From Thiorhodospira sibirica ATCC 700588 (GTDB taxonomy: Bacteria; Pseudomonadota; Gammaproteobacteria; Ectothiorhodospirales; Ectothiorhodospiraceae): a stretch of DNA of 44,448 nucleotides. The stretch is from contig NZ_MU255056.1 in the NCBI RefSeq assembly GCF_000227725.2, positions 1,762,005 through 1,806,452 on the forward strand, read 5' to 3'. A program made the position numbers and the translations under genes. The first letter of the stretch is position 1, and each line of letters opens with the position of its first letter. Under the pieces are notes generated by a model. It had not been told where the DNA came from and made no database searches. It worked only from the letters and a program-made list of their open reading frames with translations. Below, piece by piece: positions 1 to 44,448 of the stretch.

Positions 1-71
1 CCATAACCACGCATTCTACGGGGGACACTTCTGCTTTGCACAAAAGGGGACTTTTCTGAATTGGGTTGACA
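1..71. mobile_element. Terminus of an IS21-like insertion sequence
   Basis: Two imperfect copies of a GGGGACA-CTTCTG-TTTG type motif lie in tandem (about 20-38 and 47-66) and the stretch finishes in GGGTTGACA at 63-71, which read outward-in starts TGTCAACCC. Multiple short repeats of this kind next to a TGT...ACA end are typical of IS21-family (istA/istB) elements. The transposase genes would lie left of the window. The family call rests on remembered end sequences, so it is moderate only. Confidence 0.42.
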
Positions 72-121
72 ACCTCAACATAGAAAGGAGCGCGGGAGCG
101 GGAGGCTTGCTTCGCAAGCCG

Positions 122-177
122 CGCTATCCCTCCTTGGCCTTGCGGCCGGGGTTTCCCGCGCAAACTGATGACGGCCC
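122..177 (-). ncRNA. TnpB-element 3'-end (omegaRNA-tail-like) remnant, copy 1
   Basis: Read on the minus strand, this 56-base segment matches 36341-36397 almost base for base, from GGGCCGTCATCAG to GGGATAGCG, with a one-base indel and changed loop bases inside a conserved GC-rich stem. A GAAACCCC stem ending in GGGGAGG resembles the right end and guide-RNA tail of IS200/IS605 and IS607 elements. No tnpB is attached. It is fused directly to a broken receptor gene on one side and to a short hairpin (104-120) on the other. Whether it is transcribed is unknown. Confidence 0.42.
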
Positions 178-522
178 TCCATGCCGCGCAGTGATACGGT
201 CTTGCGCCCGCCAACCCCGCGTCCGATCATGGCCACACCCGGGGGTATCGCGCAAGCTATCCAGAACATTCTCAGCGCCTTGCGTATCCATCTGCTCACG
301 CAAGATGACCGAGGCCGCCGCCGGTACCTCACGCACACTCTGGGCACGTTGTGTGGCGGTGACCACCACCTCATCCAGATAACTGTCTGGTGCCGCCAGG
401 AGGGTATCAGGAACACACAGCGCGCAAACACCTAAAAGCGCGGGAAATGCCCGACGTAGCGGGTCAGGCCAGAGAAATGGCGAAATATCAGAGCAAAAAA
501 CAGTTCTTGATTTTTTCTTCAT
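178..522 (-). pseudogene. TonB-dependent receptor, N-terminal fragment with frameshift
   Basis: The reading frame starts at 522 with a long signal-peptide-like region. The start of a TonB-dependent receptor follows, with a TonB-box-like DEVVVTA and plug-domain sequence through VLDSLRDTPG. A run of five G at 241-245 (C on the coding strand) breaks the frame. Removing one base restores DTPGVAMIGRGVGGRK and SLRGMEGRH, the usual plug continuation. At 177 the receptor stops and the TnpB-element tail begins, so more than 80% of the expected 600-700 residues are missing. It is therefore doubly inactivated. The substrate cannot be judged. The frame-restoring base would need read-level confirmation, because homopolymers are error-prone. 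Confidence 0.8.
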
Positions 523-542
523 TCTTCATCAAAATTCCCTAC

Positions 543-561
543 TGTAGATAGGTTATCTACA
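543..561. promoter_or_regulatory. Perfect 8-3-8 palindrome, putative operator
   Basis: TGTAGATA-GGT-TATCTACA is a perfect dyad centred about 30 bases upstream of the receptor fragment start at 522. Position and symmetry suit a repressor or activator site for the receptor. It does not match the Fur consensus well and I cannot name the regulator. Confidence 0.45.
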
Positions 562-812
562 AGCGCGAAGGTTTCGCGTTCCATGGTCGGGGTCGAAGTC
601 GAATCGCAAAGTTGTTCTCTGTTCAGGATGAACGCCGAGGCCACTTTTATGGCGCAAGCTGGGTTTCGACGGCTGAAACCGCCCATGTTGCCGGTGTTGA
701 CCGGCCATTCGGTTGGGACTGCTCAACCAGGACTCCAGTTGCTCGCCCGCAAGGGTGTTATCAACGGAGAGCGAAGTGCCTAAAAATCGCATAAGCAACT
801 TTGTTTAGGTTT
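562..812. other. Unassigned DNA between two broken genes
   Basis: About 250 bases lie between the receptor upstream region and the truncated DUF971 gene. Both strands have small open frames (for example minus 553-798), but I recognise no family in them and see no ribosome binding site. This DNA replaced the 3' part of the DUF971 gene, so it is probably a rearrangement scar or mobile-element relic. Confidence 0.3.
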
Positions 813-941
813 TTAGGAGCAGGGGGAGTAGACGCGCAAAAACTCGCAGCTGAGCCGATGGCGGGTGCCATCGGCGTAGCAAAGTTCGAGCTGGCGCGAG
901 CGCTGATGCAGGCGGATGTCCAGGGGGCGCACGGTGCTCAT
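813..941 (-). pseudogene. DUF971 (gamma-butyrobetaine hydroxylase N-terminal-like) protein, truncated
   Basis: This gene begins at the ATG at 941-939, overlapping the hslU TGA stop in an ATGA junction, so it was the translationally coupled third gene of the operon. The 42 residues contain VRPLDIRLHQRSRQLEL, DGTRHRLSCEF and LRVYSP, the conserved start of the small DUF971 family that often follows hslU in gammaproteobacteria. After RVYSP the family normally continues with SAEVRGHGPG and runs to roughly 100-130 residues. Here two residues and a TAA follow, and the downstream DNA is unrelated. The likely reason is a deletion or insertion at about position 820. Function of the family is not established. 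Confidence 0.78.
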
Positions 942-2272
942 AGAATATAGCGGCTTAAGTCTTCGTTTTTGATCAGCGCGGCCAGGCGACCGTTGACATA
1001 ATCGGCGTCAATGGTCACGGCCTGGGTATTATCCGGGGCCTCAAAGGACACCTGTTCCAGCAGGCGCTCTATCACCGTATGCAGACGCCGGGCGCCGATG
1101 TTTTCGGTGCTTTCGTTGACCTGAAAGGCAATCTCTGCGATGCGGCGCACCCCGCTGTCTACGAAATTCAGGGTGACGCCTTCGGTGGCGAGCAGGGCGC
1201 TGTATTGTTCGGTCAACGAGGCCTTGGGTTCAGTGAGAATACAGACGAAATCATCGGTGGTCAGGGCCTTGAGCTCCACCCGGATGGGCAGACGCCCCTG
1301 CAATTCGGGGATCAGGTCAGAGGGTTTGGCCAGATGAAAGGCTCCGGAGGCGATAAACAGGATATGATCCGTGCGCACGGTGCCAAATTTGGTGCTGACG
1401 GTGCAACCCTCTACCAGCGGCAATAGATCGCGCTGCACACCTTCGCGGGAGACATCGGCACCCGCATATTCGCCGCGCTTGGCGACTTTATCAATCTCGT
1501 CGATGAATACAATGCCGTTTTGCTCGACATTGCTCACCGCTTTGAGCTTAACCTCCTCCTCATTCACCAGGGCGGCGGCCTCTTCATCCGTGAGAATCTT
1601 GAAGGCCTCGCGCACGCTGAGACGGCGGGTGCGGGTGCGTCCGCCGCCCAGGTTCTGAAACAGGCCCTGGAGCTGGCTGGCCATGTCTTCCATGCCCGGT
1701 GGGGTCATGATCTCCACCCCGGTGGGGATGGTCTTGACCTCCACATCAATCTCGCGCTCATCGAGCTGGCCTTCGCGCAGGCGCTTGCGCAGCTTTTGGC
1801 GGGTTTCGGAATCCTCACGCGGCGGCGCTTCTGTCATGAAACTGTTATTAGTGCGCGGACGCGGGAGCAGGGCATCCAGAATGCGCTCCTCGGCGGCTTC
1901 TTGCGCCCGGTGGCGCACCTTGCCCATTTCCTGCTCGCGGGTCATTTTTACCGCTGCATCCACCAGATCGCGGATAATCGACTCTACATCGCGTCCTACA
2001 TAGCCAACTTCGGTAAATTTGGTGGCCTCAACCTTGACAAAGGGGGCATTGGCCAAACGCGCCAGACGCCGGGCAATCTCGGTTTTGCCCACGCCGGTGG
2101 GGCCAATCATCAGGATATTTTTCGGTGTCACCTCATGGCGCAGGGTCTCAGGCAGTTGTTGGCGGCGCCAGCGATTGCGCAGGGCAATGGCAACGGCGCG
2201 CTTGGCCTCCTGTTGGCCGATAATGTGCCGATCCAGTTCTTGCACAATCTCGCGTGGGGTCATTTCAGACAT
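938..2272 (-). CDS. hslU: ATP-dependent protease ATPase subunit HslU (ClpY)
   Basis: HslU is the AAA+ unfoldase that feeds proteins into the HslV peptidase in the cytoplasm. The 444-residue protein has the family length. Walker A GPTGVGKT is at residues 57-64, Walker B is in IVFIDEIDK, and the I domain lies between them. The C-terminal tail ends LSRYIL, the segment that docks into HslV and activates it. The frame starts at ATG 2272. The gene lies 120 bases downstream of hslV on the same strand, as in nearly all hslVU operons, and its stop overlaps the start of the truncated DUF971 gene. Nothing in the protein suggests loss of function. Confidence 0.98.
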
Positions 2273-2392
2273 AACAAAACAGGTATCCTAAAAGCTAAGG
2301 TGTGGCGTTTGATGAAAACAGGTCTGCTGCCTTGCCCGTCGCGCTGCCGCTCAAGGGATGCGGTGCGAGGCGTTGGCGACAAGATGGCCTAT

Positions 2393-2926
2393 CTATAAGG
2401 TTTCGATACTCAGATGGTGATTGGTGTAGATACAGATATCTGCGGCGATATTCAGGGCCTTGGTGACAATTTCTTGCGCCTGTAGCTCGGTATTATCCAG
2501 CAAGGCCCGCGCCGCTGCCTGGGCAAAAGGGCCTCCAGAGCCAATCGCAATCAGGCTGTCTTCGGGTTCAATTACATCACCATTGCCCGAGATAATCAGC
2601 GAGCTTTCCTGGTCAGCCACGGCCAACAGGGCCTCTAAACGGCGTAGCATTCGATCCGTGCGCCAGTCTTTGGCGAGCTCTACCGCAGCGCGGGTGAGGT
2701 TGCCGCTGTATTTTTCCAGCTTGCCCTCAAAGCGCTCAAACAAGGTGAAGGCATCGGCGGTACCGCCCGCAAAACCGGCTAACACCTTGTCCTGATAGAG
2801 CCGTCTGACCTTGCGGGCATTCCCCTTCATGATGGTATTGCCCAAGCTCACTTGTCCGTCACCGCCCAAGGCGACACAGCCACCCCGGCGTACGGAGACA
2901 ATGGTGGTACCTCTAAATTGTTCCAA
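2393..2926 (-). CDS. hslV: ATP-dependent protease peptidase subunit HslV (ClpQ), TTG start
   Basis: HslV is the proteasome-like threonine peptidase of the HslUV complex. The protein contains [12 protein letters not shown], with the catalytic N-terminal threonine exposed after processing, then [11 protein letters not shown] and [15 protein letters not shown]. An ATG at 2989 would add about 21 residues unrelated to the family. The TTG at 2926 gives [14 protein letters not shown], matching the [10 protein letters not shown] start common in gammaproteobacteria, and 177 residues, the family length. I therefore choose TTG. A purine-rich stretch lies just upstream. hslU follows after 120 bases that hold no visible gene. 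A rare start codon may help keep expression low, but that is only an inference. Confidence 0.94.
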
Positions 2927-3041
2927 AATCGCTCGTCTCTCTATGCAAATCGTCACAAAGCGCATGGCTGCGCCGCTTAATCCGGGCATTCTTGCATAAT
3001 CACCCGCTTTTGCGAAGATACGCAGAGATACCCAAATTCCC

Positions 3042-4127
3042 TCAAGCAGCGACGCAGAGGCGATTGCGCCCGGTGCGTTTGGCCTCCAGCAGGGCGTTGT
3101 CGGCGGCTTGCAGTAAGGTCTCGCCGATTCCTGGCAGGGCCGCCGCGCTGGGGGGGCGAGTATTCAGGCAGGCCAGGCCCACCGAGAGGGTGATGTTCAG
3201 GTGTTCACCGGTGTCTAGCTCAATGGTCAGCGATTCAACCGCGCGGCGGATACGTTCGGCCACGGTGGTTGCCTCCTGCGCCCCCAGACCGGGCAATAAC
3301 AGCACAAACTCCTCGCCCCCATAGCGGGCCACCAGATCAAAAACGCGCAGATGCTGGGTAATGCAGTGTGCCACCTGACGAATCGCCTCATCCCCTGCCG
3401 GATGCCCATAGGTGTCATTGACACGCTTGAAGTGATCAATATCCAGCATCAGGCAGCTCAGACAGCCACCATCGCGGTGGAGTTTGCCCAGCTCATCAAG
3501 ATAGCGCTGCGCAAAATAGCGCCGGTTGCGTACCCCGGTTAAGGCATCGGTCACACCCAGCTCACGCAAACGTCGCACGTTCAGGGCATTTTCGATGCAG
3601 ATGCAGGTAATACTGGCCAGATGATTGAGAAAATAGCGCTCAATGCCCCGCTGGTAGCGGGTAGGGTCATGGCTGCCCAAATGTAGCTGGCCGACCCGTT
3701 TACCAGTCCGCCACAGCGGCAAAATGGCGATACTGCCGAGATCAGCGCGCTGATTGAAACACAGCCCGTGGGCGGTGCGCTTGTAATCGCCGAGAAAAGC
3801 CACGCTACGCAGCATTTCGCGGGCCTGCAGATTGGATAGCAGCATCACCCGCTGATCATCTTGGGCATAGCCTACCTCGGCCAGAAACTGGGCGATTTCG
3901 CCATCCACATCCAGCAAGGCAACACTGATGTAATCCAGCGCCGGTTCGATCCGCAAGTCATTAAGCAGGATGGATAAAATAGTGGGCAAATCCAGCGCCG
4001 CCACCAGACGCAGCTCAAGATCCAGCAACCAATCCATCGTGCGCTGGTTTTCCTTGGCCTGCGAAATCAGGCGCTGCAAGGTCTCTTTGGAAGACGGGCT
4101 GGGGTGTTTAGGAGAATGTTTAGGCAT
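3042..4127 (-). CDS. Diguanylate cyclase with N-terminal DUF484/GAF-like domain
   Basis: This protein likely makes cyclic di-GMP from two GTP. Residues about 20-185 form a GAF-like sensor of the DUF484 type, with a helical start and a core from [11 protein letters not shown] to [15 protein letters not shown]. Residues about 190-360 are a GGDEF domain with GGEEF at 270-274, which is compatible with activity. RVFD at 261-264, five residues before GGEEF, fits the inhibitory I-site RxxD that binds the product. No transmembrane segment is visible, so it should be cytoplasmic. It sits between truA and hslV on the same strand with no obvious functional link to either. The signal sensed by the N-terminal domain is unknown. 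Confidence 0.93.
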
Positions 4128-4179
4128 GAGATAGCCGCTTATTTATGCGTGCGCAGTGTGGATGAATGCCTGAGAGGGC

Positions 4180-4986
4180 TCAAAACAGCGCCGTAATATC
4201 GCCGGGCGCGGGGTGGGGCGGCAGCTTATGTATCGGGTCATAGATCACCTGATTAAGATACAGTCCGTCGGGCGGTGCGGTCACGCCCCCCTGGGTGCGA
4301 TCGCACAGCTGCAGGAGCTGCACTACCCAGTCAGGCGGCTGTTCATGGCGGCCAATGGCAAGCAGTACCCCGGTGATATTACGCACCATGTGATGTAAAA
4401 AGCCATCCGCCTCAATGTCGAGGAAAATATACTCGCCCTGGCGCTGGACGCTGACGGCATGGACCGTGCGCACCGGGCTTTTTGCCTGACAGGCCAGGGC
4501 ACGAAAGCTGCTGAAATCATGCTGACCCAGCAACCCAAGGGCGGCCTGATGCATGAGCATGGCGTCAAGCGTGCCGTGATACCAGGTCACGCGCCCCTGC
4601 TGCAGGGCCGGGCGCACAAAGCGATTAAGAATGATATAGCGATAGCGCCGCCGCCGGGCTGAAAAACGGGCATGAAAATCCTCACCCACCGGCGTTGCCC
4701 AGCGCACGACCACCGCCGGCGACAGATGCGTATTGGTGCCCAGAATCCAGCTACGCATGGAACGCCGGGCCGGGGTGTCAAAATGCACCACCTGCCCGGT
4801 GGCATGAACCCCGGCATCGGTACGTCCGGCACACACCACACTCACCGGATGATTCGCCACGCGAGACAGCGCCTGTTCCACTTCGGCCTGTACGGTATGC
4901 ACATGCTGCTGTGCCTGCCAGCCGTGGAAGGCTGAGCCATCATATTCAATGCCTAAGGCGATGCGCTGGGTTGACATGGCGGGCAT
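4180..4986 (-). CDS. truA: tRNA pseudouridine(38-40) synthase TruA
   Basis: TruA converts uridines 38-40 of the tRNA anticodon stem to pseudouridine. The 268-residue protein begins RIALGIEYDGSAFHGWQ, and the catalytic aspartate is D57 in AGRTDAGVHATGQV. HHMVRNITGVLLAIG is the conserved C-terminal motif. The start ATG at 4986 overlaps the xseA stop in TAATG, indicating translational coupling; an internal ATG three codons later is an alternative. Length and motifs are normal. Confidence 0.97.
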   Translation of the reverse strand: MPAMSTQRIALGIEYDGSAFHGWQAQQHVHTVQAEVEQALSRVANHPVSVVCAGRTDAGVHATGQVVHFDTPARRSMRSWILGTNTHLSPAVVVRWATPVGEDFHARFSARRRRYRYIILNRFVRPALQQGRVTWYHGTLDAMLMHQAALGLLGQHDFSSFRALACQAKSPVRTVHAVSVQRQGEYIFLDIEADGFLHHMVRNITGVLLAIGRHEQPPDWVVQLLQLCDRTQGGVTAPPDGLYLNQVIYDPIHKLPPHPAPGDITALF

Positions 4987-6269
4987 TATAGCGTTTTTTT
5001 GCGCACCCGAGGCTGGCCTTTGGGCGTGCGTGGTGCGGGCGGTGTGGTATCACCGACAGGACTTTGTGGCGCTGCCTCCAGCACCTGCACCCGTAGCTCA
5101 CCTTGCGCCAAACGGACCGATAAACACTGTCCCGGGTGTGTCTGCGCGGCCTGGGTGATGATGTGCCCCTCGGCGTCCTGTAACACTGCATAGCCCCGCG
5201 CCAGGGTGGCCAAGGGACTCACCGCCTGCAAGGCACGGGCGTTGCTGGCCAGCCGGTTTTGGGCATGTGTGAGGGTAAAACGCATGTGGGTGTGCAGGCG
5301 TTGCTCCAGCTCGTCTAAACGCTGCGCCCACAAAAACAGGCGCTGTCTGGGCTGTTGCTGCTTTAAGCGATGCTGCAAATGCTGCAGTTTTGCCTGCTGC
5401 TGGCGCAATTGCGCCGCGAGACTGCGCTGCAGACGCTGGCGATACATCTGCAGCTGCGCATAAACCGCGTGTTGCTCCGGACTCAGCAACTCTGCCGCCG
5501 CCGAGGGGGTTGGGGCGCGCGCATCTGCAACAAAATCGGCAATGGTAAAATCCACCTCATGACCCACCGCACTGACCACAGGAATGCGGCTGCAGCGAAT
5601 GGCGCGGGCCAGGGCCTCATCATTAAACGCCTGCAAATCTTCCAGCGAACCGCCGCCACGGGCCAGAATCAAGGCATCACAGCAGGCATGAGCATTGGCC
5701 AAAGCCAGGGCCTGCATCAACTGCGCGGGGGCTTCGCTACCCTGTACCAGGCTGGGATAAACCCACACCGCAATAGCCGGAAAACGCCGCTGCAGGACGC
5801 TTAAAATATCGCGTAACGCCGCCCCATTGAGCGAGCTAATCACCCCAATCTGGCGCGCAAAGACAGGCAGTGGGCGCTGGTGGCGGGCATCAAACAAACC
5901 CTCTGCCTGCAGTTTGGCTTTAAGCTCGGCAAAGGCACGCTGCAAAGCCCCCTCGCCCGTGGCCTCCATCCGCTCCACCCGCAGCTGAAAACGTCCTTGC
6001 AGCGGATACAGCGTGACCTGTGCATACACTCGCACCCACTGCCCATCCGTGGGCTGAAAACGCAGCCGCAGCGCCCGCTGGCGAAACAAGGCACAGGCGA
6101 TTTGTGCCTGCTCGTCTTTCAGGGAGAAATACAGATGCCCGGAACCCGGACGCGCCAGATTGGAGATCTCACCTTCCACCCACACATAGGCAAAGTGATT
6201 TTCCAGCAGGGATTGCGATTCCTGATTCAGGCGCGAAACTGAATAAACCGTTTGCTGTTGCGAATACAT
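4986..6269 (-). CDS. xseA: Exodeoxyribonuclease VII large subunit
   Basis: XseA is the catalytic large subunit of exonuclease VII, which degrades single-stranded DNA into oligonucleotides together with several copies of XseB. The protein has 427 residues. An N-terminal OB-fold (VYSVSRLNQESQ, VEGEISNLARPGSGH) is followed by the nuclease core with GVISSLNGAALRD, LARGGGSLEDL and VSAVGHEVDFTIADFVAD. A glutamine- and arginine-rich coiled coil runs from about residue 255 to 340, and the tail is basic (PRVRKKTL). xseB is not in the window. truA follows with a one-base stop/start overlap. Confidence 0.97.
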   Translation of the reverse strand: MYSQQQTVYSVSRLNQESQSLLENHFAYVWVEGEISNLARPGSGHLYFSLKDEQAQIACALFRQRALRLRFQPTDGQWVRVYAQVTLYPLQGRFQLRVERMEATGEGALQRAFAELKAKLQAEGLFDARHQRPLPVFARQIGVISSLNGAALRDILSVLQRRFPAIAVWVYPSLVQGSEAPAQLMQALALANAHACCDALILARGGGSLEDLQAFNDEALARAIRCSRIPVVSAVGHEVDFTIADFVADARAPTPSAAAELLSPEQHAVYAQLQMYRQRLQRSLAAQLRQQQAKLQHLQHRLKQQQPRQRLFLWAQRLDELEQRLHTHMRFTLTHAQNRLASNARALQAVSPLATLARGYAVLQDAEGHIITQAAQTHPGQCLSVRLAQGELRVQVLEAAPQSPVGDTTPPAPRTPKGQPRVRKKTL

Positions 6270-6331
6270 TGGCTTTACTCACTACCAAAGTTTTGGCTTG
6301 AAGTCTGGGGCATCTCGTCACAAGGGCGGGC

Positions 6332-7315
6332 TTATCCGCCGGTGAGGTTCATGTCGCGTTTAAGCATGTTGGGGGTGTTGACGGACAAGGGCGGTGGTAT
6401 GGATTTGTGGGCAAGGGCGTGGGCGATGGCGGTTTCGATATGTGCATCGCTGTATCCGCCGCGTAGCAGCGGACCTAGGGCGACGGCTTTATCCTGCGCC
6501 AGGCAGGGAAACAGGCGGCCATCGGCGGTCAGGCGCAGGCGGTTGCAGGTGGCGCAGAAATGACGCGACAGGGGGGTGATGAAGCCCAGGTAGAAATCAC
6601 TGCCTCGCTGGCGCAGATAGCGCGCCGGACCTCCGCCTTGCAGGCTCACGGGTTCAAGACCAAAGCGGTGTTGCAGCCGCTGTTCCAGGTCATGCAGGCT
6701 GAGATAATGCGCATGGGTTATATGCTGGCCTGCGGTACCGATGGGCATGGTTTCAATCAGCCGCAAGGTAAAACCTTGGGCTTGGCAAAAGGCCACCATC
6801 GCCTCGATTTCCTCGGCGTTGATGGCCTGCATCACAACCATATTGATCTTGATGGGGCTAAAGCCGACAGCCTTGGCGGCGTTCAAGCCGTCCAGCACGG
6901 CATCAAGCTTAAGCCCACTGACGCGGGTAAAGGTATCGGGTTGCAGGCTATCCAGGCTGATATTAAGCCGCCGTATGCCAGCGCAATAGAGTGCCTCGGC
7001 CTGTGGGGCCAATAAGGCCGCATTGGTGGATAAGGCAAGTTCTTCTATGCCCGGCAGGGCGTGGATGCGCGCAGCCAGCTCAGCCAGGCCTTTACGCAGC
7101 AAAGGCTCTCCCCCCGTCAGGCGCACCCGCCGAATGCCCCGCCGGGCGAAAAGACCCACGACGCGCTCCAGCGCATCAAAATCCAGCCAGTCGCGGCGTA
7201 AAAGCGGCTCATTCTGGCCTGAATGGCAATACAGACAGCGGCCATTGCAGCGGTCGATCACGGATAGGCGTAAATACTCAATAGGACGCCCAAAGGGGTC
7301 TTGCAGCTTTGTCAT
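6332..7315 (-). CDS. moaA: GTP 3',8-cyclase MoaA
   Basis: MoaA is the radical-SAM enzyme that, with MoaC, makes cyclic pyranopterin monophosphate, the first molybdenum cofactor intermediate. The SAM cluster cysteines are C23, C27 and C30 in CNGRCLYC. The second cluster uses HFCATCNRLRLT plus the later FPC. The C-terminus is NLTGG, the Gly-Gly tail needed for activity. Its 327 residues match the family. moaC is not nearby. The 212-base upstream leader has small dyads (CTGTGTG/CACACAG, and GGCC around 7361-7376), but I could not convincingly fit the Moco riboswitch there. The cofactor would serve a DmsA/SoeA-type enzyme, if one exists elsewhere. Confidence 0.96.
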   Translation of the reverse strand: MTKLQDPFGRPIEYLRLSVIDRCNGRCLYCHSGQNEPLLRRDWLDFDALERVVGLFARRGIRRVRLTGGEPLLRKGLAELAARIHALPGIEELALSTNAALLAPQAEALYCAGIRRLNISLDSLQPDTFTRVSGLKLDAVLDGLNAAKAVGFSPIKINMVVMQAINAEEIEAMVAFCQAQGFTLRLIETMPIGTAGQHITHAHYLSLHDLEQRLQHRFGLEPVSLQGGGPARYLRQRGSDFYLGFITPLSRHFCATCNRLRLTADGRLFPCLAQDKAVALGPLLRGGYSDAHIETAIAHALAHKSIPPPLSVNTPNMLKRDMNLTGG

Positions 7316-7527
7316 GCGATGATGCGCCTTAGCGAGGGTGGTTCGTCGTGAGACAGGAGGGCCGCATCTGTGGCCCCGCCAAGGGTGGCTTTATGGCTTT
7401 ATCCGGTCTGTGTGGGTGACTGACGAAGGATCACACAGATTCATTGACCCGTGTGCTCAAATGTCTGGACGTCGATCCTGTTCGGGCAACAACCACCAAA
7501 ACAGCAACTGACGCTGCATCGTCACGC

Positions 7528-9183
7528 TCAAACCTGGAAGCGTCCTACCCGCTCTTGCAGGTGTGCTGCCAGCCTGGCCAGCTCATCGCTGGCTAGGGCA
7601 ATCTGATCGGAACTGGCCGAGGTCTGTTCCACAGCCTGGGCGATGTTGGTGATATTGCGGTTGATTTCCTCGGTCACCGCCGACTGCTCCTCGGCGGCAC
7701 TGGCGATCTGGGCGGTTATATCACTGATGCTGTTGACGGCGCTGGTGATGGTCTTGAGAGAATCCCCCGCCTTAACAGCCTGAATCACACTCTGACCTGC
7801 CTGGCCTCGTCCCTGCTCCATTACTTTTACGGCACCGGCTGTGCCCGACTGCAGCCTTTCTATCATGGCTTGGATCTCTGTGGTAGAGGTCTGTGTGCGG
7901 CTTGCCAGGGTTCGCACCTCATCAGCCACGACCGCAAAGCCCTTCCCCTGTTCACCGGCCCGGGCGGCCTCGATGGCGGCGTTAAGGGCCAGCAGATTGG
8001 TCTGTTCGGCAATGCCACGGATCACCTCCAGCACCTTGCCGATATCGTCACTGTCTTCGGATAGTCGGGCAATCACTTGGGACGCATTCTCGACCTCCCC
8101 CGCCAGTGATTCGATGCCATGAATGGCTTCCTTAACGACCATTTCCCCTGTTGCAGCTTCCTGACGCGTGGCGGCAGCCGCATGTGCCGCCTCGGATGCA
8201 TTGCGGGATACCTCGTGTACCGTGGCCGTCATTTGGTTCATGGCAGTGGCCACCTGATCGGTTTCAGAGTGCTGTCGCCGAAGCTGCTTACGGGTATCTT
8301 CCATGGTGTTGGATAATTCCTTGGCAGCTGCCGCAAGCTGAGTAGACGCCGCGCTTGCCTGCCGCACCAACTCACGGATTTTAGCGACGAATTCATTGAA
8401 CGCTCTGGCCAGGCCGGACAACTCATCCCGCCCTTGGGCATCCAGCTGCCGGGTCAGATCACCCTCCCCGCGGGAAATGTCGTACAGGGCATCGGATAAC
8501 CGGGCAATGGGTCTCACGATAACCCGAGCCAAAAAGACAGCGACGACCATTCCTATTACCACCAGCAACAAGATACCCAGCACCATATGCGCCACCATCT
8601 GATTCACCCCCTGATTGACGATGGCGTCGATCTGCTGCCGCGATATACCCAGAAACAGGATGCCGATGACCTGATTGGAGGCATCCTTGATGGGCTCATA
8701 GACCGTAAGGTGGGATACGCCCAGGATCTGCGCCTCACCGATGTAGCGCTGCCCTGCCGAGACAGGCGCGAAGGCCGAACTGGCCTGACCCAGTTGCGTA
8801 CCCACGGCCCGACGCCCATCTGATAGACGAATACTGGTGGTCACTCGCGTGAAGTCCCGGCCATCCTGCGCAAACACCGTTGCGAGTACACCGAGCTCCT
8901 GGCCAAGCCTGTCTACCACCTCGAAACGATCATTGATCGGCTTGCCTTGAGCATCTATCAGCTTCCCGTCCACCAGACGCAACGAGCCCCACTCACGGAA
9001 GACATAATTTCCCGCCGACCAGATGTCTCCCTCGATCTTCATCCTTAGGGTATGGTCCACCAATACGTGCCCCATGCGTCCGGCTCCCTGGCCGGCAATG
9101 AGCAAGGCCGCCACACCGATCAGAATCATCAGGATCACCGTGACAGCGATCAAACGCGTGCGAATGGTCAGATTATTCCACAT
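7528..9183 (-). CDS. Methyl-accepting chemotaxis protein with periplasmic Cache domain
   Basis: This 551-residue chemoreceptor senses a ligand in the periplasm and signals to CheA/CheW. Transmembrane segment 1 is about residues 11-31. A single Cache-type sensor domain (about 40-190) includes LTVYEPIKDASNQVIGILFLGIS. Transmembrane segment 2 is about 199-221. A HAMP domain follows (RPIARLSDALYDISRGEGDL), then the methyl-accepting signalling domain with its conserved tip EQTNLLALNAAIEAARAGEQ. No che genes are in the window, so it is an orphan receptor. The ligand cannot be read from sequence; related Cache domains often bind small organic acids. Confidence 0.96.
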   Translation of the reverse strand: MWNNLTIRTRLIAVTVILMILIGVAALLIAGQGAGRMGHVLVDHTLRMKIEGDIWSAGNYVFREWGSLRLVDGKLIDAQGKPINDRFEVVDRLGQELGVLATVFAQDGRDFTRVTTSIRLSDGRRAVGTQLGQASSAFAPVSAGQRYIGEAQILGVSHLTVYEPIKDASNQVIGILFLGISRQQIDAIVNQGVNQMVAHMVLGILLLVVIGMVVAVFLARVIVRPIARLSDALYDISRGEGDLTRQLDAQGRDELSGLARAFNEFVAKIRELVRQASAASTQLAAAAKELSNTMEDTRKQLRRQHSETDQVATAMNQMTATVHEVSRNASEAAHAAAATRQEAATGEMVVKEAIHGIESLAGEVENASQVIARLSEDSDDIGKVLEVIRGIAEQTNLLALNAAIEAARAGEQGKGFAVVADEVRTLASRTQTSTTEIQAMIERLQSGTAGAVKVMEQGRGQAGQSVIQAVKAGDSLKTITSAVNSISDITAQIASAAEEQSAVTEEINRNITNIAQAVEQTSASSDQIALASDELARLAAHLQERVGRFQV

Positions 9184-9670
9184 GAGATAGATCTTCCGCG
9201 CAAAGGTTTTAGATGCCGAGGTCTATCCATCCAGCCTAAAAACGCAAATAATGGATATAAATTATGGGATCAGCGAGGAATCAATGACATACCTAAGCCT
9301 GCTGACAAGGTTTATAATAAAATTATTATATGCAATTAACCCTAAAGCATATAATGCCAAAAACCGCCAGGCCTGAAAGCGAAAAATGCTTTTTTCTTGA
9401 TCCAGATTCGGTTTGAACCGTCAACCCCATCAAAAAATCCCTTTGTGAGCTGATGTCCTTCATGCGTATATTCATGAAGCATAAATAAAAATCACACAAT
9501 ACCTGCATCATCGTCGCATCAAGCGGTATAAGCCATGCCAGGTGGGTAGCGTTCTTGGCGTTCCATCTGCCGACCATCCATGCCAGCCTTACCGTTGAAG
9601 CATATCTTGCCAAGTGAAGATGGGGCAGACTGCCGACACGAATATATCAATGGCTCGTTTTATGCCATAA
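9184..9670. other. AT-rich intergenic region, no convincing gene
   Basis: Between the chemoreceptor start and the MITE-like element the DNA is AT-richer than its neighbours. A minus-strand 95-codon frame (9326-9613) exists. Its translation resembles no family I know, it lacks a clear ribosome binding site, and its composition fits non-coding DNA. The chemoreceptor promoter should lie at the left end. I see nothing else supportable. Confidence 0.3.
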
Positions 9671-9770
9671 GAAAACGCTGATTTATTCGCTTTCTGAAAA
9701 TATAAAATAATTATGAATTAATTTCTTGTGGTTATAAAAAACCGAAAAACTCAAATAAATCAGCGTTTCC
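9671..9770. mobile_element. 100-bp MITE-like element
   Basis: A 15-base perfect inverted repeat, AAACGCTGATTTATT, sits at 9673-9687 and reversed at 9754-9768. It extends outward as GA/GG to 9671 and 9770. The core between the arms is about 66 bases, extremely AT-rich and non-coding. Exact terminal repeats around a small AT-rich core are the structure of a miniature inverted-repeat element mobilised by a full-length IS elsewhere. It could also fold as a long hairpin. Confidence 0.5.
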
Positions 9771-9786
9771 CAAAGGACGCTGCCCA

Positions 9787-9960
9787 TGCAAGCAGATCAT
9801 TTTAAACCCTCAACTGGAATACCCCGTCACACCACAAAACAGCTGTTGCTTGCCCTACCATCTGGAAAAACTGACCCAGCTGGAGACCTTTAACCTTGTG
9901 CCAAAAGGGGGCTCGGCGCTCTTGGGGCAGCATTGGCTGACGGCGCATACATGCAATTAG
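9787..9960 (+). pseudogene. Unidentified protein-like remnant
   Basis: One frame reads through about 58 codons without a stop before TAG at 9958-9960. It contains protein-like sequence such as PQLEYPVTPQNSCC and KLTQLETFNLVPKGGS. There is no start codon in frame near a ribosome binding site, and the left side runs straight into the MITE-like element. It may be the C-terminal relic of a gene truncated by that insertion. I do not recognise the family. Confidence 0.25.
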
Positions 9961-9977
9961 CAATCATTTTCATTATT
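9959..9977 (-). promoter_or_regulatory. Putative Fur box
   Basis: Read on the minus strand the site is AATAATGAAAATGATTGCT, 13 of 19 matches to the Fur consensus GATAATGATAATCATTATC. It lies about 210 bases before tonB. The distance is long, so it may act on another transcript or as an upstream site. Confidence 0.45.
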
Positions 9978-10134
9978 GCTTTTGCCTGTTTTTTGCAATA
10001 GACTCAAAAGCAATGTTTTTTGGGATAGCGGCGTGCGCGTGGGAGGTGATGGGCTTTGGCGGGTTTGCCCGGCCTTCTTGCGGGTCTGCGTTAAGGACTC
10101 CATGCGTTCTGTTGATTGACTTAATATTTTGAAT

Positions 10135-10153
10135 CAATGAGATAATCATTTAT
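10135..10153 (+). promoter_or_regulatory. Putative Fur box and promoter of tonB-exbB-exbD
   Basis: GATAATCATT at 10141-10150 matches the central and right part of the Fur consensus. A weak sigma-70-like promoter (TTGACT at 10116-10121 with GATAAT at 10141-10146, 19-base spacer) would overlap it. The site is 34 bases before the tonB ATG, which fits iron repression of the operon. Confidence 0.55.
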
Positions 10154-10186
10154 TCTTTCCTTGAATTGCCTGTTCGGCATCCTGTT

Positions 10187-11053
10187 ATGGCGTGTGAATC
10201 CGTTAAATATACCTCTTCTGTGCCCGCTGTGAGGGCTAAACCCTGGATCTGGGGGGTAATCATCAGCGTGGCGCTGCATGCTTTTGCGGTGGGGGGGATG
10301 TTGTATCAAGGAGCGGTGCGGGTCAGTGAAGCGGAATATCTGGTTGAGGTTGTTTTGCTGGAGGCGGCTTTGATCAGTGCACCAGCAGGCTTTGGCGAGG
10401 CGCGTCCGGAGGAGGAGGTCGCCGTGACAGTGGCATCGGAGAATGTGATGGCCGAGGCGCCAAGTGCTGCACAGCCGATATTGCCAACACCGCCTGTCCC
10501 GAAACCTACGCCAGAGCCCAAGCCAGAGCCCAAGCCAGAGCCCAAGCCAGAGCCCAAGCCAGAGCCCAAGCCAGAGCCCAAGCCAGAGCCCAAGCCAGAG
10601 CCGAAACCTGTGGCACGTCACACATCGCCCGAGGTCGCGGCAGCGGATCAGCGCGCTACAGCGACTGCAGAAGGCCGTACCAGTGATCTGCCCACCTCGA
10701 CCGCCGCTGCCCGCGCGAATGCCGGGAATGCGCATGGCGCTCAGAGCGGTGCTCAGCCATCATCTAATATGACCGCCCCCGTTTTCAGCGCGGCGTATCT
10801 GCATAATCCACCGCCGACCTATCCACGGGTATCGCGTCGTTTAGGTGAGCAGGGCGAGGTACAACTCCGCGTGAAGGTCAATCCTCAAGGGCGTGCCAGT
10901 CACGTCGAGATTGCCCGCTCCAGTGGGTTTGCACGGCTGGATCAGGCCGCAGCGGCGGCGGTGAGTCAGTGGCAGTTTAAACCCGCGCAACAAAACGGCC
11001 AGGCCATTGAGGCCTGGGTGATGATCCCCATTAGTTTCAACCTGGAATCCTGA
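10187..11053 (+). CDS. tonB: Energy transducer TonB
   Basis: TonB spans the periplasm and passes the energy harvested by ExbB/ExbD to outer-membrane receptors. An N-terminal anchor (WIWGVIISVALHAFAVGG) is followed by a proline-rich linker with eight PEPK repeats. The C-terminal TonB domain (about 200-288) has YPRVSRRLGEQGEVQLRVKV and ARLDQAAAAAVSQWQFKPA. A TTG at 10166 would add seven residues; I prefer ATG 10187, but neither has a strong ribosome binding site. exbB begins 10 bases after the stop. Two Fur-like boxes upstream imply iron control. Confidence 0.93.
   Translation: MACESVKYTSSVPAVRAKPWIWGVIISVALHAFAVGGMLYQGAVRVSEAEYLVEVVLLEAALISAPAGFGEARPEEEVAVTVASENVMAEAPSAAQPILPTPPVPKPTPEPKPEPKPEPKPEPKPEPKPEPKPEPKPEPKPVARHTSPEVAAADQRATATAEGRTSDLPTSTAAARANAGNAHGAQSGAQPSSNMTAPVFSAAYLHNPPPTYPRVSRRLGEQGEVQLRVKVNPQGRASHVEIARSSGFARLDQAAAAAVSQWQFKPAQQNGQAIEAWVMIPISFNLES
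10511..10606 (+). repeat. 12-bp tandem repeat encoding PEPK in tonB
   Basis: Seven perfect copies of CCAGAGCCCAAG and one diverged copy (CCAGAGCCGAAA) run head to tail. Each encodes Pro-Glu-Pro-Lys in the periplasm-spanning rod of TonB. Because the unit is a multiple of three, gain or loss of copies alters rod length without breaking the frame. Confidence 0.95.
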
Positions 11054-11063
11054 TTGAATTATT

Positions 11064-11786
11064 ATGAATATTGCACTGGTTTTTGAGCATGGTGATTGGG
11101 TGCTGATTGGCGTGTTTTTGACATTATTTGCCATGTCTGTGATCACCTGGGCCTTGATCTTTAATAAATCGCTGCTCAGTTGGCGCCTGCGCCGGGGCAA
11201 TGCGGCATTTGCGCAGGCCTTTTGGCAGTCGCATAGCGCATCACAGGCCTTGTGGCTGGCGCACGAGAGCAAGACCCCCTTGGCCGAGATTGCGCAGGCG
11301 GGGCTTTTGGGGCAACAACATTACCGTCGGCGCGATGGCTCGACCTTGCAAGCAGCCTGCTCGATGGATGAGTTTTTGGTGCGAGCCATTCGCAATGCGA
11401 TGACCAAGGCACTCGCCCGCCAACAGTCCGGCCTGACCTTTCTCGCCTCGGTGGGCAGTACTGCGCCGTTTATCGGTTTATTTGGGACGGTCTGGGGGAT
11501 TTACAATGCGCTGATGGATATTGCCGCAGCAGGCAGCGCCAGCATGGATGTGGTGGCCGGGCCTTTGGGGGAAGCCCTGGTTGCCACGGCAGCTGGCTTG
11601 GCGGCCGCGATTCCGGCAGTGCTAGCCTACAATGCCTTTAATCGCTTCAATCGCACCCTATCGCAGGAAATGGACGCCTTTGCCTATGATCTTCATGCCT
11701 ATCTGACCACCGGCAGCGCAGTGAACATGGGCGCATCGGAAACATCTGCTCCCCCTGCCACGACTGCGATGGTGGAGGAGCGCTGA
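11064..11786 (+). CDS. exbB: Biopolymer transport protein ExbB (MotA/TolQ/ExbB family)
   Basis: ExbB forms the inner-membrane proton channel with ExbD and energises TonB. The 240-residue protein has three membrane segments: about residues 12-34 (GDWVLIGVFLTLFAMSV), about 130-155 (FLASVGSTAPFIGLFGTVWG) and about 170-195 (LVATAAGLAAAIPAVLAY). The last two carry the MotA/TolQ/ExbB signature. It is spaced 10 bases from tonB, and its TGA overlaps the exbD start in TGATG, so the three genes form one operon. Confidence 0.95.
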   Translation: MNIALVFEHGDWVLIGVFLTLFAMSVITWALIFNKSLLSWRLRRGNAAFAQAFWQSHSASQALWLAHESKTPLAEIAQAGLLGQQHYRRRDGSTLQAACSMDEFLVRAIRNAMTKALARQQSGLTFLASVGSTAPFIGLFGTVWGIYNALMDIAAAGSASMDVVAGPLGEALVATAAGLAAAIPAVLAYNAFNRFNRTLSQEMDAFAYDLHAYLTTGSAVNMGASETSAPPATTAMVEER

Positions 11787-12196
11787 TGGCCTTTGGCAGC
11801 TTCAATCAAGGCGATGATCATGATATGGCTGAAATCAACGTGATTCCCTTGGTGGACATCATGTTGGTTTTGCTGGTGATTTTTATTATTACCGCCCCGG
11901 TGATCACGCACGCGGTTAAAATCGATCTGCCCCAGGTCAGCCACGAACGCCATGAAACCCAGCTCGAACATCTCACCTTAAGCCTCGACAGCATGGGTCA
12001 TTTATACTGGAATAATGAGCCCATTGCCCTGGAGCGCCTGCGTGTGCAGTTGCAGGAGGCGGTCGCACAAAATCCCGATCTGGAAGTGCATCTGCGCGCC
12101 GATCAGGCCACCCCGTATGCGCACATTGCCCGTATCCTGGTGGATACACGAAGCAGCGGGGTTCGCCGTATCGGCTTTATTACTGAGCCAGAATAA
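11786..12196 (+). CDS. exbD: Biopolymer transport protein ExbD
   Basis: ExbD is the partner of ExbB in the TonB motor. One N-terminal membrane helix contains the essential membrane aspartate in PLVDIMLVLLVIFIITAP. A periplasmic domain follows (about residues 50-136), with LHLRADQATPYAHIARILVD near the end. Its length of 136 residues is typical. The start overlaps the exbB stop. No terminator with a clear T-run is visible immediately downstream. Confidence 0.95.
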   Translation: MAFGSFNQGDDHDMAEINVIPLVDIMLVLLVIFIITAPVITHAVKIDLPQVSHERHETQLEHLTLSLDSMGHLYWNNEPIALERLRVQLQEAVAQNPDLEVHLRADQATPYAHIARILVDTRSSGVRRIGFITEPE

Positions 12197-12420
12197 CCAC
12201 CTTGCAACCCATCGTCAGCCCGTTGGACCATTGGATCAATCAAGCCAGTCATATCATATATTTTTTTATTTATTAATGAGTTATTCCGATCCTGGCAACC
12301 CGTCTGCATTTTTACCAGGGGAGCGAAAATCTGATGACGGAAATCACGACGCCCAGTAAATGCCCAGTGATTTATTAAACCGGCAATCAAATAGCGGCGC
12401 ATTGTGCGATGATATGTTGC

Positions 12421-12594
12421 ATGAAAAAAGAGGATGCCAAAACCCTGCACCCGGCGGCGCAGGAAAAAAAGCGCAAGACGGCGATTCGTCTTTTAAAACA
12501 GAAAGCACTGTCCCATCTTCGCAAACTGCAAAAGCTGCCCAAGTGGGTGGCGAGCTATTTCCAGGCCGAATCCATTCAATATGCAGCAGCGTAG
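12421..12594 (+). CDS. Possible small lysine-rich protein, unknown
   Basis: This frame of 57 codons encodes a very basic, helical-looking peptide with EKKRKTAIRLLKQKALSHL and WVASYFQAESIQ. No family is recognised. There is no good ribosome binding site; an ATG at 12409 would add four residues. It lies in the 460-base gap between exbD and the octaheme cytochrome gene. The rest of that gap (12197-12420) is AT-rich and shows nothing else I can support. The gene may not be real. Confidence 0.3.
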   Translation: MKKEDAKTLHPAAQEKKRKTAIRLLKQKALSHLRKLQKLPKWVASYFQAESIQYAAA

Positions 12595-12655
12595 CTGTTT
12601 GATTGCCGGGTTAATATTATTCACTACCATTTGCGGGGCTATCCGCTTTGCACAC

Positions 12656-14281
12656 ATGATGATTTATTCTACGAATGCCTGTATACACAGGCGCTGGCTG
12701 TTTGCTGTGCTGCTGTTTTTCATAATGATGTTGCCGCTCGCCGCACAAGCACTCGCCCAATCCACCGCAGATCATCGTAAATTTGAGCAGTTACAGGGGC
12801 CGTTTGCATCAGGCCCCGAGGTTACTCAGGCCTGCCTTTCGTGTCATACCGAAGCGGCCTTGCAAGTGCATCAAAGCATTCATTGGACGTGGTCTTTTGA
12901 TCACCCTGCAACGGGGCAACGGCTGGGGAAACGCCATGCCCTGAATAACCTGTGTCTGGGGCTGGCCAATAATTATCCACGTTGTACCAGTTGCCATATT
13001 GGCTATGGTTTTGCGGATGCCAGCTTTGATCTGACTGCTCAGGATAAGGTGGACTGCCTGATTTGTCATGACACAACGGGCACCTATTTCAAATTTCCCA
13101 CAGGCGCCGGGCATCCGCCTTATGAAGACACACTGTTTCGGGGAAAACGCCTGCAGGCACCGGATCTTGCTCATGTCGCGCAGCATGTAGGCCCGAGCAG
13201 TCGGCAAAGTTGCGGAGCCTGTCACTTTGAAGGGGGCGGCGGAGATGCCATCAAGCACGGTGATCTGGATAGTAGCCTCATTGCCCCGCCGGTATCGGTG
13301 GATGTACACATGTCACCTGATAGCCTGAATTTTAGCTGCTCAACCTGTCATGAATTTACCGGACATATCCAGGAAGGCAGCCGTTATCTGCTGCGGGCCA
13401 GACCAACTGCGGGCATCGCCGTACCTGGTCGCGACAATGAGCGACCTGCCTGTGAATCGTGTCACGGTGTTGCACCGCATGTTCCGGGTATCCATAACAA
13501 ACTCAATGAACACGCTCGCATTATTGCCTGCCAGACCTGCCACATTCCTGAAATTGCCCGGGGCGGTCTGCCGACCAAAACACGATGGGATTGGTCAACG
13601 GCGGGCCAGCGCGATGCACAGGGACGACCCATCAACGAAATGCAGGAAGGACGGGTCTACTACGATGGCATGAAAGGGCATTTTTCCTGGGATCAGGCTT
13701 ATGCCCCTGACTACTTCTGGTTTGATGGCAGCATGCGTTACACCCTGCTGGATGAGCCTATCGATCCCCAGCATGTTGTGGATGTCAATTATCCGCTGGG
13801 AGATTTTGCCTCGCCAGATGTGCGCATCTGGCCCTTTAAAATCATGTATGGGCGCCAGCCTTTTGATGCGGTGAACCAAACCTTAGTGGTGGCGCAGCTG
13901 TTTGGCAGCGACCCTAACGCCTATTGGCAAGGCTATGACTGGGTGCGCGCCATTGATTCAGGGATGCGTGAAGCCAAGGCGCTGGGACAGGTCCGTCATG
14001 CCTTTAGCGGTACCTATGGATTTGTCGAGACGCGCACCTACTGGCCGGCAAGCCACATGGTCGCCCCGGCAGCAGACGCCTTGCCGTGTGAGGCCTGTCA
14101 TCAGCGTAACGGGCGCCTGAGTGGGCTACCTGGCGTCTACATCCCCGGACAGCATCGTTATGCGCTGATCTCTACGGTTGGCTGGTTTTTGGTCTTCGTA
14201 AGCCTGCTGGGGGTGATTCTTCATGGCACCATGCGCTACATCCTCCATGTACGCAAGCAGCGCTCAACAGGTGGGGTATGA
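12656..14281 (+). CDS. otr: Octaheme tetrathionate reductase-type multiheme cytochrome c
   Basis: This is a periplasmic octaheme cytochrome of the OTR family, whose studied member reduces tetrathionate and, in vitro, nitrite and hydroxylamine. Eight CXXCH motifs start at residues 60, 110, 134, 186, 228, 266, 292 and 478. GGGGDAIKHGD follows the fourth motif; K200 there is a plausible lysine ligand of the active-site heme (inference). A free cysteine, C100, ten residues before the second motif, could match the active-site cysteine (inference). I chose ATG 12656 because it puts the RRWLFAVLLFF signal peptide near the N-terminus; an ATG at 12581 is possible. A C-terminal membrane helix (about 503-525) tethers the enzyme. 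The stop overlaps the next gene in ATGA. The physiological substrate is not certain. Confidence 0.88.
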   Translation: MMIYSTNACIHRRWLFAVLLFFIMMLPLAAQALAQSTADHRKFEQLQGPFASGPEVTQACLSCHTEAALQVHQSIHWTWSFDHPATGQRLGKRHALNNLCLGLANNYPRCTSCHIGYGFADASFDLTAQDKVDCLICHDTTGTYFKFPTGAGHPPYEDTLFRGKRLQAPDLAHVAQHVGPSSRQSCGACHFEGGGGDAIKHGDLDSSLIAPPVSVDVHMSPDSLNFSCSTCHEFTGHIQEGSRYLLRARPTAGIAVPGRDNERPACESCHGVAPHVPGIHNKLNEHARIIACQTCHIPEIARGGLPTKTRWDWSTAGQRDAQGRPINEMQEGRVYYDGMKGHFSWDQAYAPDYFWFDGSMRYTLLDEPIDPQHVVDVNYPLGDFASPDVRIWPFKIMYGRQPFDAVNQTLVVAQLFGSDPNAYWQGYDWVRAIDSGMREAKALGQVRHAFSGTYGFVETRTYWPASHMVAPAADALPCEACHQRNGRLSGLPGVYIPGQHRYALISTVGWFLVFVSLLGVILHGTMRYILHVRKQRSTGGV

Positions 14282-14928
14282 ACCGGATACGCATATTTTC
14301 CCGTTTCGAGATCTTTTGGCACTGGGCACAGGCCTTGCTCATCGTTGGATTATTAGCCACAGGCTTTGAAATGCATGGCAGCTACACCTGGCTTGGCTTT
14401 GAAAGCGCCTTCAAGACGCATATTGTGCTTGCCTTTGGCCTGATCGTACTATGGGCTTTCGCCATCTTCTGGCATCTGGTGACGGGGGAATGGCGTCAAT
14501 ACATGCGCCCTCAAAATGCCCGCATCGTCTCAATCATCATGTACTATGCCTACGGTATTTTCACGGGTGAACACCGGCCCTATACAACCACCCCTGCGGC
14601 CAAACACAACCCCCTGCAGCGCCTGGCCTACGTCATATTTAAGGGATTGATTGCACCGGCATTGTGGATATCCGGATTGCTATTGCTGTTTTATGCAACC
14701 TGGCAAGCGCACCTGCCCGGCGCTTATCTCGAACTATCCTGGATCGCCGCCATCCATGTCTCGGCCGCCTTTGCTCTGCTGGTTTTTTTGATCGGCCACA
14801 TCTACATGGCCGCAACCACAGCGACCCCTTGGTATGGCTACCTGTACGCCATGATCACCGGGTATCAAAAAATGACACAGACACCATCAGATCACCATGA
14901 CACGCAAAAAGACAAGCAGCAACGTTAG
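14278..14928 (+). CDS. Membrane cytochrome b subunit partnering the octaheme cytochrome
   Basis: This 216-residue protein has about four to five membrane helices. Histidines placed as in di-heme cytochrome b561/Ni-hydrogenase-type subunits occur at H15 (IFWHWAQAL), H48 (KTHIVLAF), H66 (FWHLVTG) and late in the chain (AAIHVSAAF, LIGHIYMAA). Such subunits oxidise quinol and pass electrons to a periplasmic partner. The start overlaps the stop of the octaheme gene, so the two are co-translated and very likely form one quinol:acceptor oxidoreductase. The tail is polar (TPSDHHDTQKDKQQR). Downstream bases 14929-15081 hold only a weak TACGCA/TGCGTA dyad. Confidence 0.88.
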   Translation: MNRIRIFSRFEIFWHWAQALLIVGLLATGFEMHGSYTWLGFESAFKTHIVLAFGLIVLWAFAIFWHLVTGEWRQYMRPQNARIVSIIMYYAYGIFTGEHRPYTTTPAAKHNPLQRLAYVIFKGLIAPALWISGLLLLFYATWQAHLPGAYLELSWIAAIHVSAAFALLVFLIGHIYMAATTATPWYGYLYAMITGYQKMTQTPSDHHDTQKDKQQR

Positions 14929-15081
14929 CTAAGCTGATTCAATTTCTTTAAAAAATCTAGGGCTTACGCATATTGACACGCAAACAATAATTGCGTAGCT
15001 AATCTGCAACGCCAATGCTCGGGGTCGCGTTCTTGTTGCTGAGCTTAGGCTTCGCGCTCCCTGAGTCGCTCCCCGGCAGGA

Positions 15082-16410
<1,329 letters not shown>

Positions 16411-16469
16411 TCAAAGGCGCAACCCCTTCAGGAGTTACGCAGTTGGAGACTGCGAAAAATATAAAAAAT

Positions 16470-16600
16470 CATGTTTCATCCTTCGCGCCCTTCGCGGCTT
16501 CGCGTGACTCATTAAAGACTGAACACTGAAAAGTGTGGCGCAGCCGCCACTGAAGGGCCGATCTCACGCGAAGACACGAAGACGCGAAAAATATAAAATC
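16470..16600. repeat. Inverted pair of CTTCGCG/CGCGAAG-rich repeats
   Basis: A CCTTCGCGCCCTTCGCGG-type stretch at about 16480-16506 reappears inverted at about 16563-16590 (TCACGCGAAGACACGAAG). The phrase GCGAAAAATATAAAA also occurs twice, near 16456 and 16585. Related CTTCGCGTCTTCG-type sequences are dispersed in many proteobacterial genomes. It lies between serS and the lipoprotein gene and could form a long stem; a role is unknown. Confidence 0.45.
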
Positions 16601-16614
16601 GAAGCAGCGCGGGA

Positions 16615-18141
16615 TTAAGCGTCGTCTTCGGGGTGTTTATAATAATGCAAGGTGTAGGTGCTACCGCCCTGCAGGAGACGAAATTCCACCTGATGCCAAC
16701 CCGCTGCGACATTGGCAAAATTCACCGTGGCGCGCAGATGTCCTTGGGCATTGGTCACACCGACCCGCCCACTGCCATCACCGTGCGCATAGGTCACCGG
16801 AAAAGGCGTGCGCCCCTCGGCGGTGAGGGCAATGCGCTGATCCGCCAGCCCGATACCGGTCACCCGATCCAGCGCCAGGGGATCCAGCCGGTCACGCGCC
16901 AGCAAATCCACCTCGCAACGATCCCCGGCACAGCGGTAGCGTCCCAACAACTCGGCGGCATCCGGCCCCAGAATCCGCACCCGCGAAGGCGGCCCCGGAT
17001 GGGTGAAGAAGTCGATATTGATCGCCTCCGTACCGGGTAACTGTGCCGATACCTGAATATTGGCTGTGGTGCAAGCATCACCATCCGTGGCCAGGACGCC
17101 GCTGCTAAAGCCGGTTTGTCCTGACATCACCACCTGCGCCGTTCCGGGCAGGCCGATCTGATAATGAATATCTGGCTGAAATGCCGGATAAGGCGGGATC
17201 AATAATTCCGGCGGTAGAAAAGTCCCGGCAGCGGCCAGCACACACAGCTGAAATTCATGCGTGGTATTGGCCTTCAGCTCACGCGCAGACACCAGCACGC
17301 GATGTTCCGCCTGCGCCGGCGGCGGCAGGAATTTCACCTGCGGATGATCCAGAACCACGCTCACCTGATGATCCGCCGTATGCGCCACCAAAATCACCTG
17401 TTGCAGGCTGCGACTGTCGGGAAAGGCAAACCAGGTATGCACCTGACCAAATTCATCGGTATAGCCGGTATCCATGATACTGCCATGTTCACCATAGCTG
17501 ATCACATAGGGAACATTGATCCCCGTATCAAACTCCCGCGTCAATAACGGCTCATCCGCACTGGTGCGCAGACAGTCGGGCGTACACCCGGGAATAGTGA
17601 GCGACTCAATGCGTCGCACCCCAAGATGATAGGCATTAATGGCCTCACCCACAGGACGTAACAACACTTCATCATGGAGCCGCACCCCGCGCGCCAGCAA
17701 ATTGCCCAAAGGAATATACAGTAAGCGATCATTTTCCACCGGATCCGCCGTCCGTCCCTGAATCAAAAACTCACCAGGCGGATTCGCTGGATAATGGCGC
17801 AAACTGCCATCCAGCAAACGAAAATGAATCGGCGTACCCGGCTCTACCGGATACCCATCCTCTGCCAAGGCTACCACGCTGATCGGCTGAATGGTCCAGC
17901 CATCAAACGACTGCGCATGCACAGACACCGACTCGCCCGCCGTCACCGCATCCACATACGTCCCCAAAAACTGCAGCGAATGCACCGGACGCTCAAGCCC
18001 ACGCAACTCATCCGGAATCGGCTGGGCAGGCTCAGGATTATTGCTGCTGCTATTACACCCATAAAGCCCGACCAACCCCAGCAAACACACGCCCACTAGC
18101 AGGCTTAAGCGATATATCGCCACTTGATGCTCCTCCGTCAT
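16615..18141 (-). CDS. Lipoprotein of unknown function
   Basis: This 508-residue protein starts with a hydrophobic signal ending in a lipobox, VGLYGC, with the lipidation cysteine at C29. A low-complexity SSSNNPEPAQP linker follows, so the protein is membrane-anchored and exported. The rest is beta-strand-rich with short repetitive motifs and few lysines, suggesting several Ig-like domains. Examples are VKFLPPPAQAEHRVLVSARE and GRVGVTNAQGHLRATVNF. Six cysteines in the mature region could form disulfides. I recognise no catalytic motif or named family. It is flanked by repeat DNA and the mobile island. A surface or periplasmic structural role is a guess. Confidence 0.85.
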   Translation of the reverse strand: MTEEHQVAIYRLSLLVGVCLLGLVGLYGCNSSSNNPEPAQPIPDELRGLERPVHSLQFLGTYVDAVTAGESVSVHAQSFDGWTIQPISVVALAEDGYPVEPGTPIHFRLLDGSLRHYPANPPGEFLIQGRTADPVENDRLLYIPLGNLLARGVRLHDEVLLRPVGEAINAYHLGVRRIESLTIPGCTPDCLRTSADEPLLTREFDTGINVPYVISYGEHGSIMDTGYTDEFGQVHTWFAFPDSRSLQQVILVAHTADHQVSVVLDHPQVKFLPPPAQAEHRVLVSARELKANTTHEFQLCVLAAAGTFLPPELLIPPYPAFQPDIHYQIGLPGTAQVVMSGQTGFSSGVLATDGDACTTANIQVSAQLPGTEAINIDFFTHPGPPSRVRILGPDAAELLGRYRCAGDRCEVDLLARDRLDPLALDRVTGIGLADQRIALTAEGRTPFPVTYAHGDGSGRVGVTNAQGHLRATVNFANVAAGWHQVEFRLLQGGSTYTLHYYKHPEDDA

Positions 18142-18416
18142 GAAATAAAAATAACGCCGTATTGCGCGCCAGCCGCCGCGCAGGATTCACCTCATACACA
18201 CACGCAATACTAACAAGCCCCAAGGCGTTTGGGCAGTGTATCCGTCGATAAGACCTTGCCATATTTCCTGACCTCGCGCTCCCAGGGGCTTACTCACATT
18301 GCAACAGTTCGTTGAGTTGTTCGCGGCTGAGGTGGAGCAGTAAGGTGTGGAACGTGGACTGCGCGCAGCGCATCCGGGGCTGCGCCTGACGGTGGTGAGG
18401 AAGCTGTCGCCGGACT

Positions 18417-18451
18417 CCCCTCCTTTTTAAGGAGGGGTGGCGCGTAGCGCC
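18417..18451. repeat. Double-hairpin dispersed-type repeat
   Basis: CCCCTCCTT(18417-18425)/AAGGAGGGG(18429-18437) forms a 9-bp perfect stem with a 3-base loop. GGCGC/GCGCC (18439-18451) forms a second stem directly after. The combination with a GGGGTGGTT tail resembles small REP-like repeats found between genes in many genomes. It sits at the entrance of the mobile island. The DNA from 18142 to 18416 holds no gene I can support. Confidence 0.5.
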
Positions 18452-18462
18452 GGGGTGGTTAG

Positions 18463-18658
18463 ATGATCGAAGCGCAAACCGCCAACACGGTGGAGTTGAG
18501 CCATGTGCTGGTGCTGGAGACCGAGCACCAAGACATGCGCGAACAGTGGTTGAGACGCTTGCTGAAGAACCCGTTGGTGTGTCCAACCGAGATCATGCAG
18601 CCGTTGGCGATGGCCGAACTGGCGCAGGCAGCCCGTCACGATCAGACGGTGTGCCTGA
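18463..18658 (+). pseudogene. Relic of an IS4-type transposase, split by the IS5-family element
   Basis: The reading frame encodes DMREQWLRRLLKNPLVCP and AELAQAARHDQTVCLR, which resembles the region around the first catalytic aspartate in IS4-family DDE transposases (typically ending VCLRMD). The IS5-family element starts at 18659. Joining the DNA across the element, with one copy of the 3-base duplication removed, continues VCLRMIERSF and then stops at 19573. The relic was therefore already truncated before the second element arrived. Confidence 0.55.
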
Positions 18659-19547
18659 GAGGCTGTTTGGAAATTAATCGCGTAATGGCTTAACCTACGA
18701 TTTTTTCTAGGAAGTGGCCCACATGCCCTAGAAATGCAGCAAGAAGATTCGCAAAAAAACGCTACCCGAGTCACCTCAGCGACGGCGCCTGGAAGGCGAT
18801 CAAGCCGCTGTTGCCGGGCGCCCCGGTCGGGCGCCCTCGTAAGCTCAGCATGCGCCAAGTCATCAATGCGATCTTCTATGTCCTGCAGACGGGCTGCCAG
18901 TGGCGTCAGCTGCCGCGCGACTTTCCTGCCTGGTCGGCAGTGTACTATGACTTCAATCGCTGGCGGCGCGATGGAACCTGGCAGCGTCTTTATGACAGGC
19001 TACGCGCTCGGCTACGGCAACGCCACGGGCGTCACAAGCATCCAAGCGCCGGGTGTCTGGACAACCAAAGCGTCAAGACCACGGCGATCCCTGGTGAGCG
19101 CGGCTATGACGCCGGCAAGAAGATCAAGGGCCGCAAACGCCATCTTCTGGTCGATACCCTGGGGCTGGTGCTGGCCGTCGTTGTCACCGCCGCCAGCGTG
19201 CAAGACCGTGATGGGGCGCGCCAACTCCTGTGCCATCTCCCCGGTCATTGCAAAAAGCTGCGCAAAATCTGGGTTGACGGCGGCTACAGTGGACGCCTGG
19301 TTGACTGGGTTGCCCAGCGCTTTCGTTTCGTCTTGACGGTGGTCTTGCGTCCCAAGGAGCGCCGAGGGTTTGTTTTGTTGCCGCGACGCTGGGTTGTTGA
19401 GCGGACCTTTGGCTGGCTGAACCACTCACGCCGTCTGAGCAAGGACTACGAGCGCTTGATGTCGAGCAGCGAAGCCTGGATTTATCTCGCAATGATTCGA
19501 CTGATGGCTAACCGCTTGGTTTGAGGCGGTAGTTTCCAAACAGCTTC
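18659..19547 (+). mobile_element. IS5-family (IS427 subgroup) insertion sequence, 889 bp, complete
   Basis: The element has terminal inverted repeats GAGGCTGTTTGGAAA (left) and its near-complement TTTCCAAACAGCTTC (right). A 3-bp TGA duplication flanks it at 18656-18658 and 19548-19550. Size, end sequence and a TNA-type target duplication fit the IS427 subgroup. It carries one transposase read through a frameshift. Intact ends and an exact duplication imply recent insertion. Its host gene is a relic transposase, so the insertion itself did little harm. Confidence 0.88.
18734..19524 (+). CDS. IS5-family transposase, needs -1 frameshift at A7
   Basis: The DDE transposase begins at ATG 18734 (MQQEDSQK). 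At a run of seven A (18753-18759) the frame must slip by -1 to continue KRYPSHLSDGAWKAIKPLLP and GRPRKLSMRQVINAIFYVLQ. The remaining catalytic sequence shows the first aspartate in LDNQSVKTT, the second in WVDGGYSG and the glutamate in VVERTFGWLNHSRRL. Without slippage the frame lacks any ATG until an internal TTG at 18811, which would cut off the conserved N-terminus. Homopolymer slippage, ribosomal or transcriptional, is common in this subgroup, so I treat the gene as functional. A sequencing error in the A-run is the alternative. Confidence 0.8.
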
Positions 19548-19624
19548 TGAGAATGATCGAGAGATCTTTCTAAAAACGGTCATCCCCAGTCGAAAGGCCA
19601 CCAAGACATTTTTAGGAGGGTAGC

Positions 19625-20208
19625 ATGCCCAAGCCCAAATTAGATCCCGAGGAGCAAGAGCTTCTGGAGGCATACGAGTCCGGAGAGCTCGAGTCAGATC
19701 TGGATGCTGATCGTCGGGAGTACTTGTCGAAGGCAGCGGAAGAAGCGTTCAAGAAAGACAAGCGGATCAATATACGTATCTCCAGTCGCGACTTGGAAGC
19801 ACTTCAACGTCGGGCGCTGGAAGAGGGGCTTTAACGGTTCGCTAAAAAGTTTTCAAATGTTTTTGTATCTTCACTCACATATTGCGCAGATTGACCACTC
19901 GTCGCGAGTGCCTATCGCCTTGGCTTTTCCGCCCGCTTATCGCACCATTTGCTTCGGCGTGATAACCAAGCACCACCGGTCGCGACGCGCTCAGGCGAGA
20001 CCTTAAACGCACGCAAGAGTTAGATAAGACGGGTTCGCCCGCACTGGCGTTGACGGCGTGAACAGATTTATTCAGCTTCGTGCAAGTTTGGGTAGGTTTT
20101 TATGAGCGGCTTCCTTACCAGTCTCTGGTATCAAGTGTTCTGCACAAGTATGTTTCCGGCGGGCTCATGGACGTCTCTGCTAACAAGTCAGGCCAGCGGA
20201 CGCGCTAA
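19625..20208 (+). pseudogene. CopG-like antitoxin gene split by a 276-bp insertion
   Basis: A strong ribosome binding site (TTAGGAGGG) precedes ATG 19625. The first 69 codons encode KPKLDPEEQELLEAYESGEL and KKDKRINIRISSRDLEALQR, the start of a CopG/ribbon-helix-helix type antitoxin. It breaks at LEEGL (19831). The missing end is found at 20113-20208 (PYQSLVSSVLHKYVSGG), so the ancestral protein read EEGLPYQSLVSSVLHKYVSG. Direct GGCTT copies at both junctions mark a target duplication. The 5' part still makes a short protein containing the DNA-binding-type strand, so residual repression is possible. The partner toxin gene is missing; upstream lies IS debris. Confidence 0.82.
19832..20107. mobile_element. 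276-bp insertion of unknown type flanked by GGCTT
   Basis: Bounded by GGCTT at 19827-19831 and at 20108-20112, this DNA interrupts the antitoxin reading frame exactly. It has no clear terminal inverted repeats and no convincing gene. It contains a CACTCGTCGCGAGTG palindrome (about 19895-19909) and a GTTAGAT motif near 20019. It could be a small non-autonomous element or an IS remnant. I do not recognise it. Confidence 0.55.
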
Positions 20209-20233
20209 CGTGCGCCGCTGCCTTCTGCGTTCG
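20179..20233 (+). repeat. Integron attC-like recombination site candidate
   Basis: GCTAACAAGTC is followed by an AGG-CAGCGG stem arm, the loop-side CGCTAACG, the returning CCGCTG-CCT arm and a closing GCGTT. Arrangement and size (about 55 bases) follow integron attC sites, with TAAC and GCGTT as the outer simple-site cores. The end of the antitoxin frame runs into it, as cassette genes often do. The right core reads GCGTTCG instead of GCGTTAG. No integrase gene is in the window. Confidence 0.45.
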
Positions 20234-20579
20234 GCAGGAAAGCTTCACAGAAGGAGGTGAATATCTAATATATCAATCTCAATTATCGGTCCCTACCGAC
20301 AAGCCAGAAGGCGCATTAGCGCTGACGATCGGCCCTGGGCAGATGATCTTCGTTCGGTAGTCCTGTAGAAAGTAGTGAATGGTTATTCCGCGGTGACAGG
20401 CAAGGTTTGGTTATAATGGTGAACGAAATACCAGATAGCTCCAATAACGAGAGGGCTTTTCTAACTAAACGAGACACGCGTTGCCGATTGGCGCGCTGTC
20501 CGGGTCACGGTTAGGGTCTGGTGGTGATGACCAAGGCTTTCGCATTGGCCCTTAGTTTGAGTATCATGGAAACACAGGA
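20234..20579. other. Island DNA without a recognised gene
   Basis: This stretch between the attC-like site and the recognisable intron fragment has no open frame worth calling. A ribosome-binding-like AAGGAGGTGAATATC at about 20250 has no following ATG in reach. Part of it may be further intron sequence, because the intron core would continue leftward here. I cannot place its domains with confidence. Confidence 0.3.
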
Positions 20580-20953
20580 CGCTATAGAGCAGATCTCGCC
20601 GGAATAAGAACATAAACTTTCAGTCCATAACCGCCGCATTTACCCGATCCCCTGCACCTGATGGGCTTCGTCACCTTGTGCTGACTCGCCCGGGGACTGA
20701 GCCTTATATGCGATTTACTCGCCCCATCCCTGGGGCTCGCCCTTCGGGCTAGGCTGCGGCTGTTCAAAATCGCTCCCGGCGATTTTATCTGTACGTTGGC
20801 TCACACCTTTGCGCTCGGGCTTCCTTCAGACATTCCCTCACGGGTTTGCCCTTGCCGTCGGCGAGTAGTTACAGTCGTCCACAGTGTGGACATCACAGGT
20901 ACTCCTACAGGGGACTTTCACCCCATCAGTTCATGCCCATGCCGGGCGTACAC
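20580..20953 (-). ncRNA. Group II intron, 5' fragment (domain I region)
   Basis: Read on the minus strand from 20953, the sequence starts GTGTACGCCCGGCATGGG, followed by GGGGTGAAAGTCCCC. It continues with GAGGGAATGTCTGAAGGAAG, CATATAAGGCTC, GGTGACGAAGCCC and finally ATGTTCTTATTCCGG. These are hallmark conserved segments of bacterial group II intron domain I and following core, in the correct order. No intron reverse transcriptase and no domain V follow on this side, so it is truncated. An extra roughly 70-base GC-rich insert lies in the core (about 20712-20785). The exon at 20954 onward leads into the HNH gene on the opposite strand. Confidence 0.72.
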
Positions 20954-21024
20954 AATCGGCTGTTGTCGGACGTGCCTATGCTGCGCTCCGGCATGCCGCA
21001 AAGCCGGGCGTTGCATAATAAAAA

Positions 21025-21768
21025 ATGGCATTAGAACTAACAAAAGAACAATGGATTGAGATTTTGCTAAATTCTGAACTTACAAAAGAAGTCGATCTGG
21101 CCATGTTCCAGGCAATCTACTCTTTTGATGGCCACAAAGCCTATGCTAGTCAAGTCGGCATGTTGCTTGGTTACAAAGGGAAGTCGCCTCATGCGCCGCT
21201 AAATTCTGAAATCGGGCTATACGCAAAACGAATCGCTAAACTCTATGACATAGAATTAACAAAAAGAACCGAGAAGAAATATAAGTTCTGGGATCTTTTC
21301 TTTAACGGCTGGGAAGAGGGAAGGTATTTTATATGGGAGCTTAAATCACCTCTGGTAGAGGCGTTAAGAGAGTGTAAATTAACAGGCGAGCACCCATACC
21401 CGGAAGAAATAGAAATACCGGAAAGCACTGAGAGTCTGTCTGAAGGGTTAAAAAAGACAGTTATAGTAAATACCTATGAGAGAAATTCAAGAGCAAGGAA
21501 TCTCTGCATTAACCATTGGGGTACAAAATGTAGTGTCTGTGGATTCGATTTTGAAACAATCTATGGCAATTTATGGGCCGGTTATATACACGTTCATCAT
21601 TTAATACCCGTTTCAAAAATAGGCAAGGCTTATAAAGTTGATCCTGTAAATGATTTGTGTCCCATTTGTCCAAATTGCCATGCAATGGTTCATGCAAAAA
21701 GTCCTCCGTTATCAATCACTGAACTGCAAGAAATCATGGAGTCTGTGAATGTCACAAACTCTCAGTAA
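21025..21768 (+). CDS. HNH endonuclease, horizontally acquired
   Basis: This 247-residue protein ends in an HNH nuclease domain (about residues 165-235): CSVCGFDF, then IHVHHLIPVSKIG, then NDLCPICPNCHAMVHA. This gives the catalytic His pair, the structural cysteines and the final His. The N-terminal 110 residues (DLAMFQAIYSFDGHKAYASQ, LYAKRIAKLY) resemble the extension seen in McrA-type putative restriction nucleases, so defence against modified DNA is plausible but unproven. The gene is clearly AT-richer and uses ATA and AAA codons unlike its neighbours. There is no ribosome binding site before ATG 21025. It lies between two group II intron fragments that run on the opposite strand. Confidence 0.85.
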   Translation: MALELTKEQWIEILLNSELTKEVDLAMFQAIYSFDGHKAYASQVGMLLGYKGKSPHAPLNSEIGLYAKRIAKLYDIELTKRTEKKYKFWDLFFNGWEEGRYFIWELKSPLVEALRECKLTGEHPYPEEIEIPESTESLSEGLKKTVIVNTYERNSRARNLCINHWGTKCSVCGFDFETIYGNLWAGYIHVHHLIPVSKIGKAYKVDPVNDLCPICPNCHAMVHAKSPPLSITELQEIMESVNVTNSQ

Positions 21769-21776
21769 ATCGCATA

Positions 21777-21875
21777 ATCGGATAGCCGGGGGTTTTTCTC
21801 CCCCGGCCTCCACAACACCCCGCATGTGGGTCTGCACGGGGCGTTTCCTCTGGAGTTCAAAGGAGAATGCTGATA
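21777..21875 (-). ncRNA. Group II intron, 3' end (domains V and VI)
   Basis: On the minus strand, a stem of the form GCCCCGTGCAGACCCACATG then CGGGGTGTT has the layout of catalytic domain V. It is followed by GTGGAGGCCGGGGG, a short loop and CCCCCGGCTATCCGAT, a domain VI hairpin with the usual intron 3' terminus. The remainder of the intron, including the maturase gene, is missing or unrecognisable upstream (21876-21980). The intron ends nine bases after the HNH stop codon. The exact last base is uncertain by one or two positions. Confidence 0.72.
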
Positions 21876-21982
21876 TGGTGAGCTTCAACGCGGCTTATCC
21901 AACGCATTGCCAAGGCCGTTTCACTTTTGAAGGCGATCAGAAGAAAATGTCTCTGCTTGGCGGTTGATAAGGTAGGCGATAT

Positions 21983-22399
21983 ATGGTTTTAAATCGTTGT
22001 GGTGCGGTGCGACAACGGGGGTTTTCTCTGTTGGAGGTGTTGGTGGCTTTTGCGATTATGGCATTGGCGCTGGGTGTGTTGTTGCAGGTGTTTTCAGGTG
22101 GTCTGCGCGGGACGGTGCAAACCAGTCAGTATGTTATGGCGGCTGCTCTGGCGGAATCCAAACTGGAGGCGCTGGGTGTTAGCGAGGCTTTGCGCGAGGG
22201 CGAGCAGGTCGGGGTGTTTGCGACGCATCCGGAGTATTCCTGGCGTTTAGTGGTGCGCCCTTATGAAGGTGCGACTCCCTGGCCGGTGGAGTTTGCGGAT
22301 GTGCGCTTATGGGCGCTTGAGCTGGAGGTTATGTTTGGGCAGGCATCGCAGCGTAGTGTGCAGTTTTCCACCCTAAAACTTGGGCAACTCGGGCCATAG
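21983..22399 (+). CDS. gspI: Type II secretion minor pseudopilin GspI, orphan
   Basis: This 138-residue prepilin-like protein has the prepilin peptidase site QRGFSLLEVLVAFAIMALAL, cleaved after the glycine, with the +5 glutamate and the hydrophobic assembly helix. The rest matches GspI minor pseudopilins (ALAESKLEALG). GspI normally sits in a gsp operon between gspH and gspJ; here no other gsp gene is present. Upstream is intron debris and downstream bioD overlaps it tail to tail by 27 bases. The surrounding operon was probably lost or moved by the island. It may be expressed but is unlikely to function alone. Confidence 0.8.
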   Translation: MVLNRCGAVRQRGFSLLEVLVAFAIMALALGVLLQVFSGGLRGTVQTSQYVMAAALAESKLEALGVSEALREGEQVGVFATHPEYSWRLVVRPYEGATPWPVEFADVRLWALELEVMFGQASQRSVQFSTLKLGQLGP

Positions 22400-23095
22400 G
22401 GCGGGGAGGAGCGGTGTGAGGCATTGGTGGGCCTCGGCGGCGGTGGGGTGATGCGGGAAGCGGATGATCGGCTGGTCAAGATAGGTGCGCAGATCGGCGG
22501 CATTGTCCATCTGCTGGGGTTGCGTGCCCGTAGCTTCAACGTGGTTGAGGATAACTGCAGCAAGCACCAGGCCGCGTTGTTTGAGGGCCAGGGCATTGAG
22601 CAGGACGTGGTTGATGACGCCTAAGCGATCCGGGGCGACCAGCAGCACGGGCCAACCCAGCGCGCAGGCCAGATCCACATTCAGCCCATCATCGCTCAGC
22701 GGGGAGTATAGACCGCCCGCCCCTTCAACCAGCCATAGCGTATGCGCTGGGTCGCTCTCTTGGGGGATGCAGGCCTGGATGAGCTGGGATAGGCTCAAGG
22801 CCATTCCTTCAAGCTGGGCGGCCCGGGCGGGCGATAGGGCATGACGCAGCCTGTAGGGGGTCACCTGGGCAAGGGATTGGGCACTACCGGCGGCGTGATG
22901 CAGGGCGGCGCCATCCGCCGGTAAAAGTCCCTTGGGTCCGACGGAACAGCCAGATTCGACCGGCTTTCTGACGCACAGCGGATAGCCCAGGCTGTGCAAA
23001 AGCCGCAGCAGCGCACACGCCACCACTGTTTTGCCTACTCCCGTATCGGTGCCGGTGACAAAAACGCCGCGAGGTAAACGAGGAGTGCTGTGCAT
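22373..23095 (-). CDS. bioD: Dethiobiotin synthetase BioD
   Basis: BioD closes the ureido ring of dethiobiotin using ATP and CO2, the second-to-last step of biotin synthesis. The protein begins PRGVFVTGTDTGVGKTVVAC, with the P-loop GTDTGVGKT, and has RKPVESGC and LWLVEGAGGLYSPL. A start at 23152 would overlap trxA and add residues not seen in the family; ATG 23095 gives 240 residues and is preferred. No other bio gene is nearby. Its product ultimately feeds the biotinylated PycB encoded further right. Its 3' end overlaps gspI on the other strand. Confidence 0.95.
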   Translation of the reverse strand: MHSTPRLPRGVFVTGTDTGVGKTVVACALLRLLHSLGYPLCVRKPVESGCSVGPKGLLPADGAALHHAAGSAQSLAQVTPYRLRHALSPARAAQLEGMALSLSQLIQACIPQESDPAHTLWLVEGAGGLYSPLSDDGLNVDLACALGWPVLLVAPDRLGVINHVLLNALALKQRGLVLAAVILNHVEATGTQPQQMDNAADLRTYLDQPIIRFPHHPTAAEAHQCLTPLLPALWPELPKF

Positions 23096-23135
23096 GAGAA
23101 GACGTGGATGATGGCGGCGCGTGCGCGGGCTGGCT

Positions 23136-23462
23136 TTAGATATTTTGGTCAATAAACGCGGTCAGCTGGGATTTGGACAATGCGCCAACCTTGGTGGCTT
23201 CGACATTGCCGCCCTTAAACAGCATCAGGGTGGGAATCCCGCGAATGCCATAACGCGGCGGTGTGCCCGGATTTTCATCAATATTGAGTTTGGCCACTTT
23301 CAAACGCCCGGCATATTCATCAGCGATTTCGTCGAGAATCGGCGCAATCATCTTGCAGGGGCCACACCACTCGGCCCAGTAGTCAACCAAAACGGGCTGG
23401 TCGGATTTTAATACCTCGGTTTCAAAGCTTGCATCAGTGATATAAGCAATGTTTTCACTCAC
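23136..23462 (-). CDS. trxA: Thioredoxin
   Basis: This 108-residue cytoplasmic thioredoxin has the active site WCGPCK (C33, C36), [11 protein letters not shown] and the cis-proline loop [14 protein letters not shown], all standard. The usual P in [12 protein letters not shown] is slightly longer than in E. coli. It keeps protein thiols reduced and donates electrons to ribonucleotide reductase and others. A pair of strong hairpins lies upstream, between it and adk. Confidence 0.97.
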
Positions 23463-23527
23463 AACGATAACCTCTGTTTTTTAAAGACATAAAGCACTAC
23501 TACAGTAGCGCTTGAATCAGGAGAACA

Positions 23528-23600
23528 GGCACTTCCCCCGCACGCAGTGTGCCGGGGAAGTGCCAAGACACGCAAAGCCTGCAGGGTATGCAGGCTTTGC
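23528..23600 (-). terminator. Two tandem perfect hairpins between adk and trxA
   Basis: The first hairpin has 16-bp arms with one mismatch (23528-23543 and 23549-23564; outer arm GGCACTTCCCC). The second has perfect 12-bp arms GCAAAGCCTGCA/TGCAGGCTTTGC (23572-23583 and 23589-23600). They are eight bases apart. Neither has a following T-run on the minus strand, so they may be a rho-type boundary, an RNA-stability element or a leader structure for trxA rather than a classical terminator. Confidence 0.5.
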
Positions 23601-23738
23601 ACGTTAGGAACGAGCACTCAAGGCGCTGCCAGATCGCATAACCCTGGGGCTACAACTGGAAAGGCGATGGGTGCCCGGACCCTCAGTATGGTCACAGGCA
23701 CAAGAAGGATCAGCTCCAAAAGCGCATATGCGCAGACG

Positions 23739-24407
<669 letters not shown>

Positions 24408-24499
24408 TCATCAATTAGCAATGGCAAGCGGCGAATATTCGCACACTTTGTTGTTTTTATATACCCGGCCCAATCCCCGTGCTGGCAACGGGCGGCGGC

Positions 24500-25435
24500 T
24501 TAGGTATGCTGTAAACCATGATACAACATCACTGCATGACGTGCCTGTGCAAAAAACAGCCAGCGTTCTACCACGCCGCCCACAAAGGCAGCAATGACGG
24601 CCAGACTGACCCAGATTATGCCAGCCTCCGTGAAAAAGGCCAAAATCAGCGCTGGCAGGATAAAGCCCACCACAAACACCAGTATTTTCAGGCCATTGAG
24701 CTGTACCGGGCTGGGTTGGTAGCCAAATTCCCGGGTCAGGAAGGTGGCAGCCGTGTGTCCGGTATCAAAAAGCTGCATCGGCGCACGGGTAAAACCGGTG
24801 GCGGTGTTAAGCGTTGGCCCGGTGATGCGGGCAATCCAGAAATAAAAGATGCCTTTAGCCAGGGCAGTCAGGGTTAGCAGCGCCAGGGCCAGGCCATTGA
24901 TCACCGGGTTGGCCTCCACCAGGGCGGTGTGCATGACCGCCAGCAGGACGCTGCCCAGCATCAGGCCGTAGAGAATATAATTCAGCGGGGTCAGGGCGGT
25001 GCGCCATTGCCGGATGGTTTTCAGGCAGGCATAGATCATCCCGGTCGCAAACACCGTCGCCAGGGCCAGCATTGCCGCAATCCCGCCAGCGAGATCCAGT
25101 AGCAGCGGGGTATTGCCCGGATACAGGTAGATTCCGGCAAGATAAAGCATGGCAAAGGGATAAAAAACAATGGCCAGAATGCCCTCCCGCGAGAGCCAGG
25201 AGCTGCGAAAGCGCATCAATGCACGCCAGGCATTTTTGACATTGGCCAGGTGAAAGCTTGAGGAGATGAGGCCGGCGGTGATCAAGACCAGGGCGACAGT
25301 GCCGTGGATCAAAAGATGCGTGCTGTCCATTGCTGGTCCGATACCGCTCAGATCAAGCAAAACCAGCAGGATAAACAAGCCATAGCCAGCCCCGGAGGTG
25401 ACGGTAAAGAAAATGACGGAAAAGGCGGGATGCAT
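24500..25435 (-). CDS. DmsC-family membrane anchor (DMSO reductase or sulfite dehydrogenase SoeC type)
   Basis: This 311-residue polytopic protein has about eight membrane helices. It belongs to the DmsC/SoeC family, which anchors a molybdopterin oxidoreductase and its iron-sulfur subunit and exchanges electrons with quinone. Recognisable blocks are HPAFSVIFFTVTSGAGYGLF at the start, SSSFHLANVKNAWRALMRFR after the second helix, and SWLSREGILA. SoeC of sulfur oxidisers begins in the same way. No catalytic A or B subunit gene is adjacent, which is unusual for this family. adk follows on one side and an FHA protein gene lies on the other. DMSO reductase and sulfite dehydrogenase anchors cannot be told apart here. 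Confidence 0.82.
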   Translation of the reverse strand: MHPAFSVIFFTVTSGAGYGLFILLVLLDLSGIGPAMDSTHLLIHGTVALVLITAGLISSSFHLANVKNAWRALMRFRSSWLSREGILAIVFYPFAMLYLAGIYLYPGNTPLLLDLAGGIAAMLALATVFATGMIYACLKTIRQWRTALTPLNYILYGLMLGSVLLAVMHTALVEANPVINGLALALLTLTALAKGIFYFWIARITGPTLNTATGFTRAPMQLFDTGHTAATFLTREFGYQPSPVQLNGLKILVFVVGFILPALILAFFTEAGIIWVSLAVIAAFVGGVVERWLFFAQARHAVMLYHGLQHT

Positions 25436-25529
25436 GAATCAAAGCCTCTTTAAATAAGGGTTAGCCAAAGCAACGCATCGCATCCGGCAAGCCCCCTGCG
25501 GGATGCGTCGGGTTGCACATGCGCGTAGT

Positions 25530-26306
25530 TTACCTGTCCACGCCGTAGATATGGCAGAATTCAATATCAATCTCGCCTAAGCTTATAATGTCACGATGCT
25601 TAAGGGGATGCGGCCCGCTATCCAGCGGTTTGTCGTTGATGCGACCGTGCAGACCTGTGGCATTTTTATCCGCATTGGCGACGAAAAAATCCTTGGCCGT
25701 GCGCGTCATCAACAAGATCGCGGGAGGCTGAAGACCCAATACGGTCAACGCCTCGTGCAAGGGAATTTCACGCCGTCGATTTGGCCCGGTAAGAATGCGC
25801 AACATCGCTCTGGTAGGGGCGGCTTCGCTGGCCTGGCGATGCGCCGCAAGCTGTACCGCCTTGCGCGTACACTGCAAGATATGCTGCAGGTGTGCATCCT
25901 GAATTGGCGCGGCGGGCATATCCTCTTGATCAATGCGCAGCAGACGCTCGGCGGCATCAGTCTCATCCCTATCCAAACCTTCATCCGCCACCGGGGCGGG
26001 TTCAGCAACTGAGCCATCCTCATCGACATAATGCAGACGATACACGCCGATGATAATGACATCGCCGCCGTGCAGCGGATGCTGCGTAATACGCTGTGCA
26101 TTGACGAAGGTGCCGTTGGTGCTGTGCAAATCCTCAAGCCAATAGGCGTGGGGCGGATGTGGCACAATGCGCGCATGATAGCTGCTGACTGCCAGGTTTT
26201 CCAGGCAGATCGCGTTATCCTTGGTGCGCCCAATGGTCAATGTAGCGCCATCAAGCGGATATTCGGCAAGGGTGTCCGTATTCAGCGACACCACCAGCTT
26301 GGCCAT
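25530..26306 (-). CDS. FHA-domain protein
   Basis: This 258-residue cytoplasmic protein has an N-terminal forkhead-associated domain (about residues 17-95) that binds phosphothreonine. Its hallmarks are GRTKDNAICLENLAVSSYHARI and LEDLHSTNGTFVNAQRI. A charged linker is followed by a weaker C-terminal segment (about 180-250) with NATGLHGRINDKPL and HRDIISLGEIDIEF, resembling a degenerate second FHA fold. It lies directly downstream of a PP2C-type phosphatase gene (30-base gap), so the two likely form a phosphorylation-signalling pair. The cognate kinase is not in the window. Confidence 0.9.
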   Translation of the reverse strand: MAKLVVSLNTDTLAEYPLDGATLTIGRTKDNAICLENLAVSSYHARIVPHPPHAYWLEDLHSTNGTFVNAQRITQHPLHGGDVIIIGVYRLHYVDEDGSVAEPAPVADEGLDRDETDAAERLLRIDQEDMPAAPIQDAHLQHILQCTRKAVQLAAHRQASEAAPTRAMLRILTGPNRRREIPLHEALTVLGLQPPAILLMTRTAKDFFVANADKNATGLHGRINDKPLDSGPHPLKHRDIISLGEIDIEFCHIYGVDR

Positions 26307-26336
26307 GTGCGCATCTCCCCAGTGTTTAGGAAAATA

Positions 26337-27146
26337 TCATTTACCCAGCAGCCGTTTGTACCAAGGCGTGCGTGGACGATCAAAGCCCAAGGGGCGTGCC
26401 AGAATCACCGAGATATTATCCCGCCCGCCACGTTCATTGGCCTGTTGAATCAGGCGCTCGGCGCTCAGTTCCAGACGATCGCCATGGCGGGCAAGCAATG
26501 CGCTGATTTCGGCATCGCTGAGCATATCATTGAGCCCATCGGAACACAGCAAATAAAGATCACCCGGTAGCGCCATCTCTTCTTGCAGATCCACGGCGAC
26601 GCTGGCTTCTACGCCCAAGGCCCGCGTGACCAGATTACGGTTTAAGGCACCCCGCGCCTCATCGGGGGTGCAATAGCCGCGATTCACCATTTCCTGCACC
26701 ATGCTGTGATCCAGCGTCAATTGTTTAAGCAGGCCATTGCGGTAGCGATACAGGCGCGAATCGCCGACATGGGCGATAATGACATGGCGCTGCTGAAACA
26801 CCGCCATCACCAGGGTAGTACCCATGCCCTGATAACCGCGCCCATCCTGAGCGGCCTGAAAAATTGCCTGATTGGCCCTGATAACCGCCCGCCGCGCCAA
26901 TAACGTTACCTGCAAATAGCCGGTTTCCTCATCCACGGCCCCGGCATCCTGTTGTAACAATCCCTCTCGCAGCGTATCAAGCACGGTTTGCACAGCAATC
27001 CCGCTGGCGACCTCACCGCCCTGATAGCCGCCCATGCCATCGGCGAGCACCGCAATCCCCAGCGTGGCATCCTCGCCAATGCAATCTTCGTTATGGGAAC
27101 GGACGCGTCCGGTGTCACTACGCCCCACAAGTTCAATGTCATGCAT
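26337..27146 (-). CDS. PP2C-type (PPM) serine/threonine protein phosphatase
   Basis: The 269-residue phosphatase covers a full PPM domain: RSHNEDCIG, LADGMGGYQGGEVASG with metal-binding aspartate, HVGDSRLYRYR, LLCSDGLND and the final NERGGRDNISVILA. It removes phosphate from Ser/Thr residues using two Mn or Mg ions. Stp/PrpC-type homologues act with Hanks-type kinases or in secretion-system regulation. The downstream gene encodes an FHA protein, giving a compact signalling unit; a kinase gene is absent here. Confidence 0.95.
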   Translation of the reverse strand: MHDIELVGRSDTGRVRSHNEDCIGEDATLGIAVLADGMGGYQGGEVASGIAVQTVLDTLREGLLQQDAGAVDEETGYLQVTLLARRAVIRANQAIFQAAQDGRGYQGMGTTLVMAVFQQRHVIIAHVGDSRLYRYRNGLLKQLTLDHSMVQEMVNRGYCTPDEARGALNRNLVTRALGVEASVAVDLQEEMALPGDLYLLCSDGLNDMLSDAEISALLARHGDRLELSAERLIQQANERGGRDNISVILARPLGFDRPRTPWYKRLLGK

Positions 27147-27217
27147 CGCCCATCAACCTACCAGCACCGGCCCATCGTGGCTCGCCCTCATGCGGCTTAT
27201 GCGTAACGGGATGCAGT

Positions 27218-28690
27218 TCAGCCGTCGCGGCGTTGCTGCAAGGTCAACTCCTGACCGGGAAAAATCGAGCGGTTGCCCTGTAAATTATTCCAGCGCCCCA
27301 GCTCCTGTACCGAAACTTTATACTGACGGGCGATATTCCACAATGTATCCCCCGGCTGTACGACATGTACATGGGTATTGGCGGCGCTGTGTGACGGGCT
27401 TTGCGCTTGGGCCGTACGGACGGGAGCGGTCTGTGCCAAGCGGGTGTCTGCGGCTATATTCGGGACCAGTAATTGCTGACCGGCGCGCACATGCTGACCA
27501 CGCAGGCGGTTAGCCTGGCGCAAGATCTGGGCCTGGGTTTGATGGCGTTGCGCGATTTGCTCCAAGGTCTCACCCGGCTTGACCCGGTAGGGTTTCCAGT
27601 TGACCCGCTTTTCTGTCGGCAGTTGCGCCAGGGTATTTTTAAACATATCGGCCTGCTCAATCGGCACCAGCAAATGATGCGGCCCATCCGGGGCGGTGGC
27701 ATGACGACTGAAGCCGGGATTCAGCTGTTGCAGGTCATCCAGCTCGAGATTGGCCAGATGCGCCGCCAGTTTCAGATCAATCTGTTCCTTGGCATCCACC
27801 AGGGTGAGATACGGGCGATCCTCAATGGGCCACAGGCTGACATCATACTGTTCGGGCTGTTTGACAATGGCAGACAAGGCTAGCAGTTTGGGCACATGGT
27901 GCTGAGTTTCACGCGGCAAATCCAGATGCCAGAAATCAGTGGGGCGACCCACCTGACGGTTGCGGCGAATCGCCCGCTCGACCGTTCCCTGACCGGCATT
28001 GTAGGCGGCCAGCGCCAGCAGCCAATCATCAAAAACCCCATGCAAGCGATCCAGATAACTGACAGCGGCCTGGGTTGAGGCATGAATATCCAGACGGCCA
28101 TCGTACCAGCCATTTTGTTTCAGACCGAAATGCTTGCCGGTAGACGGGATAAACTGCCAGATTCCGGCGGCACGCCCCGGCGACAGCGCCCCCGGTTCAT
28201 AGGCGCTTTCCACCGCCGGCAACAATACCAGCTCCAAAGGCAAATCGCGGGCGCTGAGCTCCTCAACCACCAGATACAGATACGGCTCAGCCCTGGCGGT
28301 CAGGTGTTCGAGCTGCTCCTGATCGGCATATTGATCGATGTATTGCTGAACTAACGGGCGGTGTGTTTCATCGGGGAGGGCAAAACCTGCGCGGATGCGT
28401 TGCCAGAGATCGCTATCGCTCTGGCGTGAGCGGGCCTCATGGCCGCGTGTCGAGGCGATGTCTGCCGTCTCCGGCTCAGAGGCCGCCGCCTGAAGCGCCA
28501 GATCAAGCAGATCACGCGCCGGCGCGGGTGTATGTGGCAACAGCGTATCACGCTCAAACAACCAGGCACGGTTAGCGGCATCGGTGGCGTGGGTCTGCGG
28601 TGGATTAACCGCACACCCGGAAAGCATAAGTCCCATCAGCAGGGATAAAACACCAATACTGGCGGGAAGCAGTCTACTATACGTCATCAT
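27218..28690 (-). CDS. mltD: Membrane-bound lytic murein transglycosylase D
   Basis: MltD cleaves the glycan strands of peptidoglycan to give 1,6-anhydro-muropeptides. It starts with a lipoprotein signal, lipobox LSGC with cysteine C26. The SLT domain (about 150-280) carries the catalytic glutamate E161 in LLPAVESAYEPGALSP. Two LysM peptidoglycan-binding repeats lie near the C-terminus (about 370-417 and 440-484; GDTLWNIARQYKVSVQEL). The 490 residues are within the normal range. rluD lies upstream on the same strand, separated by a terminator-like hairpin. Confidence 0.96.
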   Translation of the reverse strand: MMTYSRLLPASIGVLSLLMGLMLSGCAVNPPQTHATDAANRAWLFERDTLLPHTPAPARDLLDLALQAAASEPETADIASTRGHEARSRQSDSDLWQRIRAGFALPDETHRPLVQQYIDQYADQEQLEHLTARAEPYLYLVVEELSARDLPLELVLLPAVESAYEPGALSPGRAAGIWQFIPSTGKHFGLKQNGWYDGRLDIHASTQAAVSYLDRLHGVFDDWLLALAAYNAGQGTVERAIRRNRQVGRPTDFWHLDLPRETQHHVPKLLALSAIVKQPEQYDVSLWPIEDRPYLTLVDAKEQIDLKLAAHLANLELDDLQQLNPGFSRHATAPDGPHHLLVPIEQADMFKNTLAQLPTEKRVNWKPYRVKPGETLEQIAQRHQTQAQILRQANRLRGQHVRAGQQLLVPNIAADTRLAQTAPVRTAQAQSPSHSAANTHVHVVQPGDTLWNIARQYKVSVQELGRWNNLQGNRSIFPGQELTLQQRRDG

Positions 28691-28724
28691 AAAGGTATCC
28701 TGAGGTGTGAAAATTCATCACCAC

Positions 28725-28763
28725 AGGCGTTAGGAAGCTGGCTTGATCAGCTACCTAACGCCT
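28725..28763 (-). terminator. Terminator-like hairpin after rluD
   Basis: AGGCGTTAGG at 28725-28734 pairs with CCTAACGCCT at 28754-28763, and inner bases AGCTG/CAGCT extend the stem. It lies eight bases after the rluD stop and 35 bases before mltD. There is no T-run, so the assignment as terminator is moderate. Confidence 0.55.
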
Positions 28764-28770
28764 ACAGCTT

Positions 28771-29730
28771 TCATATAGTCTGTGACTCGCTAGAAGCGAG
28801 GTGTTGCAATAGCGAATGAAGATCGTCTGCCAGCGCGACCTCCCAAGACAATGATTCACCCGTTACCGGATGGATCAGGCCCAGTGCGGTGGCATGCAGA
28901 GCCTGACGCCCAAAGCTGCGCAAGGCCTCCTGTACGCCGGGATCATGGCTTGCGCCATAGTGCGCACGCGGGCCATACACCGGATCACCCACAATAGGAT
29001 GACGGATATGCTGCATGTGTACGCGAATCTGATGGGTGCGTCCGGTTTCCAGTTGAACCCGCAACAGGGTATAGCCCTGAAAGCGTTGCGCAATGCGATA
29101 ATGGGTAATGGCAGGCCGACCATGCATCCCCTCCACCACCGCCATGCGCTTACGATCTACCGGATGACGGCCAATGGGTGCATCCACCCGGCCCCCGGCA
29201 ATCAATTCACCCTGTACCAGCGCCAGATATTCACGTTTTACAGTTCTTGCCTGGAGTTGGCGTACCAGTTCGGTATGCGCTGGCAGGGTGGCGGCAACCA
29301 CCATCAGCCCGGAGGTATCCTTGTCCAGACGATGCACAATCCCCGCCCTGGGCAGTTGCGCCAACGACGGGCGATGATGCAACAAGGCATTCACCAGGGT
29401 GCCATCAGGATGTCCCGGCGCAGGATGCACCACCAGACCCGCAGGCTTGTTGAGCACTAAAATCTGGGCATCTTCATACACCACATCCAGCGTGATGGCT
29501 TGTGCCGGATTATCCAGCACCTCCGGCTCCGGGGCACAGATGATGGCCTCTTCCCCGCCAATCAGCCGATCCTTGCGCCGCAACACGCGCCCATCGACAT
29601 GCACATAGCCCGCGTCCAGCCATTGCTGGATACGGGTGCGTGAATACTGTGAAAATAATTGCGCCAGAGCGGCATCCAGACGATGCCCTGCAAGATCCTC
29701 GGGAACTTGAGCGACCAAGCGTATCATCAA
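28771..29730 (-). CDS. rluD: 23S rRNA pseudouridine(1911/1915/1917) synthase RluD
   Basis: RluD modifies helix 69 of 23S rRNA. An N-terminal S4 RNA-binding domain (about residues 13-75, RLDAALAQLFSQYSRTRIQQ) precedes the catalytic domain with D136 in HRLDKDTSGLMV, GRHPVDRKRMAV and LETGRTHQIRVHM. At 319 residues it is the normal length. The usual neighbour bamD is not here. Confidence 0.95.
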   Translation of the reverse strand: MMIRLVAQVPEDLAGHRLDAALAQLFSQYSRTRIQQWLDAGYVHVDGRVLRRKDRLIGGEEAIICAPEPEVLDNPAQAITLDVVYEDAQILVLNKPAGLVVHPAPGHPDGTLVNALLHHRPSLAQLPRAGIVHRLDKDTSGLMVVAATLPAHTELVRQLQARTVKREYLALVQGELIAGGRVDAPIGRHPVDRKRMAVVEGMHGRPAITHYRIAQRFQGYTLLRVQLETGRTHQIRVHMQHIRHPIVGDPVYGPRAHYGASHDPGVQEALRSFGRQALHATALGLIHPVTGESLSWEVALADDLHSLLQHLASSESQTI

Positions 29731-29829
29731 GCAAAGATCCTGCGGACGGAATGAAAGGAACTACACGCAGACCAGCGCCATTGTGTATTTATAACGAGAC
29801 ATAAGCATCGTATGCTTGCAGCCACAGCA

Positions 29830-29863
29830 AAACGCAGCCAGCCCCGCAAGGCTGACTGCGTTT
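29830..29863 (-). terminator. Rho-independent-like terminator of the SCP2-domain gene
   Basis: On the minus strand AAACGCAGTCAGCC, a short loop, and GGCTGGCTGCGTTT form a nearly perfect 14-bp stem continuing into TTTTG. It starts 27 bases after the stop of the leftward SCP2-domain gene, so it probably ends that transcript. Confidence 0.7.
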
Positions 29864-29889
29864 GCAGAGAAAACCAGGGTTTTCAGGAC

Positions 29890-30291
29890 TTAAGCAACAG
29901 CCTTGCCCATCGCGGCAAAGCTTTTGATGAATGGCCCGGCCATGCGCGGGTCTTTGATCATCGCTTTATAATCGCCTTGCTTGAATTTCAGCTTACCCGT
30001 GGTCACGGCCATGCCAAGACCGGCCATGCCCGGCGGCTTGGTCATCCACTCAGACCAGACTTCTGGCTTGGCACGTAAATCCCAGCTCAGCGTCTCGCCG
30101 TTAAAGGCCCCAGCACTGACCACCTTGCCTTTTTCCACGACGATTACGCCTCTAGGCGCTGGATCATCAGGGAAACCATAGCCAATGGTGGAATTGAAAT
30201 CGATTTTAGCCAAGGCATCCGCCAGTTCAGGCTCACCATTCCAGGCATTTTGGAAACCCGTCATCCATTCAGCATCAAATAATTCAGCCAT
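29890..30291 (-). CDS. SCP2 sterol-binding domain protein
   Basis: This 133-residue single-domain protein has an SCP2-type fold signature: NGEPELADALAKIDFNST, WDLRAKPEVWSEW, GLGMAVTTGKLKFKQGDYKA. Proteins of this kind bind hydrophobic ligands such as acyl chains; the natural bacterial ligand is usually unknown. It has no signal peptide. It stands alone between rluD and the hydrolase gene and ends in its own terminator. A lipid-related role is only inferred. Confidence 0.85.
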   Translation of the reverse strand: MAELFDAEWMTGFQNAWNGEPELADALAKIDFNSTIGYGFPDDPAPRGVIVVEKGKVVSAGAFNGETLSWDLRAKPEVWSEWMTKPPGMAGLGMAVTTGKLKFKQGDYKAMIKDPRMAGPFIKSFAAMGKAVA

Positions 30292-30446
30292 CTTTATATC
30301 CCCCTAAACTCAGAGTTGAAATCAAATCATCTGTGCGCAGATGCAGCCTTCTGCACCTGCAAATGTCTAGGCAATATACCATAAAATGAAAAGCCGTCGT
30401 TTACGCCGCCCGATGCCTTGCCGTCGCCTGGGTGGGGGCGCAGGGC

Positions 30447-31316
30447 TTATACGGCGGGCTTTAATTGCTGCAAAAACGTATTGAGTGCCTCGGCAAAACG
30501 CAAGGGCACCTCTTCTTGTGGCAGGTGCGCGCAATCCTTGAGGATCACCAAACGGGCCTGGGGCAAATCCTCTGCCAGCCGCACACTCTCCTCCACCTTC
30601 ACCGTGCGATCATGTTCGCCGGAAAGCACCAGACAGGGCTGGGTAATCTGCGCCAACCGCTCGGCCAGATGCAAGGGATGGCTGGCTAAAAACAGCTCCC
30701 ACCAGGCATGATCCCACGGCCCTTGCTGAAAATCCTGGCGATAGGCCTCAAGCCGCTCCGCAGAGACTAACGTAGGATCTGCCCAGAAACTTTTCAAGGT
30801 TTTGGCAAACAGGCGCTGAATCATAAAACGCATCATGGCAACACCGAGCGGCTCAATGCGGCGCAAAAACGGTGGCAACCAGCGCGGAAATTGCGCGGTG
30901 GCATAGCCGGAATAGGCCATGGCCCCCACCAAAACCAGCCCCTGCACGCGCTGCGGATAACGTAGCGCGGTATATAAAGCCAGCGAGCCGCCGGTGGAAT
31001 TGCCCACGAGCACGGCCTGTGGGTGGCCTAACTGATCCAGCAGGCGCACGATCAAATCAGACTGCGCATCCGGGCCATAAACACTGGCCTCGCCCTGCAT
31101 CGGCAACGGGCGCGAAGTCAGACCAAAGGCCGGACGATCCGGGGCAATCAGGGTCGCCTCAGGCAAAACCTGCGGCATCACCTCCGCCCAGGAGCGACTG
31201 CTTAAAAAACTGCCGTGCAAAAACACCACCACCGGCTGATCTGCACCGGGGCGGTAGCGATAATGCATCCGTAAATCGTCGCCTAATGTAATAAAACGGT
31301 CAGCGTGTGATGTCAT
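30447..31316 (-). CDS. Alpha/beta hydrolase
   Basis: This 289-residue alpha/beta-fold hydrolase has the oxyanion stretch VFLHGSFLSSRSWAEV. The nucleophile serine is in LVGNSTGGSLAL, the acid in LSGEHDRTVKVEESV and the catalytic histidine in CAHLPQEEVPLRF. The triad is complete. A cap segment rich in aromatic residues (about 145-215) would define substrate choice, which I cannot predict. No signal peptide is visible. Confidence 0.93.
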   Translation of the reverse strand: MTSHADRFITLGDDLRMHYRYRPGADQPVVVFLHGSFLSSRSWAEVMPQVLPEATLIAPDRPAFGLTSRPLPMQGEASVYGPDAQSDLIVRLLDQLGHPQAVLVGNSTGGSLALYTALRYPQRVQGLVLVGAMAYSGYATAQFPRWLPPFLRRIEPLGVAMMRFMIQRLFAKTLKSFWADPTLVSAERLEAYRQDFQQGPWDHAWWELFLASHPLHLAERLAQITQPCLVLSGEHDRTVKVEESVRLAEDLPQARLVILKDCAHLPQEEVPLRFAEALNTFLQQLKPAV

Positions 31317-31350
31317 TGAGCGCGCATAAAAATGGGGAGGGAATCAAACG

Positions 31351-31815
31351 TTAGAGTGTGGCACTGACTTTGTTCGCCAAACAGCGGTTTTGCCGATGGG
31401 CAACCTCGCGCACGGTTTGGCGCTGCATAATATCGCCAAGGGTAATGGTGGCAAGAAAGTCTTCAATCCGCTGGCTTAATTCAAACCACAGATCATGCGT
31501 CAAACACGGCTCACCATTGCAACAATCACCACGGCCGGCACAACGGGCCGTATCCACCCGTTCATCCACCGCCGTAATGACATCTGCGATGGCAATCTCT
31601 GTGGCCGCCCGACTGAGCGTATAGCCGCCACCGGGGCCACGGGTGCTGACCACCAGGCCCCGGCGGCGCAGTTTTGCAAACAACTGCTCCAGATACGAAA
31701 GCGAGATTCCCTGGCGGGCGGAGATGTCAGACAAAGAGATCGGCCCCTGCTCGTGATGGATCGCCAGATCCAGCATGGCTGTGACAGCATAGCGCCCTTT
31801 GGTCGTTAATTTCAT
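31351..31815 (-). CDS. iscR: Rrf2-family Fe-S regulator, IscR-like
   Basis: This 154-residue winged-helix repressor of the Rrf2 family begins [18 protein letters not shown]. Its cluster ligands C92, C98, C104 and H107 ([20 protein letters not shown]) sit at the same positions as in E. coli IscR, so it likely binds a [2Fe-2S] cluster and represses genes by cluster status. The usual iscSUA operon does not follow. I call it IscR-like because Rrf2 paralogues such as NsrR are close; the ligand spacing favours IscR. A promoter is visible upstream. Confidence 0.87.
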
Positions 31816-31870
31816 CAGTGTCTCCGCAAAAAAACCCAGCCATTTGATACAGGGAGGGATAGTGGCTGTG

Positions 31871-31900
31871 AGTATAGCAATTCCTTAGTTTTTTTATCAA
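31871..31900 (-). promoter_or_regulatory. Sigma-70-type promoter of the iscR-like gene
   Basis: On the minus strand TTGATA at 31900-31895 and TATACT at 31876-31871 are separated by 18 bases, a near-consensus pair 56 bases before the start codon at 31815. The AAGGAATTG spacer could hold an operator for autoregulation, but I see no clean IscR site. Confidence 0.65.
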
Positions 31901-32393
31901 TTTTACCTTGACTGGCCCGCAATGATGGATGTGCCATCGCCTTGATGTTGATTGTGGGTGGAATTCACCGTACATGGCGGCGTCTGCAGAAGATACTGCT
32001 TTTACGAACGCAAACGGCACCATGGCCTTTGTGACTCAACTGTGTTTTTTATGGGGGACTTTGCGAGACCTGAACCGCTTTCAGATATACGCTGCCATGA
32101 AATCGACATAAAACAATGGCGGGCGTGGGCGTTTTCATGGCATCCTAGAAAAATTGTTGACTTTAGAGGCCGACGGCAAAGGGGCATCTGCTTCGGTGCG
32201 GACTGCTCTCATGATCTGCCAGACGCCATGTCATCAGCATTCACTAAACAGTGGCATGTGTGATCTGCCTCCAGGATACGTGCCAGCATTTTGTCAGACC
32301 CCGGTATGCGGCTTGCCCGCATGGCAAATACATGCCAGGGTCTGATGCAACCTCATCTTAAACATCGCCTTAGCAGCGGGGTACAATGATAAC
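31901..32393. other. Intergenic region upstream of pycA with nested dyad
   Basis: About 490 bases between the divergent iscR-like and pycA genes carry no recognised coding sequence. Near the pyc end, TCAGACCC (32294-32301) pairs with GGGTCTGA (32338-32345). Inside it, ATGCGG (32306-32311) pairs with CCGCAT (32317-32322). The folded element lies about 50 bases before the pycA GTG start and could be a leader structure or a terminator of an upstream transcript. A short frame at 31929-32111 is not convincing. Confidence 0.4.
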
Positions 32394-33812
32394 GTGCTGA
32401 AAAAAATCTTAATTGCCAATCGGGGCGAAATTGCGGTGCGAATCATTCGCGCCTGCGCGGAGATGGAGCTGACGTCGGTGGCGGTGTATACCGACGCAGA
32501 CCGTTATGGCCTGCACGTCAAGAAGGCCGACGAGTCGTATTCTATTGGCCCGGATTCACTCGCCGGCTATCTGAACGTGCATCGTATGGTCAATCTGGCG
32601 CGGGCCGCTGGCTGTGATGCGATTCATCCGGGCTATGGTTTTTTGTCTGAAAATCCCCAATTTGCACTGACCTGCGCCCGCCACGGCATTCAGTTTATCG
32701 GCCCGGATGCGGAGGTAATCCGGCGTATGGGCGATAAGGTGGAAGCCCGTCGCGCCATGATCGCTGCCGGAGTGCCGGTGGTGCCGGGCAGTGAAGGCAA
32801 TCTGAACACCGTGGAAGAGGCGGTCAGCATGGCCGAGCAGATCGGCTATCCGGTAATGCTTAAAGCCACCACCGGCGGCGGCGGGCGCGGGATTCGCCGC
32901 TGTGATGATGTGGAATCACTGCGCCGCAATTATGAGCGGGTGCGCTCTGAGGCCACCAAAGCCTTTGGCAATACTGAAATTTTCATGGAAAAGGCGATTA
33001 TCAACCCGCGCCATATTGAGGTGCAAATCCTCGCGGATCGTCACGGCAATGTGATTCACCTGTTTGAGCGGGATTGCTCCATTCAGCGTCGCCATCAAAA
33101 GCTGGTGGAAATTGCTCCCTCGCCACAACTGACCGAGGCGCAGCGTCAGTATGTTGGTGAGCTGGCGGTCAAGGCGGCGCGGGCGGTGAATTATGAAAAT
33201 GCTGGAACGGTGGAGTTTTTGCTTGATCATGAGGGAGCGTTTTATTTCATGGAGATGAATACCCGCCTGCAGGTGGAACATCCGGTCACCGAGATGATCA
33301 CCGGCATTGACATCGTCCAAGAGCAAATCCGCATTGCCGCCGGTCTGCCCTTGCGCTACCGTCAGGAAGAGATCACCCGCCGAGGCTTTGCGATTGAGTT
33401 TCGCATCAATGCCGAGGACCCCAAAAACGATTTTCTGCCCAGCTTTGGCCGTATCACCCGCTATTTTGCACCCGGTGGGCCAGGCGTGCGCACGGATGGC
33501 GCCATCTATACCGGCTATGAGATCCCGCCGCATTATGACTCCATGTGCGCCAAGCTGATTATCTGGGCACTGGACTGGGAGGGCCTGATTCATCGCGCCA
33601 GCCGTACCCTGCGCGATATGGGGGTCTATGGCGTGAAAACCACCATTCCCTATTATCTTGAAATCCTGCGTTCCGAGCAGTTTCGCCAAGGCGAGTTTGA
33701 TACGGGCTTTGTGGAGGCCCATCCGGAATTTACCCACTATTCGGTGCGCCGTCCTACCCGCGAAATTGCCGCCGTTATTGCCGCTGCGCTGGTTGCGCAT
33801 AAAGGTCTTTAA
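32394..33812 (+). CDS. pycA: Pyruvate carboxylase subunit A (biotin carboxylase)
   Basis: This ATP-grasp biotin carboxylase of 472 residues carboxylates the biotin on PycB using bicarbonate and ATP. Features are KILIANRGEIAVRIIRACAE at the start, the glycine-rich ATP loop KATTGGGGRGIR, FMEKAIINPRHIEVQ and the catalytic region MNTRLQVEHPVTEMITG. The start is GTG 32394 with no strong ribosome binding site. Because oxaloacetate decarboxylase beta and gamma subunits are absent and pycB follows after 34 bases, the two-subunit (archaeal-type) pyruvate carboxylase is the better name. An acetyl-CoA carboxylase role is less likely. Confidence 0.9.
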   Translation: MLKKILIANRGEIAVRIIRACAEMELTSVAVYTDADRYGLHVKKADESYSIGPDSLAGYLNVHRMVNLARAAGCDAIHPGYGFLSENPQFALTCARHGIQFIGPDAEVIRRMGDKVEARRAMIAAGVPVVPGSEGNLNTVEEAVSMAEQIGYPVMLKATTGGGGRGIRRCDDVESLRRNYERVRSEATKAFGNTEIFMEKAIINPRHIEVQILADRHGNVIHLFERDCSIQRRHQKLVEIAPSPQLTEAQRQYVGELAVKAARAVNYENAGTVEFLLDHEGAFYFMEMNTRLQVEHPVTEMITGIDIVQEQIRIAAGLPLRYRQEEITRRGFAIEFRINAEDPKNDFLPSFGRITRYFAPGGPGVRTDGAIYTGYEIPPHYDSMCAKLIIWALDWEGLIHRASRTLRDMGVYGVKTTIPYYLEILRSEQFRQGEFDTGFVEAHPEFTHYSVRRPTREIAAVIAAALVAHKGL

Positions 33813-33846
33813 GCCGTTTTGGCATTATCCCTACAGGTATTGATTT

Positions 33847-35682
33847 ATGTCTTCTAAGGTCATGATTACCGACTTAACCTTGCGTGATGGCCATCAGAGC
33901 CTCATTGCAACCCGTATGCGCACCGAGGATATGCTGCCGGTGTGCGCCCAGCTCGATCGCATCGGCTTTTGGTCGCTGGAAGTGTGGGGCGGGGCCACCT
34001 TTGATGCGTGTTTGCGCTTTTTGAAAGAAGACCCGTGGGCGCGTTTACGGGCGCTGCGCCAGGCCCTGCCCAATACTCCTCTGCAGATGCTGCTGCGCGG
34101 CCAGAACCTTTTAGGCTATCGGCATTATGCCGACGATGTGGTGCGCCGCTTCGTCAGCCGTAGCGCGGTCAACGGCATTGATATTTTTCGCATTTTTGAT
34201 GCCATGAACGACACGCGCAACATGCGCGTCGCCATTGAGGCGGTCAAGGCAGAAGGCAAGCATGCCCAGGGTACGCTCAGCTACACCACAAGCCCGGTGC
34301 ATACCCATGCGCAATTTGTTGCCATGGCCAAAGAACTGGCCACGATGGGCTGTGACAGCATCGCCATCAAAGACATGGCCGGGCTGCTCACGCCGATGAG
34401 CACCGCCCAACTGGTGGCCGCGCTGGTGGAAGCCGTGCCCTTGCCGATACATCTGCACGTTCATGCCACCGCTGGCCTGGCCGAGATGTGTCATCTCAAA
34501 GCCATTGAAAACGGCTGTCGGCATATTGAAACGGTGATGTCCGCCTTTGCCGGGGGGACCAGCCATGCGCCCACAGAAAGCATGGTCGCCGCCCTGCAAG
34601 GTACGGAATATGACACTGGCCTGGATTTAAGTGCCTTGCAGGAAATCGGCTTTTATTTCCGCGAGATACGCAAAAAATATCACCAATACGAAAGTGAATA
34701 CACCGGCATTGATACCCGCGTGCAGATCAATCAGGTGCCCGGCGGCATGATCTCCAACCTGATGAACCAGCTCAAAGATCAAGGCGCGCTGGATAAAGTC
34801 GAGCAGGTGATGGCCGAAATCCCCAAGGTGCGCGAAGACCTGGGCTATCCCCCGCTGGTCACGCCCACCTCACAAATTGTCGGCACTCAGGCCGTGATGA
34901 ACGTCCTCACCGGCGAGCGTTACAAAACCATCACCAACGAGGTCAAGCTCTACCTGCAAGGTCGCTATGGACGCACGCCCGGCACCATCAACGCGATTGT
35001 GCGCCAAAAAGCCATCGGCCACGCGGATGTCATTGATTGTCGCCCGGCGGACCTGCTGGAAGATGAAATGGACAACCTTCATGCCCAGATCGGCGCATTG
35101 GCACACAACGAAGAAGACGTGCTGATCTGCGCCATGTTTCCCGAGATTGGCCGCGAATTTCTCGAAGGCCGCCGCGATGGCCACCTCATCCCCGAGCCGC
35201 TGGAACCGCTCCCCTGCGCCACCAGCGGTGCCAGCAGTGAATTACTCGCCCCGGTGGAATTCAAGGCCACCCTGCACGGTGAAACTTACCACATCAAAAT
35301 CACTGGCACCGGCCACAAGCGCGAGGACATGCGCCCCTTTTATATCACCGTGGATGGGATGCCTGAAGAGGTCATCATCGAGACCCTGGATGAGCTGATG
35401 CTCGATGAAGAAAACCTCGACCAGCGACCCAAGACGCGCTCTGGCAGCCAGCGCCCCCGCGCCACCAAACCCGGCCACGTCTCCAGCTCCATGCCCGGCA
35501 CCATCATTGATGTGCTGGTCAAAGAAGGCGACAGCATCAAGGCCGGTGATCCGGTATTGATTCTGGAGGCCATGAAGATGGAAACCGAAGTCCAGGCACC
35601 CGTTGGCGGCACCGTCAAAGCCGTGCATGTCAGCAAAGGCGATAGCGTCAATCCAGACGACGCCCTGGTCGAAATCGCCTAA
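33847..35682 (+). CDS. pycB: Pyruvate carboxylase subunit B (carboxyltransferase-biotin carrier)
   Basis: This 611-residue protein transfers the carboxyl group from biotin to pyruvate, making oxaloacetate to refill the TCA cycle. A carboxyltransferase domain (about 1-300) has ITDLTLRDGHQSLIATRMRT, HVHATAGLAEMCHLKA and metal-binding residues. It is followed by the PYC_OADA region (about 300-470) and a flexible Pro/Ala-rich linker. The biotinyl domain (about 540-611) has the target lysine K577 in LEAMKMETEVQAP. The architecture equals the alpha subunit of oxaloacetate decarboxylase; lack of OadB/OadG favours pyruvate carboxylase. It follows pycA in the same operon and needs biotin, to whose synthesis bioD in this window contributes. 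Confidence 0.92.
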   Translation: MSSKVMITDLTLRDGHQSLIATRMRTEDMLPVCAQLDRIGFWSLEVWGGATFDACLRFLKEDPWARLRALRQALPNTPLQMLLRGQNLLGYRHYADDVVRRFVSRSAVNGIDIFRIFDAMNDTRNMRVAIEAVKAEGKHAQGTLSYTTSPVHTHAQFVAMAKELATMGCDSIAIKDMAGLLTPMSTAQLVAALVEAVPLPIHLHVHATAGLAEMCHLKAIENGCRHIETVMSAFAGGTSHAPTESMVAALQGTEYDTGLDLSALQEIGFYFREIRKKYHQYESEYTGIDTRVQINQVPGGMISNLMNQLKDQGALDKVEQVMAEIPKVREDLGYPPLVTPTSQIVGTQAVMNVLTGERYKTITNEVKLYLQGRYGRTPGTINAIVRQKAIGHADVIDCRPADLLEDEMDNLHAQIGALAHNEEDVLICAMFPEIGREFLEGRRDGHLIPEPLEPLPCATSGASSELLAPVEFKATLHGETYHIKITGTGHKREDMRPFYITVDGMPEEVIIETLDELMLDEENLDQRPKTRSGSQRPRATKPGHVSSSMPGTIIDVLVKEGDSIKAGDPVLILEAMKMETEVQAPVGGTVKAVHVSKGDSVNPDDALVEIA

Positions 35683-35710
35683 ACCTTCCTCGTTTACCGC
35701 TTGCCTACCC

Positions 35711-35734
35711 GGGACCGCCCTCGTCGGCGGTCCC
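35711..35734 (+). terminator. Terminator-like hairpin after pycB
   Basis: GGGACCGCC (35711-35719) pairs perfectly with GGCGGTCCC (35726-35734) around a 6-base loop, 28 bases after the pycB stop. Only a CCC-ATAT tail follows, without a T-run, so it may be a weak intrinsic terminator or a stability hairpin. Confidence 0.55.
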
Positions 35735-35866
35735 CCATATCCGATGGCCTGGCGACGCCCTTGCGGTGTCGCTAGGCAGTGTTTTTTCTGGACGCGTAGA
35801 TCGACTGCCTATGGCCACTCTCCGTATCCGCGAAAGGATTCGTTTAGATAACGGATGCGGCACGGC

Positions 35867-36280
35867 TCAGGATGCGTGATGGCGTTCAATATAGCGTTCG
35901 GTGGCAACGTCCATGGTGGCGCAGTGTTGCAGATACCAGGGGCCAAATTCGTTTAAAAACAGGTCGCGCAGTTCTTCCAGGGTGATCACCCCGGCGTCTA
36001 GGTCATCCATACAGGCCACCAGTTGCTCCAGGCGCTGGTCGTGTTCCTGTTTGTGTCGTTGCAGGGGCGGGAAGTTGGTCTGGCGCATCAGAAGCTCCTC
36101 GCGGTTGAAATGCGCCCGGCTGTGTTCGATAAAATCGCGCAGGGTTTGGCGCAGGCCGGGCGGTTCCTCCTGGGGATGTTGCTCAAAGCCGTGGGTGATG
36201 GTTTTGAGCATGGCGATGGCCTGGGCATGGTCGTCGTGCATGAACGTGCTGTCGGCGGGGGGGGTGGCGGCATCAGTCAT
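35867..36280 (-). CDS. Bacteriohemerythrin
   Basis: This 137-residue non-heme di-iron oxygen-binding protein carries hemerythrin ligand motifs: HDDHAQAI near the start, HSRAHFNREELLM with His and Glu, HKQEHDQRLE with a paired HxxxH, and FGPWYLQHCATMD at the end. It probably senses, stores or carries oxygen in the cytoplasm, as in many microaerophilic proteobacteria. It is a single-domain protein with no fused chemoreceptor or GGDEF domain. It is flanked by a mobile-element scar on the upstream side. Confidence 0.93.
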   Translation of the reverse strand: MTDAATPPADSTFMHDDHAQAIAMLKTITHGFEQHPQEEPPGLRQTLRDFIEHSRAHFNREELLMRQTNFPPLQRHKQEHDQRLEQLVACMDDLDAGVITLEELRDLFLNEFGPWYLQHCATMDVATERYIERHHAS

Positions 36281-36340
36281 AATTTTCTCCGCGAAGAATT
36301 TAGATGCTAGGGGCCGGGCAAGGATACGGCCAGCCTTTGG

Positions 36341-36397
36341 GGGCCGTCATCAGTTTTGCGCGAGAAACCCCGACCTTCAGGCCGGGGAGGGATAGCG
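36341..36397 (+). ncRNA. TnpB-element 3'-end (omegaRNA-tail-like) remnant, copy 2
   Basis: This copy shares GGGCCGTCATCAG, GCGCG, GAAACCCC, the stem CCCCGACC-TTCA-GGCCGGGG (36368-36387, with A/C changes) and the ending GGGATAGCG with copy 1. Downstream bases differ completely between copies, as expected for element ends that sit beside unrelated targets. The tetraloop differs from copy 1 (TTCA here, GCAA there) while the stem is mostly preserved. This suggests the fold mattered before decay. Confidence 0.45.
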
Positions 36398-36701
36398 GCT
36401 ACGATCTTGCAGCCGCCGGAAATAAGTGCAGGCCTTCCACCTGCCGGGCCGTGAGGCTCTGCCCTTACGGGCCTGGTGACGGAGCCTTGCGGCTCGCTCC
36501 CCTCGGGCATGTGCATCACCGGCTCCCGCTTGCGCGGCGGCTGAAACCTTCGGCGTTTTGCCTTGCGCCAGCATGATCTCAGCCTTCCAGTGTCCGGGAC
36601 TGAGGAAGCATCCCGGAGTGGGTCTTAACGACCTGTGATGCACGGAGCGGGTTTGCACCGCTTGCCCTGGTCAACCGAGCTTGCTTTCACCTGCCTGCCG
36701 C

Positions 36702-36754
36702 GCCTGCCTGCCGCGACGCACGCGGCGCAGGCAGGTGCGTCGCGGCAGGCAGGC
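36702..36754. repeat. Perfect 20-bp-arm palindrome with 13-base loop
   Basis: The left arm at 36702-36721 starts GCCTGCCTGCCGCG. The right arm at 36735-36754 is its exact complement. The loop is GCGGCGCAGGCAG. A second copy of CTGCCTGCCGCG directly before the left arm (36691-36702) makes a tandem-plus-inverted arrangement, so several alternative folds are possible. Stability in RNA would be very high. Confidence 0.9.
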
Positions 36755-36785
36755 AAGCTCCGCCCTTCAGGGCGGGGTAGTTGAC
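36755..36785 (+). ncRNA. IS200/IS605-style right-end hairpin
   Basis: The stem CCGCCC-TTCA-GGGCGG (36760-36775), preceded by AAGCT and followed by GGTAGTTGAC, closely resembles the right-end tail of IS605-type TnpB elements. It follows directly on the long palindrome. No tnpB or tnpA remains. The base just after GTTGAC would be the start of flanking target DNA. Confidence 0.45.
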
Positions 36786-36822
36786 GGTGAGTCCGGGCGT
36801 CGTCGCAAGCGCTTGAAAGCCT

Positions 36823-38277
36823 TTAGCGACGCCAAAAGGCCGGGGTGAGTAATACCAAGACGGTAAAGATCTCCAGGCGCCCCATGAGCATAGCAAAAGC
36901 CAGCATCCATTTGGCAAAGTCGTTGATATCGGCATAGTGTGGGCCAACCTCAGCAAGCCCTGGGCCAAGGTTATTCATGCAGGCCGCTACGGCGGAAAAG
37001 GCGGTGATCTGATCCAGCCCGGTTGCCATCAGGGCCAGTAAAATCAGCGCAAAAATCGCCACATAGGCCGAAAAAAAGCCCCATACGGCGTCGATGATGC
37101 GATCCGGGAGGGGGTGGTGTCCGATTTTAACGGCAATCTGGGCGCTGGGATGAATCAGGCGCATGATCTCGCGCTGGCCTTGTTTAAACAGCAATAAAAA
37201 GCGCACGACTTTGATGCCACCGCCGGTAGAGGCGGCACAGGCGCCGATAAAACTGGCAAAGATCAACAATACCGGCAAAAAGCCCGGCCAGTTATAAAAA
37301 TCCGTGGTGGTAAAGCCGGTGGTGGTACCGATGGAAACCGCATGAAAAATCCCCAGGCGCAGCGCGTTTTCTGCATTGTGGGCGGCCTGCGTCCAGTATA
37401 GATAAGCCACACAGACGCTGGCGACGATGCTGATGATGAGCACATAAGTACGAAATTCAGCATCTTTGGCATAGTGCCACAGGCTTAAATTGCGCCAGGC
37501 GACAAAGTGCAGGCCAAAGTTAATCCCGCCGAGCAGGATAAAAAAGATCGCCACCGCCTCCACCGTCGCACTGTCAAAATGCCCAAGACTGGCATCATAG
37601 GTGGAAAAGCCGCCCAGCGATACCGTGGCAAAGGCATGGGCAATGGCATCAAAGACGCTCATCCCCACCAGCCAGTAAGCCATCGCACAGGCAATGGTAA
37701 AACCCAGATACAGATACCACAGGGCCTTGGCGGTTTCAGCGATGCGCGGGGTTAATTTGGAGTCCTTCACCGGGCCGGGCATTTCAGCGCGATAAAGCTG
37801 CATCCCCCCAACCCCCAGCATCGGCAAAATCGCCACCGCCAGCACGATAATGCCCATGCCGCCCAGCCATTGCAGCTGCTGGCGATAAATCAAAATACTG
37901 CGCGGCAGTTCATCCAGCCCCTGCAAGACCGTGGCCCCGGTGGTGGTCAGGCCCGACATCGACTCAAACACCGCATCGGTGATGGAGATCGGCAGGGATT
38001 CATCCAGATAAAACGGCAAGGCACCAAAACAGCCCAGTACCAGCCAGAACATGAACACCACCACAAAGCCATCACGCAGCCGCAATTCCCGCCGCTGGCG
38101 CGCCACCGGCAGCCAGATCAGGGTACCGACGACCAGCAAAATGACAAAGGCATAGATAAATGCCCACAGACTGGCTTCACCATACAGCCAGCCCACGCCA
38201 GCCGGGGGCAGCATGGTCACACTAAAGACCATCAGCAGCAGGCCGAGAATGCGTTGAATAACCCCAAAACTACCCAC
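36823..38277 (-). CDS. trkH: Potassium uptake protein TrkH/TrkG family
   Basis: This 484-residue inner-membrane K+ channel-like transporter has four membrane-pore-membrane repeats. Visible parts include VFESMSGLTTTGATVL (first selectivity loop), SLGGFSTYDASLGHFDS (second), GTTTGFTTTDF with IGACAASTGGGIKVVRFLLL (third) and a fourth near MNNLGPGLAEVGPH. TrkH works with the cytoplasmic gate TrkA, whose gene is not in the window. The length is standard. tatD lies upstream on the same strand. Confidence 0.95.
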   Translation of the reverse strand: MGSFGVIQRILGLLLMVFSVTMLPPAGVGWLYGEASLWAFIYAFVILLVVGTLIWLPVARQRRELRLRDGFVVVFMFWLVLGCFGALPFYLDESLPISITDAVFESMSGLTTTGATVLQGLDELPRSILIYRQQLQWLGGMGIIVLAVAILPMLGVGGMQLYRAEMPGPVKDSKLTPRIAETAKALWYLYLGFTIACAMAYWLVGMSVFDAIAHAFATVSLGGFSTYDASLGHFDSATVEAVAIFFILLGGINFGLHFVAWRNLSLWHYAKDAEFRTYVLIISIVASVCVAYLYWTQAAHNAENALRLGIFHAVSIGTTTGFTTTDFYNWPGFLPVLLIFASFIGACAASTGGGIKVVRFLLLFKQGQREIMRLIHPSAQIAVKIGHHPLPDRIIDAVWGFFSAYVAIFALILLALMATGLDQITAFSAVAACMNNLGPGLAEVGPHYADINDFAKWMLAFAMLMGRLEIFTVLVLLTPAFWRR

Positions 38278-38359
38278 GGATTAGCAACCGTAGCCTATGC
38301 CATCACAGCGAGGCCGCAGCGCGTGAGGATATGGCGGTACACGCAGGCACACACCAACA

Positions 38360-39133
38360 TCACGCGGCCTTAAAGCATCGGTGATAATTCTCGCCGGTGT
38401 GCTGGCTGAGGGCCTCGATGGACAGGTCGCGCAATTTGGCCAGGCAGGCGGCGGTATGCACCAAAAGGGCGGGGTGGTTGGCTTTGCCGCGATGGGGCAT
38501 GGGGGCGAGATAGGGCGCATCGGTTTCAATTAACAGCCGATCCAGCGGCACCCGGCGGGCGACTTCGCGCAGCGCCTCGGCGGTACGAAAGGTGACAATC
38601 CCGGAAAAGGAGATGTAAAACCCCAGATCCAGCGCGGCCTGCGCAGTGTCCCAGTCTTCGGTGAAACAGTGCATCACGCCGCCGACCTCAGCGGCCTTTT
38701 CGGCGCGCAAAATCGCCAAGGTATCGGCGCGGGCGTCGCGGCTGTGAATGATCAGCGGCTTGTTAAGTTCTCGGGCGGCGCGGATATGAACCCGGAAACG
38801 CTCGCGCTGCCACTCCAAATCTCCCTGATTGTAATGATAATCCAGCCCGGTCTCGCCAATGGCGAGCACCTCAGGATGGGCGCCGTCGCGACACAGGGCA
38901 GCAACGCGGGCTTCGGGGCCTTCGCGTTCGCTGGGATGTACGCCCACGCTGCAATCAATGGCGGGATAGTCTTGCGCCATCTGCAATAAGGCCGGGAAGT
39001 GATCCAGGCGAATGGAGACACACAGCATTCGCTGGATGCCCGCCTGGGCGGCGCTGTGCAGCATTCCGGCAAAGCCATCGCTGAAGGGGCCAAGATCAAT
39101 GCGGTCAAGGTGACAGTGGGAATCAATCAGCAT
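38360..39133 (-). CDS. tatD: TatD-family metal-dependent deoxyribonuclease
   Basis: This 257-residue TIM-barrel metallohydrolase has MLIDSHCHLDRIDL with the HxH motif, GVHPSEREG, GETGLDYHYNQG with the metal-bridging Glu, HSRDARADTLAIL, MHCFTEDWDTA and LIETDAPYLAPMPHRGKAN. TatD proteins act as 3'-5' exonucleases and in DNA repair. It begins four bases after trmB and so belongs to the same operon. YcfH and TatD are not easily separated; the family call is firm. Confidence 0.94.
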   Translation of the reverse strand: MLIDSHCHLDRIDLGPFSDGFAGMLHSAAQAGIQRMLCVSIRLDHFPALLQMAQDYPAIDCSVGVHPSEREGPEARVAALCRDGAHPEVLAIGETGLDYHYNQGDLEWQRERFRVHIRAARELNKPLIIHSRDARADTLAILRAEKAAEVGGVMHCFTEDWDTAQAALDLGFYISFSGIVTFRTAEALREVARRVPLDRLLIETDAPYLAPMPHRGKANHPALLVHTAACLAKLRDLSIEALSQHTGENYHRCFKAA

Positions 39134-39136
39134 CGC

Positions 39137-39847
39137 TTATGCCCCGCGCCTATAGGCCAGTTCGCAGATAGCGTGGCCGTGTTGTTCGCCGCGCCGCTCA
39201 AATTTGGTTTTGGGGCGGGGGCACTGTTGTTGCAAGTTGGCTGCATCCAGCGGCTGAAACACGGGAAAATCAGCAATAATCTCTTGCATGTGTTCACCAT
39301 AAGGCGCCCAGTCGGTCGCCAGATGCAGCAGTCCGCCAGGCTGCAGGCACTGTGCCAGCAGGGTGACAAAATCAGACTGGATCAGGCGGCGTTTATGGTG
39401 GCGTTTTTTCGGCCACGGATCGGGAAAAAAGATCTGGATGCGATCCAGGCTGTGCGGCGGGATCATGTGGCGCATAACGTCCACAGCGTCATGACAGATA
39501 ACCCGCAGATTGGGCAATCCCTGCGTCTCAATGCAGTGCAACAGATGGCCCACGCCGGGGCGATGCACCTCAATCCCCAGAAAATCACGCTCCGGCGCAG
39601 CGGCCGCCATGGCAGCCAGCGTCTCGCCATTACCAAAGCCAATTTCCAGCGTCACCGGGGCGCTACGCCCGTAGCACTGCGCCATGTCCAGCGCCGCGCC
39701 GGTATATTCCAGCCCGTACTCTGACCAGTGATCTGTCAGCGCCCGTTGTTGGCCGCTGGTCAGACGGCCCTGGCGACGCACAAAGCTGCGAATGCGCGGG
39801 GCTGCGGGCGCGGCGTTTTGGCGAGATGCGTGTTCAACCACGTCCAT
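39137..39847 (-). CDS. trmB: tRNA (guanine-N7-)-methyltransferase TrmB
   Basis: TrmB makes m7G46 in tRNA using SAM. The 236-residue protein has a disordered N-terminus, then VTLEIGFGNGETLAAMAA (SAM site), DFLGIEVHRPGVGHLL and IQIFFPDPWPKKRHHKRRLI, the signature loop of the family. It starts one base after the thiG stop, an arrangement seen in thiSG-trmB operons of other gammaproteobacteria. Confidence 0.96.
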   Translation of the reverse strand: MDVVEHASRQNAAPAAPRIRSFVRRQGRLTSGQQRALTDHWSEYGLEYTGAALDMAQCYGRSAPVTLEIGFGNGETLAAMAAAAPERDFLGIEVHRPGVGHLLHCIETQGLPNLRVICHDAVDVMRHMIPPHSLDRIQIFFPDPWPKKRHHKRRLIQSDFVTLLAQCLQPGGLLHLATDWAPYGEHMQEIIADFPVFQPLDAANLQQQCPRPKTKFERRGEQHGHAICELAYRRGA

Positions 39848-40642
39848 TTAAAAAAAGGTTCCGTCCAGCGGTGAGGAGGCGCTGGCATAGCGTTTTTTCG
39901 GCATACGTCCGGCCAGAAAGGCCTCACGTCCGGCCTCAATGGCTTTGCGCATGGCGCTGGCCATCAATATCGGATCACGCGCTGCCGCAATGGCGGTATT
40001 CATCAACACCCCATCGCAGCCCAGCTCCATGGCTATCGCACTGTCTGAGGCAGTGCCCACGCCCGCATCCACCAGAATCGGCACCTTGGCGTTTTCGACA
40101 ATCTCCAGGATGTTGTAGCGATTCTGAATCCCCAGCCCGGAGCCAATCGGCGCCGCCAGCGGCATCACCGCCACACAGCCGATCTCTTCCAAGCGCTTGG
40201 CCAGCAGCGGGTCATCACTGGTATACACCATCACCTTGAAACCGTCCTTGACCAGGGTTTCTGCGGCGTGCAGGGTCTGCACCACATCGGGATAGAGGGT
40301 TTTTTCATCACCGAGCACTTCCAGCTTGACCAGATCGTGGCCGTCCAGCAGCTCCCGTGCCAGGCGGCAGGTGCGCACCGCATCCTCGGCGCTGTAGCAG
40401 CCTGCGGTATTGGGGAGCAGGGTGTAGTCTTTGGGCGGGAGCACATCCAGCAGATTGGGCTCATCGGGGTTTTGGCCGATATTGGTGCGCCGGATCGCCA
40501 CCGTAATAATCTGTGCGCCGCTGGCCTTTACGGCCTGGCGGGTTTGCTCCAAGTCTTTGTATTTACCCGTGCCCACCAGCAAACGCGAGTGGTAAGTGAC
40601 GCCGGCGATGATCAAGGGGTCATGATGGGATGTTTCTGACAT
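39848..40642 (-). CDS. thiG: Thiazole synthase ThiG
   Basis: ThiG builds the thiazole phosphate of thiamine from DXP, dehydroglycine and ThiS-thiocarboxylate. The chain begins [20 protein letters not shown]. The active-site lysine lies in [17 protein letters not shown], and [10 protein letters not shown] and [20 protein letters not shown] follow. An ATG at 40690 would add 16 hydrophobic residues absent from the family; ATG 40642 gives 264 residues. It follows thiS (96-base gap) and precedes trmB. No THI-box riboswitch is evident upstream of thiS. Confidence 0.96.
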
Positions 40643-40738
40643 GCTGTACCACATTAAAAATAGAGGGATAAACAAGGAACTTGAAAGCACGAATAGACAG
40701 GCATTTAGTCTTGCGTATTCATTCGTGATTCAAAGGGC

Positions 40739-40951
40739 TTAGCCGCCCCCGACGGCGTGGACGATTTCCACCCGGTCACCGGCTTTGAAGCAGTAGTCTT
40801 CAAAACAACTGCGCGGGAGGATTTCACCGTTGATTTCCACCGCCAAACGCTGGCCTACGAGATTCAGCTCGGTGAGTAATTCGGCGGCGGTGAGCCCTGC
40901 CGGGAGAGGCTTGGCGGCGCCATTTAAGTGTATTTCAATGGATGTCTTCAT
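40739..40951 (-). CDS. thiS: Sulfur carrier protein ThiS
   Basis: ThiS carries sulfur as a C-terminal thiocarboxylate to ThiG. The 70-residue ubiquitin-fold protein has LVGQRLAVEINGEILPRS in the middle and ends VEIVHAVGGG, which keeps the required Gly-Gly terminus plus one extra glycine. It heads the leftward thiS-thiG-trmB-tatD group. The intergenic region to the divergent DUF2061 gene holds a Fur-like box. Confidence 0.94.
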   Translation of the reverse strand: MKTSIEIHLNGAAKPLPAGLTAAELLTELNLVGQRLAVEINGEILPRSCFEDYCFKAGDRVEIVHAVGGG

Positions 40952-40990
40952 GGGGCTTTGGTTTTAACTATGGGCCTCTTAGAGAAAAAC

Positions 40991-41009
40991 AATTTCAATA
41001 ATCATTCTC
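40991..41009 (+). promoter_or_regulatory. Putative Fur box between thiS and the DUF2061 gene
   Basis: AATTTCAATAATCATTCTC matches the Fur consensus at about 13 of 19 positions, with AATAATCATTCTC strongest. TATACT at 41017-41022 is a plausible -10 for the rightward gene, placing the box in its promoter. It could also affect thiS, whose start is 40 bases to the left. Confidence 0.55.
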
Positions 41010-41090
41010 GTTTGCATATACTGAAATCGTGAGCTGTTGGGCGATGCCCATTACATGGCTTTAATCATCTGATCTTTTAAGGAGTGTGTC

Positions 41091-41315
41091 ATGAAAAAAA
41101 CCTTTTCCTTTGCTGTTGTGCATTTCACGGTGGCCTTTGCCGTCACCTATGCCTTAACCGGTAGCTGGGTCTTGGGTGGTTTGGTGGCGATGATTGAGCC
41201 GATGGTCAATACCGTGGCCTATCATTTCCATGAAAAAGTCTGGGATCGCATCCGCGCCCGACGTGAGGCCAATGAAACGCCGCAGGCGACCGAGTCCACC
41301 TTGGCCGGAGCGTAA
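41091..41315 (+). CDS. DUF2061 small membrane protein
   Basis: This 74-residue protein is preceded by a strong ribosome binding site (AAGGAGTGTGTC). It has one or two membrane helices (AVVHFTVAFAVTYALTGSWVLGG across about residues 8-32 in two blocks) and then EPMVNTVAYHFHEKVWDRI, the conserved signature of DUF2061. Function of the family is unknown. It stands alone between a Fur-like promoter and a strong terminator, so it is a separate, possibly iron-regulated transcript. Confidence 0.88.
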   Translation: MKKTFSFAVVHFTVAFAVTYALTGSWVLGGLVAMIEPMVNTVAYHFHEKVWDRIRARREANETPQATESTLAGA

Positions 41316-41359
41316 ACCGACATGCACCATCCTCAAACGCATTCAGAGTATAACGCACC

Positions 41360-41394
41360 GCCCGCCTCGGTATTAAGAGGCGGGCTTTTTTTTT
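41360..41394 (+). terminator. Rho-independent terminator of the DUF2061 gene
   Basis: CCCGCCTC (41361-41368) pairs with GAGGCGGG (41377-41384), closed by an outer G-C pair, and is followed by nine T. This is a textbook intrinsic terminator 45 bases after the stop. It is also close to the 3' end of the leftward porin gene but has no T-run in that direction. Confidence 0.93.
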
Positions 41395-41410
41395 GCGCAA
41401 TGATCAGGCG

Positions 41411-42688
41411 CTAGAAGCTATACACGATATTTGCCCGCAGAAATTGCCCATCATCCGTGCCTTTGGCATAGTAATCCCCGACCTGCAGCCATTCCCCCCA
41501 AACATGCCCGGTCAATGAGGGCGATAATTTAAAGCCCAGCACCGCCGTGATCAGATCCCCGCGATCCTTGCCGGTGCCGCTACCGTCTTTTTCATTGGCA
41601 TAGAGCTTATGATAGCGCAGTTTCAGGCTGCCATCGCTAAAGGGCACCAGATCCATCCCGATGGAAAAGCTGTCCAGATTGCTCCAGCCCGCAACGCCAT
41701 ATTGGGTGCCCACCAGCGAATAGACATACAATTCACTGATTTGTGGCCAGCGTGAAAACACCGGATGCCAGCCTTCGTTGCGGCCCTCTGAACGGGCATC
41801 ATTACCCGACAGATAATAATAGCCCGCCACAAAGGCCGGTTTCAGCGTACCCCCCATGGCCGGACGATAACTCAGCTCGGCGTCGAGCATCTGGCCGCGC
41901 AGGCGGATATCGCCATGATCCCCATGCTGCAAGGCCAGCTCGATATTGGCCTTAACCCCATTGCCAAAATCGGGCATAAAGCGCCCACCAACGGTGTGAA
42001 ACTTGGCATCTTCCAGGGTGCGCAAGGCCGTGCGTGAGTCGTATTCGACCTTGTAAATCCAGTAGCTTTCAAAGGGCATATTCGCCAGTTGGCGATGCTT
42101 GCCATAAAAACCGATGCCCGCCTCATCGTGTTCAATCATGCGCAGCCTGGATTCACGATTGATGGCCGCATAATCTTTATCGGTGTTATAGACCGCCAGA
42201 AAATCTATATCGTTAGCCCCCATCTGCAACGAGGCCTTGAGCGCATTGAAAAACAGGGTGCGCGACCCATCAGACGGCGTGCCTTCCAGAATCACCTTGC
42301 CGGTGCCATAAATCAGCTCCTGACGCCCCACCCGCAATGCCAGATTGCCGCTGCCCAGATTTTTAAAATCGGCATACAGCTCATCGACAATGATCTCATT
42401 GAGTGGGTCCCAGTTCTTGGTGTACTGACGCCCCCGGTCATAAAAGCGAAACTCATTGGTAAAGCGTGCCCGCCACAGGGTATGCTCGTCGGTCTGATAT
42501 TGCAGCCAGACCCGCGTGCGGTTACGGTTAAAAACCTGATCAAAATGCCCCCCGGCATTATGCGGAATATCCCCCAGATCGGTGACCCGCACCCGCAGAT
42601 CACCGCCCCATGCAAAGGCCTCGGCAGCGGTTGCAGACCCCACACAGAGCAGCAGTGAGGCAAATGCCGCTGATAATTTTTTCATCAT
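41411..42688 (-). CDS. Alginate-export-type outer-membrane beta-barrel protein
   Basis: This outer-membrane porin-like protein of 425 residues starts at ATG 42688 behind a GGGGAGA ribosome binding site. A Sec signal (MMKKLSAAFASLLLCVGSAT, ending near AEAFA) is followed by a chain of amphipathic strands. These include NRNRTRVWLQYQTDEHTLWR, GNLALRVGRQELIYGTGKV and the terminal strand FLRANIVYSF with its C-terminal phenylalanine. These features fit the Alginate_exp/AlgE-like barrel family, which also includes diverse small-molecule porins. No alginate genes are nearby, so export of alginate is not implied. An upstream ATG at 42751 is an inferior start. Confidence 0.9.
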   Translation of the reverse strand: MMKKLSAAFASLLLCVGSATAAEAFAWGGDLRVRVTDLGDIPHNAGGHFDQVFNRNRTRVWLQYQTDEHTLWRARFTNEFRFYDRGRQYTKNWDPLNEIIVDELYADFKNLGSGNLALRVGRQELIYGTGKVILEGTPSDGSRTLFFNALKASLQMGANDIDFLAVYNTDKDYAAINRESRLRMIEHDEAGIGFYGKHRQLANMPFESYWIYKVEYDSRTALRTLEDAKFHTVGGRFMPDFGNGVKANIELALQHGDHGDIRLRGQMLDAELSYRPAMGGTLKPAFVAGYYYLSGNDARSEGRNEGWHPVFSRWPQISELYVYSLVGTQYGVAGWSNLDSFSIGMDLVPFSDGSLKLRYHKLYANEKDGSGTGKDRGDLITAVLGFKLSPSLTGHVWGEWLQVGDYYAKGTDDGQFLRANIVYSF

Positions 42689-42913
42689 GTTGACCAATCT
42701 CCCCGTTGCAACCCCAAGCTTGATGACACGCACTGCTGGCCTGTCTATCAAGGGCTTGGGTTGATTTTGAATAGGTATTTTTTTACAGCCTCGGGATTAT
42801 AACCATAGAGGCTAATGTTTTGTTATGGCTTTTCCTGATTACTCATGTTGCTCAGCCACCACTCCGCCAACCTGTCCTATACTGAGATTATATCCAGCAA
42901 GGGAGATGACATC
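42689..42913. other. Upstream region of the porin gene and IS1595 left flank
   Basis: Divergent promoter space of about 225 bases. It should contain the leftward porin promoter near 42700-42790 (AT-rich) and the end of the IS1595 relic to the right (perhaps around 42827, GGCTTTTCCTGATTACTC). I see no gene. Confidence 0.3.
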
Positions 42914-43033
42914 ATGGCACGCAACCCGATCCAGTTTTAGCCCGGCCTGTCGCTGCCGGCCTTCCTCGAGCAATACGGTACCGAAGGACAGTGCAGGGAG
43001 GCACTCTTTCGGCATCGCTGGCCGCGAGGGTTT
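42914..43033 (+). pseudogene. IS1595-family transposase, N-terminal fragment with internal stop
   Basis: A ribosome binding site (GGGAG) precedes ATG 42914. The translation MARNPIQF, stop, PGLSLPAFLEQYGTEGQCRE and ALFRHRWPRGF is the usual IS1595-family start except for a TAG at 42938-42940 where the family has glutamine (FQPGLSL). The coding similarity stops at about 43033, just before the zinc-finger cysteines would appear, where the IS607-type element begins. This relic was probably hit by that insertion. Confidence 0.75.
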
Positions 43034-43079
43034 TTAACTGACGCTTAAAATCTTTTATTATCTCTGATAATCTACGATA

Positions 43080-43733
43080 ATGGAAAAGCGATTAGTTAAG
43101 ATAGGCGAGGCCGCAAAACTCCTGGGGTGTTCCATAGACGCTTTGCGTCGATGGGAGGCCACCGGAGAATTGCTCCCTGCGCGTAAGACCAAAGGCGGTA
43201 CACGCTACTACGACACCGCGCACCTGCTTGGTCTAGGTGATGTAGACGCGCCGACCATTTGTTACGCCCGCGTATCCAGTCATGACCAGAAAGCCGACCT
43301 CGACCGCCAGCAAGAAATGTTAGAAACGTACTGTGCGGCTAAGGGATGGCGGGCAGAGGTCATCCGCGATCTTGGATCGGGCATGAATGACCGCAAGAAA
43401 GGACTGCAACGCCTATTAGAAATGATCTTGCGGCGGCAAATGCGGCGGCTGGTCATTACCCACAAGGATCGGCTGTTACGCTTCGGTTCAGAGCTTGTCT
43501 TTGCCTTGTGTGAGATGCAAGGCATTGAGATTGTCATCATCCATAAAGGCGAACAACCCTCGTTTGAGGAAGATTTGGCACAGGATGTTTTAGAAATCAT
43601 TACGGTCTTTTCCGCGCGCCTCTATGGCAGTCGCTCCAAGAAACACCGCAAGCTGCTGCACGACCTGCAAGCCTCGGCAGACGTGATCGCAGAAGACCTC
43701 GGACTCCATAATGCTCATCGCAAACAAGATTGA
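43080..43733 (+). CDS. tnpA: IS607-family serine recombinase TnpA
   Basis: This 217-residue transposase has an N-terminal MerR-like helix-turn-helix (KIGEAAKLLGCSIDALRRWE, residues 7-26) that binds DNA. The resolvase catalytic domain holds the nucleophile serine S66 in CYARVSSHDQKADLDRQQ, with downstream arginine-rich active-site segments (THKDRLLRFG). The organisation is the reverse of ordinary resolvases, which is diagnostic of IS607. Its stop overlaps tnpB by 23 bases. It is intact and likely active. Confidence 0.95.
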   Translation: MEKRLVKIGEAAKLLGCSIDALRRWEATGELLPARKTKGGTRYYDTAHLLGLGDVDAPTICYARVSSHDQKADLDRQQEMLETYCAAKGWRAEVIRDLGSGMNDRKKGLQRLLEMILRRQMRRLVITHKDRLLRFGSELVFALCEMQGIEIVIIHKGEQPSFEEDLAQDVLEIITVFSARLYGSRSKKHRKLLHDLQASADVIAEDLGLHNAHRKQD

Positions 43734-44448
43734 ACTGCGCCCAACCCCTGAGCAAGCCGATTATCTCAATCGGGCCTGTGGATCGCGTCGGCACTGCGAC
43801 AACCAACTGCTGCATTATTTCAGTCAGGACGGCGTAAAATGGTCAAAAGCCGCAGCGTATCCGTATTATATCCAGGTATTGCGCGTTCAATTTTCGTGGT
43901 ATGCGAAAGTGTCCAGCCGGGTAACACGCAACGCGATTGACGATCTTGACAACGCATTCAAGCATTTTTTTCGGCGCGTGAAAGCCAAGGCCAAAAAGCC
44001 AGGCTATCCCCGCTTCAAGAAAAAAGACCTCCATGACTCCTTTGCCCTGCGCGAGTCAGGCAAGTGCGACGTAGACGGGCGCACACTGCGCATTGAAAAG
44101 CTCAAGACCCGCATCAAGATGCGCCAAGGTTTACGCTTTACCGGGCAGACCAAACAGGTCACGATCAGCAAGCGGGCAGGCCGGTTCTATGCTTCTATTC
44201 TGGTAGACACTAACGAATACAACCCACACGCCCCCGAACACGCTTCAGTCGGTGTTGATCTGGGTATCAAGGATTTAGCGACATTAAGCACCGGCGAAGT
44301 CATCCCCGCCAATCAGCGCCTTAAGAAACACCTCAAATATTTAAAGCGGCGGCAACGGAACCTGTCGCACAAAGTGAAGGGTAGTCGTCGGAGCGCGAAA
44401 GCCAAGCGCTCCGTTGCACGACTGCACCAGCGGATCAGCCATCAACGT
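43711..44448 (+). CDS. tnpB: TnpB RNA-guided nuclease, 5' part
   Basis: The frame runs open from ATG 43711 to the window end (246 codons). It begins MLIANKIELRPTPEQADYLN, the usual TnpB start, with a helix-turn-helix-like region, the KKPGYPRFKKK strand and the RuvC-I aspartate D183 in SVGVDLGIKDLATLST. The remaining RuvC Glu/Asp and the zinc finger would be downstream. TnpB proteins cut DNA guided by an RNA made from the element's 3' end and promote retention of the transposon. It overlaps tnpA by 23 bases. Confidence 0.93.
   Translation, partial: MLIANKIELRPTPEQADYLNRACGSRRHCDNQLLHYFSQDGVKWSKAAAYPYYIQVLRVQFSWYAKVSSRVTRNAIDDLDNAFKHFFRRVKAKAKKPGYPRFKKKDLHDSFALRESGKCDVDGRTLRIEKLKTRIKMRQGLRFTGQTKQVTISKRAGRFYASILVDTNEYNPHAPEHASVGVDLGIKDLATLSTGEVIPANQRLKKHLKYLKRRQRNLSHKVKGSRRSAKAKRSVARLHQRISHQR

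Follow-up and report, generated by a model that had tools for sequence, protein, structure and literature searches.

The HNH nuclease gene that stands between two group II intron fragments in Thiorhodospira sibirica ATCC 700588 is best explained, with a probability of about 0.9, as an integron cassette in a decayed, integrase-less cassette array (CALIN type), in which the attC site on each side of the gene has been hit by an intron. The locus is a decayed piece of known systems, not a new one. It was analysed within a window of 44,448 nucleotides, the whole stretch of DNA under study, to which all coordinates given without a locus or contig name refer. The genome comprises 3.2 Mb in five contigs. 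The window occupies positions 1762005–1806452 of contig C4, which has a length of 2.94 Mb, and nothing points to an assembly error, which the first-pass annotation had considered as a possible source of the two fragments.

The first-pass annotation had also allowed for the case that no intron model would match, but a covariance search yielded a match of the Rfam model RF02001 (group II D1-D4-3) to the minus strand at 20847–20608 (63.8 bits, E = 1.4e-10). Since the D5-D6 model RF00029 gave no Rfam match on the 3' fragment, even at E ≤ 5, this fragment was identified via its copies: its 148 bases are 80–90% identical to many D5-D6 ends in the same genome and in relatives. It is located at 21777–21924 on the minus strand, with homology extending perhaps to 21927, and corresponds to nt 682–829 of an 829-nt full-length, ORF-less copy whose 5' part is gone. 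The second fragment (20478–20951, minus strand) corresponds to nt 1 to ~544 of the same form and has lost the rest, including D5-D6. Both introns are therefore incomplete, as had been proposed, and neither forms a complete six-domain ribozyme. Approximately 137 nt (nt ~545–681 of the full-length form) are absent from both fragments; this stretch overlaps the RF01998 element and, judging from its pairing, probably holds D2/D3. Domain V of the 3' fragment (21816–21843, minus strand) has retained its CGC triad at 21843–21841. Its helix has some covariation support from two pairs that vary on both sides among the copies, and the window copy shows two mispairs in the upper helix, a sign of decay. 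In their present state, the window introns are incapable of autonomous splicing or movement.

The 3' end had previously been placed correctly at 21777, nine bases from the HNH stop (21768). The 5' end had likewise been recognised, but it lies at 20951 instead of 20953, because the aligned intron copies begin with GTACGCCC directly after TTGT. The stretch described at the time (20580–21875) does contain intron-like sequence, which extends slightly beyond it, from 20478 to 21924. The fragments had further been described as oppositely oriented, whereas both are on the minus strand and the element opposed to them is the HNH gene on the plus strand.

In the window, the 5' junction reads TTGT/GTACGCCC and the 3' junction CCGAT/T (CCGAT/TATGC), with the slash marking the intron boundary. 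Among the aligned copies, TTGT is found at 15 of 17 five-prime junctions and GAT/T at 16 of 17 three-prime junctions. All copies, including the one in a class 1 integron, start with GUACG instead of the consensus GUGYG. Folding of the upstream exons revealed attC-like hairpins with a bulged base for many copies. The marks of group IIC-attC introns are a TTGT/T target in attC, an orientation opposite to the cassettes and a CGC triad (PMC7923331). Since the window introns show all three, they were assigned to this group, as truncated representatives of the known IIC-attC lineage that are fragments and not functional members.

The HNH gene (21025–21768, plus strand) had been regarded as AT-rich and foreign, in agreement with its G+C content of 39.4%, compared to 56.2% for the window and the lowest value among 875 sliding windows. 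An uninterrupted HNH locus, which the first-pass annotation had suggested looking for, was found on a contig (L028) of an Anaerolineae MAG, within a cassette array that is free of introns; Rfam detected none on this contig. This copy, which is frameshifted, is 90.6% identical over window positions 21012–21777 and loses its similarity precisely where the intron is inserted in the window, at 21777. It is followed by an intact attC site (GCATAAC...GTTATGT), a small cassette, a BrnT/BrnA-like pair and then a VapBC-like pair on the opposite strand, with names assigned by reading the sequences. The HNH gene thus exists as an uninterrupted integron gene cassette, consisting of a single ORF and an attC site, and the intron in the window split this attC at R'', leaving the remnant GCATA at 21772–21776 (plus strand). 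On the other side, the attC of the preceding cassette (20952–21016, plus strand), with a palindromic core ending in GTTGCAT whose pairing was assigned by eye, carries the second intron in R'' at TTGT/T. This site folds weakly in a minimum-energy model (z = -1.5), as do several others; attC sites were called by motif and pairing and not by a calibrated attC model. The placement of the introns in the attC sites of cassettes explains their spacing, orientation and common target.

The same arrangement was found in the main array of the genome (C4:751–759 kb), in which introns are located between HigBA-like, EcoRII-like, Vsr and methylase cassettes. The occurrence of more complete introns with cassettes between them elsewhere in the genome makes the earlier suggestion of one tandem array with deleted middles unnecessary. 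Introns are opposed to the cassettes at locus L018 as well. At the latter, an EcoRII-type restriction gene, Vsr and a C5-methylase lie together between introns of the cassette array (8732–11663, minus strand), and positions 5926–6025, inside one intron copy, read as N. A search for IntI1 at E ≤ 1e-20 gave no match in the T. sibirica genome, compared with matches in 15 of 40 searched genomes. A family model of integron integrases had no match in this genome either, not even to ordinary tyrosine recombinases, a result that is weak alone and agrees with the IntI1 search. The cassettes are thus present without a detected integrase, as in a CALIN.

Full-length ORF-less copies of ~829 nt were detected in relatives from the same family (L099, L100 and L101), as were longer copies in which a reverse transcriptase/maturase frame is open (L102, L103, L105 and L110). 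The protein encoded by the longer copies is a group II RT/maturase (TIGR04416, 399 bits) with GsI-IIC RT as its best solved match (E = 5e-129), and the proteins of these related introns are class C. Relatives of this protein on plasmids are ~54% identical, and the gene for one of them lies in the aadA1 attC of a class 1 integron that also carries VIM-2. No intron-encoded protein is present in the window and no close one was found in the genome, which contains fourteen further stretches matching the introns. We tentatively suggest, while regarding it as rather doubtful, that the ORF-less 829-nt form may represent a non-autonomous attC-targeting intron family that has become dispersed in trans within a bacterial family and that, by providing the same sequence in many attC sites, may let cassettes (notably restriction and toxin-antitoxin cassettes) move by homologous recombination in integrase-less genomes. 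The ORF-less attC introns of this family would offer a suitable setting for testing whether introns can take over cassette movement from a lost integrase.

The HNH gene encodes a protein of 247 aa with a predicted winged-helix N-terminal domain and a McrA-like HNH domain. The latter was matched by the Pfam HNH model (E = 4e-7) and by the PADLOC type IV restriction model mREase_IV (E = 2.1e-6), which covers the HNH part only; among solved proteins, the McrA restriction enzyme (EcoKMcrA, PDB 6ghc, E = 1.3e-4) comes closest. Residues C169, C172, H191, H192, N217, C218 and H219 are invariant across six sequences. An AlphaFold model (mean pLDDT 77, pTM 0.49) shows a winged-helix-like front domain (residues 6–119) followed by the HNH half. 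Foldseek returned no significant match to this model, and a structure search with residues 6–119 gave just common winged-helix matches (Z up to 7.8), which are not distinctive. The protein had been thought to be a restriction or homing enzyme. Restriction fits better, with McrA as the nearest solved protein, and is its likeliest function, which this small DNA nuclease most likely still performs. A role as a homing enzyme was rejected, because no intron was detected by Rfam at the loci of the six relatives examined (L026–L031).

On the left, the intron break is fused, with the microhomology CAACG, to a C-terminal relic of an IS1-type transposase (20355–20481, minus strand), whose translation was compared with the copy at L018; this C-terminal part also adjoins the main array. 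An antitoxin-like ORF without Pfam match (19624–20200, plus strand) is possibly the relic of a second cassette. It appears to be broken at ~19831–20110 by a 280-base dispersed repeat that is matched fully or partially 16 times in the genome. An IS5-type transposase is located at 18811–19551, and a stretch with 98.9% identity is found close to a further intron relic (L021:1676–2227). At the right border, truncation of an upstream gene was considered and rejected, as the sequence before the pilin-like gene (21983) is unlike the preceding gene in relatives. Farther away, the window contains a HEARO (IscB guide-type) RNA at 36491–36785 (minus strand, 89.7 bits), next to which no IscB gene was seen. 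In the genome, 10 HEARO RNAs score above the cut-off; of five other HEARO loci checked by eye, one (L128, C5:43206) adjoins an IscB-like ORF.

According to the proposed origin, the HNH gene would have arrived as an integron cassette, after which each of the two flanking attC sites would have received a copy of an attC-targeting group IIC intron by reverse splicing into its bottom strand at TTGT/T. Insertion into the bottom strand at this site would place both introns opposite to the gene. The introns may have been mobilised in trans by an intron protein that is now absent here. Later rearrangements at the outer sides would then have deprived one intron of its 5' part and the other of its 3' part, joining one of the breaks to the IS1-type relic. 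Serial intron insertion around a mobile nuclease gene, as originally proposed, was thus essentially right, but the integron cassette and its attC sites had been missed.

The fragments, which do not overlap, jointly make up most of the 829-nt intron, with ~137 nt missing between the breaks, as would be expected if they derived from a single hybrid intron. Homologous recombination of the introns flanking the HNH cassette would in that case have released a circle, which was inserted after opening inside the intron. We consider this improbable. The proximity of the two breaks carries no significance, as we estimate that random breaks would lie this close about one time in three. The microhomology at the fusion to the IS1 relic suggests an ordinary deletion, and the main array already has introns on both sides of cassettes. 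Far less probable still is a working circularly permuted group II ribozyme (D5-D6, linker, D1-D4) that forms RNA circles from an antisense HNH cassette linker. The order of the fragments on the minus strand fits the published cases (PMC8637638) and both sides have kept intact splice-site sequences, but the ~137 nt missing from both fragments overlap RF01998, D5 has two mispairs in its upper helix and 58 genomes yielded no second copy of the entire unit with its cassette. With nt ~545–681 missing, the full series of core domains in the order D5-D6-D1-D2-D3-D4 is not present. Insertion of two introns into neighbouring attC sites remains the preferred explanation, and the puzzling gene between two intron halves would arise from two known mobile systems with a common target site.

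The closest known counterpart of the introns is the group IIC-attC intron of the Pseudomonas plasmid NZ_MF564290, which occupies the aadA1 attC of a class 1 integron and is inserted at TTGT/T and opposite to the cassette genes, as here. It has the 5' end GTACGCCC, the 3' end CGGCTAYCCGAT (CGGCTAYCCGAT/TA) and the CGC triad in D5 in common with the window introns, and its protein is 54% identical to that of their close relatives. In contrast to this intron, the window copies are truncated and of the ORF-less form, and no cognate protein was found in their own genome. For the HNH protein, the known counterparts are the McrA-type HNH restriction nucleases (PDB 6ghc), which are alike in the C-terminal HNH domain (E = 1.3e-4), whereas the N-terminal half is here predicted to form a winged helix, and no similarity of its sequence to McrA was detected. 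The order of the domains recalls that of circularly permuted group II ribozymes (PMC8637638), with D5-D6 before D1 on the strand, but in the window an entire gene cassette takes the place of the linker, part of the core is missing and two neighbouring insertions are enough to account for the order. As an array, the locus resembles the intron-bearing CALIN of Halorhodospira halochloris (PMC7923331), which is likewise integrase-less, rich in toxin-antitoxin genes and interspersed with truncated group II introns; the introns of H. halochloris encode class E (IIB) proteins, whereas those of the window belong to class C-attC by their target and relatives.
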